Below, in pieces: positions 1 to 64,000 of a stretch of DNA of 64,000 bases; within the stretch, counting starts at the first letter, position 1, and every line of letters begins with the position of its first letter. The stretch is from an uncultured Paracoccus sp. GTDB lineage: Bacteria; Pseudomonadota; Alphaproteobacteria; Rhodobacterales; Rhodobacteraceae. The position numbers and the translations under genes are program-made. Where the stretch lies: NCBI RefSeq assembly GCF_947496875.1, contig NZ_CANMEH010000011.1, positions 1 through 64,000 on the forward strand. The letters run 5' to 3'. The notes below the pieces were generated by a model. It was not told the DNA's origin, searched no databases, and worked only from the letters and a program-made list of their open reading frames with translations.

Positions 1-22
1 ACATAACCCTCGAAAACAACGG

Positions 23-44
23 AAAAATCCGGCCGCAGCCGGAT
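23..44 (-). terminator. Rho-independent terminator after tRNA-Ser
   Basis: On the minus strand a perfect 7-bp stem (ATCCGGC / GCCGGAT, 4-nt loop) is followed directly by a run of T. It lies 27 bp past the 3' end of the minus-strand tRNA-Ser and is the obvious end of that transcript. Confidence 0.75.
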
Positions 45-70
45 GGAGAGAACGCTTTCGCGAGGGCAAG

Positions 71-160
71 TGGCGGACGGTGAGGGATTCGAACCCTCGA
101 GACGGTTCCCCGCCTACACACTTTCCAGGCGTGCGCCTTCGACCACTCGGCCAACCGTCC
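71..160 (-). tRNA. tRNA-Ser (anticodon GGA)
   Basis: The reverse complement begins GGACGGTTGGCCGAGTGG and ends with a matching acceptor arm plus an encoded CCA. The anticodon loop reads CTGGAAA, giving anticodon GGA (serine, UCC/UCU). The 90-nt length with a long variable arm is that of a class II tRNA such as tRNA-Ser. The T-arm GGTTCGAATCC is intact. Confidence 0.95.
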
Positions 161-199
161 CTGCCCGGCGATGTAGCCGGCAGATCGGTTGCGTGCAAG

Positions 200-811
200 T
201 CAGAGCTTGGAAATCTTCGACTGCAGGTCGGCAAGCTGGCGGCGGATTGCCTCCATGTCGTCGGGCGCGTCCTTTCGGGCGGCCGTGTCGGCGTCCGCGC
301 CGTCGGGTTCGGTGCCGCTCGACCCCGCGGGCAGCGTCCAGCCGCCCATCATGGCGCGCAGGAACAGCTTCTGCTGCCGCTGCAGGGCTTCGAACCCCGG
401 CATCGCCGCCATCGGCGACTTGAGCTGCGTCATCTGCTCCATCATCTTGGACTGGCCTTCCCGCAGCATCTCGAAGCTCGCAGCTAGGAATTGCGGCACA
501 ACCGACTGCGCTTGGGTGGTATAGCTGCGCACCAGATCGGTCAGCACGTCCAAGGGCAGCACGTTCTCGCCCCGGCTTTCGTGCTCGGCGATGATCTGGA
601 GCAGGTATTGCCGCGTCAGGTCGTCGCCGGACTTCAGGTCGATGATCCGCACCTCGCGCCCGGAACGGATGATCCGCGCGATCTCGTCCAGCGTCACGTA
701 ATCCGACGTCTCGGTGTTGTAGAGCCGCCGGCTGGCATAGCGCTTGATCGTCAGGGGCTCGGCGGGCGCGGTGCCCGGCTGCCGGGCTGCGGTCGAATGG
801 TCATTCTGCAT
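200..811 (-). CDS. phaR: Polyhydroxyalkanoate synthesis repressor PhaR
   Basis: 203 aa. The N-terminal third (residues about 22-80, KRYASRRLYNT...) is the characteristic PHB/PHA accumulation regulator DNA-binding domain, followed by the PHB_acc segment (about 84-123) and a short C-terminal stretch of coiled-coil character. Family members sense free PHA granules and repress phasin and their own gene by binding TGC-rich palindromes; such palindromes occur here between phaR and the phasin gene and upstream of the phasin gene. The gene is the last of the minus-strand phaC-phaP-phaR set, but a terminator separates it from phaP, so it probably has its own promoter. The first 20 residues are low-complexity, so a slightly later start is possible. 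Confidence 0.93.
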   Translation of the reverse strand: MQNDHSTAARQPGTAPAEPLTIKRYASRRLYNTETSDYVTLDEIARIIRSGREVRIIDLKSGDDLTRQYLLQIIAEHESRGENVLPLDVLTDLVRSYTTQAQSVVPQFLAASFEMLREGQSKMMEQMTQLKSPMAAMPGFEALQRQQKLFLRAMMGGWTLPAGSSGTEPDGADADTAARKDAPDDMEAIRRQLADLQSKISKL

Positions 812-891
812 GTGCGAATGATGGGAGCGCCCTCGGCGGATTGCAAAGGGAAAATGTCTGGCGCGCGCCGGCGTCAGGCGCGCTGAACGCG

Positions 892-921
892 AAAAAAGGG
901 GACGGCCAGTGGGCCGCCCCC
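892..921 (-). terminator. Rho-independent terminator after the phasin gene
   Basis: On the minus strand a G/C stem of ten pairs with one mismatch (GGGGGCGGCC / GGCCGTCCCC, loop CACT) is followed by TTTTTT. It is 40 bp past the phasin stop codon and separates phaP from phaR. Confidence 0.75.
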
Positions 922-944
922 TTCAACTCAGGCCACAGCGACTG

Positions 945-955
945 CTGCAGCGCAG
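945..955. promoter_or_regulatory. Candidate PhaR operator (CTGC-N3-GCAG) upstream of phaR
   Basis: CTGCAGCGCAG fits the TGC-rich CTGC-N3/4-GCAG pattern described for PhaR of Paracoccus denitrificans. It lies about 135 bp upstream of the phaR start and between the phasin stop and its terminator. This would fit autoregulation of phaR, but the motif is short and recurs by chance in this GC-rich DNA, so the call is tentative. Confidence 0.4.
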
Positions 956-961
956 CTGCGA

Positions 962-1441
962 TCAGCCCTTGTTTTCGGTCGAGCCGGTGGTTCCACCAAA
1001 GTTGGTGCTGGCCGTGCGGGCGGCGCTCTGCACGTCGCGGGTCACGTTCTGGGCAACACGCTGGGCGTCCGACGCCGCGTCCTTGCCGGCGTTCAGCATC
1101 AGGTCGACGGTTTCCATCTGAACCTTCTTGGCCACTTCGGCATACGCCGCCATGTGCTGCGAAGCGATCTCGGTGGCGGCGGTGGCGAAGTCGCTCATCG
1201 CCTTGGCGTATTCGGCCGGCTGCTCACGCGCGGCGGACAGCTCGCCCAGACGAGCGATCGCGTCGCGGGCCCACTGGGCCGAGATCTCGGTCGAACGCTC
1301 GGCGGCTTCCAGCGCGACACGGCTCATCTTTTCGCCAAGCGCGGTCTGGGTCTTAAACGCCTCGGTCATCGACGAGTTGTCGATCGGCAGATTGGACATC
1401 ATGTCCTGGAAGTTCTTGGTGAAGTCGGGGGTCTTTGCCAT
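962..1441 (-). CDS. phaP: Phasin (PHA granule-associated protein)
   Basis: 159 aa, mostly amphipathic helix, with the alternating Ala/Glu/Lys/Met/Gln pattern of phasin_2-type proteins (for example SRVALEAAERSTEIS). It contains no cysteine. Phasins coat PHA granules and limit their size and coalescence. The gene lies between phaC and phaR on the same strand, the standard arrangement in Paracoccus-like bacteria. Its promoter region carries two inverted 15-bp PhaR-type palindromes, so derepression when granules form is expected. A strong terminator follows. Confidence 0.9.
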   Translation of the reverse strand: MAKTPDFTKNFQDMMSNLPIDNSSMTEAFKTQTALGEKMSRVALEAAERSTEISAQWARDAIARLGELSAAREQPAEYAKAMSDFATAATEIASQHMAAYAEVAKKVQMETVDLMLNAGKDAASDAQRVAQNVTRDVQSAARTASTNFGGTTGSTENKG

Positions 1442-1504
1442 TTCGATGCTCCTGCATATCCGTCAGTGGTCCGGGCGACCAGTTCGGTCACCAGTCGATA
1501 TACT

Positions 1505-1519
1505 TGCTGCGGTGCAGCA
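1505..1519. promoter_or_regulatory. PhaR-type operator, copy 1
   Basis: TGCTGCGGTGCAGCA contains CTGC-GGT-GCAG, an exact fit to the CTGC-N3-GCAG PhaR pattern. It is about 64-78 bp upstream of the phasin ATG. It is the reverse complement of copy 2, 14 bp away. Confidence 0.75.
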
Positions 1520-1533
1520 TTTCAACCTTTTTT

Positions 1534-1548
1534 TGCTGCACCGCAGCA
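1534..1548. promoter_or_regulatory. PhaR-type operator, copy 2
   Basis: TGCTGCACCGCAGCA is the exact reverse complement of copy 1; both are followed by TTTC or TTTCA. The two sites are 29 bp apart centre to centre, just short of three helical turns. The second ends 2 bp before the phaC stop codon, so the whole array fills the phaC-phaP gap. Confidence 0.75.
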
Positions 1549-1550
1549 TT

Positions 1551-4334
1551 TCAGGCCAGTTCCCGCACATAGCTGCCGGGCGCTGCCTCGATCACCTGCG
1601 ACGGATGGCGCGCTGCCACCATGTCGCCGGATTGCCTTGCCAGCCACGCTTCCCACACCGGCCACCAGCTGCCCTTGTGGAACGCGGCCTTGGCCTTCCA
1701 GTCCTCGGGCGTGTCGATGTCGTCGTCGGCACTTCCGATGTAGTGGCCGTATTTCTCGCGGCCCGGCGGATTGACGATCCCCGCGATGTGGCCCGATTCG
1801 GACAGCAGGAACGTCTTGTCATGCGATCCCATCATCGACACGCCCCGCCAGCTGTCGACCCAGGGCGCGATGTGATCGCCCTCGCACGCGACCGCGCACA
1901 CCGGGACCGTCACCTCTGACAGCCGGACCTTGTGCCCCAGAACCTCGAAGCCTTCGGTGGCGAGCTTGTTCTCCTGGCAGACGCCGCGCAGATAATCCGT
2001 GACCATCCGCGCCGGCAGGTTGGTGCCATCGCCGTTCCAGTAGAGCAGGTCGAAGGCCGGCGGCGAGTCCCCCATCATGTAGTGGCGGACCGCCGGTCCC
2101 CAGACCAGGTCGTTGGCGCGCAGAAAGCTGAAGGTGCGCTGCATGATGCGCGACGCGAGATAGCCGGCGCGCTGGACCTCCTCCTCGATGCCGCTGAGAA
2201 AGTCGTCCTGCAGATAGGTCGTGAACTCCCCCATTTCGGAGAAATCCGTCAGTGTGGTGAAGAAGGACGCGGACCGCACCTGATCGTCGCCCCGCTGGGC
2301 AAGCAGACCGAGCGTCATCGACAGCGTGGTCCCGGCGATGCAGTAGCCGACGGCATTCAATTGCGGCTGCTCGGTCAGGTCGCGGATCTTCTGGAACGCC
2401 GACAGATAGGCGGCAACATAGTCCTCCATCCCGACATTCGCATGTTCCCGCGTGGGATTCTTCCACGACACGACGAAAAGCGTGTACCCCTTGTCGACAA
2501 GCCAGCGGATCAGGCTGTTCTGCGGCTTGAGGTCAAGGATGTAGAACTTGTTGATCCACGGCGGCAGGATCACCAGCGGAACGGCGTGGACCTGTTCCGT
2601 CGTCGGTGAGTACTGGATCAGCTCGAACAGGTCTTCGCGGTGGACCACGGCTCCCGGGGTGGCGCCGATGTTCTGGCCCACGGCGAAGGCGTCACGGTCG
2701 GACAGCGACACGACCAGTTCGCCGCCGCCATGCTCGATGTCGGCGACCAGGTTTTCCAGTCCCCGCACCAGGCTTTCGCCTTCGGTCTCGATCGCCCGGG
2801 CCAGCGCGTCCGGGTTCGTGGCCAGGAAGTTGGTCGGCGCCATCATGTCGATCATCTGCCGCGTAAAGAACTCGATGCGGCGGCGCTCGACCGCGTCCTC
2901 GATGGGCAGATCGGCCGCGGCACGCCGCAGGGCTTCGGCGTTGATCCGGTACTGCTCGCGCACATAGGCGAAGAATGGATTGGTCCGCCACAAGGGGTTG
3001 CTGAACCGCTTGTCGCTTTCGTCGTCCTTCCTGACCGCCGGCGCCGCGATGCCGCGCTGCATGAACGCCGATTGCGTGTCCGCAAGGTTCCGCAGCGTGT
3101 CGCCCCAGTAGCGGACCTGGTGCTCGATCAGCCGCGCGGGCTGCTGCGTCGCCAGCCGCATCCAGCCGGTCGCCGCCGCGGCGTAGAAGTCCGTCCCCGG
3201 CCCCTCTATCCCTTGAACGTGCAAGGGACGGCGGGCCAGGGCCTGCATCAGCCGCTGGCTCAGTTCCTCGATACGCTGGATGTTCTCGGCTATACGGCCG
3301 GGCAGCGGCACATCGCCGGCCGCCTCGCCTGTCGCACCGCTCTGCCCACCATCCGGCACAGCCTGGCCCGAGGAACCGGTCGACCCCACGCCAGCGGTCC
3401 TGGTCATGTCGTCCGAAGCGGGTGCGTCCGTTTGTGAAGCAGGTTCCGGGCCGGGACGGCTGCCCCCACCGTCTACTTGCCCGTCATGTCCCTCCGGACC
3501 CATGTCCCCGGACGCAGGCGCATCGGCTTCCGAGGCGCGGCCACCATCGTCTTCGCTGCCGTCGCCCTCGCCTGCGGCATCCATCGCCTGTGCGGCCTGG
3601 TTGATTGCCCCGGATGCGGGCGCGTCGGCTTCCGATACATGCTCGTCGCCGCTGGAAAGAGGCGTGCTCATGCCAAGGCGCCCGCCATTCTCGGCGGCAT
3701 GTACCATGTCGTCGGATGCAGGCGCGTCGGCCTCCGAGGCGTGACCATCATCGGCTCCCTCGCCGGCGTTGTCGCCCGTAGCACCCGCTCCTTGGGGGGC
3801 CTGCTGCATTGCGTGGGATGCCGGCGCGTCGGCTTCCGACACGTGCTCGTCACCGCTCGTCAGAGGAGTGCTTGTCTCACCGCGCCCGCCGTTCTCGGCG
3901 ACATGCACCATGTCCTCCGATGCCGGTGCGTCGGCCTCCGACACGTGATCTTTCTGATCCATCGCAACCTCGCTGGACTCCGTGACGGCGCCCTTCTTTC
4001 GGTGTGTCATCCGGCGTGTTCCGGTACGCAGGTCTGACCGATCGGGCGTCCTGGCACGGGCCGGAACGGTCGGACGGGTGGCAGGTTCGCGGCGCGGCTG
4101 CGACGGCTTGGCTGGCCGTGACGCACCGTTCTGATCAGCGTTCGCAGCACCCGCGCCAGACGTGCTGTCCTGTGCTGCGTCTGCCGGGCGACCGCGATCC
4201 ACCGAGCCGGAAGAGGCCTCCGCCGGACTACCCGCACCCGATGATTTCTTTGGATTTCCAGCCTTGGACCGCCCCCGCCGTCCCGCGCCAGCCTTCGGTT
4301 CGTCGTTGCCGTCCGAATCCCGTCCGCTTGCCAT
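1551..4334 (-). CDS. phaC: Class I poly(3-hydroxyalkanoate) synthase with a repeat-bearing N-terminal extension
   Basis: 927 aa. The C-terminal ~585 residues (from about 345) are a normal class I PHA synthase that polymerises (R)-3-hydroxyacyl-CoA. The lipase-like box GYCIAG supplies Cys665, with Asp820 (CEGDHIAPW) and His849 (SESGHIAG) completing the triad. The first ~340 residues are unusual: a Pro/Ala/Arg-rich stretch (1-125) and then six copies of SEADAPAS or a close variant at residues 132, 166, 200, 234, 268 and 300, i.e. a strict 34-residue period. The extension is acidic, low in hydrophobics and probably disordered. The annotated start has GGGAG 10 nt upstream; an internal ATG at codon 125 (MDQKD) also has a good GAGG site and would keep all repeats. 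Divergent from phaZ. Confidence 0.93.
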   Translation of the reverse strand: MASGRDSDGNDEPKAGAGRRGRSKAGNPKKSSGAGSPAEASSGSVDRGRPADAAQDSTSGAGAANADQNGASRPAKPSQPRREPATRPTVPARARTPDRSDLRTGTRRMTHRKKGAVTESSEVAMDQKDHVSEADAPASEDMVHVAENGGRGETSTPLTSGDEHVSEADAPASHAMQQAPQGAGATGDNAGEGADDGHASEADAPASDDMVHAAENGGRLGMSTPLSSGDEHVSEADAPASGAINQAAQAMDAAGEGDGSEDDGGRASEADAPASGDMGPEGHDGQVDGGGSRPGPEPASQTDAPASDDMTRTAGVGSTGSSGQAVPDGGQSGATGEAAGDVPLPGRIAENIQRIEELSQRLMQALARRPLHVQGIEGPGTDFYAAAATGWMRLATQQPARLIEHQVRYWGDTLRNLADTQSAFMQRGIAAPAVRKDDESDKRFSNPLWRTNPFFAYVREQYRINAEALRRAAADLPIEDAVERRRIEFFTRQMIDMMAPTNFLATNPDALARAIETEGESLVRGLENLVADIEHGGGELVVSLSDRDAFAVGQNIGATPGAVVHREDLFELIQYSPTTEQVHAVPLVILPPWINKFYILDLKPQNSLIRWLVDKGYTLFVVSWKNPTREHANVGMEDYVAAYLSAFQKIRDLTEQPQLNAVGYCIAGTTLSMTLGLLAQRGDDQVRSASFFTTLTDFSEMGEFTTYLQDDFLSGIEEEVQRAGYLASRIMQRTFSFLRANDLVWGPAVRHYMMGDSPPAFDLLYWNGDGTNLPARMVTDYLRGVCQENKLATEGFEVLGHKVRLSEVTVPVCAVACEGDHIAPWVDSWRGVSMMGSHDKTFLLSESGHIAGIVNPPGREKYGHYIGSADDDIDTPEDWKAKAAFHKGSWWPVWEAWLARQSGDMVAARHPSQVIEAAPGSYVRELA
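3390..3947 (-). repeat. 102-bp tandem repeat array encoding 34-residue units in PhaC
   Basis: Five full-length or near-full-length units and a sixth partial one encode ..SEADAPAS.. at a spacing of 34, 34, 34, 34 and 32 codons. Units alternate in type: units 1 and 3 share an ENGG...STPL.SGDE tail, while units 2 and 4 share an Ala/Gly/Gln-rich tail, so a 68-residue (204-bp) higher-order unit has been duplicated. Synonymous differences between copies show they are not an assembly duplication. Confidence 0.9.
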
Positions 4335-4435
4335 TACGTCGCATTCTCCCGCTACCCTGCCCTTCTTAGCAGATTGACATGCGCGGACGAGAGCGTAAAG
4401 GCACGGTTACACGCAAACAAGCACTGGGGGCTTAG

Positions 4436-5791
4436 ATGGCTTACAAGGGCCTGCGAGGCATCGTGTCGTATGATGCGATGGAAACGATGCGCAACACCAA
4501 CGAATGGTTGGGCGCCTCGGCGCGGGCGTTGGCGTCCTATCCCATCTTTGCCATGATCCCTCATCCCGCATTCAAGATGATGAGCGCCTGGGGACGGGTG
4601 ACGGAACGCAGCTTCGCGCGGATGGTCATCAAGCCGGACTGGGAAATTCCGCCGATCCCCGGTGCCGAAGGCCAGGACCACCTGGTCTATGTCGAGAGCG
4701 AACTGAAGAAGCCGTTCGGGAGCCTGCTCCGGTTCCGCGTCGCGCGGCGCGAACCGATGGAACGCCGGGTGCTGCTGGTTGCCCCGATGTCGGGCCACTA
4801 TGCCACGCTGCTGCGGTCCACCGTGACCTCGCTGCTGCCCGATTGTGACGTGTGGGTCACCGACTGGCACAACGCCCGCGACATCCCGGTGAGCGAGGGC
4901 AAGTTCGACGTCGAGGACTATACCGCCTATCTGGTCGACTTCATCAAGCATCTCGGGCCGAACCTGAACGTCATCGCCGTCTGCCAGCCCGCCCCGCTGG
5001 CACTGGCGGCAACGGCCGTTCTGGCTGAAACCGATCCGGCCGCCCAGCCCCGCACCCTGACGCTGATCGGCGGTCCGATCGATCCGGACGCGGCCGCAAC
5101 CGAGGTCACCGACTTCGGCAATCGGGTCACGATGGGCGAACTGGACGCCTTCATGATCCAGCAGGTCGGGTTCAAGTATCGCGGCGCGGGGCGGATGGTC
5201 TATCCCGGGCTGGCGCAGTTGGGCTCGTTCATCGCGATGAACTCGGAGACGCACAGCAAGGCCTTCATCGAGAAGATCCTCGCCGAGGCGCGCGGCCAGG
5301 CATCGGAAGGTGACAAGCACAACACCTTCTATGACGAATACCTGGCGGTCATGGACATGACGGCCGAATTCTACCTGTCGACCGTCGAACGCATCTTCAA
5401 GAACCTTGAGATCGCGCAGAACCGGTTCACCGTGAATGGCCAGCTCGCCGATATCGGCAAGATCAAGGACGTTGCGGTCATGACGGTCGAGGGCGGGAAC
5501 GACGACATCTCGGCCCCCGGTCAGTGCGTCGCCGCACTGCAGCTGTGCAGTGGCGTCCCCGAGTCCAGGAAGGCCGAGCACCTGGAACCGAACGCGGGAC
5601 ACTACGGAATCTTCGCGGGCAAGAGCTGGCGGCTCAACATCCGGCCCTTGGTCCTCGACTTCATCGACGAACATTCGGCCAGCGCGCCGCAACCCGACGA
5701 ACCGCCGCGGCGCAAGCGTCAGCGTGGCGGCCAGGTCGTCGGCGATACCCGCCGCGGCGGACCGGCGGACGACCGCAAGATCGCGGTCTGA
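4436..5791 (+). CDS. phaZ: Intracellular polyhydroxyalkanoate depolymerase
   Basis: 451 aa, matching the intracellular PHB depolymerase family (TIGR01849-type) along its length, starting MAYKGLRGIVSYDAM. The likely catalytic Cys183 lies in AVCQPAP, with Asp356/357 in GGNDDISAPG and His389 in NAGHYG; these positions are close to the triad I recall for Ralstonia PhaZ1. It hydrolyses amorphous granule polymer to hydroxybutyrate or oligomers in the cytoplasm. The last ~25 residues are a basic tail (RRKRQRGG) beyond the usual end. It is transcribed divergently from phaC across a 101-bp gap, with GGGGG upstream of the ATG. No PhaR-type box is visible in that gap. Confidence 0.92.
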   Translation: MAYKGLRGIVSYDAMETMRNTNEWLGASARALASYPIFAMIPHPAFKMMSAWGRVTERSFARMVIKPDWEIPPIPGAEGQDHLVYVESELKKPFGSLLRFRVARREPMERRVLLVAPMSGHYATLLRSTVTSLLPDCDVWVTDWHNARDIPVSEGKFDVEDYTAYLVDFIKHLGPNLNVIAVCQPAPLALAATAVLAETDPAAQPRTLTLIGGPIDPDAAATEVTDFGNRVTMGELDAFMIQQVGFKYRGAGRMVYPGLAQLGSFIAMNSETHSKAFIEKILAEARGQASEGDKHNTFYDEYLAVMDMTAEFYLSTVERIFKNLEIAQNRFTVNGQLADIGKIKDVAVMTVEGGNDDISAPGQCVAALQLCSGVPESRKAEHLEPNAGHYGIFAGKSWRLNIRPLVLDFIDEHSASAPQPDEPPRRKRQRGGQVVGDTRRGGPADDRKIAV

Positions 5792-5879
5792 CCACACTTA
5801 TGCTTTCCCCGTCCGGGTTTCCGTGGAACCCGGGCGGCGGCCGGCCGTTGGATGGCGACCCTGCGGTGGAGAGAGTGTG

Positions 5880-6350
5880 ATGGCGGACAAGGCGACATTC
5901 TGGGAACGGCTGAAGGACGTGAACGCCGGCATGCTGGGGTGCGCACCCCACTGGAAGTTGGCGCCGATGTCCCATTACGCGGACCCGGACGCATCGGCCC
6001 TGTGGTTCATCACGGCCGACGGCACCGAGTGGGTGCAGGCGGTGTCGGCAGGCCCGCAGAAGGCGGTTCACTGCGTCTCGTCAGCGGGCCAACATCTTTA
6101 TGCCCGGATCGAGGGCGAGCTGTCGCTGTCGAACGATCGCCAGAAGCTCGACGAGATCTGGAACGCCGTTGCCTCGAGCTGGTTCGAGGACGGCAAGCGC
6201 GACGAGGACGTGCGCCTGCTCAAACTGTCGATGACCGGCGCCGAGGTCTGGGCCACCACAGGATCGGCAGGTTTCCTGTACGAGATCGCCAAGGCCAAGC
6301 TGACCGGCGCCAAGCCTGACATGGGCGAGCACTTCGTGCTGGCGTTCTAG
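5880..6350 (+). CDS. Pyridoxamine 5'-phosphate oxidase-like (general stress protein 26 family)
   Basis: 156 aa, starting MADKATFWERLKDVNAGMLG, with GGAGAG 6 nt before the ATG. The sequence follows the split-barrel flavin-binding fold of the general stress protein family (COG3871-like): an early APHWKLAPMSHY segment, a central VHCVSS...LYARIEG strand pair and a C-terminal region ending GEHFVLAF. Family members bind FMN or related cofactors; the substrate is unknown. The longer ORF in the track (from 5550) runs through phaZ in another frame and is not the start. It follows phaZ by 88 bp and may be cotranscribed. Confidence 0.8.
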   Translation: MADKATFWERLKDVNAGMLGCAPHWKLAPMSHYADPDASALWFITADGTEWVQAVSAGPQKAVHCVSSAGQHLYARIEGELSLSNDRQKLDEIWNAVASSWFEDGKRDEDVRLLKLSMTGAEVWATTGSAGFLYEIAKAKLTGAKPDMGEHFVLAF

Positions 6351-6426
6351 TCCTTCTCGCCTGCCGGTCGACGGCGGGCGTCACACGCTTGCAAGGCGGT
6401 CCGGGTCCGGGCATAAGCCGCTTCGC

Positions 6427-6502
6427 GGGCGGTTAGCTCAGTTGGTAGAGCGTTTCGTTTACACCGAAAATGTCGGGGGTTCGAGCCCCTCACCGCCCAC
6501 CA
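6427..6502 (+). tRNA. tRNA-Val (anticodon TAC)
   Basis: The 76-nt gene starts GGGCGGTTAGCTCAG and ends CCGCCCACCA with CCA encoded. The acceptor stem pairs perfectly (GGGCGG / CCGCCC), the T-arm GGTTCGAGCCCC is intact, and the anticodon loop TTTACAC gives TAC (valine). Confidence 0.96.
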
Positions 6503-6532
6503 TCCGCACCTTCTGCCTGCGTCACTTCAGGC

Positions 6533-7186
6533 TCAGCGTTCCCCGAGGGTCTTGCGGGCCGTGGCGATCAGCCGCCATAGTTCCGCACGGGTCTGCCGGC
6601 CGAACAGCGCCTCGTCCCCGGCGATGAAGGTCGGCGTCCCGATCAGCCCCATATGGTCCGCAAGGTCGAGTGAGGTCGTCAGATGATCTTTGACCCACTG
6701 CGCGTTCATGTCGGTCCGCAGCCGGGTCTCGTCCAGGCCGATCTTGCGCGCGGTGGCGATCACCGAAGCTTCCTCGGCGCGCCCCCGGATGCTCATCAGC
6801 GACCGGTGGAACGGCCAGTACTTTCCCTGCTCCAGTGACGCGAGCGATGCCTTGGCGGCAAAGACCGACCCTACGCCGAACACCGGCAGTTCGCGGAACA
6901 CGACGCGCAGGTTCGGGTCCTCGCCGATCAGCGCCTCGACCTCGGCCGACATCGGCCGGCAATGCGGGCAGTTGTAGTCGAAGAATTCGGTCAGCGTGAC
7001 GTCGCCCCTGGGATTGCCGAGCACCGGCGCCTGCGGATCGCGCTCCAGCGCCTTGCGCAGCTCCGTGGGCATCGGATTGCTGCTCGGGGCGGCGGCGGCG
7101 GGACTAAGCCCCAGCACGGAGCCGCCCACGAGCGCGGCGGCACCGGACAGCGTCTGGCGACGCGTCAGACATGGAACAGGGGGCAT
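6533..7186 (-). CDS. DsbA-family thiol:disulfide oxidoreductase with Tat signal
   Basis: 217 aa from the chosen ATG (MPPVPCLTRRQTLSG). The twin-arginine motif TRRQTL followed by a hydrophobic Ala/Gly/Leu stretch and AAAAPSS points to Tat export to the periplasm. The mature part is a DsbA/Com1-like thioredoxin fold with active site CPHC (NCPHCRP) and the cis-proline loop GTPTFI. It is likely to act on protein disulfides. The longer ORF start (7255) would place 23 residues in front of the signal peptide and is disfavoured. Confidence 0.88.
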   Translation of the reverse strand: MPPVPCLTRRQTLSGAAALVGGSVLGLSPAAAAPSSNPMPTELRKALERDPQAPVLGNPRGDVTLTEFFDYNCPHCRPMSAEVEALIGEDPNLRVVFRELPVFGVGSVFAAKASLASLEQGKYWPFHRSLMSIRGRAEEASVIATARKIGLDETRLRTDMNAQWVKDHLTTSLDLADHMGLIGTPTFIAGDEALFGRQTRAELWRLIATARKTLGER

Positions 7187-7490
7187 GCGCTTATTTCTCT
7201 CTGGATATGGATGACCGTTGCGTGCAGCATGCCCCAGACCGCCGGTCAGCGACACGTCCGGCTGATCACCATGAGTCGCAAAGCCGTGAGTTAGCCGCTT
7301 CCAGGTTTGCCCGCCCAGCGAGTGATGACTTCCTTACCTATCTCGCCCGACGGGAAATTTGGCGAAATATCGCCGCTTTGCGCCGTTTCGGAGCGCGTCT
7401 TTGTTGAGGATCGGCAACCGAGGACCCAGAATATTGCCGTGGGTTCGTGACTGACGTATGGCGTCCCATTCCTCGTATCGGGTGTAAATC
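7187..7490. promoter_or_regulatory. Divergent intergenic region between the DsbA-like gene and opgG
   Basis: About 300 bp without a supported gene. It must hold promoters for both flanking genes. The only structured element I see is GGCGAAATATCGCC (7361-7374), a near-palindrome with 5-bp arms in a locally AT-richer stretch. No known operator could be assigned. Confidence 0.5.
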
Positions 7491-9056
7491 GTGAAGCGTC
7501 GCGTTTTCGTTGGCTCGCTGGCCGCCGCTGCAATCGGCACGACCGCGCTTCGCCCCGGCGTGCTCGGCGCCCAGTCGGTGGCCCCCCCGGCGGATCAGCC
7601 CGCACCGGATCTTCCGCTCCCTGGGTTCGGGTTCGACACGGTCGTCGGCTTCGCCCGCGAGTTGGCGCAGCAGGAACATGTTCCGCTGACATCGACGCTG
7701 GACGTGCCGTTCAAGGACCTGGGCTATGATGCCTATCGGGGCATCCGGTTCCGGCGCGAGGCTGACCCGTGGCAGGACCTGCCCGGCTGGGGTCTGGACC
7801 TGCTGCCGCCCGGAATGCTCTACACTGATCCGGTGCGGATCAGCCTAGTCGACCAAGGGGTGGTTCGCCCCCTGCCGTTCGACCCGTCCGTGCTTACCTA
7901 CGACGCGAACGCCTTTCCCGCCGACGCGGCGCAACAGCCTCCAGGTGACATGGGCTGGTCCGGCTTTCGCCTGCGGACGGTGCTGAACCGCCCCGGCACC
8001 CTGGACGAACTGGCCGTGTTTCAGGGGGCGAGCTATTTCCGGGCGCTGGGACGGGGCAATCGCTACGGGCTGTCGGCGCGCGGTCTGGCGCTGGGGACCG
8101 GGACGGCCGAGGGCGAGGAGTTCCCCCGCTTTCGCGAGTTCTGGATCCACACCCCCGACCCGACGGCGGGCACCGTGACCGTTCACGCGCTGCTGGACAG
8201 CCCCTCGGTCGCCGGTGCGTTCGAATACGTGATCGCACCCGGCGACGATACCGTATTTGCGTGCCGGACCGCGCTGTTCCCGCGCCGGGACCTGGCAGAC
8301 GTGGGCGTCGCTCCGCTTACCTCGATGTTCTGGTTCGGGCCGGCTGACGATGCCGCCCAGGACGATTATCGACCTGCGGTGCATGACAGCGACGGGCTGC
8401 AGATGATCACCGGTGCGGGTCAGCGGCTTTGGCGGGTCCTCAACAACCCCCCTACCCTTCAGATCTCGTCCTTCATCGATTCCGACCCGCGCGCCTTCGG
8501 TCTGATGCAGCGCGGCCGTGACTTCCGGATCTATCAGGATGCCGAGGCCGCCTATCAGCTGCGCCCCTCGGCCTGGGTCACCCCACGCGGAAGCTGGGGC
8601 GACGGATCCGTCACGCTGGTCGAGATTCCGGTGGAGAGCGAATTCCACGACAACATCGTGGCGTTCTGGACCCCCGCGCAGCCACTGCTGGCCGGCGAAC
8701 AGGCCAGCTTCGACTATGACATCCGCTTCGGCTTCTCGCCGGCGGATGCAGGTCCGTTTGCGCAGGTCCGGCAGACGATGGTTGGCCGGGCCGTGAACAC
8801 CAAGGGCGCCCACACCTTCGTCGTCGATTTCGACGCCGCCGCGTTCGACTCGGAGACCGAGCCGCAGCCCGTCGTCACGGCCAGCGAAGGCCGGATCGAG
8901 CATCCCTATCTGATCCGGCTTTCGGCCGAGCGGCTGATCCGGCTGGCGTTCGAGTTCCTGCCCGACGGGGCAGAACTTGCCGATCTCACCGCGCGGCTCG
9001 ACGGTCCCGACGGGCCGCATTCCGAGACCTGGATGTTCCGCTGGGTCAGGGACTGA
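7491..9056 (+). CDS. opgG: Periplasmic glucan biosynthesis protein OpgG/OpgD (MdoG)
   Basis: 521 aa with an N-terminal signal (MKRRVFVGSLAAAAI) carrying paired arginines. The mature protein follows the MdoG family: F-x-D-L-x-YDAYRGIRF near residue 85, ASYFRALGRGNRYGLSARGLALGT near 180, and the C-terminal LRPSAWVTPRGSWG and two-domain architecture. OpgG acts in the periplasm in modifying or branching osmoregulated periplasmic glucans. The start codon is GTG. opgH starts 3 nt after the stop, so the two form one operon with opgC. Confidence 0.92.
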   Translation: MKRRVFVGSLAAAAIGTTALRPGVLGAQSVAPPADQPAPDLPLPGFGFDTVVGFARELAQQEHVPLTSTLDVPFKDLGYDAYRGIRFRREADPWQDLPGWGLDLLPPGMLYTDPVRISLVDQGVVRPLPFDPSVLTYDANAFPADAAQQPPGDMGWSGFRLRTVLNRPGTLDELAVFQGASYFRALGRGNRYGLSARGLALGTGTAEGEEFPRFREFWIHTPDPTAGTVTVHALLDSPSVAGAFEYVIAPGDDTVFACRTALFPRRDLADVGVAPLTSMFWFGPADDAAQDDYRPAVHDSDGLQMITGAGQRLWRVLNNPPTLQISSFIDSDPRAFGLMQRGRDFRIYQDAEAAYQLRPSAWVTPRGSWGDGSVTLVEIPVESEFHDNIVAFWTPAQPLLAGEQASFDYDIRFGFSPADAGPFAQVRQTMVGRAVNTKGAHTFVVDFDAAAFDSETEPQPVVTASEGRIEHPYLIRLSAERLIRLAFEFLPDGAELADLTARLDGPDGPHSETWMFRWVRD

Positions 9057-9059
9057 TCC

Positions 9060-11162
9060 GTGGAGACACTGCCACCTCTGGACCGCCTGGAGCCACATCC
9101 GGTTCTGGAACACGCCGGCCCCCTGCCCCCCGAAGCGCCTGTGGCGATGCCGGAGCAGGATTTCCGGGCCGCCCCGCCACCCGGTCCAGCCCGGCAGCGC
9201 CCGGACCGCCGGACGATCATGGCGCGGCTGATCGCGTTCGGCGGTGCCGCGGCGATCACGATTGCCGGGTTCTGGCACATGCTGCAGGCGCTCGGCACGA
9301 CCCAGCCGCTGCAATACGTGCTGCTGGTGCTCTTCACGCTGACCTTCGGCTGGATCGGCTTCAGCTTTTCGTCGATGCTCGCGGGCCTGCTGGTGCGTCC
9401 GCCCGTCACGCCCGCGGGTCCGGGCTGCGCGCGCATCGCGATCGTCATGCCGGTGTACCACGAGGATCCCCGCACCAGCCTGTCGTTCCTGGCAGCTCTG
9501 GCCCAGGACATCGCGGCCGACGGGCTGGCGGACCGGACCGAGATCTTCGTTCTCTCCGACAGCCGTGATCCCGCCTATTTCGTGCCCGAGACGCTGGCCG
9601 TGGCGGCCCTGCGCGAAATCTGCCCGATTCCGGTCTGGTATCGCCGCCGCGACGACAATGTGGGGCGCAAGGCCGGCAACATCGCCGAATTCGTCCGGCG
9701 CTGGGGCGGGCGCTACGACCAGATGGTCGTGCTGGATGCCGACAGCGTCGTGTCCGGGCGGGTGGTGGCCGAGATGAGCGCGCGCATGTCCGCCGACCCT
9801 GCGCTGGCGCTGATCCAGACGATCCCCATCCTCGTGGGCGGGCAAACGATCTATTCGCGGGTGATCCAGTTCGCCGGGCGTGTCTATGGCCCGCCGATTG
9901 CACGGGGCGTCGCCGCGTGGTCGGGGGACAACGGCAATTTCTGGGGCCACAACGCGATGATCCGGGTGCAGGCCTTTGCCGAAACCTGCGGCCTGCCGGA
10001 ACTGCCGGGACAGCCTCCCTTTGGTGGCACCATCATGTCGCATGACTTCGTCGAGGCGGCGCTGCTGCGGCGCGCCGGCTGGAAGGTGCGGCTGGACTGG
10101 GACCTGCGGGCCAGCTATGAGGGCAGCCCACCCACGCTGCTGGACATGGCCGTCCGGGAACGCCGCTGGGCGCAGGGGAATCTGCAGCATCTGCGGCTGA
10201 TCGGCGCGCGCGGCTTTACCTGGATCAGCCGGGCGCATTTCGTGATCGGGGTGATGGGCTTCGTGATGAGCCCGATCTGGCTGGCGATGATCGTCGTCGG
10301 GCTGGTCCTTACCGCCAACACCATCCTGTCCACGCCGCAGTATTTTCCGCAGAGCTACCAGCTGTTTCCCGACTGGCCGACCTTTGACCCGGCGCGGATG
10401 AAATGGCTGTTCGCCGCGGCCATGGCGCTGCTGTTGCTGCCCAAGTTCGTTGCCGTGGCGCGGGCCTGGCGCCGGCCGCTGGCAGCTGCATCGGGGGGAC
10501 GGCGCCGCCTCTTTGCCAGCGCCCTGTTCGAGATCGTCATGTCGGCCCTGATCGCGCCGGTGCAGATGCTGATCCAGACGCGGCAGATCCTGGACATCCT
10601 GCTGGGCAGGTCATCGGGATGGGACAGTCAGGTGCGCAAGGGCTCGATGCCGCCCTGGCCGATCGTCCTGCGGCGTCACTGGAATCATGTCGGATGGGGG
10701 CTGCTGATCGCGGTCCTGATCGTCTACCTGTCGCCCGGCCAGCTGGTCTGGCTGTCGCCGATCCTGATCGGCCTGATCCTCGCCCCCGCCGTGTCGCGGT
10801 GGAGCGCGTCGGCCGTGCTGGGTCGTTGGACGCGCATGGCCGGGCTGCTGGTCACGCCCGAGGAACGGCATCCGCCCGCTATCATGACGGCGTCGGTCGG
10901 TCACGCGCGGCGGCTGCGCACACCGCCCGATGTCCTGACCCGGCTCGGCTGGGACGGCCGCCTCCGCTCGCGCTACCTGCAGCTGCTGCCCGATCCCGTG
11001 GCCCGTCCAGCCGCCGAGCGGCTGCCTGCGATCGCCGCGGACGCCAAGATTCGAAGCGCCGCCAGCCAGCGCGAGGCGCTGTCCTTCCTGGAGGCGAGCG
11101 AACGGGCGGCGCTGTTTTCCCAGGCCGATCTGCTGACCTGCTGGTCCGCGCTGCCACGATGA
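9060..11162 (+). CDS. opgH: Glucans biosynthesis glucosyltransferase OpgH (MdoH)
   Basis: 700 aa with a GTG start. It is a processive GT2-family inner-membrane glucosyltransferase that makes the linear beta-glucan backbone from UDP-glucose. Visible features are two N-terminal membrane helices (about 57-115), the cytoplasmic GT2 core with LSDSRD, LDADSV and SHDFVEAALLRRAG, the acceptor motif RRWAQGN, and four or so C-terminal membrane helices after residue 390. It is shorter than the ~850-aa enterobacterial protein, as is usual outside that group. Confidence 0.93.
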   Translation: METLPPLDRLEPHPVLEHAGPLPPEAPVAMPEQDFRAAPPPGPARQRPDRRTIMARLIAFGGAAAITIAGFWHMLQALGTTQPLQYVLLVLFTLTFGWIGFSFSSMLAGLLVRPPVTPAGPGCARIAIVMPVYHEDPRTSLSFLAALAQDIAADGLADRTEIFVLSDSRDPAYFVPETLAVAALREICPIPVWYRRRDDNVGRKAGNIAEFVRRWGGRYDQMVVLDADSVVSGRVVAEMSARMSADPALALIQTIPILVGGQTIYSRVIQFAGRVYGPPIARGVAAWSGDNGNFWGHNAMIRVQAFAETCGLPELPGQPPFGGTIMSHDFVEAALLRRAGWKVRLDWDLRASYEGSPPTLLDMAVRERRWAQGNLQHLRLIGARGFTWISRAHFVIGVMGFVMSPIWLAMIVVGLVLTANTILSTPQYFPQSYQLFPDWPTFDPARMKWLFAAAMALLLLPKFVAVARAWRRPLAAASGGRRRLFASALFEIVMSALIAPVQMLIQTRQILDILLGRSSGWDSQVRKGSMPPWPIVLRRHWNHVGWGLLIAVLIVYLSPGQLVWLSPILIGLILAPAVSRWSASAVLGRWTRMAGLLVTPEERHPPAIMTASVGHARRLRTPPDVLTRLGWDGRLRSRYLQLLPDPVARPAAERLPAIAADAKIRSAASQREALSFLEASERAALFSQADLLTCWSALPR

Positions 11163-12289
11163 ACCGCATCCTGGCCCTAGACATGCTGCGCGGCTACGCG
11201 CTGATCAGCATCATGCTGAACCACATGCCTGCCGGGGTGCTGCGCGAGGTCACGCTGGCGAATTTTGCGATCTTCGACGCGGCGGAGCTGTTCGTCCTGC
11301 TGTCGGGATTCCTGGTTGGACTGGTCTGGCGCAAGGTCCAGGCCATCGAGGGGATGCGGGCCGCGCAGAGGCGGTTTGCCCGCCGCACCGTGCAGGTCTG
11401 GCTGGCCCTGGTGATCGGCGGCGTCCTGGTGGCGCTGCTGTCTCGGCTGCTCTTCGGCATGGGGTTGCACCACACCGCGGTGTGGTCGGAATACGCCGCG
11501 TGGATCACCCGCGATCCTTTGGGCTATGTGGGTGCCATTGCCCTGATGTGGCTGCAGCCGAACCTCGTGGACGTACTGGCGCTGTATGTGCTGCTGCTCG
11601 CCGCGGCCCCGCTGGCCGTTCCGGCCCTGCTGCGCTGGCCGGTGCCGTTTGCGGCCGCGTCCGCCGGGGTGTGGCTGCTCGGCGGGCCGCTGAACGACCT
11701 GCTGCCCAACCACCGGTCGGACGGGGGAATGCTGTTCAACCCCTTCGGGTGGCAGATGCTGTTCTTCGCGGGTGTCGCGATCGGGCTGTTCCGGCAGGCA
11801 ATCCTCGCGTGGCTCAGCCGCTGGTCGCGGCTGGTGACGATGATTGCCACAGCGGTGGCGCTGTACAGTGCCGGCATGGTCCTGCTGTGGCGCTTCGGAC
11901 CGGATGCCAAGCGGATTGCCGATCTGATGTGGCACGCGGTGGGCCAGGTCGACAAATGGTCGCTGGACGGGATGCGCTTTGTGGCGGTGCTCGCCTGGGC
12001 GTGGCTGGTGTCGGTGCCGCTGAGCGGGCCGCTCGGGCGTCTTGCGGCCATCGCCCCAGGGCGCGCCATGGCAACGATCGGGCGGGGCGGGCTGGTGTCG
12101 TTCGTCGCCTGCGTTCTGCTGTCGCTGCTGGGCGATGCGCTGGCGACAAATCCCGCCGGAAGCAGCGTGCCGCGCCGGCTGGCAGTCGATCTGTGGACCA
12201 TCGGCGCGCTGTGGCTGGTTGCCGAACTCTGGCTGAACCGGGCTCTGTATCTGGGCCGGCGACAGCCCCGCCTGCACCCGGCCGAGTAG
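11159..12289 (+). CDS. opgC: OpgC-type membrane protein for glucan succinylation
   Basis: 376 aa starting MNRILALDMLRGYALISIMLNHMP, with about ten hydrophobic segments. The LDMLRG and LFVLLSGFLVG segments are typical of the OpgC family (acyltransferase-3-like), which adds succinyl groups to periplasmic glucans in Rhodobacter. The ATG overlaps the opgH stop by 4 nt (ATGA), indicating translational coupling. The longer ORF in the track extends into opgH in another frame and is an artefact. Confidence 0.88.
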   Translation: MNRILALDMLRGYALISIMLNHMPAGVLREVTLANFAIFDAAELFVLLSGFLVGLVWRKVQAIEGMRAAQRRFARRTVQVWLALVIGGVLVALLSRLLFGMGLHHTAVWSEYAAWITRDPLGYVGAIALMWLQPNLVDVLALYVLLLAAAPLAVPALLRWPVPFAAASAGVWLLGGPLNDLLPNHRSDGGMLFNPFGWQMLFFAGVAIGLFRQAILAWLSRWSRLVTMIATAVALYSAGMVLLWRFGPDAKRIADLMWHAVGQVDKWSLDGMRFVAVLAWAWLVSVPLSGPLGRLAAIAPGRAMATIGRGGLVSFVACVLLSLLGDALATNPAGSSVPRRLAVDLWTIGALWLVAELWLNRALYLGRRQPRLHPAE

Positions 12290-12403
12290 GCGTTCCGGGC
12301 GGCGCCCCCGTCCAATTCTCTTGTGCACGGGTCCGCCATCGGCCACGATCCGCTGGTCGGAAGGAGCCGGCAAGGTGTCCGCGACGCAAGGGAGGAAAGA
12401 TCG

Positions 12404-13384
12404 ATGAAAGCAATGATGACCGCCGTACTGGCGATGGGCCTGGCGGTCCCCGCCACGGCCGAGACGTTGAAGGCAAGCCACCAGTTCCCCGGCGGCAAGG
12501 GCGATGCGCGCGACGAGATGGTGCAGATGATCGCGCGCGAGGTTGCCGCCGCCGATGTCGATCTGGAGATCCGGGTCTATCCCGGAGAGTCGCTCTACAA
12601 GGCCAAGGAGCAGTGGGGCGCGCTGGAAAAGGGCCAGCTGGATATCACCAGCTTTCCGCTGGACTACGCCTCGGGCCGGGTCCCGCAATTCTCGATCACG
12701 CTGATGCCGGGCCTGGTGCGCAACCACGAACGGGCGGCGCGGCTGAACGACTCCCCGTTCATGGAGGAGATGTACGAGTTGATCGAAGCGAACGGCGCGA
12801 TGGTGCTGGCCGATGCCTGGCTGGCCGGCGGCTTTGTCAGCAAGAAGAACTGCATCACCGGCCCGGACAGCATCAAGGGACAGGTCAGCCGCGCCGCCGG
12901 ACCGGCGTTCGAACAGATGCTGGTCGGCGCCGGGGCCTCGATCAGTTCGATGCCGTCGTCGGAAATCTACACCGGCATGCAGACCGGGGTGCTGGACGGG
13001 GCCTCGACCTCATCGGGGTCGCTGGTCAGCTATCGCCTGCAGGAACAGGCCAAATGCGTGACCATCCCGGGCGAGAACGCGCTGTGGTTCATGTACGAGC
13101 CGGTGCTGATCTCCAAGGGGACCTGGGAAAAGCTCAGCCCCGAACAGCAGCAGGCGCTGACCGAAGCGGGACAGAAGGCGGAAGACTGGTTCGCCGAGCA
13201 GGCCCCCAAGCTGGACGCCGAGATGGAGCAGGTGTTCAAGGATGCCGGCGTCGAGATCGCCTCGATGTCCCCCGAAGACTACGAGGCCTGGATGAAGATC
13301 GCCGAGGAAACGACCTTCGCCAATTTCGCCAAGGACGTCGAAGGCGGTCAGGAACTGCTGGACGCGGCACGCGCGGTCGAGTGA
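12404..13384 (+). CDS. TRAP transporter substrate-binding protein (DctP family, probably malonate)
   Basis: 326 aa from ATG 12404, which has GGGAGGA upstream. Residues 1-20 (MKAMMTAVLAMGLAVPATAE) are a Sec signal. The mature chain is a DctP-family periplasmic receptor: SHQFPGGKGDARDEMVQM, a conserved IRVYPGESLY segment, the central SSEIYTGMQTGVLDGA and the closing helix with MEQVF. It is the first gene of an operon with the two membrane subunits and the malonyl-CoA genes, so malonate is the inferred ligand, as in the MatPQM system of rhizobia. Confidence 0.88.
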   Translation: MKAMMTAVLAMGLAVPATAETLKASHQFPGGKGDARDEMVQMIAREVAAADVDLEIRVYPGESLYKAKEQWGALEKGQLDITSFPLDYASGRVPQFSITLMPGLVRNHERAARLNDSPFMEEMYELIEANGAMVLADAWLAGGFVSKKNCITGPDSIKGQVSRAAGPAFEQMLVGAGASISSMPSSEIYTGMQTGVLDGASTSSGSLVSYRLQEQAKCVTIPGENALWFMYEPVLISKGTWEKLSPEQQQALTEAGQKAEDWFAEQAPKLDAEMEQVFKDAGVEIASMSPEDYEAWMKIAEETTFANFAKDVEGGQELLDAARAVE

Positions 13385-13441
13385 TCCGAACAGGGCGGCC
13401 GGTTCGTGCGGCCGCCCATCCGGTCTGACCAGGGGGGGTCG

Positions 13442-14026
13442 ATGTACGTCTTTGCCCACGCCGTCGCGGCGCTGTCGCGACTCTGCGGTGCGCTGGCGAT
13501 GGTTCTGCTGGCGTCGGCCGTGCTGGTCGTCAGCCAGATGGTGGTGATCCGCTATTTCCTGAACGCCTCGACCGTCTGGCAGACCGAGTACGTCATCTAC
13601 GCCGCGACCGCCGCCACCATGCTGGGGGCGCCGTACGTCGCGCTGCTGGGGGGTCATGTGGGCGTCGATGTCGTCACCGAGCGCATGGGGCGCGGCGGGC
13701 GGACCGTCAGCCGGATCATCGCGGCGCTGGCCTCGATGGTGTTCATCGCAGCGGTGTTCTGGTCCGGCGCACTGTTCCTGTGGGAGACGATCGAAAACGG
13801 CTGGACGACCGACACGGTTTGGAAACTGCCGCTGTGGATCCCGTTCTGGCCGGTGCCGTTCGGGTTCGGCGTGCTGCTGCTGCAATACGTGGTCGAGATC
13901 ATGGCGGCCCTGAACCCCGACCTCGACGACCGGCTGCGCGCCGACATCGCGGGGCTGCATCCGGGCGAGGTCGGCGCCGAAGCGCTGCTGTCAATGCCTG
14001 ACGACCTGCCGCGAAAGGGACACTGA
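13442..14026 (+). CDS. TRAP transporter small permease (DctQ family)
   Basis: 194 aa from ATG 13442, preceded by GGGGGGG. Four hydrophobic helices and an N-terminal FAHAVAALSRLCGALAMVLLASAVLVV fit the DctQ small subunit. The upstream ATG in the track lacks a ribosome site. It lies between dctP- and dctM-like genes, 1 nt from the latter. Confidence 0.87.
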   Translation: MYVFAHAVAALSRLCGALAMVLLASAVLVVSQMVVIRYFLNASTVWQTEYVIYAATAATMLGAPYVALLGGHVGVDVVTERMGRGGRTVSRIIAALASMVFIAAVFWSGALFLWETIENGWTTDTVWKLPLWIPFWPVPFGFGVLLLQYVVEIMAALNPDLDDRLRADIAGLHPGEVGAEALLSMPDDLPRKGH

Positions 14027-14027
14027 G

Positions 14028-15344
14028 ATGTCGGTGATGATGTCGGGCCTGATGGTGCTTGCCGCGCTGCTGATCCTGCTGGCGGTCGGCACGCCCGTGG
14101 GATTCACCCTGGGCGCCATCGCGGTCGGCGCACTGGTGCTGACCGACGGGTTCGACGCGGTCGAAGGCGTGGCGGAGACGTTCTTTGCCGGGCTCGCGAA
14201 CTTTGGCATGGTGTCGGTGCCGATGTTCATCCTGATGGGGGCCGCGGTCGCGTCGTCGCCGGCCGGAAAGGACCTGTACGAGGCGCTGGACCGCTGGCTG
14301 TATCGCGTTCCGGGCGGGATGGTGCTGTCCAACATCGGGGCCTGTGCGCTGTTCGCGGCGCTGTCCGGATCGTCGCCCGCGACCTGCGCCGCCATCGGCA
14401 AGATGGGTATCCCCGAGATGACCAACCGCGGCTATCCCAACACCCTCGCCGCCGGATCGATCGCCGCGGGCGGGACGCTGGGGATCCTGATCCCGCCGTC
14501 GGTCACCATGATCGTTTACGGGATTGCCACCGAGACCTCGATCGGGCGGCTGTTCCTGGCTGGAATGATCCCCGGCCTCATGCTGACCGTGATGTTCATG
14601 GCCTGGGCGCTGTTCGATTGCTGGCGGCGCGGGCTGGGACTGGCGGATCTCACCCGCCGGTACAGCCTGCGCGAACGGATGCAGGCCCTGCCCCGGGTTT
14701 TGCCGTTTCTTCTCATCGTCGCGCTGATCCTCTTCGTTCTCTATGGCGGCGTCGCCACCCCGTCCGAGGCGGCGGGCGCCGGGGCGCTGATCTGCCTGGC
14801 GCTGGCGATCGTCATCTACCGGATGTGGCGGGTCCGGCCGATCGTCGACATCTTCCGCGACACGATCCGTGAAAGCGTGATGATCATGGTCATCATCGGG
14901 GCCGCCGAGCTGTTCAGCTTTGCCCTGTCGTCGATGTTCATCACCCAGTCCATCGCGGACTGGATCGCCGGGCTGGACGTGAACCGCTGGGTGCTGCTGG
15001 CCATCATCAACGTCTTTCTGCTGGTCGCCGGGTTCTTCCTGCCGCCGGTGGCAATCATCCTGATGACCGCGCCGGTGCTGATCCCGCTGCTTTCCAGCCA
15101 AGGGTTCGACCCCTACTGGTTCGCGGTCATCCTGACGATCAACATGGAAATCGGGCTGATCACCCCGCCGGTCGGCCTGAACCTGTATGTCATCAACAGC
15201 ATCGCCCCGCAGATCACGCTCCGCGAGGTGCTGGTGGGCTCCCTGCCCTTCGTCATGCTGATGATCCTGGCGATCGTGATCCTGTCGATCTTTCCGCAGA
15301 TCGTGACGGTGCTGCCCGATCTGGTCATGGGGCCGGCCGCATGA
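14028..15344 (+). CDS. TRAP transporter large permease (DctM family)
   Basis: 438 aa, about 12 membrane helices. Family marks include the VGTPVGFTLG start, SGSSPATCAAIGKMGIPEM and AAGGTLGILIPPSVTMIVYG, which is the conserved DctM transport core, plus the late LITPPVGLNLYVINSIA segment. It uses the sodium or proton gradient to import the bound acid. It overlaps the next gene by 4 nt. Confidence 0.92.
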   Translation: MSVMMSGLMVLAALLILLAVGTPVGFTLGAIAVGALVLTDGFDAVEGVAETFFAGLANFGMVSVPMFILMGAAVASSPAGKDLYEALDRWLYRVPGGMVLSNIGACALFAALSGSSPATCAAIGKMGIPEMTNRGYPNTLAAGSIAAGGTLGILIPPSVTMIVYGIATETSIGRLFLAGMIPGLMLTVMFMAWALFDCWRRGLGLADLTRRYSLRERMQALPRVLPFLLIVALILFVLYGGVATPSEAAGAGALICLALAIVIYRMWRVRPIVDIFRDTIRESVMIMVIIGAAELFSFALSSMFITQSIADWIAGLDVNRWVLLAIINVFLLVAGFFLPPVAIILMTAPVLIPLLSSQGFDPYWFAVILTINMEIGLITPPVGLNLYVINSIAPQITLREVLVGSLPFVMLMILAIVILSIFPQIVTVLPDLVMGPAA

Positions 15345-16654
15345 TCGGGGAAGTCATCCGCCCGGCCCGGCTGTACGACCGGCTGTCCTCTCTGGTGGAC
15401 CTGTCCGCCCGGGTGATCCGCCGGCCCGGCCGCAGCACCGCCGAGGATCCGCGCGGCGCGCTGGAAACCGCTTTGCGTGCCCTGCCCTCGATGCGGTCCG
15501 AGACACGGGCGCTGGCCACGGCGACGCAGATCCTGACCGGGTACGACACGCTCGACGCGGACGGGCGACTGTGGTTCTTTCGCCTGCTGCGGGACGGGTT
15601 CGACCCCGATCCGGAGGCGCTGGCCGCGGCCGCCCGCGAATATGCCGACACGCGCGATCATGCGTCGCTGCAGCGGCTGACCACGCTGGCCGAACCGCCG
15701 CGCCAGGAAGTGCTGCGCCGCCTGAATGCCGTCGCCGGGGGCACCGCACAACTGGTCGCGATGCGGGCCGACCTGCTGGCGCTGCGCGACACCGGCGAGG
15801 ATTTCGCCCGGCTGGACGCCGATCTGCGCCACCTGCTGCGCAGTTGGTTTAACCGCGGTTTCCTGATGCTGGTGCGGATCGACTGGACCAGTCCGGCCAG
15901 CCTGCTGGAAAAGCTGATCCAGTACGAAGCCGTCCACGAAATCCAGGGCTTTGCCGACCTGCGCCGCCGCGTCCTGCCACCGGATCGGCGCTGCTACGCG
16001 TATCTGCATCCCGCCATGCCGGACGATCCGCTGATATTCGTGGAGATCGCGCTGATGCGCGGCCTGCCGAACTCGATCCAGGCGATCACCGCCGTCGACC
16101 GGCCGCACCTGGCCGCGACCCTGGCCGACACGGCCGCGTTCTATTCCATCTCGAACTGCCAGGAGGGGCTGGCCGGGATCAGCTTCGGCAATCTGCTGAT
16201 CAAGAACGTGGTCGCCGAACTGCAGCGCGAACTGCCGAACCTGACCCGCTTTGTCACGCTGTCTCCGATGCCGGGGCTGCGCCGCTGGCTGGAGGAACAG
16301 GCCGCCGGAAACCGGCAGGCCGCCGAGGTGCTGGACCGGCGCAACCACCCCGCCCTGCCCGGGTTGGCAGCGCATTACCTGCTGAAGGCCCGGGATCGCG
16401 CCGGCCGGCCGCGTGACCCGGTCGCGCGATTCCACCTGGGGAACGGCGCCGAGGCCCATCGCGTCATCCCCGACGCGGACCGGTCGGACCGCGGCATCGC
16501 CCAGTCGCTGGGCATGATGGTGAACTATCTGTACGACCTGCCGCGCATCGATGCGCGGCACGACGCATTCACCGAAAAAGGCATCGTGGCAGCGCCGGGT
16601 GCCTTGGCCGAACTGGCCCGCAGCGCCGCCCAGCCGGAAGGAGAGCCGAGATGA
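15341..16654 (+). CDS. matA: Malonyl-CoA decarboxylase
   Basis: 437 aa, full length for bacterial MCD. The helical N-terminal domain (to about 170) is followed by the acyltransferase-like catalytic domain with HPAMPDDPLIFVEIALM and the signature FYSISNCQEGLAGISFGN-LIK. It converts malonyl-CoA to acetyl-CoA and CO2. It overlaps the DctM gene upstream and matB downstream by 4 nt each (ATGA), so the transporter and both enzymes are translated as one coupled unit. No local MatR-type regulator is visible. Confidence 0.93.
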   Translation: MIGEVIRPARLYDRLSSLVDLSARVIRRPGRSTAEDPRGALETALRALPSMRSETRALATATQILTGYDTLDADGRLWFFRLLRDGFDPDPEALAAAAREYADTRDHASLQRLTTLAEPPRQEVLRRLNAVAGGTAQLVAMRADLLALRDTGEDFARLDADLRHLLRSWFNRGFLMLVRIDWTSPASLLEKLIQYEAVHEIQGFADLRRRVLPPDRRCYAYLHPAMPDDPLIFVEIALMRGLPNSIQAITAVDRPHLAATLADTAAFYSISNCQEGLAGISFGNLLIKNVVAELQRELPNLTRFVTLSPMPGLRRWLEEQAAGNRQAAEVLDRRNHPALPGLAAHYLLKARDRAGRPRDPVARFHLGNGAEAHRVIPDADRSDRGIAQSLGMMVNYLYDLPRIDARHDAFTEKGIVAAPGALAELARSAAQPEGEPR

Positions 16655-18156
16655 CCAACCATCTGTACGAGGCGCTGATGGGCCAGCGGTCCGGCGACCA
16701 GCGTCCCTTGCTGATCCTGGCCGATGGCGGGACGATCAGCTACGCGCAGATGCACGAACGGTCCGGCCAGATCGCGAACCTGCTGAGCGGTTCGGGCGTG
16801 CAGCCCGGCGACCGCGTCGCGGTGCAGGTCGAAAAATCTCCCGAGGCCCTTGCCCTCTACTTGGCAACGCTGCGGGCCGGCGCGATCTTTCTGCCGCTGA
16901 ACACTGCCTATACCGGGGCAGAGGTCGGGTATTTCATCAGCGACGCGGAACCGGCGCTGATGGTCTGCGATCCGAGGCGGGAGGAGGAGATGCGCGCGAT
17001 CGGCGGGACTGCCCGACTGCTGACCCTCGACGGGGCGGGACGCGGAACACTTGCCCACGGCGCGGACCAGCAGCCCGCCGCGCAGCAGCCGGTCGCACGC
17101 GACGCCGGGGACCTTGCCGCCATTCTCTACACCTCGGGCACCACGGGACGGTCCAAGGGGGCGATGCTGTCGCATGACAACCTTCTGTCGAACGCCCGGA
17201 CGCTGCAGGATTACTGGCGGGTCACGGCCGACGACGTGTTGCTGCACGCCCTGCCGATCTTTCACACGCACGGGCTGTTCGTCGCGTCGAACACGCTGAT
17301 GCTGGCGGGCGGGTCGATGATCTGGCTGCCCCGGTTCGATGCCGCGCAGGTCGTCGGCCTGCTGCCGCGCGCCACGATGATGATGGGTGTCCCGACCTTC
17401 TATACCCGCCTGCTGGACCGCGACGATTTCACCCGCGAGACCGCCGCTGGCATGCGGGTGTTCATTTCCGGATCCGCCCCGCTGCTGGCCGAGACGCACC
17501 GTGCGTTCGAGGCGCGCACCGGGCATCGCATCCTGGAACGCTACGGGATGACCGAAACCAACATGAACACCTCGAACCCGTACGAGGGCGAGCGCCGCGC
17601 CGGCACGGTCGGGTTTCCGCTGCCCGGGGTCGAGTTGCGGATCATGGGCGACAAGGGCGAGCTGGCGGACGGCGAGATCGGGATGATCGAGGTGCGCGGC
17701 CCGAACGTCTTTCAGGGCTACTGGCGCATGCCCGAGAAGACGGCGGAGGAGCTGCGTCCGGACGGCTGGTTCATCACCGGCGACCTGGGGATGCGCGATG
17801 CCGACGGCTATGTCACCATCGTCGGGCGGGGCAAGGATCTGGTCATCTCGGGCGGGTTCAACGTCTACCCGAAAGAGGTTGAGTTGCTGATCGACGACCT
17901 GCCGGGGGTGCTGGAAAGCGCCGTGATCGGCGTGCCCCATCCCGATTTCGGCGAAGCCGTCGTGGCGGTGATCGCGCGCCAGCCCGGGGCCGACCCGAAC
18001 CCGACCTCGATCACCGCAGCACTGTCCGATCGGCTTGCGAAGTTCAAGCAGCCGAAACATGTGGTGGTCATCGACGCACTGCCCCGCAACACCATGGGCA
18101 AGGTGCAGAAGGCCGCGCTGCGCGCCGAATACCAGCACCTGTTCACCGGCGCCTGA
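16651..18156 (+). CDS. matB: Malonyl-CoA synthetase (malonate--CoA ligase)
   Basis: 501 aa ANL-superfamily adenylating enzyme. The P-loop-like motif LYTSGTTGRSKGAM, the YGMTETNM A5 motif, the hinge GRGKDLVISGGFNVYPKEVE and the catalytic lysine near the C-terminus (RNTMGKVQK) are all present. The short overall length and strong MatB-like core fit malonate activation to malonyl-CoA, which matA then decarboxylates. It ends the operon; a GC hairpin follows. Confidence 0.92.
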   Translation: MTNHLYEALMGQRSGDQRPLLILADGGTISYAQMHERSGQIANLLSGSGVQPGDRVAVQVEKSPEALALYLATLRAGAIFLPLNTAYTGAEVGYFISDAEPALMVCDPRREEEMRAIGGTARLLTLDGAGRGTLAHGADQQPAAQQPVARDAGDLAAILYTSGTTGRSKGAMLSHDNLLSNARTLQDYWRVTADDVLLHALPIFHTHGLFVASNTLMLAGGSMIWLPRFDAAQVVGLLPRATMMMGVPTFYTRLLDRDDFTRETAAGMRVFISGSAPLLAETHRAFEARTGHRILERYGMTETNMNTSNPYEGERRAGTVGFPLPGVELRIMGDKGELADGEIGMIEVRGPNVFQGYWRMPEKTAEELRPDGWFITGDLGMRDADGYVTIVGRGKDLVISGGFNVYPKEVELLIDDLPGVLESAVIGVPHPDFGEAVVAVIARQPGADPNPTSITAALSDRLAKFKQPKHVVVIDALPRNTMGKVQKAALRAEYQHLFTGA

Positions 18157-18169
18157 GCGGCGGCTGCCC

Positions 18170-18188
18170 TGCAGCACCGGGCTGCAGT
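18170..18188. terminator. Hairpin between convergent matB and znuA
   Basis: CTGCAGC-ACCGG-GCTGCAG forms a perfect 7-bp stem with a 5-nt loop in the 39-bp gap between the convergent genes. No T-run follows on either strand, so it is only a possible bidirectional terminator. Confidence 0.45.
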
Positions 18189-18195
18189 CAGGTTC

Positions 18196-19146
18196 TCACC
18201 GGCAGGCGGACAGGGCGGTGCCGATCGAGCGGATCAGGGCAGGATAGAACCCCGGCCCGGGCGGGATGCCGGAGCCCAGCGGATCGATGACCGCGGTCTT
18301 GACCTCCATGCCCTCGAACACCGTGGCTAGCAGGTCCGGATCGAATTGCGGCTCGCTCAGCGCGCAGGTGACCTGCAGCGCCGCAACCCTGTCCTTCAGC
18401 GCGACGATGCGGCCGGGCCCGGGGGCCGAGGCATCGCCGAGGGTGATCGCGCCCGCCGCCGGCAGATCGAAGTGCCGCTCCAGGTACTGGAACGCGTCGT
18501 GGAACACGATATAGCGCAGGTCCGACAGTGGCTGCAGTTGCGCGCGGACCTCGGCCGCCGCGGCCTGGACCTCGGCGATGCCGTCGGCAGCGTTGGCGCC
18601 GTAGGTCTGCGCGTTCTCCGGGTCGATGCGTGACAGTTCGGCCGCAATGGCTGTCATCCATGCCGCACCATTGTCGGGGTCGAGCCAGGCATGCGGGTCG
18701 ATGCCCGTATGATCATGGCCCTGTTCCGCACCGTCCTGATCCCCCGACGGGGTCTCGGCCCCATGATCATGCGCATCGAAAGTGACGCCTTCGCGCAGTG
18801 GCAGCGTCGTGGTGCCGCCGACAGCCAGCAATTCGATGCGCCGCGCATCGGGGGCAAGGGTCTCGACCGATTTCATCAGCCAGGGGGTCAGTTCAGGTCC
18901 CACGAAGAACACCACCTGCGCGTCCGACAGCGCCGAGGCGTGGGACGGGCGCAGCGCATAGCCGTGCGGCGAGGCGCCGGGGTCGACCAGCAATGTGGGC
19001 GTGCCCAGCCCCTGCATCACCCGCGCCACCAGGCCCTGAACGGGCGCGATGTCCGTCACCACGCCGGGCACAGCCGCAGCGACTGGCGCAGTTGGGAGCA
19101 GGGCAAGCAGCGAAAGCAGGCTGGCAGTCAGGCAAGGGCGTGACAC
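18196..19146 (-). CDS. znuA: Zinc ABC transporter substrate-binding protein ZnuA
   Basis: 316 aa from GTG 19146 (VSRPCLTASLL), which has GAGG about 7 nt upstream. Residues 1-~25 are a signal peptide ending PVAAAVPG. The cluster A-I/ZnuA-type receptor shows the metal ligands His in SPHGYALRPS, His in DPHAWLDPDNG and the later FHDAFQYLERHF, plus an acidic/His-rich loop (FDAHDHGAE...EQGHDHTG) that distinguishes zinc receptors. The longer track ORF runs through zur on the other strand. It is divergent from zur-znuCB with a Zur-like box in the gap. Confidence 0.92.
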   Translation of the reverse strand: MSRPCLTASLLSLLALLPTAPVAAAVPGVVTDIAPVQGLVARVMQGLGTPTLLVDPGASPHGYALRPSHASALSDAQVVFFVGPELTPWLMKSVETLAPDARRIELLAVGGTTTLPLREGVTFDAHDHGAETPSGDQDGAEQGHDHTGIDPHAWLDPDNGAAWMTAIAAELSRIDPENAQTYGANAADGIAEVQAAAAEVRAQLQPLSDLRYIVFHDAFQYLERHFDLPAAGAITLGDASAPGPGRIVALKDRVAALQVTCALSEPQFDPDLLATVFEGMEVKTAVIDPLGSGIPPGPGFYPALIRSIGTALSACR

Positions 19147-19176
19147 GGGGACACCTCGGCTGTAATCTCCGCGACC

Positions 19177-19194
19177 GATACTGTATAACATATC
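19177..19194. promoter_or_regulatory. Zur box between znuA and zur
   Basis: GATACTGTATAACATATC is an 18-bp imperfect palindrome (GATA..T.TATA.A..TATC) in the only AT-rich stretch of the znuA/zur gap. It resembles the GATATGTTATAACATATC-type boxes of alphaproteobacterial Zur. Its position 22-39 bp upstream of zur and 31-48 bp upstream of znuA would let one site control both transcripts. Confidence 0.75.
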
Positions 19195-19215
19195 GTCCGT
19201 CGAGCGGAGATGCCG

Positions 19216-19680
19216 ATGCATGACCACGATCTTTGCATTGCCGAGGCAATGGCCCGCGCCCAGCGACGCTGCCGCGCCGACGGCTTGCACCTCACGCCCG
19301 TGCGCCGGCGCGTGCTGGAGATCCTGCTGGAGGAACACCGCGCCATGGGCGCCTACGAGATCCTGGACCGGCTGCGGGCCGAGGGGCTGGGCAGCCAGCC
19401 GCCGGTCGCCTACCGGGCGCTGGACTTCCTGATGAAGCACGGCTTCGTGCACCGGATCGAGACGCTGAACGCCTTTGTCGCCTGCACCGAGCGACCCGGC
19501 TCGGCGGACAGCCACGTCCCCGGTTTCCTGATCTGCCGCACCTGCCGGAGGGTGATCGAGACCTGCGTCGACACCGGCGGCGGGCGGCTGGAAACGGCCG
19601 CCGCCGGTGCCGGGTTCGCGATCGAACACGCCATCCGCGAGGCTGCGGGCCGGTGCGCCGATTGCCGGAGTGCGGCATGA
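19216..19680 (+). CDS. zur: Zinc uptake regulator Zur (Fur family)
   Basis: 154 aa from the second ATG, which has GGAG 6 nt upstream; the first ATG (19210) abuts GGAG and is a poor start. The winged-helix part (LHLTPVRRRVLEILLEEHRAMGAYEILDRL) is followed by the metal-binding region with His residues in SHVPGF and two CxxC pairs (CRTC and CADC) forming the structural zinc site. It represses znu genes when zinc is sufficient. Its stop overlaps the znuC start (ATGA), so regulator and transporter are coupled. Confidence 0.92.
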   Translation: MHDHDLCIAEAMARAQRRCRADGLHLTPVRRRVLEILLEEHRAMGAYEILDRLRAEGLGSQPPVAYRALDFLMKHGFVHRIETLNAFVACTERPGSADSHVPGFLICRTCRRVIETCVDTGGGRLETAAAGAGFAIEHAIREAAGRCADCRSAA

Positions 19681-20468
19681 GAGCGTCCGCCAACGCGCCG
19701 CCGCTGGTGGAACTGGTCGGGGTGTCCGTCGATCTCGACGGTCAGCCCGTGCTGGACCGGGTCGACCTGACCGTCCGCCGCGGCCAGATCGTCACCATCG
19801 TCGGCCCGAACGGGTCGGGCAAGTCGACGCTGGTTCGCGCGATCATCGGCGCCGTTGCGCCCACGGCCGGGACGCTGCGCCGAGGGCCCGGTCTGACGAT
19901 CGGCTATGTTCCCCAGCGGCTTGCGATCGACCCGTCCATGCCGATGACCGTCGCACGCTTCATGAACCTGCCCAGGCGGCGGCCGGGGGCAGAGATCGCC
20001 GCCGCCCTGCACGACGCCGGGTTGCCGGACGTCGGCCGGCGCCAGATCACCGACCTGTCCGGGGGCCAGTTGCAGCGGGTCCTGCTGGCCCGGGCGCTGC
20101 TGGACGGGCCGGACCTGCTGATCCTTGACGAAGCGACGGCCGGGCTGGACCAGCCCGGCATCGCCGCGTTCTACGCCCGCATCGAGCAGGTCCGCGCCGA
20201 CCAGGGTTGTGCCGTTCTGATGGTCAGCCACGACCTGCAGATCGTCATGCGCGCCTCCGACCACGTCGTCTGCCTGAACGGCCATGTCTGCTGCGAGGGC
20301 GCCCCCGAAATCGTCAGTTCGCTGCCGGGATATCGCCGCCTGTTCGGGGACGGGCAGGCCGACACGCTGGCGGTCTATCGCCATCACCACACCCACAGCC
20401 ACGACCACCCGGATCCGGACCCCGCGACACGCTCCGCGGCGCCTCCTGCCAGGGACGACGCGGCCTGA
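19677..20468 (+). CDS. znuC: Zinc ABC transporter ATP-binding protein ZnuC
   Basis: 263 aa. Walker A is GPNGSGKST, the signature is LSGGQLQR, Walker B is LLILDEATAGLD, and the switch His is in VSHDLQ. The C-terminus is His-rich (HHHTHSHDH), which is common in zinc importers. Placed between zur and znuB with start/stop overlaps on both sides. Confidence 0.94.
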   Translation: MRASANAPPLVELVGVSVDLDGQPVLDRVDLTVRRGQIVTIVGPNGSGKSTLVRAIIGAVAPTAGTLRRGPGLTIGYVPQRLAIDPSMPMTVARFMNLPRRRPGAEIAAALHDAGLPDVGRRQITDLSGGQLQRVLLARALLDGPDLLILDEATAGLDQPGIAAFYARIEQVRADQGCAVLMVSHDLQIVMRASDHVVCLNGHVCCEGAPEIVSSLPGYRRLFGDGQADTLAVYRHHHTHSHDHPDPDPATRSAAPPARDDAA

Positions 20469-21271
20469 TGCCGGCAGACTTCATGATCCGTGCCGCCTTG
20501 GCCGGGATCGGACTGGCGCTGGCCTGTGCGCCGCTGGGCTGCTTCGTGGTCTGGCGGCGCATGGCCTATTACGGGGATGCCACCGCGCATGCGGCGCTGC
20601 TGGGGGTCGCGCTGTCGCTGGCCTTCGCTCTGCCGCTCTATCCGGCGGTGATCGCCGTGGCGCTGGTGGTCGCGGGGCTCGTCACCGGGCTCTCGGGCCG
20701 GCACCACGCCACCGACACCCTGCTGGGCGTTCTGGCGCATGGCACCCTGGCCGCAGGGCTCGTGGCCGTGTCGTTCGTGCAGGGCGTGCGGGCGGATCTG
20801 ATGGCCTATCTGTTCGGCGATATCCTTGCGGTGACGCGGGGCGACCTGCTGACGATCTGGCTGGGCACCGGTGCCGTCCTGGCGCTCCTTGCCTGGCGCT
20901 GGTCGGGGCTGCTGATGGCCACCGTGTCGCCGGAAATGGCGGTCGCGGCGGGGATCCGCCCGCGGCTGGAACAATGGGCGTTGAACATCGCCCTGGCGCT
21001 GGTCGTCGCCGCCGGTATCCGGATCGTCGGGGCACTGCTGATCAGCGCCATGCTGATCATTCCGGCCGCCGCCGCCCGGCCGCTGGCCCGCACACCCGAG
21101 GGGATGGCGCTGGCGACCGGGGTGCTGGGCACGGTCGGGGTCTTCGGCGGCCTGACCGCAGCATGGCACGCCGACACGCCGACAGGCCCCACGATCGTCT
21201 GCGCCGTTGCCATTCTGTTCGTGCTGAGCGTGCTGGCCTCCAGCCTGCGGTCCGCGCGACAGCGGCGTTGA
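20468..21271 (+). CDS. znuB: Zinc ABC transporter permease ZnuB
   Basis: 267 aa ABC-3 family permease with about eight membrane helices: PLGCFVVWRRMAYYGDATAHAALLGVALS and the coupling-helix region ATDTLLGVLAHGTLA are family marks. The start TGATG overlaps the znuC stop. The longer ORFs in the track start inside znuC in other frames. Confidence 0.93.
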   Translation: MPADFMIRAALAGIGLALACAPLGCFVVWRRMAYYGDATAHAALLGVALSLAFALPLYPAVIAVALVVAGLVTGLSGRHHATDTLLGVLAHGTLAAGLVAVSFVQGVRADLMAYLFGDILAVTRGDLLTIWLGTGAVLALLAWRWSGLLMATVSPEMAVAAGIRPRLEQWALNIALALVVAAGIRIVGALLISAMLIIPAAAARPLARTPEGMALATGVLGTVGVFGGLTAAWHADTPTGPTIVCAVAILFVLSVLASSLRSARQRR

Positions 21272-21399
21272 TCCTCTGCCTGCAGCCTTGTTGCAGCACG
21301 AACTTGCTCATAACAAAGATCAAGCTGCTTTGAAGAAGTTGCGCGGCTAACGAGCGTTTTGCGGTCCGCATCGTACGGACACCTGGAGCGTGGAGCGGG
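21272..21399. promoter_or_regulatory. AT-richer intergenic region upstream of the glycan operon
   Basis: About 130 bp follow znuB. The segment around 21296-21345 is markedly less GC-rich than its surroundings and is the most likely promoter region for the downstream glycan genes. No recognisable operator is seen. Confidence 0.4.
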
Positions 21400-21750
21400 A
21401 TGAGCAGGATCGTGGCTGGTTCGGATGTCTGCGATCCCGCGCTGCCGCCGCGCACCTCTCATCACGCTCAGCAGCTCGGAGCGGCGTCGCGCGGGGCCGA
21501 CCTGTGCTGGACTGTCCGCCTCGCCGGCGATCACTTGGTCGGCGGCCGACAGGACATCCGCCCCGGAACCGGCCTGCTCGGCCCTGACCATCTCTACCAT
21601 CATTCTGTCCCGCAGCTGATCGAACCCCATCGCGTCCAGCCCCCCCGGGCGATGCTTCAGTCGCACTGGACCTGGACCCACTCGGATCGCCGACTGGCGG
21701 CCCTGACTGACAAGGCACGCGGCGGCTGTGCCGGAAAGGTATCCGCATGA
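21400..21750 (+). CDS. Hypothetical protein (doubtful)
   Basis: 116 aa, unrecognised. Points for it: GGAG 5 nt before the ATG, mostly G/C in third codon positions, and a stop that overlaps the ATG of the next gene by 4 nt (ATGA), the pattern seen throughout this window for coupled genes. Points against: no recognisable motif, unusual composition rich in His, Arg and Pro, and open frames on the opposite strand. The 475-bp gap it fills would otherwise be empty. Confidence 0.35.
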   Translation: MSRIVAGSDVCDPALPPRTSHHAQQLGAASRGADLCWTVRLAGDHLVGGRQDIRPGTGLLGPDHLYHHSVPQLIEPHRVQPPRAMLQSHWTWTHSDRRLAALTDKARGGCAGKVSA

Positions 21751-24104
21751 CCATCGACATCCTGCCGGTACGTGCCCGGCCCGTTGCGTCCGTCCCCGTT
21801 GCGTCCGTTCCGGCGCCGCTGATCTGTTTCTCGCATCTGCGCTGGGACTTCGTCCTGCAGCGGCCGCAGCATCTGATGGACCGCTTTGCCGCGGATCGCC
21901 GGGTGCTGTTCTGGGAGGAGATGATCCCGGTCGATCACCATCTGCCCTATCTGGAATTCCACGCCTTCCCCCGGACCACCGTGCAGGCGATCCGGCCCCG
22001 GGTGCCGCGGCATTTCTCGCCGGAGGAGACGCTCTGGGCGCTGTCCGGGCTGCTCGACCAGATGCTGCGGCTGACCGGGATCGAGAAGCCGGTAATGTGG
22101 TTCTACACGCCGCAGATGTGGCCCTTTGCCCGGCATGTGGATGCCAGCGCCATCGTTTACGACTGCATGGACGAGCTGGCGCAGTTCCGCTTTGCCCCGC
22201 CCGACCTGCGCCAGAACGAGGCGGATCTGATGGCGGCGGCGGATGTCGTGTTCACCGGCGGCTACAGCCTGTTCGAGGCCAGGCGCCTGCAGCACGACAA
22301 CATCCACCCGTTCCCGTCCAGCGTCGAGGCGGGCCATTTCGCCGCCGCGCGCACGGCGCTGCCCGCGCCCGGCGACCAGGCGGGGATCCCGCATCCGCGC
22401 CTGGGCTATTACGGCGTCATCGACGAGCGGCTGGACCTGCAGCTGATCCGCGACACCGCCGCGGCCCGCCCCGACTGGCAGATCGTCATGGTCGGGCCGG
22501 TCGCCAAGATCGCGCCGGGCGACCTGCCGCAGGCGCCGAACATCCACTGGCTGGGGCAAAAGACCTATGCCGAGCTGCCGGCCTATCTGGCCGGCTGGGA
22601 CGCGGCGCTGATGCCGTTCGCGATCAACGAGGCCACCCGCTTCATCAGCCCGACCAAGACCCCGGAATACCTGGCCGGCGGCCGGCCGGTCGTGTCGACC
22701 CCGATCCGCGACGTCATCCGCCATTACGGCGACCTCGACGCGGTGCAGATCGCGGGCGACACCGCCGGCTTCATCGCCGCCTGCGGGGGGGCGCTGGACA
22801 TGGCCCGCGCGCCCGGCGCCTGGCGGGACCAGGCGGACCGGATGCTCGCGACGCTCAGCTGGGACGCCACCTTCCGGCAGATGGACGGGCTGGTGGCCGA
22901 GGCGGTGGAGGCGCGGGCCACCCGGCGCGGGCCGGACCGGTTCCCGGCGCCGGGCATCCGCCGCGGCGGGTCGCGCCCCTACGACGTGGTCGTGGCCGGG
23001 GCGGGGTTCGCCGGCGCGGTGCTGGCCGAGCGGCTGGCCGAGGCGTCGAACCGCCGCGTCCTTGTCGTGGACAAGCGCGGCCATGTCGCCGGCAATGCCT
23101 ATGACCACCACGACAAGGCCGGGATCCTGGTGCACCGCTACGGGCCGCACATCTTCCACACCAACAGCGACGACGTGGTCGACTACCTGTCCCGCTTCAC
23201 CGCGTGGCGGCCCTATGAGCACCGGGTGCTGGCGCAGGTCGGCGACCGGCGGGTGCCGATGCCGATCAACCGCACCACGGTGAACGCGCTCTACGGGCTG
23301 GAGCTGACCACCGAGGCCGAGGTCGCGGCCTTCCTGGCGGCGCAGGCCGAACCGGTGGCCGACATCCGCAACAGCCGCGACGTGGTGGTGAACGCCGTGG
23401 GCCGGCGGCTCTACGAGACGTTCTTCCAGGGCTACACCCGCAAGCAGTGGGGGCTGGACCCGTCGCAGCTGGACAAGTCGGTGACCGCCCGCGTGCCGAC
23501 CCGGACCAGTGCCGACGACCGCTACTTCACCGACAGCTTCCAGGCGATGCCGCGCGACGGCTTCACCCGGATGTTCGAGCGGATGCTGGACCACCCGCGC
23601 ATCGACCTGGCGCTGGGGCAGGATTACCATGACCTGCCGGACCGCGACCTGGCCCCGCTGACGATCTACACCGGCCCGATCGACGCCTTCTTCGGGCACC
23701 GCTTCGGGCACCTGCCCTATCGCAGCCTGCAGTTCCGCCACGAGACGCTGAACCAGCGCCGCCTGCAGGAGGTCGCCGTCGTCAACTACCCGGCCGAGGA
23801 CGTGCACTGGACCCGGGTCACCGAGTACAAGCACCTGACCGGTCAGGTGCACCGCAAGACCTCGGTCACCTACGAATACCCGTCCGACCGCGGCGATCCC
23901 TACTACCCGATCCCGCGCCCGGAAAACCAGGCGCTGTTCAAGCGCTACGAGGCGCTGGCGCTGGAGCGCCCGGACGTGATCTTCGCCGGCCGGCTGGGCA
24001 GCTATCGCTACTACAACATGGACCAGGTGGTCGGACAGGCGCTGTCTATCCACCGCCGCCTCGACGCCCGCCTCGCCACCCCGACCATGGTCGCCGGAGA
24101 GTAA
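21747..24104 (+). CDS. Fused glycosyltransferase and UDP-galactopyranose mutase
   Basis: 785 aa. Residues 1 to ~400 are a GT-B glycosyltransferase resembling TuaH-type enzymes (CFSHLRWDFVLQRPQHLM, WFYTPQMWP, VYDCMDEL, and a donor-site region ISPTKTPEYLAGGRPVVSTP). Residues ~412-785 are a complete UDP-galactopyranose mutase: FAD motif GAGFAGAVLAERLAE, RYGPHIFHTN, YTGPIDAFFGHRFGHLPYRS, EYPSDRGDPYYPIP and GRLGSYRYYNMD. The mutase makes UDP-galactofuranose, and the fused transferase could use it directly. There is no stop or frameshift at the junction, only an Arg/Pro linker. First clear gene of a four-gene run. Confidence 0.88.
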   Translation: MTIDILPVRARPVASVPVASVPAPLICFSHLRWDFVLQRPQHLMDRFAADRRVLFWEEMIPVDHHLPYLEFHAFPRTTVQAIRPRVPRHFSPEETLWALSGLLDQMLRLTGIEKPVMWFYTPQMWPFARHVDASAIVYDCMDELAQFRFAPPDLRQNEADLMAAADVVFTGGYSLFEARRLQHDNIHPFPSSVEAGHFAAARTALPAPGDQAGIPHPRLGYYGVIDERLDLQLIRDTAAARPDWQIVMVGPVAKIAPGDLPQAPNIHWLGQKTYAELPAYLAGWDAALMPFAINEATRFISPTKTPEYLAGGRPVVSTPIRDVIRHYGDLDAVQIAGDTAGFIAACGGALDMARAPGAWRDQADRMLATLSWDATFRQMDGLVAEAVEARATRRGPDRFPAPGIRRGGSRPYDVVVAGAGFAGAVLAERLAEASNRRVLVVDKRGHVAGNAYDHHDKAGILVHRYGPHIFHTNSDDVVDYLSRFTAWRPYEHRVLAQVGDRRVPMPINRTTVNALYGLELTTEAEVAAFLAAQAEPVADIRNSRDVVVNAVGRRLYETFFQGYTRKQWGLDPSQLDKSVTARVPTRTSADDRYFTDSFQAMPRDGFTRMFERMLDHPRIDLALGQDYHDLPDRDLAPLTIYTGPIDAFFGHRFGHLPYRSLQFRHETLNQRRLQEVAVVNYPAEDVHWTRVTEYKHLTGQVHRKTSVTYEYPSDRGDPYYPIPRPENQALFKRYEALALERPDVIFAGRLGSYRYYNMDQVVGQALSIHRRLDARLATPTMVAGE

Positions 24105-24108
24105 GACC

Positions 24109-26196
24109 GTGGGATTTACTGCGGTCCTTGCGACCGACAGCCCCGAGCCCTCGGGGGTCGGTCGCCACATGCTGACGCTGGCCGCGGCGCTGGAAACCGC
24201 GCTGCCATCCGGCTGGCAGGTGCGGCTGCTGTTTCCCGACCATCCGGCCGGCAGGAGCCTTGTGACCGAGGCCCGGCAGCGCGGGCTGGCTGCTTGTGCG
24301 GTGCCGCGGGACGGCTGGCCTGCCGCCCTGCGAAAGGCCGATCTGGTGCATGTCCATGCCGGCATCGGGTGGGAGGGCCATGGCCTGGTCGCGGCCGCGC
24401 GGGCGGGCGGCGCACGGGTGATCCGCACCGAACATCTGCCCTGGCTGATCACCTGCCCGGCCCAGCGTGCGGAATACGCGGCCATGGCGGCGGGGGTCGA
24501 CGCGGTGATCGCCGTCAGCCGGGCCGCCGCGAACAGTTGGCGCGCGGCGCTGGCGGATCTGCCGCCGCCCCGCCCCCCCGTCGTCTGCATCCCGAACGGC
24601 GTGGCCGCCGTGCCGCGCCCTCGACAGCCGACCGGGCGGCCGACCATTCTGTGCGTGGCCCGGTTCACGCCGCAAAAGAACCATGCGGTGCTGATCGGGG
24701 CGATGGCGCGGCTGGCCCGCAGCCATCCCGACGCGCGCCTGCAGCTGGTCGGCACCGGCCCCGGCGAGGCCGCGATCCGGGCGCGGATCGACCGTCTTGG
24801 CCTGCGCAACGTCGATCTGCTGGGGCACCGCGACGACGTGCCCGACTTGATGGCCGCAGCCGATCTGCTGGTGCTGCCCTCGGCGTTCGAGGGGCTTCCG
24901 CTGGTCGTGCTCGAGGCGATGGCGGCGGGACTGCCGGTGGTTGCCACCCGGATCGGCGGAGTCGTCGAGGCGCTGGGGCCGGACCATCCGTGGCTGGTGC
25001 CGCCGGGCGACAGGCTCGCGCTGGCGTCGGCGATGGCGGATGCCCTGGACGACCGCGCGTCCCGCACCCGCACGGCAGCCGCGCAGCGGGCGAGATTCGA
25101 CGATCATTACACCGCAACCCGCATGGGCAACGACACCGCCCGGCTTTATACCGCCGTGCTGAGCGGCAGGACCGGGGACTTCAGAATGAGCAAGACGAGG
25201 TTGGGCTTCATCGGCGCGGGTGGGATCGCACACCGTCATTTCGGCGTCCTCGAGCACATGGAGGACGTGCAGATCGTCGGGATAGCCGACCCCGACACGA
25301 CCCGCGCGGACGAGGCTGCCCGGCGTCTCGGCGCCCGCAGCTTTCCCGATCACGAGGAGATGCTCGCCGCACTGGACCTGGATGCGGTCTATATCTGCGT
25401 CCCACCCTTCGCGCATGGCGCCGCGGAGCGGGCCTGCATCGCCCGCGGCCTGCCGTTCTTCGTCGAAAAGCCGCTGTCGCTGGACCTGTCGCTGGCCGAA
25501 GAGATCGCGGCCGAGGTCGACCGGACCGGCCTGATCACCGCCGTCGGCTATCACTGGCGCTATCTCGACACCGTGGACGAGGCGCGGGCGATCCTGGCCG
25601 ACAACCCGGCCCAGCTGATGACCGGCTACTGGCTGGATCAGACTCCGCCGCCGCAATGGTGGTGGCGCGAGGACGGGTCGGGCGGTCAGATCGTCGAACA
25701 GGCGACACACATCATCGATCTCGCCCGGTTCCTGGCGGGCGATGTAACTGAGGTGTTCGGCCTGGCCAGCCGCCGCGATCGCGCCGATTTCTCGGGGCTT
25801 ACGGTTCCGACCGCCACGACGGCCACGCTGCGCTTTGAGTCGGGCACCATCGCCAACCTCGCCGCGACCTGCCTGCTGCGCTGGAGCCACCGTGTCGGGC
25901 TGCATGTCTTTGCGGACGCGCTGGCCATGGAGATCACCGACCATGATCTCATGGTCGACGTGGGCCGCGGCCGGCCGGTACGTCACGCCGAAGGCGATCC
26001 GGTCTGGCGCGAGGACCGCGACTTCATCGATGCAGTGCAGGGCCATGACAACCGGATCCGCTGCCCCTACGCCGAGGCGCTGGAAACCCACCGCGTGGCG
26101 CTCGCCGTATCGCGGTCCGCGGCCACCGGCGCTCTTGTGACGATGGAGGTGCTGCGGTCGAACCCGCAGCCGTTTTTTCGTCAAGCCACTGCGTAG
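24109..26196 (+). CDS. Fused GT4 glycosyltransferase and Gfo/Idh/MocA oxidoreductase
   Basis: 695 aa with a GTG start and GGAG upstream. Residues 1-~355 form a GT4 retaining glycosyltransferase (GVGRHMLTLAAAL, HAGIGWEGHG, RFTPQKNHAVLI, and the EGLPLVVLEAMAAGLP E-x7-E motif). Residues ~360-695 form an NAD(P)-dependent Gfo/Idh/MocA oxidoreductase (GFIGAGGIAHRHFG, VEKPLS, a substrate domain with ATHIIDLARFL). An in-frame ATG at 25186 lies at the junction with a modest GGGGA upstream, so the oxidoreductase might also be made separately. It starts 4 nt after the previous gene. Confidence 0.85.
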   Translation: MGFTAVLATDSPEPSGVGRHMLTLAAALETALPSGWQVRLLFPDHPAGRSLVTEARQRGLAACAVPRDGWPAALRKADLVHVHAGIGWEGHGLVAAARAGGARVIRTEHLPWLITCPAQRAEYAAMAAGVDAVIAVSRAAANSWRAALADLPPPRPPVVCIPNGVAAVPRPRQPTGRPTILCVARFTPQKNHAVLIGAMARLARSHPDARLQLVGTGPGEAAIRARIDRLGLRNVDLLGHRDDVPDLMAAADLLVLPSAFEGLPLVVLEAMAAGLPVVATRIGGVVEALGPDHPWLVPPGDRLALASAMADALDDRASRTRTAAAQRARFDDHYTATRMGNDTARLYTAVLSGRTGDFRMSKTRLGFIGAGGIAHRHFGVLEHMEDVQIVGIADPDTTRADEAARRLGARSFPDHEEMLAALDLDAVYICVPPFAHGAAERACIARGLPFFVEKPLSLDLSLAEEIAAEVDRTGLITAVGYHWRYLDTVDEARAILADNPAQLMTGYWLDQTPPPQWWWREDGSGGQIVEQATHIIDLARFLAGDVTEVFGLASRRDRADFSGLTVPTATTATLRFESGTIANLAATCLLRWSHRVGLHVFADALAMEITDHDLMVDVGRGRPVRHAEGDPVWREDRDFIDAVQGHDNRIRCPYAEALETHRVALAVSRSAATGALVTMEVLRSNPQPFFRQATA

Positions 26197-26206
26197 GGTA
26201 CCCGCC

Positions 26207-27307
26207 ATGCCGCACGAGCACCGCCGGGTCCGCAGCCTGGGCATCGAGCTTCCGAACGAGCCCTATTTCTTCGACTATGACGAGGGACCGGCGGGCGACG
26301 GCCAGGTCCGGCTGGACCTGATGTACACCGGCCTGTCGGCCGGCACCGAGCTGACCTTCATGAAGGGGACGAACCCCTATCTGCACAGCCGCTGGGACGA
26401 TCAGGCGGGCGTGTTCATCCCAGGCGACCCGTCGGCACGCTATCCGGTCAACTTCATGGGCTACATGGAGGTCGGGCGTGTCATCGATTCACGCACGCAC
26501 GGGTTCGCCCGGGGCGACGTGGTGGCCACGACATTCGGCCACAAGACCGGGCACACGGCGAACCCGGACCACGACCTGCTGCTGAGGATGCCCGAGTCGA
26601 TCGACCCGATGCTGGGAATCTTTGCGGCGCAGATGGGGCCGATCGCCGCGAACGGCATCCTGCACGCCGACGCCGAGCAGTTCGGTGCCGCGGTCCCGCA
26701 TCTGGGCGCGGGGGTCGAGGGCCGGCCAGTGCTGGTCTGGGGCGGTGGCACAGTCGGGCTGTTCTGCGCGCTGTTTGCGCGTCAGGGCGGCGCCTCCGAG
26801 ATCGTCGTCGTCGATCCGTCGCCGTGGCGGCAGGATCTGGCCCGTCGGATGGGATTCGATGCGATGGGCGAGGATGAGGCGTGGCGGTATGCCAAGGCGC
26901 GCTGGCATCACAAGGCAGGCGGCCGGGGCGCCGAGTTCGTGTTCCAGACACGCGCCCGATCGGACAGTCTGAACCTGGCGCTGCGCGCCCTGCGGCCGCA
27001 GGGGACGGTGATCGATCTGGCGTTCTACCAGGGCGGCATGGAGGGCAGCCGGCTGGGCGAGGAGTTCCACCACAACGGCCTGTCGATCCGCTGCGCGCAG
27101 ATCAGCCGGATGCCGCGGCGGCTTGCTCATGACTGGGATCAGCGCCGCCTGGCGCACGAAACGCTGGACCTGCTGGCGACCGAGGGCGACCTGATCCGCC
27201 GCGAGATGATCACCCATGTCGTTCCCTTCCACGAGGCGCCCGGCTTTCTGCGCCATCTGGTCCAGGACCGGCCTGAATTCCTGCAGATCGTCTTTGCGCA
27301 TGACTGA
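26207..27307 (+). CDS. Medium-chain dehydrogenase/reductase (zinc-free type)
   Basis: 366 aa MDR-family oxidoreductase. The Rossmann domain shows GGGTVGLFCALFARQGGASEIVVVDPSP. The N-terminal GroES-like domain reads YTGLSAGTELTF, but it has no four-cysteine structural zinc loop and no clear catalytic Cys/His/Glu set; the whole chain holds very few cysteines. It probably oxidises or reduces a sugar or polyol intermediate. It lies between the GT-Gfo/Idh and GT-hydrolase fusions and overlaps the next gene by 8 nt. Confidence 0.82.
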   Translation: MPHEHRRVRSLGIELPNEPYFFDYDEGPAGDGQVRLDLMYTGLSAGTELTFMKGTNPYLHSRWDDQAGVFIPGDPSARYPVNFMGYMEVGRVIDSRTHGFARGDVVATTFGHKTGHTANPDHDLLLRMPESIDPMLGIFAAQMGPIAANGILHADAEQFGAAVPHLGAGVEGRPVLVWGGGTVGLFCALFARQGGASEIVVVDPSPWRQDLARRMGFDAMGEDEAWRYAKARWHHKAGGRGAEFVFQTRARSDSLNLALRALRPQGTVIDLAFYQGGMEGSRLGEEFHHNGLSIRCAQISRMPRRLAHDWDQRRLAHETLDLLATEGDLIRREMITHVVPFHEAPGFLRHLVQDRPEFLQIVFAHD

Positions 27308-29693
27308 CCGGTTCGACTCCGAGGACGAGGCCGTGGCGTTGACCGTCACCCCCTTGGCATCCGACGACCAGCCGCCCCACCACGGCGCCACCGGACCAAG
27401 CCAGCGCGAACTGGACGACCGGGCCGCGGCGGCCGCGCTGGCCTCGGGGCATTTTCCCGAACCCCATCCTGACGCGGGCAAGATCCGCATCCTGTGGGTG
27501 TTCGCCTGGCTGGTAGTCGGGGGCGAGGAGACCGAGGTGCGGCTGCTCGCCCGGACGCTCGACCGGTCGAAATACCGCATCGAGGTGCTGCCCTGCTTCC
27601 GCAAGGACGGGATGCCCGACCAGAGCCACGAGCAACTGCGCGCCCTGGGGGTCCGGGTCGACACGACCGCCTACGGGCTGAGTTTCGAGGACACGGTCGA
27701 TTACCTGCGGCGCCGGCTGAATGGCGCCGACATCGTCATCTCGTCCCAGGACGTGGCCGACATCTATCCGGCACTCGAACGGCTGGCGTTACGGCCGCCG
27801 CTGATCGAGCATGGCGGTCTGGTTCGCGAGGCCCTGTCCGGTCCCAAGCATTTCACCGCCCGCTATGTCGGGGTGTGCCGGTCCATCCGCGAAGCGGCTG
27901 CCTCAAAGCTGCCCGACCGGCCGCAGCACGCCGTCGAGATCCCCTCGATGGTCGACCTGGACGAGTTCGATCCGGCGGCGCGCCTCCCCACCCGCGCCGC
28001 GCTGGGGATCGGCGACGACGACGTGCTGGTTGGCTGGGTCGGGCGGCTTGACCGCAAGAAGCGGGTCGAGGATTTCATCCGCGCGGCCGCCCGGGTGGTC
28101 ACCGAGGAACCGGCCGCCCGGTTCGTCGTGGTCGGCGGCCCCGACGCCTTCATGCCCGAGTATCAGGGCGATCTGCACCGGCTGGCCGCCGAGCTGGGCC
28201 TGGGATCGCGCCTGATCTTCACCGGCGACCGCGGCGACGTCCCGGCGCTACTGTCCGCGATGGACGTGTTCTGCTGGCTCAGCCGCGACGAGGGCATGCC
28301 GCATGTCATCGCCGAGGCGGGTGCCGCCGGCCTGCCCGTGATCGCCACCCCGGACAATGGCGCGCAGCAGCAGATCCGGCACGGGGAGAGCGGGCTGTTC
28401 GTCCCGCACGAGGATCCCGACGCCGTCGCCGCCGCGATCCTGCGGCTGATCCGGGACAAGGACCTGCGCCGGCAACTTGGCACGGCGCTGCGCCGGCACG
28501 TCCGCGACAGCTATTCGGCCCAGGTGGTGGTGCCCCAGTGGGAACGGCTGATTGCCGATGTGCTGGCCGAGCGCCCGACCGCGCCGCCGCCGCAGACCTT
28601 TGCCAGCCCCGTGCTGGGCGGCTGGGAAAGCTCGACCCACCGGCTCCACCATGGACGGCGCCTGGATCTGCTGGCCGCGACGGGCCACGATTACCACGCG
28701 GCCGAGGACTACCGGCAGCTCGAACGGCTGGGCATCCGCACCTGTCGCGACGGCGTGCGCTGGCACCTGGTCGAGACCTCGCCGGGCCGCTACGATTTCT
28801 CGACCGTCACACCCATGGTCGAGGCGGCGCGGGACACCGGCACCCAGGTCATCTGGGACCTGCTGCATTACGGCTGGCCCGACGACATCGACATCTGGTC
28901 GCCCGCCTTCGTGAACCGCTTCGCAGCCTTTGCCCGTGGGGTGGGCCAGCATGTGCGCGATCTGACCGGCACGGTGCCGTTCTGGTGTCCGGTGAACGAG
29001 ATCAGCTTCTTCGCCTGGGCGGGGGGCGACGCGCGCTACCTGAACCCGTTCGCCGCCGGCCGTGGCTACGAGCTGAAGGTCCAGCTGGCGCGCGCCTATC
29101 TCGCCGCCGCTGCCGAGCTGCGCGACGTCGATCCCCGTGCACGGCTGGTGATGGCCGAGCCGCTGATCGCGATCCACCACGCCGACTGGACCGGGCGCCC
29201 GCTGTGGGAGGCGCAGGGCTGGCACGACGCACAGTTCCAGGCGTTCGACCTAGTGTCGGGCCGTATCTGGCCGCAGATCGGCGGCGAGCCGGGCTTTCTG
29301 GACCTCGTGGGACTCAACTACTACTTCAACAATCAGTGGATCCACGGTGGCCGGCCTGTCGACGTCGACGACGTCATCTACCGCCCCCTGTCCGACCTGC
29401 TGGTCGAGGTTGCCGCCCGCTATGACCGGCCGCTGCTGATCGCCGAGACCGGGACCGAGGGCGACAGGCGCGCCGCGTGGTTCCGCTACGTGGCGGCCGA
29501 GGCCGAGCGGGCGCGGGTCCGGGGCGCGCGGGTCGAAGGCATATGCCTCTATCCGATCGCCAATCATCCCGGTTGGGACGACGACCGGCTGTGCCCGAAC
29601 GGCCTGCTGGGGCACCAGCCCCAGCCCGGCGGCCGCGAGGTTCACCTGCCCCTGGCACAGGAGCTTCGCCGGCATCAGCGGCAGCGCCGCTGA
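27300..29693 (+). CDS. Fused GT4 glycosyltransferase and clan GH-A glycoside hydrolase
   Basis: 797 aa from ATG 27300. Residues ~60-430 are a GT4 glycosyltransferase (ILWVFAWLVVGGEETEVRLL, GWVGRLDRKKRVEDFI, SRDEGMPHVIAEAGAAGLP). From about 437 a (beta/alpha)8 glycosidase follows: GWESSTHRL, a GIRTCRDGVRWHLVE strand, the acid/base CPVNE (Glu567) and the nucleophile-type LLIAETGTEG (Glu716). The catalytic pair and the order resemble GH1/GH5-like clan A enzymes, but the domain (~360 aa) is shorter than GH1. No signal peptide is seen, so the protein is expected in the cytoplasm with its partners. Its substrate is unknown. Confidence 0.86.
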   Translation: MTDRFDSEDEAVALTVTPLASDDQPPHHGATGPSQRELDDRAAAAALASGHFPEPHPDAGKIRILWVFAWLVVGGEETEVRLLARTLDRSKYRIEVLPCFRKDGMPDQSHEQLRALGVRVDTTAYGLSFEDTVDYLRRRLNGADIVISSQDVADIYPALERLALRPPLIEHGGLVREALSGPKHFTARYVGVCRSIREAAASKLPDRPQHAVEIPSMVDLDEFDPAARLPTRAALGIGDDDVLVGWVGRLDRKKRVEDFIRAAARVVTEEPAARFVVVGGPDAFMPEYQGDLHRLAAELGLGSRLIFTGDRGDVPALLSAMDVFCWLSRDEGMPHVIAEAGAAGLPVIATPDNGAQQQIRHGESGLFVPHEDPDAVAAAILRLIRDKDLRRQLGTALRRHVRDSYSAQVVVPQWERLIADVLAERPTAPPPQTFASPVLGGWESSTHRLHHGRRLDLLAATGHDYHAAEDYRQLERLGIRTCRDGVRWHLVETSPGRYDFSTVTPMVEAARDTGTQVIWDLLHYGWPDDIDIWSPAFVNRFAAFARGVGQHVRDLTGTVPFWCPVNEISFFAWAGGDARYLNPFAAGRGYELKVQLARAYLAAAAELRDVDPRARLVMAEPLIAIHHADWTGRPLWEAQGWHDAQFQAFDLVSGRIWPQIGGEPGFLDLVGLNYYFNNQWIHGGRPVDVDDVIYRPLSDLLVEVAARYDRPLLIAETGTEGDRRAAWFRYVAAEAERARVRGARVEGICLYPIANHPGWDDDRLCPNGLLGHQPQPGGREVHLPLAQELRRHQRQRR

Positions 29694-29749
29694 TCGCCCT
29701 CGGTCGTTGTGCGACGTCGTTGTGGATGGCGCCGGATCCGCCCGCGGCG

Positions 29750-30442
29750 TCAGCCGAGCGAGTAGCCGGTGCCCCGGACCGTCCGCACCGGGTTCGCCCC
29801 GCCATGCGCCATCAACGCCTTGCGCAGCCGGCCGACATGGACGTCGATGGTGCGCATGTCGACATAGATATCGCGCCCCCAGACCCGGTCCAGCAGCTGT
29901 TCGCGGGTCCAGACCCGGCCGGGCCGTTCCATCAGGGTGGACAGCAACCGGAATTCGGTCGGGCCCAGATGCACCTGCTGGCCGCCCCGGAACACGCGAT
30001 GCTCGCCCGCGTCCAGGAGGATGTCCTGAAACGACAGCCGCTCGCCCATGGTCGCCGGACGGGTGCGGCGCAGCTGCGTGCGCAGGCGCGCCATCAGTTC
30101 GACGACCGAATAGGGCTTGATCACATAGTCGTCTGCGCCGGTTTCCAGCCCGCGAACCCGATCGGATTCCTCGGACCGCGCCGACAGCATGATGATCGGG
30201 ATCTGCCGCGTCTGGGGGTCGGCCTTGACCCGCCGGCAGATCTCGATCCCGGACACGTTCGGCAGCATCCAGTCCAGCACGATCAGGTCGGGGTTCTCCT
30301 CCTGCACCAGCATCAGCGCCTCGTCGCCGGTCTCGGCCATGACGACCTGGAAACCCTCGGCCTCGAGATTGTATTTCAGGACCTCGCTCTGGGCGCTTTC
30401 ATCCTCGACCACCAGGACGCAGGGTTGGTGCTGGCCGGTCAT
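29750..30442 (-). CDS. phoB: Phosphate regulon response regulator PhoB
   Basis: 230 aa. The receiver domain has the phospho-acceptor in IVLDWMLP, the ED pair in VEDES and the Lys in VIKPYS; the C-terminal OmpR/PhoB winged helix ends VDVHVGRLRKALMAHGGANPVRTVRGTGYSLG. Its ATG overlaps the phoU stop by 4 nt, making it the last gene of pstSCAB-phoU-phoB. The partner kinase PhoR is not adjacent. Confidence 0.95.
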   Translation of the reverse strand: MTGQHQPCVLVVEDESAQSEVLKYNLEAEGFQVVMAETGDEALMLVQEENPDLIVLDWMLPNVSGIEICRRVKADPQTRQIPIIMLSARSEESDRVRGLETGADDYVIKPYSVVELMARLRTQLRRTRPATMGERLSFQDILLDAGEHRVFRGGQQVHLGPTEFRLLSTLMERPGRVWTREQLLDRVWGRDIYVDMRTIDVHVGRLRKALMAHGGANPVRTVRGTGYSLG

Positions 30443-31164
30443 GCTTGGTCGCCTTCGCCCAATCCGATCTGGCTGACACTGTCCCGCTTGGGCCGGGATT
30501 CCTCGGGCAGTTCGCCGGACACCAGATAGATGACCTGCTCGGCGATCGAGGTGGCGTGATCGCCCATGCGCTCGATGTTCTTGGCAATGAAGTGCAGGTG
30601 CATGCAGGCAGTGATGTTGCGCGGATCCTCCATCATGTGGGTCAGGAACTCGCGGAACAGCGCGTTGTACATCTGGTCGACCTCCAGATCGCGCTGACGC
30701 ACATCGGCGGCCAGCGCGGCGTCCCGGTGGACATAGCTGTCGAGCGCATCCTTCAGCATCTGGTCGACCGTGCCGGCCATCCGCCGCAGCGCCATGCCGG
30801 CGCCCTCGATCACCGGCATCTGCGCCAGGACGTTGCTGCGCTTGGCCATGTTCTTCGCGTAGTCCCCCACCCGTTCGAGGCTGGCCGCGATCTTGATGAC
30901 CGACAGCACCAGCCGCAGATCGGTGGCGGTGGGTGAGCGCAGGGCGATCAGGCGCGCGGCCTCCTCGTTCACCTGCGCTTCCAGTGCGTCGATGGCGCGG
31001 TCGCGGCGACGCACCTCCTCGGCCAGCTCGTCATCCCGGGTTTCCAGGGCCGTGCCCGCGTCGGTGATCGCCGCCTCGACCAGGCCGCCCATCTTGACGA
31101 CCAGCGCCTGCACCGTCTCCAGGTCACGATCGAAGGCAGAAAGAATGTGTCGTCCGCGGTTCAT
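30439..31164 (-). CDS. phoU: Phosphate signalling complex protein PhoU
   Basis: 241 aa, two three-helix PhoU repeats with the family's E/DxxxD metal motifs (VGDYAKNMAKR, MGDHATSIAEQV). It links the Pst transporter to PhoR/PhoB signalling. It sits between pstB and phoB with a 31-bp gap from pstB. Confidence 0.94.
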   Translation of the reverse strand: MNRGRHILSAFDRDLETVQALVVKMGGLVEAAITDAGTALETRDDELAEEVRRRDRAIDALEAQVNEEAARLIALRSPTATDLRLVLSVIKIAASLERVGDYAKNMAKRSNVLAQMPVIEGAGMALRRMAGTVDQMLKDALDSYVHRDAALAADVRQRDLEVDQMYNALFREFLTHMMEDPRNITACMHLHFIAKNIERMGDHATSIAEQVIYLVSGELPEESRPKRDSVSQIGLGEGDQA

Positions 31165-31195
31165 GGTGTTCCTTCCTTGCCGGGCTGCCGTGGCG

Positions 31196-31999
31196 TCAGC
31201 CGATCCGGCCGCTGATATAGCTTTCCGTCCGCGGGTCCTTCGGACGGGTGAAGATGTCGTCGGTGTCGCCGAACTCGACCAGGTTCCCCAAGTGGAAGAA
31301 CGCGGTCTTCTGGCTGACCCGCGCGGCCTGCTGCATGGAATGGGTGACGATCACCACGGAAAATTCCTGCCGCAGGGCATCGATCAGTTCCTCGACCTGC
31401 GCGGTGGCGATCGGGTCGAGCGCCGAGCACGGCTCGTCCATCAGCAGGACCTCGGGCTGGGTGGCAACCGCGCGGGCGATGCACAGCCGCTGCTGCTGTC
31501 CGCCGGACAGGCTGGTGCCCGGTTCCTGCAGGCGGTCCCTGACCTCGTCCCACAGCGCCGCATCGCGCAGCGCCCGCTCGACCACTGCGTCGGTTTCGGC
31601 CTTGTCGCGCACCAGACCGTGGATCCGCGGACCGTAGGCCACATTGTCATAGATCGACTTCGGAAACGGGTTCGGCTTCTGGAACACCATTCCGACACGG
31701 GCGCGCAGCTGCACGGGATCAAGGTCGCGGGCATAGATGTCCTGCCCGTCCAGCGTGATCAGCCCGCTGACGCGGGAACTGTCGATCGTGTCGTTCATCC
31801 GGTTGATGCAGCGCAGGAAGGTCGACTTGCCGCAGCCCGAGGGCCCGATGAAGGCCGTCACGGTGCGGTCGAGGATGTCGACGCTGACATCCCGGATCGC
31901 CTGCTTGTCGCCGTAGAAGACATTGACGTCCCTGGCCTCGACCTTGATCTGTTCGCCGGCGCCCACCTCGGCTTCCGTGCGGGTCATCACGTTCATCAT
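31196..31999 (-). CDS. pstB: Phosphate ABC transporter ATP-binding protein PstB
   Basis: 267 aa. Walker A is GPSGCGKST, the signature [14 protein letters not shown], Walker [14 protein letters not shown], and the typical [10 protein letters not shown] and TTHSMQQA-like [12 protein letters not shown] segments are present. The ATG has GGAG upstream; a second start at codon 2 is equally possible. Confidence 0.95.
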
Positions 32000-32015
32000 G
32001 CTGTCTCCTATCGCG

Positions 32016-33314
32016 TCACCAGCGCCGCTCGAAGCGGTTGCGCAGGAAGATGGCCAGGGCGTTCATCATCACGAGGAACCCCAGCAGCACCAGGATCGCC
32101 GCCGATGTGCGCGAGGTAAAGCCCCGCTCGGGACTGTCGGCCCAGATGAAGATCTGGGTCGGCAGCGCCGTGGAGGCATCGAACGGCGTGGCGGGGGTGC
32201 TGGTGACGAATGCGTTCATGCCGATCAGCAGCAGCGGCGCGGTTTCACCCAGTGCCTGCGCCAGGCCGATGATGGTCCCCGTGAGGATGCCCGGCATCGC
32301 CAGCGGCAGGACATGGCCGAAGACCACCTGCTGTTTCGACGCCCCGACCCCCAGCGCCGCCTCGCGGATCGACGGCGGCACCGCCTTCAGCGCGTTGCGC
32401 GCCGCGATGATGATGGTGGGCAGCGTCATCAGCGCCAGGGTCAGGCCGCCCACGAAGGGCGCCCCGCGCGGCATCCCGAACCAGCCCAGGAACACCGCAA
32501 GCGCCAGCAGGCCGAACACGATCGAGGGCACCGCGGCGAGGTTGTTGATGTTGACCTCGATGACGTCGGACAGGCGGTTCCGGGGCGCGAATTCCTCGAG
32601 ATAGATGGCCGCGCCGATCCCCAGGGGAAAGCTGATCAGGAAGCAGATCAGCAGCGCGTAGGCCGATCCCACGATCGCGCCCTTGAGGCCGGCGAGTTCG
32701 GGAAACCGCGAATCGTTCGCCGTCACCAGGGCCCAGTTCAGCGGCTTGCTGATCAGGCCCTGCTCCTCCAGCGCCCGGAAATTCGCGATCTCGACATCGG
32801 ACAGGCGCCGCGTCTCTGCGGCGGACGTCGTGTCCACCTGACCCTTGGCCAGCTGGTCGTAGGGGTCGGACACAGGAACTCGGATCCGCACCTCGTTCCC
32901 GATCAGCCCGGGGTCGGCCACGACCTTGTCGCGCACCACGAACTGCGCCTGGTTGGACAGGATCTTGGAGAGCGCTCGTTGTTCCGTGGTGTCCGCCTCG
33001 GGGAACGTCTCGGACATGGCGGCCGCAATGACCCGGCGATAATTGCCCTTGGCCGGATCGGCCGGATCCACGTGCTCGGCCGCCACCGGAACGTTTAGCG
33101 TGATGTGGGTCTGGCGGAACGCCAGCGAGCCTTGCGAGATCAGCGTCCACAGCAGGATGCCCAGCATCAGGAACGCCAGGAGGATCGCCCCCAGCCCGAC
33201 GACGCGCAGCACCGTCTCGGACCGGCGGCGTCGGGCGACGTTGGCGCGGGCGCGTGGGCTGGCCCAGTCATGGCCACGGGACTGCAGGTCGGCGGGAAGG
33301 TCGGTCTGGGTCAT
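32016..33314 (-). CDS. pstA: Phosphate ABC transporter permease PstA
   Basis: 432 aa. It has a long N-terminal cytoplasmic stretch, one helix ([17 protein letters not shown]), a ~170-residue periplasmic insert common in alphaproteobacterial PstA, and then the five-helix permease core with the coupling motif [20 protein letters not shown]. It pairs with PstC. Confidence 0.93.
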
Positions 33315-33323
33315 GGGTCCGCC

Positions 33324-34700
33324 TCAGTCGTAGAGTTCGCGGTATTTGCGGACGATCCGCAGCGCGAGGATGTTGATGGCGAGGGTGACGAGGAACAGCA
33401 TCAGCCCCAGGGCAAATGCCGCCAGCGTCTTGGGACTGTCGAACTCGGTATCGCCGACCAGCAGGGTGACGATCTGGACCGTGATCGTCGTCACGCTGTC
33501 CAGCGGGTTGATGGTCATGCTGGCCATCAGGCCCGCGGCCATGACGACGATCATCGTTTCCCCTATCGCGCGGCTGACAGCCAGCAACACGCCCCCCGCG
33601 ATGCCGGGAATGGCGGCGGGGAACAGGACCTTCGTCACGGTTTCCGACCGTGTCGCGCCCAGCGCAAGGCTGCCGTCGCGAAGGCTGCGGGGAACGGCAG
33701 CCAGCGCATCGTCGGCGAAGGACGAAATGAACGGGATCAGCATGATCGCCATCACCCCGCCCGCCGCCAGGGCGGTATTGGGCGCAACCGGAATCCCCAG
33801 GGCGGCGCCGGCCGCCCGCAGCGCCGGCGCGACGGTGAGGATCGCGAAGAAGCCGTAGACCACGGTCGGGATGCCGGCCAGGATCTCGAGGATCGGCTTT
33901 GCCACCGCCCTGAACCGGGTGCTGGCAAACTCGTTCAGATAGATCGCGCTCATCAGCCCGATGGGCACGGAAATGGTGATCGCAACCACGGTGATGACCA
34001 GCGTGCCCAGCAGGACGGGAATCCAGCCGAACGCGCCCTCGGCCGCAACCTGGTCGGCACGGATCGGCATCTGCGGCTCCCACCGGGTGCCGAACAGGAA
34101 CTCGGTCACCGGCACCATGCTGAAGAAACGCAGCGATTCGAAGACCAGCGACAGGACGATCCCCACCGTGACGAAGATCGCCACGACCGCACAGGACAGC
34201 ATCAGCCCCAGTACGATCCGCTCGACGCCCTGGCGGGCCCGGAACTCGGCCGATACCCGCGACCGCGAAAACACCAGCGCCGCAGCCATCAGGCCGGTCA
34301 GCACGGTCAGCAGCAGCCAGCCGGCGCGGCCTTGCAGGCTGTTCATCCGCTCGGCCGCCTCCAGCTTCCACGGGTCGGGGGTGCCGAACACGCGTCCGCC
34401 GGCAATCGACCGGATCTCAGCCTGAATCAGCTGAACGGCGCCGGAATCCAGCCCCTCCAGCGTGCCTGCGGGCAGCCCGTTCATGACCATGCGCTCAATG
34501 ACAACCGGCTGCAGGACGAGCCACAGCAGGATCAGCAGCAGCGCCGGGACCATGATCAGCAGCAGCGAATACAGCCCGTGGAAGCCCGCCAGCGAATGCA
34601 GGCGGGTTCCGCCGGACCGGATCGCCAGTGCGGCCTGCCGATTCACGAGATATCCCGTGATCGACGCAAGAAACAGCATCAGAAAGGCTATGGCGATCAT
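33324..34700 (-). CDS. pstC: Phosphate ABC transporter permease PstC
   Basis: 458 aa, with an extended N-terminal half of two or three helices and a periplasmic loop before the permease core (FGWIPVLLGTLVITVVAITISVPIG; RDGSLALGATRSETVTKVLFPAAIPG). The large size is usual in Rhodobacteraceae. It lies 9 bp upstream of pstA and 73 bp after pstS. Confidence 0.93.
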   Translation of the reverse strand: MIAIAFLMLFLASITGYLVNRQAALAIRSGGTRLHSLAGFHGLYSLLLIMVPALLLILLWLVLQPVVIERMVMNGLPAGTLEGLDSGAVQLIQAEIRSIAGGRVFGTPDPWKLEAAERMNSLQGRAGWLLLTVLTGLMAAALVFSRSRVSAEFRARQGVERIVLGLMLSCAVVAIFVTVGIVLSLVFESLRFFSMVPVTEFLFGTRWEPQMPIRADQVAAEGAFGWIPVLLGTLVITVVAITISVPIGLMSAIYLNEFASTRFRAVAKPILEILAGIPTVVYGFFAILTVAPALRAAGAALGIPVAPNTALAAGGVMAIMLIPFISSFADDALAAVPRSLRDGSLALGATRSETVTKVLFPAAIPGIAGGVLLAVSRAIGETMIVVMAAGLMASMTINPLDSVTTITVQIVTLLVGDTEFDSPKTLAAFALGLMLFLVTLAINILALRIVRKYRELYD

Positions 34701-34735
34701 CGAAGCAGCTTCCGTGTCGGGTCCGAACGGGATGT

Positions 34736-34767
34736 GGGCCGCCCCGCCCGGACGGGACGGGGCGGGC
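34736..34767 (-). other. Stem-loop between pstS and pstC
   Basis: GGCCGCCCCGCCC pairs with GGGACGGGGCGGGCC across a tiny loop in the 73-bp pstS-pstC gap, giving a very stable hairpin without a T-run. Such hairpins commonly stabilise the upstream mRNA, here allowing more PstS than permease. Confidence 0.6.
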
Positions 34768-34773
34768 CGGAGG

Positions 34774-35820
34774 TCACTCGGTAATCTCTACCGGGGTGGC
34801 GGACTGGATGTCGTCCTGCAGCTTGGTGCGCTCGTCGTCGCCCAGCGCCACGAGGCCACGTTCCGCCAGATAGCCGTCGCTGGCCAGCGCGTCTTCGGCG
34901 ACATAGGCGTTCACGAACTCGTCGAGATTCGGGATCACCCCCCGATGCGCGTTCTTGACGTAGAAATACAGCGGCCGCGACAACGGATAGGACCCGTCGG
35001 CAATGGTCTCGGTCTGCGGCTCGACGCCGTCGATCTTGACGCCCTTCAGCTTGTCCATGTTCTCGAACAGGAACGAGTAGCCAAAGATGCCCAGCGCGTT
35101 CGGGTCCGATTCCAGCCGCTGCACGATCAGGTTGTCGTTCTCGCCGGCTTCGATGAAGGGCCCGTCCGTGCGCATCCGCGAACAGTTCTCGGCCACCCAA
35201 TCCTCGTTGCCGGATTCTTCGGCGATCGTCGCGATCTCGTCGATCTGCTCGCAGCCGGCATGCATCGCCAGCTCCACAAAAGCGTCGCGGGTGCCCGAGG
35301 TGGGCGGCGGGCCCAGCACGATGATCTCGGTGTCGGGCAGCGACGGATCGATATCCGACCACTTCGTATGGGGATTCGGCACCATCTGACCGTCAACCGG
35401 AACCTCGGCCGCCAGTGCCTGGAAGATCTGCGCCAGCGTCAGATTCCAGTCGGTCTCGTTCGCGCGCGAACCGGCGATCGACAGCCCGTCATAGCCGATC
35501 AGCGCTTCGGACACGTCCGTCACGCCGTTCTGCTGGCAAAGGTCGTACTCGGATTTCTTCATCCGACGCGACGCGCCGGTCAGGTCCGGGTGCTGTTCGC
35601 CGATGCCGCCGCAGAAGATCTGCATGCCGCCGCCGGTGCCGGTGGATTCGACGATGGGGGCCGGTGCCCCGGTCTGGTTGGAAAACTCCTCGGCCACCGC
35701 CTGGGTATAGGGGAACACGGTCGACGAACCGACGATGCGGATCTGGTCGCGGGCGGCCGCCGCGGTCGCGGACAGCGCGACGACCGCCAGCGCGGAAACG
35801 GTGATCTTCATCCTGGTCAT
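34774..35820 (-). CDS. pstS: Phosphate ABC transporter substrate-binding protein PstS
   Basis: 348 aa from ATG 35820 (MTRMKITVSA), which has AGGAG 7 nt upstream; the track's earlier start (35874) has none. Signal peptide to about residue 22 (LSATAAAARDQ). The phosphate-binding elements IVGSSTVFPYTQAVAEEF, STGTGGGMQIFC and GPPPTSGTRDAFVEL are clear. First gene of the pst-pho operon; a Pho-box-like site lies 55-72 bp upstream. Confidence 0.94.
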   Translation of the reverse strand: MTRMKITVSALAVVALSATAAAARDQIRIVGSSTVFPYTQAVAEEFSNQTGAPAPIVESTGTGGGMQIFCGGIGEQHPDLTGASRRMKKSEYDLCQQNGVTDVSEALIGYDGLSIAGSRANETDWNLTLAQIFQALAAEVPVDGQMVPNPHTKWSDIDPSLPDTEIIVLGPPPTSGTRDAFVELAMHAGCEQIDEIATIAEESGNEDWVAENCSRMRTDGPFIEAGENDNLIVQRLESDPNALGIFGYSFLFENMDKLKGVKIDGVEPQTETIADGSYPLSRPLYFYVKNAHRGVIPNLDEFVNAYVAEDALASDGYLAERGLVALGDDERTKLQDDIQSATPVEITE

Positions 35821-35874
35821 GGCAGGCTCCTGCATTGAAAGGGTCTCGTCCCTGCGCCCTCCTAGCGGGTGCAT

Positions 35875-35892
35875 ATGTCAGTTCCGTGACGA
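35875..35892 (-). promoter_or_regulatory. Candidate Pho box upstream of pstS
   Basis: On the minus strand TCGTCAC-GGAA-CTGACAT forms two 7-mers separated by 4 nt, matching the layout of the PhoB box (CTGTCAT-N4-CTGTCAC) with several mismatches. It is 55-72 bp upstream of the pstS ATG. An overlapping inverted repeat GTGACG-ATTT-CGTCAC is also present. Confidence 0.6.
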
Positions 35893-36073
35893 TTTCGTCA
35901 CATTCGAGCGGTCGCTGCGGGCGGTGCCCCCTTTGGTCGGCGTGACACTGCGCCGCGTCCGGCCAGCTTGCCGCCACCCGCATCTGCGGGCAAGCTGCTC
36001 TCGCCCCCCGGGAACGACCGGATCCGCAAGCTTGTCCATAGGATGCGTGCGACGGCAGAAATGTGCTGCACCA

Positions 36074-36090
36074 CCGCACCGTCGGTGCGG
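36074..36090. promoter_or_regulatory. 17-bp perfect palindrome upstream of the DevBCA-type operon
   Basis: CCGCACCG-T-CGGTGCGG lies 59-75 bp before the ATG of the membrane-fusion gene in the 328-bp pstS/devB gap. It could be an operator or an mRNA hairpin; no family can be assigned. The rest of the gap holds only the Pho-box-like site. Confidence 0.45.
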
Positions 36091-36148
36091 CGACATGGCG
36101 GGCGCCCACGGCAGTGATCGTCCGGTGGGCTGAAGGGACGAGGCGACG

Positions 36149-37441
36149 ATGAGCGATACCCCTGACCTGCCCCTGCGCGTCACCCGTACCCCGGAACCGG
36201 TGCCGCCGTCCGCCGGGGGACGACGCGCGCCGCGGCGCTGGCGCTGGCTGATGCTGCTGCCGCTGGTGCCGGTGCCGGTGCTGCTGCTGAGCGGGGCCGT
36301 GATCGGGATGTATTTCCAGCCCCCGGGACTGCGGCTGGTGTTTGACCGTACCGGGCTGATTCCTGGCGCGGGGTCCAGCGCACCGATCGCCCTGCCGCCC
36401 GAGATAGATCTGCCGCCGGCGGTCGTCGAGACCATCGTTCCAACCGACGTCATGGGCCTGGCCCGTCTGATCCCGCGCGGCGACGTGATCACGGTGGCGC
36501 CGCCCTATGGCGCGGGGGATGCCCGGATCGCGACGCTGCCGGTGGCCGAGGGGGATCGCGTCGACCAGGGCCAGATCATTGCCACGCTTGACAACCGGCC
36601 CTTCCTTGAAAGCGCGCTTCTGACTGCCCGGGCCGAGGTCGCGGTGCGAGAGGCCGCACTGGTCCAGACACGCGCGGGTGTCGCGGCGTCGCGTGACGAG
36701 GCGCAGGCGGCGCTGGACCAGGCACGCGCCGCCGCAGTCGAGGCGCAGGCGGAGTTCGACCGGACCCGGGCCCTGTCCCAGCGGGGGGTCGCGACCCAGG
36801 CCGCCCTGGACGTGGCCGAGGCGAACCGCAGTCAGGCCACCCTTGCGGTCGCCAAGGCCGAGGCCACCCTGAACCGCTTTGCCGCGGGCGACGCCGAAAC
36901 CCAGCCGGACGTTATCGTCGCCAGCCGCAACCTGGATGCAGCCCGTGCGGCGCTGACCCGGGCCGAGGCCGATCTGGCCCGGGCCGAGGTGCGTGCCCCG
37001 ATCGCGGGGACCATCCTGTCGGTGGATACGCGGCCCGGCGAACGCCCGCCCGCGGCCGGCATTCTGACGATGGGCGATACCGGTCAGATGATGGCCGAGG
37101 TCGAGGTCTATCAGGACCGGATCGCCCGCGTCGCCCCGGGGCAGCCGGTCGAGCTGCTGGCGATGGCGATCGGCCAGACGCTGCACGGCCGGGTGTCACG
37201 GATCGGCCTGACCGTGGGCCGGCAGGGGCTGCTGCCCGACGACATCGCCGCCAACACGGATGCCCGCGTCGTCGAGGTCGAGGTGGAACTCGACCCCGAA
37301 AGCAGCGCCGTCGCCGCCCGCTATACTCATCTGGAGGTCGTGGCGCGCATCCAGACGGCGGCAGCCGGTTTCGGGGCCATGGGTGAGAATGCCAGCGACC
37401 CGCAGGCCGTGTCGCCCGTGCGGATGCCGGCGGACAGATGA
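36149..37441 (+). CDS. DevB-type periplasmic adaptor of an ABC exporter (HlyD family)
   Basis: 430 aa. A cytoplasmic start, one membrane anchor (residues ~33-55, LMLLPLVPVPVLLLSGAVIGMYF), a split biotinyl-lipoyl domain (ATLPVAEGDRVDQGQIIATLD ... RAEVRAPIAGTILSVDTRPGE), a long Ala/Glu/Arg coiled-coil hairpin (about 150-275) and a beta-barrel C-terminal domain. The arrangement with the next two genes is that of cyanobacterial-type DevBCA/MacB-like exporters, which pass substrates to a TolC-like outer-membrane channel not found here. The ATG has GAGG 6 nt upstream. Confidence 0.85.
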   Translation: MSDTPDLPLRVTRTPEPVPPSAGGRRAPRRWRWLMLLPLVPVPVLLLSGAVIGMYFQPPGLRLVFDRTGLIPGAGSSAPIALPPEIDLPPAVVETIVPTDVMGLARLIPRGDVITVAPPYGAGDARIATLPVAEGDRVDQGQIIATLDNRPFLESALLTARAEVAVREAALVQTRAGVAASRDEAQAALDQARAAAVEAQAEFDRTRALSQRGVATQAALDVAEANRSQATLAVAKAEATLNRFAAGDAETQPDVIVASRNLDAARAALTRAEADLARAEVRAPIAGTILSVDTRPGERPPAAGILTMGDTGQMMAEVEVYQDRIARVAPGQPVELLAMAIGQTLHGRVSRIGLTVGRQGLLPDDIAANTDARVVEVEVELDPESSAVAARYTHLEVVARIQTAAAGFGAMGENASDPQAVSPVRMPADR

Positions 37442-38610
37442 CCTGGCTGCTGACCCGGCTGTTCGGACGGCTGCCGATCGGATGGCTGCAACTGACCCAT
37501 AACCGGGCCAGGCTGATCGCCGCGCTTGCCGGTGTCGCGTTCGCCAACGTGCTGGTCTTTGTCCAGCTGGCGATCATGGGGTCGATGTCGATCGCGACCG
37601 GGCAGCCCTATGGGTTCTTTGATGCGCGGGTCATGATCTCGGCCTCCGATGCAGAATCGCTGACCGACGGCAGCAACGTGGCGCGTCAGTGGCTGTTCCA
37701 GGCGCTGGCCCACCCCGCTGTGACCGACGGCATGCCGCTGTTCGTGGGCAATGTCACGATCCAGCGCGGCGGCAGCACCATGTCGCTGACCACCTTCGGC
37801 GTGGACCCGACCCGACCCGGCTTTCTGTCCACGTCGGTGAGGCCTGCCGCCGAGCTGCTCGCGCTGCCCGATTCCGGTATCCTCGACGGCCGGACCCGGG
37901 GCTTGGGGGCCGACGAGGCCGCGACCATCGGGCCGTCCTCGCCGGCGAGCTTCGAGATCCGGGGCCGCACGCTGACCATCTATGACACGTTCGTGGGTGG
38001 CGGCGGCTTCGGGGTGGACGGGTTCCTGATCGTGTCGGACCAGACCTTCATGAAACTGGTCCAGGGACGCCAGAGCGCGGCGCCCGACCACGTGCTGCTG
38101 TCGCTCGCCCCCGGCGCCGACCCGGCTACCGTGGCGGCCGATCTGCAGCGGATGATCTCGGATCAGTCCCTGCGGATCAGACCCTATGACCAGGCCCGCG
38201 CCGAGGACATCGCCTATCAGCAGACGCGGCGTCCCACCGGGGTGATCTTCGGCTTCGGCGTCGTGATCGGCATCCTGGTGGGGCTGGTCATCGTCTATCA
38301 GGTCCTGTCGACCGACGTCGCCGATCACATCCGGGAATACGCGACATTCAAGGCGATGGGGTACCGCCAGCGCTTCCTGCTGGGGATCGTGCTGGAAGAG
38401 GCGCTGATCCTTGCCGCGATGGGGGCGGTGCCGGGCTATCTGGTCGCGCGGGTTCTGATCGGCGCGATGCGCAAGGTCACCAACCTGCCGCTGGAGCTTA
38501 GCCTCCAGACCGGGCTCGGCGTCTTTGTCGGCACGGTGCTGGCCTGCGCGCTGTCGGGGGCGCTGGCAACCCGACGGCTGGCTTCGGCCGACCCGGCCGA
38601 GCTGTTCTGA
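37438..38610 (+). CDS. DevC-type ABC exporter permease (FtsX-like)
   Basis: 390 aa with one N-terminal helix, a large periplasmic domain (about 45-270) and three C-terminal FtsX-type helices (FGFGVVIGILVGLVIVYQVLSTDV; LEEALILAAMGAVPGYLVAR; LGVFVGTVLACALSGALA). Starts GWLQLTHNRARLIAALAGVAFANVLVFVQ like DevC proteins. It overlaps the adaptor gene by 4 nt. Confidence 0.88.
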   Translation: MTWLLTRLFGRLPIGWLQLTHNRARLIAALAGVAFANVLVFVQLAIMGSMSIATGQPYGFFDARVMISASDAESLTDGSNVARQWLFQALAHPAVTDGMPLFVGNVTIQRGGSTMSLTTFGVDPTRPGFLSTSVRPAAELLALPDSGILDGRTRGLGADEAATIGPSSPASFEIRGRTLTIYDTFVGGGGFGVDGFLIVSDQTFMKLVQGRQSAAPDHVLLSLAPGADPATVAADLQRMISDQSLRIRPYDQARAEDIAYQQTRRPTGVIFGFGVVIGILVGLVIVYQVLSTDVADHIREYATFKAMGYRQRFLLGIVLEEALILAAMGAVPGYLVARVLIGAMRKVTNLPLELSLQTGLGVFVGTVLACALSGALATRRLASADPAELF

Positions 38611-39323
38611 TGGCAGAGGCGCCCGTGCCCCCGCCGATCGAGACCAGCGGCCTCAACCACTGGTTCGGCCATGGCGAGGCGAGGAAGCAGGCGATCTTCG
38701 ACGTCAGCCTGACGGTGGCTCGGGGCAGCCTGACGGTGCTGATGGGCCCGTCGGGGTCGGGCAAGACGACCCTGCTGACCCTGATGGGCTGTCTGCGCGA
38801 TGTGCAGGACGGATCGATCCGCCTGCTGGGCCAGGAACTGGCGGATGCCAGTGAACGCCGGCTCGTGGCACTGCGGCGCCGGCTGGGCTTCATCTTCCAG
38901 GCCCACAACCTGCATGAAAGCCTGACCGCGCGGCAGAACGTGCTGATGGGATTGCAGGTCAAGGGGGGCCGTGTGCATGCCGGGGATCGCGACGCCGCGG
39001 CCGCACATGTGCTGGGCCTGCTGGGTCTCGGCGAGCGGATGGATTACCTGCCCGCCAACCTGTCGGGCGGGCAGAAACAGCGCGTCGCCATCGCCCGCGC
39101 GCTGGTCGGCGACCCGGAGGTGGTGTTTGCCGACGAACCGACGGCGGCCCTGGACCGCGACAGCGGCATGAACGTCGTCGAACTGCTCAAGCGGATGGGC
39201 AAGGCGCGGGGCACGACCACGGTGATGGTGACCCACGACAATCGCATCCTCGGGCTGGCCGACCGGATCCTGACGATGGAGGACGGGCGGATCGTCGAGG
39301 ACAGCGTCCGTCCGCATCGCTGA
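38610..39323 (+). CDS. DevA-type ABC exporter ATPase
   Basis: 237 aa. Walker A GPSGSGKTT, signature LSGGQKQRVAIARAL, Walker B VVFADEPTAALD, and the MacB/LolD-family segment QAHNLHESLTARQNVLMGL. It completes the DevBCA-type exporter; the start overlaps the permease stop. Substrate unknown; related systems export glycolipids, lipids or peptides. Confidence 0.9.
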   Translation: MAEAPVPPPIETSGLNHWFGHGEARKQAIFDVSLTVARGSLTVLMGPSGSGKTTLLTLMGCLRDVQDGSIRLLGQELADASERRLVALRRRLGFIFQAHNLHESLTARQNVLMGLQVKGGRVHAGDRDAAAAHVLGLLGLGERMDYLPANLSGGQKQRVAIARALVGDPEVVFADEPTAALDRDSGMNVVELLKRMGKARGTTTVMVTHDNRILGLADRILTMEDGRIVEDSVRPHR

Positions 39324-39344
39324 CGTTCCGTCAGGCAGGATCTA

Positions 39345-40343
39345 TCACAGCAGCCCTTCGGCCTGGAACAGCGCCCGGACGTCGCGCTCCGGGCGCGCGC
39401 CGACATGGCTGATCACCTCGGCCGCGGCGATGCAGCCCATGCGGCCCGCGACCTCCAAGGGCCGTCCGGTCACGAGACCGAAGATCAGCCCGGCTGCGAA
39501 CTGGTCGCCGGCGCCGGTCGCATCGACCGGCCTGATCCGGTGAACCGGCACGGTCACGCGCTCGCCGTCGCGGATCAGGATCGCGTCCTCGCCCGACCGG
39601 GTGCAGATGACCGTTCCGCAATCCGCCGCCGCCAGCGACAGCGCCGCCTGAAGGTCATCGACTTGGTACAGCGATTGCCATTCGTGGACATTGCCGATCA
39701 CGTAATCCATCGGCCCCGCCACCAGCTGGCGGAAATCGTCGCGGTGGCGGTCGACGCAGAACGGATCGCTGAGGGCGATTCCGGCCTGCCCGCCCGCGTC
39801 CCGGCAGGCGGCGGCAGCCTTGCGGAACGCGGCCTTGCCGCCGTCCTTGTCGAACAGATATCCCTCGAGGAACAGCCACGGTCCCTGTGCGAACAGGCCG
39901 CTGTCCACATCCGTTTCGTCCAGTTCGGCGGAAATGCCCAGATAGGTGTTCATCGACCGTTCGCCGTCCGGGGTCACGTAGATGATCGACCGCGATGTCG
40001 GCTGGCCTGCGTCACCCACCGGAGGCGTCACGAACTCGGTTCCATCCGCCGCCATCTCGTGGGCATAGGCATGGCCAAGGTCGTCGGCGGCCACGCGACC
40101 GATGAACGCCGTCGTGAGGCCCAGCCGCCCGAGACCGGCCAGCGTGTTCGCGACCGATCCGCCAGGCACCAGCCTCGCGCTGTGATGACCGGCCCCCTGC
40201 TCAGCCATCAGCGCCTCGGCACGGTCGCGGTCGATCAGCTGCATGATCCCCTTGTGGACGCCCAGGCGGGCCAGCACCTCGTCCGGAACGGGGGCGATCA
40301 CGTCCATGATCGCGTTGCCGACGCCAATCACCTGATGGCCCAT
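39345..40343 (-). CDS. PfkB-family kinase, probable adenosine kinase
   Basis: 332 aa. GNAIMDVIAPV at the start, PGGSVANTLAGLGRLG as PfkB signature 1, and DATGAGDQFAAGLIFGL as signature 2 with the catalytic Asp. The overall sequence is of the bacterial adenosine-kinase-like branch common in alphaproteobacteria; sugar substrates cannot be ruled out. Convergent with the ABC exporter ATPase. Confidence 0.85.
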   Translation of the reverse strand: MGHQVIGVGNAIMDVIAPVPDEVLARLGVHKGIMQLIDRDRAEALMAEQGAGHHSARLVPGGSVANTLAGLGRLGLTTAFIGRVAADDLGHAYAHEMAADGTEFVTPPVGDAGQPTSRSIIYVTPDGERSMNTYLGISAELDETDVDSGLFAQGPWLFLEGYLFDKDGGKAAFRKAAAACRDAGGQAGIALSDPFCVDRHRDDFRQLVAGPMDYVIGNVHEWQSLYQVDDLQAALSLAAADCGTVICTRSGEDAILIRDGERVTVPVHRIRPVDATGAGDQFAAGLIFGLVTGRPLEVAGRMGCIAAAEVISHVGARPERDVRALFQAEGLL

Positions 40344-40425
40344 AATCCCTCCGTCTCCTGCTGGTGCCGCTCGTCAATGGCTTCTGACCGCGGCGACGGC
40401 AAGGTCCCAAAGTCGGGGCAGGTGA

Positions 40426-41208
40426 TCAGGGGTCGGTCGTCTTCGGCTCGAACGGACAGAGGTCGCGGATCGGGCAGATCGGACAGCGCGGCCGTCGCGC
40501 CTGGCAGATGTAGCGCCCGTGCAGGATCAGCCAGTGATGGGCATTGCGCTGGAACTCGGCGGGCACGTTGTCCTCGATCGCGCGTTCGACCTCGGCTTCG
40601 TCGCGGCCCGGGGCCAGCCGGGTGCGGTTGCCGACGCGGAAGATATGCGTGTCGACCGCCTGCGCCGGCAGGCCCCAGATGCAGTTCAACACCACGTTCG
40701 CGGTCTTGCGCCCGACCCCCGGCAACGACATCAGGGCGGCGCGCGACGACGGCACCTGCCCGTCATGCTCATCCACCAGCCGCTGTGACAGCGCCACCAC
40801 GTTCCTGGCCTTCTGCCGGAACAGGCCGATCGTCTTGATGTGTTCGGTGACCCCTTCGACGCCCAGCTCGACCATCGACTGTGGCGTCGGCGCGGCGGCG
40901 AACAGGTCCGGGGTTGCCTTGTTCACACCCGCGTCGGTAGCCTGCGCCGACAGCGCGACGGCCACCAGCAGCGTGAACGGATCCTGGTAGACGAGCTCGG
41001 TCACGGGATCAGGGTCGGCATCGCGCAGCCGGGAAAATGCCGCCATTTGCGCGTGATACGGCAGGGCGGCAGGCAAGCGGCCCTTGCTGCCGGCCGAGCC
41101 GCCGGTGCGACGACTGCGGCGCGCCGGCGGCTCGCCCTCACCAGCCGCGCGCGTCGGCGCGCGATTCTCGGCGGGGCCGGACGATCCGCTCCCCGGGATC
41201 TTGGACAT
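40426..41208 (-). CDS. nth: Endonuclease III (DNA glycosylase/AP lyase)
   Basis: 260 aa. The helix-hairpin-helix LPGVGRKTANVVLN contains the catalytic Lys and the GPD Asp lies in VDTHIFRVGNR; the [4Fe-4S] cysteines are C-x6-C-x2-C-x5-C ([17 protein letters not shown]). It removes oxidised pyrimidines. An N-terminal ~50-residue basic Pro/Ser/Gly extension precedes the normal core; a later start near MAAFSRLRDAD would give the standard length. Confidence 0.93.
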   Translation of the reverse strand: MSKIPGSGSSGPAENRAPTRAAGEGEPPARRSRRTGGSAGSKGRLPAALPYHAQMAAFSRLRDADPDPVTELVYQDPFTLLVAVALSAQATDAGVNKATPDLFAAAPTPQSMVELGVEGVTEHIKTIGLFRQKARNVVALSQRLVDEHDGQVPSSRAALMSLPGVGRKTANVVLNCIWGLPAQAVDTHIFRVGNRTRLAPGRDEAEVERAIEDNVPAEFQRNAHHWLILHGRYICQARRPRCPICPIRDLCPFEPKTTDP

Positions 41209-41410
41209 GGGCTTCCCCCGAGGTTATGACATGAGGCGCGGGCCGAGCGATCGCGCCCATCGCCCTATTGTGACGCATTGTCAACGTATTCCGCCCCATT
41301 CACCTGCAGCTGCACGCAACCAAGCGGCCCCGGGATGGTTGAGTAGCCGAAGGGACGCGGTCCCTCCCACACCGCCGCCAGCCTGTGCGGCCCAGATAAG
41401 GATCTTTCCC

Positions 41411-42070
41411 ATGAAGACACGGATCACGCTGCTGCTTGCCGGTATCGGCCTGATGGCGCTTGGCGCCTGCACGGAAACCGCCATGCAGCCGTCCGAGATG
41501 TCGCGCACCCAGCAGGGGGCGCTTGCCGGCGCCGCGGCGGGCGCGATCTACGGCGCCGTCCGTGATGACGACAGCAGCGATCGCGGCAAGGACGTGGTCA
41601 AGGGCGCGATCGCCGGCGGCATCGCAGGCGGCGCCGTCGGTGCCGTCCTGGACGCCCAGGCGCGCGCGCTGCAGGCGCAGGTCACCACGCCCGGGGTGCA
41701 GGTGGTCAACACCGGCAGCAGCCTGAACGTCATCCTGCCCGAAGGCGTGCTGTTCGCCGTCGACAGCGCCGCGGTGTCGGGTCCCGCCCAGGCCGACCTG
41801 TATGCCGTCGCGCGCAACCTGCAGCAATATCCGAACTCGACCGTGCAGGTCGTCGGCCACACCGATGACACCGGCTCTGCCGCCTACAACCAGACGCTGT
41901 CGCAGCAGCGCGCCCGGTCGGTCGCCAACATCCTGGCCGCCGGCGGCGTGTCGCCCACGCGGATCGTCGCGGTCGGCCGGGGCGAGGCGCAGCCGATCGC
42001 CTCGAACAGCACCGCAGCCGGTCGCGCCCAGAACCGCAGGGTCGAGATCATCATCCTGCCCAACGGCTGA
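41411..42070 (+). CDS. OmpA-family outer-membrane lipoprotein
   Basis: 219 aa from ATG 41411. The lipobox MALGAC (Cys20) marks a lipoprotein; residues ~35-85 are a glycine-zipper region (GALAGAAAGAIYGAV; GAIAGGIAGGAVGAVLDAQ), and the C-terminus is an OmpA peptidoglycan-binding domain (VVGHTDDTGSAAYNQTLSQQRARSV...NRRVEI). YiaD/YfiB-like envelope anchor. The upstream 200 bp hold no other gene. A strong terminator follows. Confidence 0.9.
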   Translation: MKTRITLLLAGIGLMALGACTETAMQPSEMSRTQQGALAGAAAGAIYGAVRDDDSSDRGKDVVKGAIAGGIAGGAVGAVLDAQARALQAQVTTPGVQVVNTGSSLNVILPEGVLFAVDSAAVSGPAQADLYAVARNLQQYPNSTVQVVGHTDDTGSAAYNQTLSQQRARSVANILAAGGVSPTRIVAVGRGEAQPIASNSTAAGRAQNRRVEIIILPNG

Positions 42071-42092
42071 GGCGGCTCCGATCAACCACACA

Positions 42093-42118
42093 GGGCCGGG
42101 GCATGCCCCGGCCCTTTT
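42093..42118 (+). terminator. Rho-independent terminator after the OmpA lipoprotein gene
   Basis: GGGCCGGGG-CATG-CCCCGGCCC, a perfect 9-bp stem, followed by TTTT, 23 bp after the stop codon. Confidence 0.9.
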
Positions 42119-42141
42119 CATGCGCCGATTGGCGATGGATG

Positions 42142-42170
42142 AAAAAAGCACCCGGTCATCACCGGGCGCT
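42142..42170 (-). terminator. Rho-independent terminator after the F0 ATP synthase operon
   Basis: On the minus strand AGCGCCCGGT-GATG-ACCGGGTGCT (one G-T pair) runs into TTTTTT, 43 bp after the atpF stop codon. With the neighbouring plus-strand terminator it insulates two convergent operons. Confidence 0.9.
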
Positions 42171-42212
42171 TGTCAGACGATCACTGCAGCGTACCCTGCG
42201 GATCGCACCGGT

Positions 42213-42770
42213 TCAGTTGAGGTGGCGCGCCACGTCGTCGATCGCCCGATCGATCCCGGCCCGCCGGTCGGACTCGGAAGTCTGGCGCATCAAGACATCG
42301 GTCGCGGCAGCGACGGCGACCTGAACGGCGCGATTGCGGACGGCCCGGATCGCATCCGCCTCGGCCGATGCGATCTGATCCTCGGCCGCCTTCAGACGCC
42401 GCTTGATCGACTGTTCCAGATCTGCCTTTGCCTTTTCGGCCTGCGCCAGCGCCTCGCGCTTGGCGTTGGCGACGATCTCGTCCGCCTGGCCCTTGACCTC
42501 GCGCTGACGACGCTCATAGCCGGCATAGATTTCCTGCGCCTCATCGCGCAGGCGCCGCGCCTCGGCCAGATCCGCCCGGATGCCCTCGGCGCGCCGGTCC
42601 AGCAGCTTGCCGATCAACGCCGGCACCCGGTAATACAGCAGGATCCCGACAAAGACGAGGAACGCCACCAGCACGATGAAGTCCGTGTTGCGCAGCGAGA
42701 AGAACGGCCCCGTCGCCGCGAAGGCGGGGGATCCCGCCACGACAAGAGCTGCGGTCAGGCGGGCGATCAT
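42213..42770 (-). CDS. atpF: F0 ATP synthase subunit b
   Basis: 185 aa. One N-terminal membrane helix ([19 protein letters not shown]) followed by a long charged helix ([26 protein letters not shown]). Part of the peripheral stalk linking F0 to F1. It is last in the atpI-B-E-b'-b operon and overlaps b' by 4 nt. Confidence 0.94.
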
Positions 42771-43624
42771 TGGACGGCTCCCTTCATGCGGGCTTCGACG
42801 GCGGCGTCGATCGCGGCCGGGTCGGGCTGCGCGCCAAAGGTGCGGACCAGTTCGGCGGCGACATCGCGTGCCACGCTGCGCGCGTCCTCGACGGCGCTTG
42901 CGCGAATTTCGCCGATCCGCCGCTCGGACTCGACCGTCCGCGCCGAAATCTCGGCGTCCGCACGGGCAATCGCGGCGTCCAGTTCACCCTGGATTTCGGC
43001 CCGGTTGGCGGCCACGATCTTCTGGGCCTCGGTCCGCGCTTCGGACAGCGCCTTGTCATAGGCGGCCTCGGCGTCCTTGGCCTTCTGCTTGAAGTCCTCG
43101 GCGGCCATCAGGTCGTTGGTCATCAGACCCTGGCGGTCCGCGAGGATGCGGCCGATCCGGGGCAGCGCCACCCGCGACAGGGCGAAGTAGATCACCGCAA
43201 GTGCGACCAGCAGCCAGAAGATCTGGTTGCCGAAGGTCGAGAAATCGAGTTGTGGCATGCCCGCCGACGCGGCCGCGTCATGCGCCCCGGCAGCAGTGGC
43301 GGCGGTCCCGTCGGCGACCACGGCATGGGTTCCGTCGGTGGCGACCGGAGCATGGCCGAGCCCGGGCTCGGCGACGGGTGCGGCGTGTTCCGCGCCAGTG
43401 GCGTTCGGAACGACAATCGCGTCCGTCGCGACGGTCGCGGGCTCACCCGTTCCAGCAGTCACGGCAGGTTCGGGGACCACGACGATGGTGTCCGTCCCTG
43501 CCTGCGCTGGCACCACAACGGCTTCAGCCTGCTCGCTGGACAGGGGCACCGTGGTCGCCGTGCCTGTCCCCGAGGGTGTGGATTGGATCGCGACAGGCGC
43601 GGTCTGCTGCAAAAGCGTGATCAT
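42767..43624 (-). CDS. F0 ATP synthase subunit b' with a long N-terminal extension
   Basis: 285 aa, about 100 more than usual. The normal b' begins at [17 protein letters not shown] (Met123) with one membrane helix and the long stalk helix. Residues 1-122 are an Ala/Val/Thr/Pro-rich low-complexity segment with several VVP-type repeats. The upstream ATG has AGGGA 8 nt ahead, whereas Met123 lacks a clear ribosome site, so the extension is likely translated. b' partners b in bacteria related to photosynthetic lineages. Confidence 0.9.
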
Positions 43625-43653
43625 GTGCTGTCCCTGGCGTACGGTTGGCGATC

Positions 43654-43682
43654 GGGTGAGGGGTCAATTGACGCCCCCACCC
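43654..43682 (-). other. Stem-loop between the c-subunit and b' genes
   Basis: GGGTG-A-GGGG pairs with CCCC-C-ACCC around a loop containing TCAATTGA, between atpE and b'. It has no T-run. A hairpin here could stabilise the atpE message, whose product is needed in many copies. Confidence 0.5.
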
Positions 43683-43706
43683 AAAAGCAAGGAGTGGCCG
43701 TCAGGA

Positions 43707-43961
43707 TCAGGCAGCGAACAGCAGCAGCAGCGCGACGAGGAACGAGAAGATCCCGAGCGCTTCGGCAAAGGCCATGCCGATGAACAGCGTCGCGGTCTGC
43801 GATGCGGCCGCCGACGGATTGCGCAGGGCGCCCGACAGGTAGTTGCCGGCAACGTTGCCCACCCCCATCGCGGCACCGGCCATGCCGATGCAGGCCAGAC
43901 CCGCGCCGATGTACTTGCCCCAGTCGGCGGTGGCGACGGCGGTGACGACTTCGTTTTCCAT
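43707..43961 (-). CDS. atpE: F0 ATP synthase subunit c
   Basis: 84 aa from ATG 43961, with AAGGAG 8 nt upstream. Two membrane helices; the loop has the ALRNPSAA segment (the usual RQP is RNP here), and the proton-carrying Glu is in FAEALGIF. The longer track ORF adds out-of-context residues. Confidence 0.95.
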
Positions 43962-44011
43962 GCGAAAGAACTCCTTGGGTGTATGGAAAGGGTGGTGAGG
44001 GGCCTGACCGG

Positions 44012-44809
44012 TCAGTGCACCGGATGCAGCGCGTCCTTCAGATAGACGCAGGTCAGGATGGTGAAGACATAGGCCTGGATCACGGCGACCAGCACCTCCA
44101 GCCCGTACATGCCGACGATCGCCAGGATCGACACCGGGGCGATCCACAGGATCGCGGCAAAGGCCGCGAACACCTTGATGACGGCGTGGCCGGCCATGAT
44201 GTTGCCTGCAAGTCGGATGGAATGGCTGACCGGACGCACGAAGTAGGAGATCAGCTCGATCACCGCCAGCACCGGTCGCAACGCCAGCGGCGCGGACTTG
44301 ACCCAGAACAGCTCCAGGAAATGCGATCCGTTCAGGACGAAGCCGAGGATCGTCACGCCCAGGAACACCGCAAGCGCCAGCACGGCGGTCACGGCGATGT
44401 GCGACGTGGTCGAGAACGAGGTCGGGATCAACCCCAGGATGTTCGCGAACAGGATGAAGCAGAACAGGGTGAAGACATAGGGGAAGTATTTCAGCCCGTC
44501 CTTGCCCGCCACGTCCTCGACCATCTTGTGGACCATGCCATAGGCCAGTTCGGCCATGGACTGGACACGCGACGGGATCAGCGCACGCCCCCGGGTGCCC
44601 AGGACGAACAATCCGATGATCGCCAGGACAGACAGCGCCAGCCAGAGCGTCACGTTGGTGGGTTCGAACCAGCGGACGCAGCCGTCGGTCAGCCCGGCGG
44701 CCGGGTTGCAGCTGCCCGGCTCGATGTCGCGGAACAGCGGCCTGACGATGAACTGGTCCATCGGGTGGAACACCAGGCCCGTTTCTTCGCCGCTCGCTTC
44801 AGTCGCCAC
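44012..44809 (-). CDS. atpB: F0 ATP synthase subunit a
   Basis: 265 aa with a GTG start (atpI and atpB overlap by 11 nt). Five or six membrane helices; the essential Arg of the proton channel lies in [14 protein letters not shown]. It opens with [12 protein letters not shown], as in alphaproteobacterial AtpB. Confidence 0.95.
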
Positions 44810-45212
44810 GCTCTGTCCCCTTCGTCGTCCCCGGCGCTGCCGGATGTTGCCCTGCCGGATCGTCCGGCCCCTGTTCCGGTGCGGCCCCGTCGTGCCCCGG
44901 TGCCGCCATCTCTGCGGCGGTCCGGAGCATCGTCTTCACCCCGGCGGCAAAGCCCAGCAGGATGAAGATCACCAGCAGGATCGGCGTGGTGCCGAACAGC
45001 CGGTCGAGTCCGTATCCGACGCCGAAGCCGATGCCCAACCCGGCCACCAGTTCGACCACCATCCGCCAGGCCTGGTTGGCCTGATGGAACTTGTCTGCCC
45101 CCGGCGTTGCCTGCCGGCCATCGCCACGGGCGCGGCTCAGCTTGTCTTCCAGCGCACGCAGCCGTTCAGCGTCGCGGCGCCGGTCGGCGTCATGCTGGCT
45201 GTCCTGCGCCAA
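44799..45212 (-). CDS. atpI: ATP synthase accessory protein AtpI
   Basis: 137 aa. A charged N-terminus ([13 protein letters not shown]), two membrane helices ([42 protein letters not shown]) and a Pro/Gly-rich tail. The only start compatible with this frame is TTG at 45212, with a poor ribosome site, so the N-terminus is uncertain. It heads the F0 operon. Confidence 0.85.
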
Positions 45213-45380
45213 GGAGGCATCCCCGTTCGGTTGCGGTGCTGATAGGGTCTGGTGGAAGCCGAGTCAACCTGAGCAGACAGGGTGATAACATGGCCGCAAG
45301 TGGTTGATTCTAGGATATAGACCGGCTCTGATCCGTCCGGAGGGGTCGGGGGGCTCGTCCGCACCGCGCCGTTCGTCACA

Positions 45381-45398
45381 TTCAACGCAAAGGTTGAA
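45381..45398. promoter_or_regulatory. Inverted repeat, candidate ArsR-family operator
   Basis: TTCAAC-GCAAAG-GTTGAA is a perfect 6-bp inverted repeat 6-23 bp upstream of the ArsR regulator's TTG start. Its position over the start region suggests autoregulation. Confidence 0.6.
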
Positions 45399-45403
45399 CA
45401 TTC

Positions 45404-45763
45404 TTGCCCGCCAATCCGGATCCTCCCGCGACGCTCGATGCCGTCTTTGCCGCCCTGGCCGATCCGACCCGGCGCGCCATTCTGACGATGCTGCTGGAAG
45501 ACGACATGGCGGTGACCGACGTGGCGGCACCGTTCGGGATCAGCCTTGCGGCGATATCAAAGCACCTTGCCACTTTGGCCGCGGCAGGGCTGATCCGTCA
45601 GGAACGCCGGGGTCGGATCACGTGGTGCAAGCTGGATCCCGACGGGATGCGGCACGCGTCGATCTGGATGCGCGGCTTCGGCCAGATCGATCCGGTCGAT
45701 CTCGACGATTTCGAGCGGTTCCTGCGCGCGGAGTTGCCGGGGAACTGGACAGACCAGAGCTGA
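45404..45763 (+). CDS. ArsR-family winged-helix transcriptional regulator
   Basis: 119 aa with a TTG start. The HTH domain reads LADPTRRAILTMLLEDDMAVTDVAAPFGISLAAISKHLATLAAAGLIRQERRGR, the branch often paired with AHSA1/SRPBCC genes, but no such partner is adjacent. No metal-binding CxC motif is visible. A palindrome covers its start region. Confidence 0.88.
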   Translation: MPANPDPPATLDAVFAALADPTRRAILTMLLEDDMAVTDVAAPFGISLAAISKHLATLAAAGLIRQERRGRITWCKLDPDGMRHASIWMRGFGQIDPVDLDDFERFLRAELPGNWTDQS

Positions 45764-45855
45764 CGCATGCCGGCGAACCACCCCCACCCGGCCTTCTGCG
45801 ACGCGATTCGGAACACCGATTGGCCGCAGGCCCGGGCGGAGGAGGCCGTCAGAGG

Positions 45856-46005
45856 TCAGGCCGCGACGCCGTAGGTGATCGGTTCAGCCACGGCAGCCGG
45901 TGCCTTGTACTCGTAATAGTCGTACATCTGGGTCAGCACGGCGATGCCGGCAGCGGCAATCGGATTCTGCGGCAGGTTGGCCGGGCGGATGGTGATCGTG
46001 TTCAT
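45856..46005 (-). CDS. 49-aa small protein of unknown function
   Basis: 49 aa (MNTITIRPANLPQNP...EPITYGVAA). GGAG sits 7 nt before the ATG. The middle is mildly hydrophobic (IAAAGIAVLTQM) followed by YDYYEYKAPAA. No family recognised. A CTGC-ATT-GCAG palindrome 42-52 bp upstream resembles the phasin-promoter boxes, so it may belong to the PhaR regulon. The longer track ORF has no ribosome site. Confidence 0.65.
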   Translation of the reverse strand: MNTITIRPANLPQNPIAAAGIAVLTQMYDYYEYKAPAAVAEPITYGVAA

Positions 46006-46046
46006 CGTTCGTCTCCATTCATCCCTCCCTGCCCCATCATCTAATG

Positions 46047-46057
46047 CTGCATTGCAG
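46047..46057. promoter_or_regulatory. PhaR-like operator upstream of the 49-aa gene
   Basis: CTGCATTGCAG, extended to TGCTGCATTGCAGCG, matches the CTGC-N3-GCAG pattern and the TGCTGC-N3-GCAGC core of the two phasin-promoter boxes. It lies about as far from its ATG (42-52 bp) as expected for a repressor site. Confidence 0.5.
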
Positions 46058-46113
46058 CGTTTCAAATGCACCTGACCCGACGTCAGATTGCGATTCGGCC
46101 GCATGACAATGGG

Positions 46114-46140
46114 AAAGGGCCGCCCATCCGGACGGCCCTT
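46114..46140 (-). terminator. Terminator after sdhB
   Basis: On the minus strand AAGGGCCG...CGGCCCTT forms an 8-bp stem with a 10-nt loop, ending TTTCCC, 22 bp after the sdhB stop codon. Confidence 0.7.
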
Positions 46141-46161
46141 CTCCGGTGCGGTGAGGCGATC

Positions 46162-46941
46162 TCAGACGACGCGGTCCACCATCATGTGCTTGATGGCCCC
46201 GATCGCCTTGGCGGGGTTGAGCCCCTTTGGGCAGGTGTTCGTGCAGTTCATGATCGTGTGGCAGCGGTACAGTTTGAACGGATCCTCCAGCTGGTCCAGC
46301 CGCTCGCCCGTTGCCTCGTCGCGGGAATCGATGATCCACCGATAGGCGTGCAGCAGCGCCGCCGGGCCTAGGTACTTGTCGCCATTCCACCAGTAGGACG
46401 GGCAGGACGTCGAACAGCACGCGCAAAGGATGCATTCGTACAGCCCGTCCAGCTTCTTGCGGTCCTCGATCGACTGGCGCCATTCCTTCGGCGGGGTCGG
46501 CGTCTCGGTGATCAGATAGGGATTCACGCTCGCATGCTGGGCGTAGAAATGCGTCAGGTCCGGCACGAGGTCCTTGACCACCGGCATGTGCGGCAGCGGA
46601 TAGATGTTGATGTCACCCGCGACCTCGTCGATCCCGTAGATGCAGGCGAGATGATTGCCGCCATCGATCACCATCGCGCAGGACCCGCAGATCCCCTCGC
46701 GGCAGGACCTGCGGAAGGTCAGGGTCGGATCGATCTCGTTCTTGATCTTGTTCAGCGCGTCGAGAACCATCGGACCGCATTTGTCCAGGTCGATCCAGTA
46801 GGTGTCCAGCCGCGGGTTCAGCCCGCTTTCCGGATCATAGCGATAGATGTTGAACCGCTTCAGGCGGTTCGCCCCTTCGGGCTTGGGCCAGGTCTTGCCC
46901 ACGGTGATGCGGCTGTTCTTGGGAAGCGTAAACTGGACCAT
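46162..46941 (-). CDS. sdhB: Succinate dehydrogenase iron-sulfur subunit
   Basis: 259 aa. Three cluster motifs: [11 protein letters not shown] for [2Fe-2S], and [16 protein letters not shown] and [17 protein letters not shown] for the [4Fe-4S]/[3Fe-4S] centres. It passes electrons from SdhA to ubiquinone. Two small secreted-protein genes separate it from sdhA. Confidence 0.96.
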
Positions 46942-47025
46942 GATCCTGTCCTTCGGTCTGCAGGGTCCCGGCTGCGGGTCCGGGATCGGCCAAGACCGGC
47001 GCCAAGGCGCCGATCGGATGTGATT

Positions 47026-47325
47026 TCAGCCGCGCCATCCGGGCTGCTCGGCCAGCGGCCGGGTGGGCATCTCACCGGATCGCCGCAACACGCAGCGGTC
47101 GAACACCTCGGCGGGATCGCGGCCCATGACGTAATCACCTGACAATTCGACCGCAACGCCGCCCGAGGGACGCACGGAATGTCCGTCGCTGCCGATCCCC
47201 ACCGCGATGTGGGTCCGGGGTCCGGCCGCCAGCCGCGCGTCGTCAAGGCAACTGCGCTCTGCCTGGGCGACCGACACCGGACCGCAGGCGGCGAGCCCCG
47301 TCAGCACCGGCAGGGCCACCCCCAT
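47026..47325 (-). CDS. Small putative lipoprotein between sdhA and sdhB
   Basis: 99 aa from ATG 47325 (MGVALPVLTGLAACGPVSVAQA). A short hydrophobic start ends in LAAC, a possible lipobox (Cys14). The mature part holds two further cysteines (SCLDDAR and DRCVLRR). No family recognised. It follows another small lipoprotein by 18 bp and precedes sdhB by 84 bp. The longer track ORF runs through the upstream gene. Confidence 0.65.
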   Translation of the reverse strand: MGVALPVLTGLAACGPVSVAQAERSCLDDARLAAGPRTHIAVGIGSDGHSVRPSGGVAVELSGDYVMGRDPAEVFDRCVLRRSGEMPTRPLAEQPGWRG

Positions 47326-47342
47326 CACCCGGAGGTTCGGTA

Positions 47343-47714
47343 TCAGGCGACGGCGATCCGCGAGATGCACTGGCTTGCCCCCGGGCGCTGGACGATCGCG
47401 GCCACGGCGTCGGCAGCGGCCGAACTCCCCGACAGAGTCGCCAGGTCGGCGATTTCCGCCATCGTCGCGTTGTTCATCACGCAGGCGGTGTAGGGCGCAA
47501 CGTCGCGACCGGGCAGGCGCTTGGCCATCTCGATATTCACGACCTGGGCCGCGGCCGACCGCTGGGCCGACCCGACGTCCGGGGCAGGCGCCGGCGTCGG
47601 GTCGATGATAACGGGGGCGCTGGGGCCCGGTATGGTCATGCCCGGCGGAATAGTCGCCACGCAACCGGACAGGAGCAGGGCGGCAGCAGCCGCGGCGGGG
47701 AAAATCAGACGCAT
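47343..47714 (-). CDS. Small lipoprotein immediately after sdhA
   Basis: 123 aa. [18 protein letters not shown] is a lipoprotein signal with lipobox LSGC. The mature part starts with a Pro/Ala-rich linker and then has two cysteines (YTACVMNNATM; SQCISRIAVA). Its ATG overlaps the sdhA stop (TGATG), which ties it to the operon. Function unknown. Confidence 0.8.
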   Translation of the reverse strand: MRLIFPAAAAAALLLSGCVATIPPGMTIPGPSAPVIIDPTPAPAPDVGSAQRSAAAQVVNIEMAKRLPGRDVAPYTACVMNNATMAEIADLATLSGSSAAADAVAAIVQRPGASQCISRIAVA

Positions 47715-49525
47715 CAGTAAACCCTTTTCTTGGGAGCAATCTTGCCAAGGTCGATCCCGCCGTCCTCGGCCGGTGTCAGCGGCTCCAGATGTACGGGGCG
47801 GTATGCCAGTTTGACGTCATTTCCTTCGACCCATGCAAGAGAATGCTTGCGCCAGTTTGCATCATCCCGATCGGGATAATCCTCATGCGCGTGCGCGCCC
47901 CGCGATTCCTTGCGCGCCTCGGCGGCGACGATCGTGGCCAGGGCGTTCGGCATCAGGTTGGTCAGTTCCAGCGTCTCGACCAGATCCGTGTTCCAGATCA
48001 TCGTGCGGTCGGTGACGTGCAGATCGGCCATCCGGCCCGCGATCTCGGTCATCTTGTCGACGCCCTCGGCCAGCGTCTTGTCGGTGCGGAACACCGCCGC
48101 GTCCGACTGCATCGCGCGCTGCATGTCGGTGCGCAGCTGCGCCGTCGGCGTCGATCCGTTCGCGTGGCGCAGCGCGTCGAACCGTGACAGGGCACGGTCG
48201 ACCTCGGCGGTGTTGGTGCCGGGGATGCTGCCTTGACGGTCGATCACCTGGCCGGCCCGAATGGCCGCCGCGCGGCCGAACACCACCAGGTCGATCAGGC
48301 TGTTCGATCCCAGACGGTTCGCCCCGTGCACCGACGCGCAGCCGGCCTCGCCGACGGCCATCAGACCCGGAAAGATCCGGTCCGGATCGTCGGGCGACGG
48401 CGCCAGGACCTCGCCCCAGAAATTGGTCGGGATCCCGCCCATGTTGTAATGGACCGTCGGCAGCACCGGGATCGGTTCGCGGGTCAGGTCGACCCCGGCG
48501 AAGATCCGGGCCGATTCGGAGATGCCGGGAAGGCGTTCGGCCAGCGTCTCGGGCGGCAGATGCGACAGGTGCAGGAAGATGTGGTCGTTGTCGGGCCCCA
48601 CGCCCCGCCCCTCGCGGATTTCCAGCGTCATGCAGCGGCTCACCACATCGCGGGACGCCAGATCCTTGTAGGTCGGGGCATAGCGTTCCATGAACCGCTC
48701 GCCCTCGGAATTGGTGAGATACCCGCCCTCGCCGCGCGCTCCCTCGGTGATCAGGCAGCCGGAACCGTAGATCCCCGTGGGGTGGAACTGCACGAATTCC
48801 ATGTCCTGCAAGGCTAGGCCGGCGCGGGCCACCATGCCGCCGCCGTCGCCGGTGCAGCTGTGGGCCGACGTGGCGCTGAAATAGGCGCGGCCATAACCGC
48901 CGGTCGCCAGCACCACCATCTTGGCGTTGAAGACGTGGATCGTGCCGTCGTCGAACTTCCAGCAGACGACCCCGGTGCAGGCCCCGTCGGTGATGATCAG
49001 GTCCAGCGCGAAATACTCGATGAAGAACTCGGCCTTTTCCTTCAGCGACTGGCCGTAGAGCGTGTGCAGGATCGCGTGGCCGGTCCGGTCGGCAGCGGCA
49101 CAGGTGCGCTGCACGGGCGGGCCCTCGCCGTACTCGGTCGTGTGGCCGCCGAACGGGCGCTGATAGATCTTGCCCGCCTCGGTCCGGCTGAAGGGGACGC
49201 CGTAATGTTCCAGTTCGTAGACCGCCTTGGGCGCCTCGCGGGCCAGATACTCCATCGCATCCGTGTCGCCCAGCCAGTCCGATCCCTTGACCGTGTCGTA
49301 CATGTGCCACTGCCAGCTGTCCGGCCCCATGTTGCCGAGGCTGGCGGCAATCCCGCCCTGGGCCGCGACGGTGTGCGACCGGGTCGGGAACAGCTTGGTC
49401 ACGCAGGCGGTACGCAGCCCCTGTTCGGCCATGCCCAGGGTCGCGCGCAGCCCGGCACCGCCGGCACCGACGACCACCACGTCGTAATCATGCGTTTCAT
49501 AGGGATAGGCGGCAGATGCGGACAT
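47714..49525 (-). CDS. sdhA: Succinate dehydrogenase flavoprotein subunit
   Basis: 603 aa. The FAD-binding [20 protein letters not shown], the flavinylation His in [11 protein letters not shown], the substrate site [20 protein letters not shown] and the C-terminal FAD-binding segments are intact. It oxidises succinate to fumarate. Confidence 0.97.
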
Positions 49526-49536
49526 GGGACGGCCTC

Positions 49537-49932
49537 TCAGACGATGACGGCGCTCAGCGCCATGCGCGCCAGCGCGTAGACGGCTGCGGCAATGACCGCC
49601 CAGCCGAACATTTCCGAAAAGATGATCGCGACCTTGCGCTCGGTGTGATCCAGATAGTCGTCGATCATGATCCGGGTGCCCTTCACGAAATGGTACATCC
49701 CCACGATCAGGAAAAGCGCGGTGACGATGGCCGGATAGGGCTGGCTGAAATAGACCAGAACACCCTCGCGCGGCAGCCCGATGGCGCGCCCGATGACCAG
49801 CAGAAAGGCCGGGGTCAGCACCACCAGCGCGACCGAGGTGACGGTCATGGTCCAGTGATGCTGGGTTCCGGTGGACGGTCCGGCGGCACCCAGCCCCATG
49901 GCGGCCTTGCGCGGCGTGATATAGCGCATCAT
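49537..49932 (-). CDS. sdhD: Succinate dehydrogenase membrane anchor subunit
   Basis: 131 aa with three membrane helices and the haem-binding-type segment [20 protein letters not shown]. Lies between sdhC and sdhA with gaps of 11 bp. Confidence 0.9.
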
Positions 49933-49943
49933 ACCCTCCGATC

Positions 49944-50336
49944 TCAGGCGAAGAAGAACAGGATCAGGGTCAGCACGGTCATGATGACCGATCCCCAGAT
50001 GATCGCCCAGCTGGTCTTCTGCCCCGCATCGATTTCCAGCATGTGCCCGGCGTCATAGAAGAAATGCCGGATGCCGGCCAGAAAGTGGAACCACAGCGAC
50101 CACAGCGACCCGGCCAGCACCAGGAAACCGAACCATGACCGCAGCACCCAGTCGGCAGTGGCGAAGGCCCGGTCACCGGCCACGGCCGCAACAAGCCACC
50201 AGACCAGCAGCAGGATCCCCGCGACCATCGCATGACCGGTCGCGCGGTTCATGATCGACGTCACGGCAGAGATCGGCAGCCGGTAGACCTGCAGATGCGG
50301 GGACAGCGGCCGGTTGCCGCGGGGAATGTCACCCAT
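49944..50336 (-). CDS. sdhC: Succinate dehydrogenase cytochrome b556 subunit
   Basis: 130 aa with three membrane helices. [26 protein letters not shown] is the SdhC signature, and [17 protein letters not shown] contributes the haem-ligand His. First gene of the sdh operon; the upstream gap holds GTGATCAC-type palindromes. Confidence 0.94.
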
Positions 50337-50472
50337 GGGACGCTCCTGTCATTGGCGCCCGGCCGACAGCGGGCGCGGGCGGACTGAGGTTGCGGTGTCT
50401 GTATCGGATTTATGCCGGGTGTCACGGCCGGGCGCCAGACGAAAGGCGGAAACTGCCCGAAACGGAGGAAAT

Positions 50473-50501
50473 GCGATCACAAGGAGGACGCTTGTGATCA
50501 C
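50473..50501. promoter_or_regulatory. Paired palindromes upstream of sdhC (21-bp spacing)
   Basis: GCGATCAC (50473-50480) and GTGATCAC (50494-50501) lie exactly 21 bp apart and together form the inverted repeat GATCACAAG-N7-CTTGTGATC. A pair with the same 21-bp spacing precedes sucC. The regulator is unknown. Confidence 0.65.
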
Positions 50502-50558
50502 GCCCAGATGCGAGTGCCTATACTCCGAGCCACGCGTTCCCCGCTCGCTGGAGTGGTT

Positions 50559-50566
50559 GTGATCAC
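50559..50566. promoter_or_regulatory. Third GTGATCAC copy upstream of sdhC
   Basis: TTGTGATCACGC at 50557-50568 repeats the 12-mer context of the second copy (TTGTGATCACGC at 50492-50503), 65 bp away. Confidence 0.5.
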
Positions 50567-50572
50567 GCGGTG

Positions 50573-51454
50573 CTACTCTCTCCACGCCTCGACGGCGATG
50601 CCTCTGTGGTCCGAGCCAAGCCGCGGCCGCATCCTCGCCTCGCCATGCCATCCCTCGGGAACCAGCACGTGGTCGATCGCGATCGGATACACCGACAGCA
50701 GCATGAAGCTGGGGCGGACGGGGCCGACGCGCCGGGTTCCGGTTGCCTCCTGGATCGCACGTGCCGCGTGCCCCCACGGCACCATGTTGAAGTCACCCCC
50801 CAGCACCACTGGCTGCGGCAACGCCTTCAGCTGCGGCAGCAGATCGGGGACCTGGGCGCCCTGCCCGAACGGCCAGGGCCAGTGCATGTGCAGCGCGGCG
50901 GCCGTCAGGTCGCCGCCCGGCGCGCTGACCCGGACCGCGGTGAGGCCCCGATGATCGGGGCAGACGGGTGGCTCGGCAAACGGCCAGCGCGACAGGACGG
51001 CCACGCTGATGATCGCGTTGGCCACGCAGACCAGCTGGTAGGGATGACTGGACGACAGCGCCTGCGGCAGCGACCGGTTCTGGGCGCTGACCTCCTGCAG
51101 CATCACCAGATCGGCGTCGCTGGTGCGGATGTCCGCGGCAAAACGGCTTGTATCTGCAACGTCATAACGCAGGTTCTTCTGGTAGATTCGGATCGGAGCC
51201 CCTCGATCAGGCCCTTGTTCCGACGCCAGCAGCGACTGACCCATCGACAGCAGGGCCGCGGCGGACAGCGTCACGGCGCCCAGCCGCGATAACCCGCGCA
51301 GGCCCAGTGCCGCGAGCAGCAGGGCCCCTGCCCAGATTGGGCGAAACACGGCCAGGGAGTCGCCCAGCGGATGGACCGGTCCGGCGTAGCTGAGTGCGAG
51401 GGCGGCCAGACAGACCGCCGCGACCACCCTGGGCAGGCTTGAAAAAGATCGCAT
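50573..51454 (-). CDS. Membrane-anchored endonuclease/exonuclease/phosphatase-family protein
   Basis: 293 aa from ATG 51454. Two or three N-terminal membrane helices (VVAAVCLAALALSYA; IWAGALLLAALGLRGL) precede an EEP domain with IYQKNLRYD, MLQEVS, GGDFNMVPW, IDHVL and GSDHRGI, which together form the metal-dependent catalytic site. Family members cleave phosphodiester bonds in nucleic acids or lipids; the substrate here is unknown. Confidence 0.85.
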   Translation of the reverse strand: MRSFSSLPRVVAAVCLAALALSYAGPVHPLGDSLAVFRPIWAGALLLAALGLRGLSRLGAVTLSAAALLSMGQSLLASEQGPDRGAPIRIYQKNLRYDVADTSRFAADIRTSDADLVMLQEVSAQNRSLPQALSSSHPYQLVCVANAIISVAVLSRWPFAEPPVCPDHRGLTAVRVSAPGGDLTAAALHMHWPWPFGQGAQVPDLLPQLKALPQPVVLGGDFNMVPWGHAARAIQEATGTRRVGPVRPSFMLLSVYPIAIDHVLVPEGWHGEARMRPRLGSDHRGIAVEAWRE

Positions 51455-51466
51455 CACGACTGCAGC

Positions 51467-52510
51467 TCAGACCGGCATCAGGGCCCAGTAGTCCAGATCC
51501 AGCAGCACATGCGGCGCGTAGCGTCCGTCCTCGCCGCGCCAGGCGCTGTCGCAGGCGGGACCCTTGTGGGCGACCGTCCGCAGCCGGATGGCACCCACGC
51601 CCGGGGCAGATGTCGCGGCCTTGTCCAGCACCTCGGACCAGGCGCGCACCGTGTCGCCGGCAAAGCACGGATTCGCGTGGGCGCCACCGTTCAGCGCCAC
51701 CATCATCTGCGCGTTGGCCAAGCCGTTGAACGACAGCGCCCGCGCCAGGCTGATGACGTGGCCGCCATAGATCAACCGGCGCCCGTCGTCGCGGAAGGTT
51801 GCGTCAAAATGGACCTTGGCCGTGTTCTGCCACAGCCGGGTTGCCAGCATGTGCTCGGCCTCTTCGACGGTCACGCCATCGGCATGGTCGATGATCTCGC
51901 CCACGGCGTAATCGCCCCAGCGGTGCGGCTCTCCGGCCAGGTCGAAGTCGTAGTTCCGGAAATCCAGCCCCTCGGGGACGACCAGATCCGCGGCCGGGAC
52001 GACCTTGGCCAGTTCCGGCACGACCTCCTGCGGCGCCGGCGCGTCGCGGTCGCGCTTGCGCACCATCACCCAGCGGACATAGTCCAGCACCACGGTGCCG
52101 GCCTGGTTCAGCCCACGGGTCCGGACATAGACGTTGCCGGACGTGCCGTTCGAATTCTGCTTAACCCCGATCACCTCGGATTCGGACCGGATGGTGTCAC
52201 CAGGCCACACCGGCGCCAGCCAGCGGCCCTGCGCATAGCCCAGATTGGCCACGGCGTTCAGCGACACGTCGGGCACCGTCTTGCCGAACACCGTGTGGAA
52301 GGCGATCAGCTCGTCGAGCGGCGCGGCGCGCAGCCCGCAGGCCCGGGCGAATTCGTCGCTGGAGCTGATCGCGTGGCGGGCCGGGTACAGCGCGTGGTAC
52401 AGTGCCCGTTCGCCGCCAGACAGCGTGCGCGGCACGGCGTGGCGGATGACCTGCCCGACGCGGTAATCCTCGAAAAAGCGTCCGGGGTTGGTCTTGCCAG
52501 TCATGCTCAT
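51467..52510 (-). CDS. Mesaconyl-CoA hydratase (ethylmalonyl-CoA pathway)
   Basis: 347 aa, a double MaoC-like (R)-hydratase resembling Mch/Meh of Rhodobacter. Hot-dog segments read RFFEDYRVGQVIRHAVPRTL at the start and HFDATFRDDGRRLIYGGHVISLARAL late in the chain. It hydrates mesaconyl-CoA to beta-methylmalyl-CoA during acetyl-CoA assimilation. Its ATG overlaps the DUF1737 gene stop by 4 nt, and mcl2 lies two genes upstream on the same strand, which supports the pathway call. Confidence 0.87.
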   Translation of the reverse strand: MSMTGKTNPGRFFEDYRVGQVIRHAVPRTLSGGERALYHALYPARHAISSSDEFARACGLRAAPLDELIAFHTVFGKTVPDVSLNAVANLGYAQGRWLAPVWPGDTIRSESEVIGVKQNSNGTSGNVYVRTRGLNQAGTVVLDYVRWVMVRKRDRDAPAPQEVVPELAKVVPAADLVVPEGLDFRNYDFDLAGEPHRWGDYAVGEIIDHADGVTVEEAEHMLATRLWQNTAKVHFDATFRDDGRRLIYGGHVISLARALSFNGLANAQMMVALNGGAHANPCFAGDTVRAWSEVLDKAATSAPGVGAIRLRTVAHKGPACDSAWRGEDGRYAPHVLLDLDYWALMPV

Positions 52511-52713
52511 TGCTCGCTCAGCTTCATGTCCGCGGCGTAGGGCGCGGCGATCTCCTTGGTGACCGCCTGGGCGCAGCGCATCACCCCGCGGCCCGCGTCA
52601 AAGGCCATGGTCGGCGCGCCGTGCAGCACCCAGCCACGCGACAGCGCCAGGCTGATCTTGTGGCAGAACGCCGATGTGTCGTCGTCGGTCAGCAGCCGAT
52701 AGATCACCGGCAT
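52507..52713 (-). CDS. DUF1737 small protein
   Basis: 68 aa. YRLLTDDDTSAFCHKISLALSRGWVLHGAPTMAFD matches the DUF1737 pattern of short proteins with a single domain. Function unknown. It is coupled to the hydratase gene and starts 2 bp after the nnrU stop. Confidence 0.82.
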   Translation of the reverse strand: MPVIYRLLTDDDTSAFCHKISLALSRGWVLHGAPTMAFDAGRGVMRCAQAVTKEIAAPYAADMKLSEQ

Positions 52714-52714
52714 C

Positions 52715-53263
52715 TCACGCTCCGAACGGGTTGGGGCCGACCCAGCCGTGGATCAGCCCGACCACCAGATAGACCACCAGGGCGGACAGCGCGGTCGTCC
52801 ACTCCTTGCGGACGGGGATCGGATGCGCCGGCTGCGTCCACCCGGTCGTGCGGTTGATCACCACGATCTCGACCAGCGCCCAGAGCAGCAGCCCCCCGAA
52901 CAGGACGAATGACGGCAGGTCGCCATTGGTCAGCAGATGCGCGCCGGCCCACAGCGAGAAGCCGATCAGCTGCGGATGGCGCAGCCGCACGCCCAGCCGC
53001 GACTTGGCCCCGGACGCCGCAAACAGGTAGAACGCGACCAGCACCAGAAGGTTGTTGATCCCCTTCAGCATCGGCGTCGCGGCCCACCAGATCGTCTGGT
53101 CCGCCGCGCGGTAGCCGATCACCATCAGCAGGATCGAAAGGATCAGGGCGGCGGCGACGGCGCCCTTTCCGGACGCGCCCATGCTCGCCCGTGCGGACGG
53201 CGCCACGCGCTTGAACAGATGCGCCGCCCACCACAAAGCGACGCCAAGGATCAGCAAGGCCAT
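52715..53263 (-). CDS. NnrU family membrane protein
   Basis: 182 aa with five or six membrane helices; LLILGVALWWAAHLFKRVAPS at the start and RHPQLIGFSLWAGAHLLTNGDLPSFVLFGGLLLWAL in the middle are NnrU family marks. First noted near denitrification genes, but here it is grouped with carbon-assimilation genes; role unclear. Confidence 0.87.
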   Translation of the reverse strand: MALLILGVALWWAAHLFKRVAPSARASMGASGKGAVAAALILSILLMVIGYRAADQTIWWAATPMLKGINNLLVLVAFYLFAASGAKSRLGVRLRHPQLIGFSLWAGAHLLTNGDLPSFVLFGGLLLWALVEIVVINRTTGWTQPAHPIPVRKEWTTALSALVVYLVVGLIHGWVGPNPFGA

Positions 53264-53336
53264 GACATGTTCCCTTCTCTGCCCCGGCCGGGCCGGTCGG
53301 GGCCACGGCGGCTCCGGTCCGCCCGGTTACACCGGT

Positions 53337-54188
53337 TCACGTCCCCTGCGCCATGGCCGCGATGGCGTCGGCGCGCGCCAGCGTGGTGCGGGCGGTTTCC
53401 ACATGCAGGTTCTCGACGATGCGACCATCGACGACCGCCACCCCCTTGCCCTGCGCCATCACCTCGTCGAACGCCTCGATCTGGCGCCGCGCCAGCGCGA
53501 CCTCGTCCGTGGACGGGGCGAAGCTGCTGTTCGCGACCTCGAGCTGCGCGGGGTGGATCAGCGTCTTGCCATCGAAACCCATGTCGCGGCCCTGTTCGCA
53601 TTCGGCGCGCAGACCCTGATCATCCTTGAAGGCGTTGTAGACGCCGTCCACGATGATCCGGCCGTGCGCCTTGGCGGCCAGCAGGCACAGGCCCAGGCCG
53701 GTCTGCATCGGCAGCCGGTCGGGGCGGTGGCGGCTGCCCAGTTCGCGGGCCAGGTCGTTCGTGCCCATCACCATGCCCTGCAGCCGCGGATGTCCCGCGA
53801 TCGCGGCGGCGTTCAGCATGCCCGCCGCGGTTTCAAGCATCGCCCACAGCGGCGTGTCCGGCACGATCGCGGCGACGGCATCCAGATCGGCGGGTGCGTT
53901 CACCTTGGGGATCAGCACGGCATCGGCCCCCGTCGCAAAGGCCGCCGCGTCGTCGCGCCCCCATTCGGTGTCCAGCCCGTTGATCCGCACGATGCGCGTG
54001 CGCTGCCCGTAATCCGCCTGCAACGCCTCGCGCAGCGCCGCGCGCGCGGTCGCCTTTTCACCCGGCGCGACCGCATCCTCGAGGTCGAAGATGATGGCAT
54101 CCGCCGGCAGGTTGCGGGCCTTCTCCATCGCGCGGACATTGGCGGCCGGCAGGTACAGGACGGAACGGAACGGGCGGGACAGGCTCAT
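53337..54188 (-). CDS. (3S)-malyl-CoA thioesterase, Mcl2 type (CitE-like)
   Basis: 283 aa from ATG 54188, with GAAGGA upstream. CitE-like TIM barrel: RSVLYLPAANVRAMEKA, IIFDLEDAVAPGEK, metal ligands in MLETAAGMLNA and GTNDLARELGSRHRPDR, and DGKTLIHPAQLEV. It resembles Rhodobacter Mcl2 along its length rather than Mcl1 lyases. Mcl2 releases malate from malyl-CoA at the end of the ethylmalonyl-CoA pathway. Confidence 0.87.
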   Translation of the reverse strand: MSLSRPFRSVLYLPAANVRAMEKARNLPADAIIFDLEDAVAPGEKATARAALREALQADYGQRTRIVRINGLDTEWGRDDAAAFATGADAVLIPKVNAPADLDAVAAIVPDTPLWAMLETAAGMLNAAAIAGHPRLQGMVMGTNDLARELGSRHRPDRLPMQTGLGLCLLAAKAHGRIIVDGVYNAFKDDQGLRAECEQGRDMGFDGKTLIHPAQLEVANSSFAPSTDEVALARRQIEAFDEVMAQGKGVAVVDGRIVENLHVETARTTLARADAIAAMAQGT

Positions 54189-54370
54189 CAAGCATCCTTC
54201 GCGGCAGAAAACGTCCCGCATCACTCGCCGAAATCCGGCCGGTGGGCAACCCTGCGGCCCGGCAGTCACGCAACAAATGTTTAGGGATGCAACGACGCCG
54301 GTCGACTCTTGTTTGGTAGCGATCCCGCATCTGCGGGGCCGATCCTGCAACACAGCGAAAGGACAGCATC

Positions 54371-54886
54371 ATGGCGCAGTCGCAAAAGGGACTGGAAGAC
54401 CTGCTCGAGCACGGTCTCAAGGACATGTATTACGCCGAGAACGCGATTTTGAAGGCGCTGCCCAAGATGATCGAGGGCGCCACCGACAAAGAGCTGCGCA
54501 ACGGCCTGGAAAAGCACCGTGAGCAGACCGAAGGTCAGATCAGGGACCTGGAGAAGTGCTTCAAGGCCATGGACAAGAAGGCCGAAGGCGAGAAGTGCGA
54601 GGCCATCGAGGGTATCCTGAAGGAGGGCGATTCCCTGCTGAAGGATTTCGGCGGCACCCCGGCCGGTGACGCGGCCATCATCTTTTCCTCGCAGGCCGTC
54701 GAGCATTACGAGATCGCCCGTTATGGCAGCCTGCGCACCTATGCCGACCTGCTGGGGATGGATGACGTGTCCGACCTGCTGAACGGGATCCTGGAACAGG
54801 AAATCGCCGCCGACGAGATCCTGTCCGAACTGGCAGAGGACCACGTCAACGAGGACGCCCTTGCCGACGACGACGAAGACGCCTGA
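54371..54886 (+). CDS. DUF892 ferritin-like protein (YciE/YciF family)
   Basis: 171 aa, four-helix bundle with the family start LEDLLEHGLKDMYYAENAILKALPKM and carboxylate/His metal ligands in SSQAVEHYEIARYGSL and LEQEIAADEIL. Often stress-induced. The C-terminus is acidic (DDDEDA). A hairpin follows. Confidence 0.87.
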   Translation: MAQSQKGLEDLLEHGLKDMYYAENAILKALPKMIEGATDKELRNGLEKHREQTEGQIRDLEKCFKAMDKKAEGEKCEAIEGILKEGDSLLKDFGGTPAGDAAIIFSSQAVEHYEIARYGSLRTYADLLGMDDVSDLLNGILEQEIAADEILSELAEDHVNEDALADDDEDA

Positions 54887-54938
54887 TCGGCACGCGCGTC
54901 GTCGGCCGTGCGGCCGGGATGCCCTGACCGGACCCGTG

Positions 54939-54964
54939 ATGACCCGCCCTTCCCGGCGGGTCAT
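54939..54964 (+). terminator. Hairpin after the DUF892 gene
   Basis: ATGACCCGCC-CTTCCC-GGCGGGTCAT is a perfect 10-bp stem, followed by a weak T-run (CTGCGTTT), 52 bp past the stop. Confidence 0.6.
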
Positions 54965-55042
54965 CTGCGTTTCGGACGACTGGCTCGGCGTCCTGCGGCC
55001 CGCGGTGGCATCCGCCTTGCGCGGCGAGGGGCAAAGGACTAA

Positions 55043-56041
<999 letters not shown>

Positions 56042-56062
56042 TCCGCTCGGAAGTTTGAAGAT

Positions 56063-56089
56063 CGGGCGTCTCGCGAGGGGCGCCCGTTT
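56063..56089 (+). terminator. Terminator after mdh
   Basis: CGGGCG...CGCCCG with an inner CTC/GAG pairing forms a stem-loop followed by TTTCC, 22 bp past the mdh stop codon. Confidence 0.65.
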
Positions 56090-56139
56090 CCGTTTGCGAG
56101 CCTGAGTCGCACCTCAGCATACGATCGCACACAACGGAT

Positions 56140-56168
56140 GTGATCACGGCGACGCGACGTGTGATCAC
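56140..56168. promoter_or_regulatory. Paired palindromes upstream of sucC (21-bp spacing)
   Basis: GTGATCAC at 56140-56147 and 56161-56168, exactly 21 bp apart, in the contexts ATGTGATCACGG and TGTGATCACAAA. They lie 106-134 bp before the sucC ATG, between the mdh terminator and sucC. The same paired layout precedes sdhC. Confidence 0.65.
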
Positions 56169-56273
56169 AAACAACGGTTATTGATCCTGCGGATCCCGCC
56201 GCTCCCCAGACCCGGTTTGCTTTGCCGCGATTTTGTGCGATGCGGTGCCAGGTTTTTCCAGCGAGGGTCCGCG

Positions 56274-57467
<1,194 letters not shown>

Positions 57468-57474
57468 TCGGGAC

Positions 57475-57495
57475 GGCGGGGCCGGTCGCCCCGCC
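57475..57495. other. sucC-sucD intercistronic hairpin
   Basis: GGCGGGGC pairs with GCCCCGCC in the 60-bp gap, without a T-run. It probably affects mRNA stability rather than ending transcription. Confidence 0.45.
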
Positions 57496-57527
57496 CTGCC
57501 ATCCACCAAATTCAAGGAAAGCCACAC

Positions 57528-58412
57528 ATGGCCATTCTCGTCGACAAGACCACCAAGGTGATCTGCCAGGGCATCACCGGCAGCCAAGGCACCTTCCACA
57601 CCGAACAGGCGATCGCCTATGGCACGCAGATGGTCGGCGGGGTCACCCCGGGCAAGGGGGGCACCACGCACCTGGACCTGCCAGTGTTCGACTCGGTCCA
57701 CGAAGCGGTCGAGCGGACCGGCGCCGATGCCTCGGTGATCTATGTCCCGCCGCCGTTTGCGGCCGATTCCATCCTCGAGGCCATCGACGCGCAGATCCCG
57801 CTGATCGTCTGCATCACCGAAGGCATTCCGGTGCTGGACATGATGCGGGTGAAACGGGCGCTGCAGGGCTCGAATTCGCGCCTGATCGGGCCGAACTGCC
57901 CCGGCATCATGACGCCGGACGAATGCAAGATCGGGATCATGCCGGGATCAATCTTCAAGCGCGGCTCGGTGGGTGTGGTGTCGCGGTCCGGCACCCTGAC
58001 CTACGAGGCGGTCAAGCAGACCTCGGATGTCGGGCTGGGCCAGTCGTCGGCCGTCGGCATCGGCGGCGACCCGATCAAGGGCATGGAACATATCGACGTG
58101 CTGGAGATGTTCCTGGCCGACCCGGAAACCCAGTCGATCGTCATGATCGGCGAGATCGGCGGCTCTGCCGAAGAGGACGCGGCGCAGTTCCTGGCCGACG
58201 AGAAGAAGGCCGGCCGCTGGAAGCCGACAGCCGGGTTCATCGCCGGCCGCACCGCACCGCCCGGTCGCCGCATGGGCCATGCGGGCGCGATCGTGTCGGG
58301 GGGCAAGGGCGACGCCGAGTCCAAGATCGCCGCCATGAAGGAAGCCGGAATCGTGGTCGCCGACAGCCCCGCGAAGCTGGGCGAGGCGGTGCTGCAGGCG
58401 ATCGGCCGGTAA
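57528..58412 (+). CDS. sucD: Succinyl-CoA synthetase alpha subunit
   Basis: 294 aa. CoA-binding [39 protein letters not shown] and the phospho-His in [16 protein letters not shown]. Substrate-level phosphorylation step of the TCA cycle. Confidence 0.97.
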
Positions 58413-58526
58413 GACACTTGGAACACACGCGGCGCCGGCCTAGGCTGGGGCTGCGTCGTCGCGCAGACGGTGCGCCGCGATCGGGCGGGGCGCCGGTTTT
58501 ACAGACAACCGGGTCAGGTGAACGCC

Positions 58527-61499
58527 ATGAACGACCAATCCGCCAATGACGCCTTCCGCGACAGTTCGTTCCTGCAGGGGGCCAATGCCACCTATGTCGA
58601 ACAGCTGTACGGGCAGTGGGCCAACGACCCGTCCGCGGTGGATGCGGCCTGGGACGCGTTCTTCCGCGAGCTTGGTGACGACCAGTCCTCGGTGACCCGT
58701 GGCGCCCAGGGGGCCAGCTGGGCCCGCGGCGACTGGCCGCCGATGCCGTCCGACGAGACGACCGCGGCGCTGACCGGCGAATGGCCGATGGCGTCGCGGG
58801 CCGAGGCCAAGGAGGCGCTGCGCAAGATCGCCGACAAGGCCGAAGAAAGGGGCGTGACCGCGACCGAGGACCAGCTGCACCGCGCGGTGCTGGACAGTGT
58901 CCGGGCGCTGATGCTGATCCGCGCCTATCGCATCCGCGGCCACCTGCACGCCGATCTCGATCCGCTGGGGATGCGCGAGATGCCGCCCCTGGGCGAACTG
59001 GATCCGGAGACCTACGGCTTTACCGCGTCCGACATGGACCGGCCGATCTTCATCGACAACGTGCTGGGCCTGCAGGTCGCGTCGATGCGCCAGATCGTCG
59101 AGCTGATGAAGCGCACCTATTGCGGCACCTTCGCGCTGCAGTTCATGCATATCAGCGACCCCGAACAGGCCGCCTGGCTGAAGGAGCGGATCGAAGGCTA
59201 CGGCAAGGAGATCGCCTTTACCCAGGAGGGCCGCAAGGCCATCCTGAAGAAGCTGGTCGAGGCCGAGGGCTTCGAGAAGTTCCTGCACGTCAAGTACATG
59301 GGGACGAAGCGGTTCGGCTTGGACGGCGGCGAGGCGCTGATCCCCGCCATGGAACAGATCATCAAGCGCGGCGGCGCGCTGGGGGCGCGCGAGATCGTCA
59401 TCGGCATGCCGCATCGCGGCCGGCTGTCGGTCCTGGCGAACGTGCTGGAAAAGCCTTACCGCGCCATCTTCCACGAATTCCAAGGCGGCAGCTACAAGCC
59501 CGAGGACGTCGACGGATCCGGTGACGTCAAGTATCATCTGGGCGCCTCGTCGGACCGCAGCTTCGACGACAACACCGTCCATCTGTCGCTGACCGCCAAC
59601 CCCAGCCATCTGGAGGCGGTCAACCCGGTGGTACTGGGCAAGGTCCGCGCCAAGCAGGACCAGCATTCCGATACCGCGGACCGCACCACGGTGATCCCGA
59701 TCCTGCTGCACGGCGATGCGGCCTTTGCCGGTCAGGGCGTCGTGGCCGAATGTCTGCAGCTGTCGGGGATCCGCGGCCACCGCACCGGCGGGACGATCCA
59801 CATCATCGTCAACAACCAGATCGGCTTTACCACCGCGCCGCATTTCAGCCGCACTTCGCCCTATCCCACCGACATCGCGCTGATGGTCGAGGCACCGATC
59901 TTCCACGTGAACGGCGACGATCCCGAGGCGGTCGTCCACGCCGCCAAGGTCGCCACCGAGTTCCGGCAGAAATTCCACAAGGACGTCGTGATCGACGTGT
60001 TCTGCTATCGCCGCTTCGGTCACAACGAAGGCGACGAGCCGATGTTCACGAACCCGGCGATGTACAAGCAGATCCGCGGGCACAAGACCACCCTGCAGCT
60101 CTACACCGACCGGCTGGTCCGCGACGGCCTGATCCCCGAAGGCGAGATCGAGGACATGAAGGCCGCGTTCCAGGCGCATCTGAACGAAGAATTCGAGATC
60201 GGAAAGAATTTCCGGCCTAACAAGGCCGACTGGTTGGACGGCAAGTGGTCTGGCCTGTCCGCCCAGGGTGGCGAGTACACCGCCGGTCAGACCGGCATCC
60301 CGCCCGAGACCATGGCCCAGATCGGTGCCGCCCTGACCCGCGCGCCGGACAACCACAGCATCCACAAGACGGTGCTTCGCCTGCTGGATGCCAAGGCCAA
60401 GATGTTCGAGACCGGCCAGGGCTTCGACTGGGCCACCGGCGAGGCGCTGGCCTTCGGCTCGCTGCTGGCCGAGGGGCACCGGGTCAGGCTGTCGGGGCAG
60501 GATTCTGCTCGTGGCACGTTCAGCCAGCGCCATTCCGCCATCATCGACCAGGTGAGCGAGGACCGGCACTATCCGCTGAACCATATCCGCGAAGGTCAGG
60601 CCCGCTACGAGGTCATCGACTCGATGCTGTCGGAATATGCAGTGCTGGGGTTCGAGTACGGCTATTCGCTCGCGGAACCCAACGCTCTTACCCTGTGGGA
60701 GGCGCAGTTCGGCGATTTCGCCAACGGCGCCCAGATCATGTTCGACCAGTTCATCTCGTCCGGCGAGAAAAAATGGCTGCGGATGTCGGGACTTGTGGTG
60801 CTGATGCCGCACGGCTTCGAGGGCCAGGGCCCCGAGCATTCATCCGCCCGGCTGGAACGCTGGCTGCAGATGTCGGCCGAGGACAACTGGATCGTTGCCA
60901 ATCTCACCACGCCGGCCAACTACTTCCACATTCTTCGCCGGCAACTGCATCGCAAGTTCCGCAAGCCGCTGATGCTGATGACGCCGAAATCGCTGCTGCG
61001 GCATCCGATGGCGGTCAGCTCGGCCGACGAATTCCAGACCGGCAGCACGTTCCACCGGGTCCTGTGCGACGACGCGGATCGCGGCAAGGTAGATTTCCGG
61101 CTGGCCCCCGACGACAAGGTCAGGCGCGTCGTGATCTGCTCCGGCAAGGTCTATTACGACCTGATGGCGGCCCGCGACGAGGCGGGGCTGGAAGACGTCT
61201 ACCTGCTGCGGCTGGAACAGTTCTATCCGTTCCCGAACCACTCGCTGTCCAAGGAACTCGAACGCTTCCGCGACGCCGACGTGGTCTGGTGCCAGGAGGA
61301 GCCCAAGAACCAGGGCGGCTGGACATTCGTCGAGCCGAACATCGAATGGGTTCTGGACCGGATCGGGGCGCGCTGCAAACGTGCGATCTATGCAGGGCGC
61401 CACGCCGCCGCGTCGGTCGCGACCGGTCTCGCATCGCGACACAAGGCTGAACAAGAGGCGCTGGTGAACGCCGCGCTGGGACTGGAGAAGCAAGCATGA
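58527..61499 (+). CDS. sucA: 2-oxoglutarate dehydrogenase E1 component
   Basis: 990 aa from ATG 58527 ([21 protein letters not shown]); the N-terminal [18 protein letters not shown] peptide binds E2. ThDP-dependent domains include [29 protein letters not shown] and the SQRHSAI and GFEYGYSL segments. Oxidative decarboxylation of 2-oxoglutarate. The stop overlaps sucB by 4 nt. Confidence 0.96.
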
Positions 61500-63223
61500 C
61501 CACCGAAGTCCGCGTGCCCGCCCTGGGCGAAAGCGTCACCGAAGCCACCGTCGCCACCTGGTTCAAGAAGCCGGGGGACAGCGTCGCCGTCGACGAGATG
61601 CTGTGCGAACTGGAAACCGACAAGGTGACGGTCGAGGTTCCGTCGCCGGTCGCCGGCGTTCTGCAGGAAATCGTGGCCGCCGAAGGCGAGACCGTAAGCC
61701 CGAACGGCCTGCTGGCACAGATCGGCGAAGCAGGCGCGGGATCGTCGGATGCGGGATCCGCGGCTGCCGACGCGGGCGCCGGGTCGCGCGCTGCTGCACC
61801 GGCAGCCTCGCGCAGTGCCGACGCCGACCAGTCCGGCGGTACGCCGGACAGCCCCGCCCAGGGCGACGCAGACGCGACGCCGGGCGGGCGGTCGGTGGAC
61901 GTGATGGTGCCCGCCCTCGGCGAAAGCGTCACCGAAGCGACGGTCGCGACCTGGTTCAAGCAGGTCGGTGACACTGTCCAGCAGGACGAGATGCTGTGCG
62001 AACTGGAAACCGACAAGGTGTCGGTGGAGGTGCCGGCGCCGGCCAGCGGAACCCTGTCCGAGATCCTCGCGCCCGAGGGCAGCACCGTCGATGCGAAGGC
62101 CCGGCTGGCGGTGATCAGCGAAGGCAGCGGCGCCGCCGCGGGACCAGGCGCCTCGGGCGGCGGCGCATCCTATGGGCAGGGCGCCCAGGGCGGCGACCCC
62201 GACGCGCCGGTCGGACCCGCCTCGGGGGGCGAGGACGGCGTAACCGCGGGGGATGTCGGCTCGCCCGGCGCCGGACCGGAACAGATGCAGCCGCGCGAGG
62301 ATGTCGAGGATGCCCCGTCGGCGAAAAAGGCCATGGCGGAACGTGGACTGTCACGCGACGACGTGCAGGGCTCGGGGCGCGACGGCAGGGTGATGAAGGA
62401 AGACGTTGCTCGTGCCGGATCCGGTGCCGGCAAGGCGGCGTCAACGGCTGCCGCGTCGGCCAGGTCGCAATCCGCCCCTGCCCCGGCCCAGACGCCGCGT
62501 TCGCCCGTGCGCCCCGCCGATGCCCGGCGCGAAGAGCGGGTGCGGATGACGCGGTTGCGCCAGACCATCGCCCGGCGGCTGAAGGATGCGCAGAACACCG
62601 CCGCGATGCTGACCACCTATAACGAGGTGGACATGTCGGCGATCATGGACCTGCGCAACAGCTACAAGGACGCATTCGAGAAGAAGCACAAGATCAAGCT
62701 GGGCTTCATGTCCTTCTTCGTGAAGGCGTGCTGCCACGCGCTGAAGGAAGTGCCCGAGGTCAATGCCGAGATCGACGGCCAGGACGTGGTCTACAAGAAC
62801 TTCGTCCACATGGGCGTGGCGGTCGGCACCCCGCAGGGTCTGGTCGTGCCGATCGTGCGCGACGCGGATCAGAAGTCATTCGCGGACATCGAGCAGGAGA
62901 TCTCGGATCTCGGCGCGCGCGCCCGCGACGGCAAGCTGGCGATGGCCGACATGCAGGGCGGCACCTTCACCATCTCGAACGGGGGGGTCTATGGCTCGCT
63001 GATGTCCTCGCCGATCCTGAACCCGCCGCAATCCGGTATCCTGGGCATGCACAAGATCCAGGAACGGCCGATGGTGGTGAAGGGCGAGATCGTGATCCGG
63101 CCGATGATGTATCTGGCGCTGAGCTACGACCACCGGATCGTCGACGGCAAGGGCGCGGTGACCTTCCTCGTCCGGGTCAAGGACGCGCTGGAGGATCCGC
63201 GCCGGCTTCTCATGGACCTCTGA
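61496..63223 (+). CDS. sucB: 2-oxoglutarate dehydrogenase E2 (dihydrolipoyl succinyltransferase), two lipoyl domains
   Basis: 575 aa. Two lipoyl domains with modified lysines Lys43 and Lys174 (each in LCELETDKV), joined by Ala/Ser/Asp-rich linkers, then the E3-binding domain (residues ~272-305, [25 protein letters not shown]) and the catalytic domain with His546 and Asp550 in [14 protein letters not shown]2o enzymes of most bacteria have one lipoyl domain, about 400 aa. The two domain coding stretches are nearly identical in DNA. Confidence 0.95.
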
Positions 63224-63278
63224 TCGCGGGACGGGCGTTGCCCGACATCGCCCGTCCGCATCGTCGAAAGGAACAGCC

Positions 63279-63539
63279 ATGACGACCCAGCTTCTCGCCC
63301 GCTACGACATCGGTGACTTCGCGCAGTGGAAACGCGCCTTTGATGCCGATGCCGAGGATCGCGGCAACAACAGCCTGTCCGTGCTGCAGATCTGGCGCGA
63401 GGGGGCGACCCGCGCCTGGGTCCTGTACCAGGTGGCGGATCCGAAGCGCGCCCGGCAGTACCTGGACGGCGCGGCCGGCGTCTTCGACAGCCAGGCGGGC
63501 GTGACCGGCCATGAATACCACATGCTGGAAACTGCATGA
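63279..63539 (+). CDS. Small protein of unknown function, between sucB and MAPEG gene
   Basis: 86 aa (MTTQLLARYDIGDFAQWKRAFDAD). Looks like a single small alpha/beta domain of the dimeric-barrel type (YDIGDFAQWKRAF...RAWVLYQVADPKRARQYL), but no function can be assigned. GGAAC-type spacer with AAAGGAA upstream. It is coupled to the next gene by a 4-nt overlap. Confidence 0.75.
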   Translation: MTTQLLARYDIGDFAQWKRAFDADAEDRGNNSLSVLQIWREGATRAWVLYQVADPKRARQYLDGAAGVFDSQAGVTGHEYHMLETA

Positions 63540-63937
63540 GCGTGGCGCCCACCGCCGAACTGGCGGCGCTTGGGCTGGCGGCCATCCTGCAGGCGGGCCA
63601 GATCGCGCTGGCCGGCTGGTCCATGAACCGCGACGTGGGGCCGCGCTGGAATGCCGGGCCACGCGACAGCGAACCGGAGCTGTCGCCGCTGACCGGCCGC
63701 CTGCGGCGCGCGGTCGCCAACCATTTCGAGGCGCTGGCGTTCTTTACCATCGCCGTGGTGATGGTGCAGTTGACCGGATCGAACGGCACGCTGACTGCGA
63801 TCTGCGCCTGGATCTACCTGCTGGCCCGCATGGTCTATGTGCCGGCCTATGCCTTCGGCTGGTCGCCGGGACGGTCGATCGTCTTCGGGGTCGGATTCGT
63901 CGCGACCATGGTGATGATCGTGGCCGGCCTGTTCTGA
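63536..63937 (+). CDS. MAPEG family membrane protein
   Basis: 133 aa, four membrane helices. The order of helices and the segments RLRRAVANHFEALAFFTIAVVMVQL and IYLLARMVYVPAYAFG fit the MAPEG family (membrane glutathione/eicosanoid enzymes and bacterial relatives). Bacterial function unclear. It follows the TCA operon, which would be expected to continue with lpd beyond the window edge. Confidence 0.85.
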   Translation: MSVAPTAELAALGLAAILQAGQIALAGWSMNRDVGPRWNAGPRDSEPELSPLTGRLRRAVANHFEALAFFTIAVVMVQLTGSNGTLTAICAWIYLLARMVYVPAYAFGWSPGRSIVFGVGFVATMVMIVAGLF

Positions 63938-64000
63938 CCCCAGCCGCTCTTGCCATCCCGCGGAGTCGGGCGTGGGACGAACGCATCGTCTCGGCCGCCG

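Follow-up and report, generated by a model that had tools for sequence, protein, structure and literature searches.

The question raised by this locus is whether one regulator reads the same pair of short palindromes that stands before two operons of the TCA cycle, and how such a pair would act. The window, the whole stretch of 64,000 nucleotides analysed here, contained five exact copies of the palindrome GTGATCAC, compared with 1.48 ± 1.07 expected. The earlier note on this DNA had described two perfect copies before sucC, 21 bp apart and after the mdh terminator, which was confirmed. The exact copies at 56140 and 56161 were located between the stop codon of mdh (56041) and the start codon of sucC (56274), downstream of a hairpin at 56063–56086. 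The same 21-bp pair had been claimed before sdh, where the spacing held but only one of the two copies was perfect, the other (GCGATCAC at 50473) having one mismatch. The lone copy at 36485, from which the earlier note had argued that a single 8-mer is not specific, was also present, and a single 8-mer does occur by chance. The sites were arranged as follows.

50473..50480, no strand assigned: proximal member of the sdh pair, reading GCGATCAC on the plus strand with one mismatch, 21 bp away from its partner
50494..50501, no strand assigned: distal copy (relative to sdhC) of the sdh pair, exact GTGATCAC
50559..50566, no strand assigned: third site upstream of sdhC, an exact GTGATCAC lying 65 bp past the sdh pair
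56063..56086, plus strand: terminator-like hairpin 3' of mdh, preceding the suc pair
56140..56147, no strand assigned: distal GTGATCAC of the suc pair in the context TGTGATCACG, kept in 128/128 regulator-bearing genera
56161..56168, no strand assigned: proximal GTGATCAC of the suc pair in the context TGTGATCACAAA, with a conserved gene-side AAA flank

The two groups of genes downstream of the pairs were composed of the following members.

46162..46941, minus strand: sdhB, iron-sulfur subunit (NF004616)
47714..49525, minus strand: sdhA, flavoprotein subunit (TIGR01816)
49537..49932, minus strand: sdhD, membrane anchor (TIGR02968, just below its cut-off)
49944..50336, minus strand: sdhC, succinate dehydrogenase cytochrome b556, first of the sdhCDAB group (TIGR02970)
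56274..57467, plus strand: sucC, succinyl-CoA ligase beta subunit, first gene of the regulated operon (NCBIfam NF001913)
57528..58412, plus strand: sucD, succinyl-CoA ligase alpha subunit (NCBIfam NF004230)
58512..61499, plus strand: sucA, 2-oxoglutarate dehydrogenase E1 (NCBIfam NF006914)
61496..63223, plus strand: sucB, 2-oxoglutarate dehydrogenase E2 (NCBIfam NF004309)

Between sdh and suc were located a mesaconyl-CoA hydratase-like gene (51470–52510, minus strand), an HpcH/HpaI lyase gene of the malyl-CoA lyase type (53340–54353, minus strand), nnrU, and mdh. Genes of the ethylmalonyl-CoA-pathway type are thus embedded in the TCA cluster, and genome G046 has the same order.

Rarity and conservation of the pair

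A 21-bp pair with at most one mismatch was found only in the suc and sdh promoters of the 3.95-Mb genome, and all other matches had two mismatches; the two pairs are therefore more than chance. Single TGTGATCAC copies elsewhere in the genome were mostly located within long open reading frames.

For comparison, approximately 11 kb upstream of sucC was taken from 140 further Rhodobacteraceae genomes, each representing a different genus, and sdhC was then located. When the genomes were divided by the presence of a close relative of the GntR/FCD gene described below, the pair was present before sucC in 128 of 128 with the regulator, the window included, and in 1 of 13 without it. The spacing in these 128 genomes was 21 bp in 114 and 20 bp in 14. 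Before sdhC, a pair at 20 or 21 bp was present in 100 of 106 regulator-bearing genomes and in none of the three without the regulator. Both sites and their spacing, always 20–21 bp, were thus conserved across the regulator-bearing Rhodobacteraceae, which was the check that the earlier note had proposed. The consensus of the pair was ttTGTGATCACA-N-TGTGATCACAAA, and the conservation extended into the outer flanks. Within 1.39 Mb of loci, exact copies no more than 120 bp apart were spaced by 21 bp 194 times and by 20 bp 25 times, compared with about 17 times at all other spacings. Exact copies reached a density of 5.4 per kb in the two promoter regions, against 0.057 per kb in the rest of these loci, an excess of approximately 96-fold. 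In addition, a further exact copy lay within 400 bp in 23 of the 106 sdh regions of the family, so an auxiliary site upstream of sdhC may be common.

At the order level, the perfect pair was found in all 61 complete genomes, nearly always exactly twice in each, and the reversed control pattern gave no match in the same 61 genomes. When 289 genomes sampled across the class were scanned, an extended version of the pattern was present in only five of them, all in the window's own family, and the pair was not seen in the other alphaproteobacterial families sampled. Among the records listed, almost all named genomes with the pair were labelled Rhodobacteraceae or Rhodobacterales, and a Paracoccus record (L303) also had the pair. 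The fixed paired layout is common to nearly the whole family Rhodobacteraceae, at about two pairs per genome.

A co-occurring GntR/FCD regulator

The genome contained 15 FCD-domain genes, one of which accompanied the pair across genomes.

G000:C20:2279-2932, minus strand: putative akgR (L024, GntR/FCD), outside the window on a different contig of this assembly

The encoded protein was composed of an N-terminal GntR winged helix (PF00392, 46 bits) and a C-terminal FCD domain (PF07729, 67 bits), both above the cut-off. The sequence TGTGATCACA was located directly before its start codon, and an exact site lay no more than 40 bp from the start in about half of the 30 orthologues examined. An orthologue of at least 61% identity was present in approximately nine tenths of 151 genera and, among the places listed, lay on the sucC contig within about 17 kb in approximately 49 genera. 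In genome G046, akgR adjoins sdhB in the order suc-mdh-mcl-mch-sdh-akgR, which fits the locus-tag order RSP_0967-6, 0974-6, 0981 of Rhodobacter sphaeroides (PMC4344238). There, RSP_0981, of the GntR family, was predicted to control sucCD, sdh, and 2-oxoglutarate dehydrogenase (kgd) (PMC4344238), and GTGATCAC is among the reported sites of AkgR, described as a transcriptional activator (PMC6365646). The proposed equivalence of L024 and RSP_0981 is drawn from the protein family, the set of targets, the linkage, and the order of the genes. The shared regulator of sdh and suc that the earlier note had proposed is thereby supported, with a co-occurring GntR/FCD gene whose R. sphaeroides counterpart is probably AkgR (RSP_0981). 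The note had also taken the GT-N4-AC core as a hint of the GntR/FadR type; the family was right, though the argument was loose.

When the co-occurrence was placed on a tree, it amounted to only three well-supported independent contrasts, two agreeing and one without difference, as the tree was poorly resolved and too weakly supported to yield significance. In two genomes with fragmented assemblies (G018 and G106), the pair was present with a regulator only 38–39% identical. In genome G101, akgR (L359, G101:C56:33051-33643) appeared to be broken by a frameshift, and the sucC upstream region kept only a decayed site, as would be expected if the site is maintained for the regulator.

In the alignment of the AkgR orthologues (L026-L055), the FCD domain read N-x-x-F-H, H, and AVR(A/T/S)DV. 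Many FCD proteins have D, H, H, and H as metal ligands. The orthologues thus seem to share a conserved histidine-to-aspartate change, and their ligand or metal binding may differ from that of other FCD proteins.

Elsewhere in the genome, GTGATCACA/TGTGATCACA copies preceded two TRAP solute-binding (DctP) genes (L208 268 and L209 1502; G000:C6:268 and 7934), and two further FCD-GntR genes lie on their contig. This arrangement suggests that other FCD regulators use the same palindrome.

Promoter geometry and mode of action

A scan for consensus sigma-70 promoters between the suc pair and sucC found none, and promoter positions were therefore deduced from cross-species conservation. In the aligned orthologous promoters, a conserved −35/−10-like block was located downstream of each pair.

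50396..50427, minus strand: putative sdh promoter, CCGTGACAC-N12-GATACAGACA-like block
56213..56244, plus strand: putative suc promoter, CGGTTTGCT-N12-TGTGCGATGCG, no match to the sigma-70 consensus

The suc consensus was cgTTT ... gtGccta.a, 45–46 nt past the proximal site, and the sdh consensus was CGTGACa ... TAt.a. Between the proximal site and the −35 block lay 44–47 nt for suc in most genomes, otherwise mainly 35–36, and 56–60 nt for sdh in most, otherwise 35, 46–49, 67–70, or 79. In the window, the sdh distance was 46 nt, closer by one turn than the 57–58 nt most frequent in the family. The minor classes lay approximately one or two turns of the helix away from the main ones, which suggests that the operator must keep a constant face toward RNA polymerase; the shifts that could count as independent are few, and the phasing of operator and promoter is suggestive rather than proven. 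Besides the pair and the promoter, a block AA.cg.agcaa.acGGGACag was conserved immediately before the sucC start in 125 genomes, possibly beyond the needs of a ribosome-binding site.

Judged from sequence, the suc and sdh pairs are very probably a composite operator for AkgR, as a GntR/FCD activator of TCA-cycle genes. Each GTGATCAC palindrome would bind one AkgR dimer. The helix-turn steps, together with the pair spacing, suggest two dimers on one face of the DNA, activating from upstream; the dimers, 20–21 bp or two helix turns apart, would probably be in contact. From approximately 85–120 bp upstream of the deduced start sites, AkgR would activate both the sucCDAB operon and, on the other side, the sdhCDAB group, probably touching RNA polymerase in a class I-like manner. 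The deduced positions would put the centres of the sites at about −87 and −108 for suc and at about −96 and −117 for sdh. Three enzymes, succinyl-CoA synthetase, 2-oxoglutarate dehydrogenase, and succinate dehydrogenase, would thus be raised together.

Most GntR/FadR-type proteins are repressors, and the pair might instead be a repressor operator at which AkgR, for example, loops or blocks the DNA. The third sdh site 65 bp away and the extra copies found in sdh regions of the family could permit looping. However, the sites mostly stood 44–60 nt upstream of the −35 block without overlapping the promoter, the distance changes by helix turns suit activation, and activation is the role described for AkgR (PMC6365646). 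Repression is therefore an unlikely reading, although it survives best among the alternatives.

Slightly less probable still is that one of the 14 other GntR/FCD paralogues in the genome reads the pair, as several FCD regulators may share GTGATCAC. The paralogue L023 has a TGTGATCACG copy upstream of its own gene, TGTGATCACA-type copies stand before the genes for TRAP solute-binding proteins close to two other FCD genes, and the same motif has been proposed for PS417_07240 of Pseudomonas (PMC6365646). L023 itself was rejected as the shared regulator, since only 3 of 41 genomes gave a match at E ≤ 1e-40 and most genera lack it. The L024 orthologue, in contrast, follows the pair across genomes and in many genera lies linked to the TCA cluster, and RSP_0981 is the regulator named in the literature (PMC4344238).

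An assignment of the pair to CceR, the LacI-type central-carbon regulator that also activates TCA genes in R. sphaeroides, is improbable, although the CceR regulon listed for that species includes succinate dehydrogenase, 2-oxoglutarate dehydrogenase, and fumarase (PMC11323563). The palindrome GTGATCAC has been attributed to AkgR (PMC6365646), and the CceR regulon of Paracoccus denitrificans is without these TCA genes (PMC11323563), yet the pair occurs in the Paracoccus record. Succinate dehydrogenase and 2-oxoglutarate dehydrogenase of P. denitrificans, being outside the CceR regulon, must be controlled otherwise (PMC11323563), and the conserved AkgR pair is a ready candidate for that control. 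A chance or compositional repeat without function, to which the single 8-mer at 36485 might point, is already refuted by the conservation of the pair, its fixed spacing, and the density excess.

A stronger form of the AkgR reading is also conceivable, at a probability a little under even. AkgR could be an obligate dimer-of-dimers on a rigid two-turn operator that each genome uses at two promoters only. It would then be a switch dedicated to two operons, tying 2-oxoglutarate dehydrogenase and succinyl-CoA synthetase to succinate dehydrogenase in the Rhodobacteraceae, with activation dependent on helical phase with the promoter.

Comparison with known systems

The AkgR (RSP_0981) regulon of Rhodobacter sphaeroides was reportedly described by Imam et al. 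in 2015 (mBio e02461-14). The regulator, motif, and targets have already been published, and the finding of a shared regulator is therefore known biology. The pan-family conservation, the exclusivity of the paired operator at two per genome, and the helix-turn phasing are refinements added here. Searches for TGTGATCACA returned no relevant paper, the matches being apparently of the primer type, and a search for GTGATCAC in promoters returned nothing. The pan-family conservation, pair geometry, two-per-genome use, and helical phasing were not found in the papers examined, and the primary AkgR paper (Imam et al. 2015) may contain part of them. The analysis puts a name to the regulator that probably stands behind the pattern, and control of the lower half of the oxidative TCA cycle by AkgR would be a near-universal trait of the Rhodobacteraceae. 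The AkgR operator appears unusually rigid, and the invariant 20–21 bp spacing, together with the helix-turn steps to the promoter, provides a directly testable model of GntR/FCD activation.

By sequence, the best solved relative of the regulator was McbR (YncC) of E. coli (PDB code 4p9f, E 2e-19). It is likewise of the GntR-FCD type, whereas the organism and targets are different and the similarity is only distant. PS417_07240, the GntR regulator of the deoxyribonate cluster of Pseudomonas simiae, is 32% identical to AkgR, and a GTGATCAC palindrome was proposed as its operator (PMC6365646). However, it serves a catabolic cluster, for which just one palindrome is reported, between −47 and −40 relative to the start codon (PMC6365646).

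The AkgR regulon of R. sphaeroides matched the present locus in the GTGATCAC palindrome, in a regulator of the GntR family, and in sucCD, 2-oxoglutarate dehydrogenase, and sdh as targets, which are the genes downstream of the pairs here; akgR also lies near the same gene cluster in many genera. The present locus differed in the strict 20–21 bp pair at both promoters, with one degenerate sdh copy, and in the location of akgR on a separate contig of this assembly.
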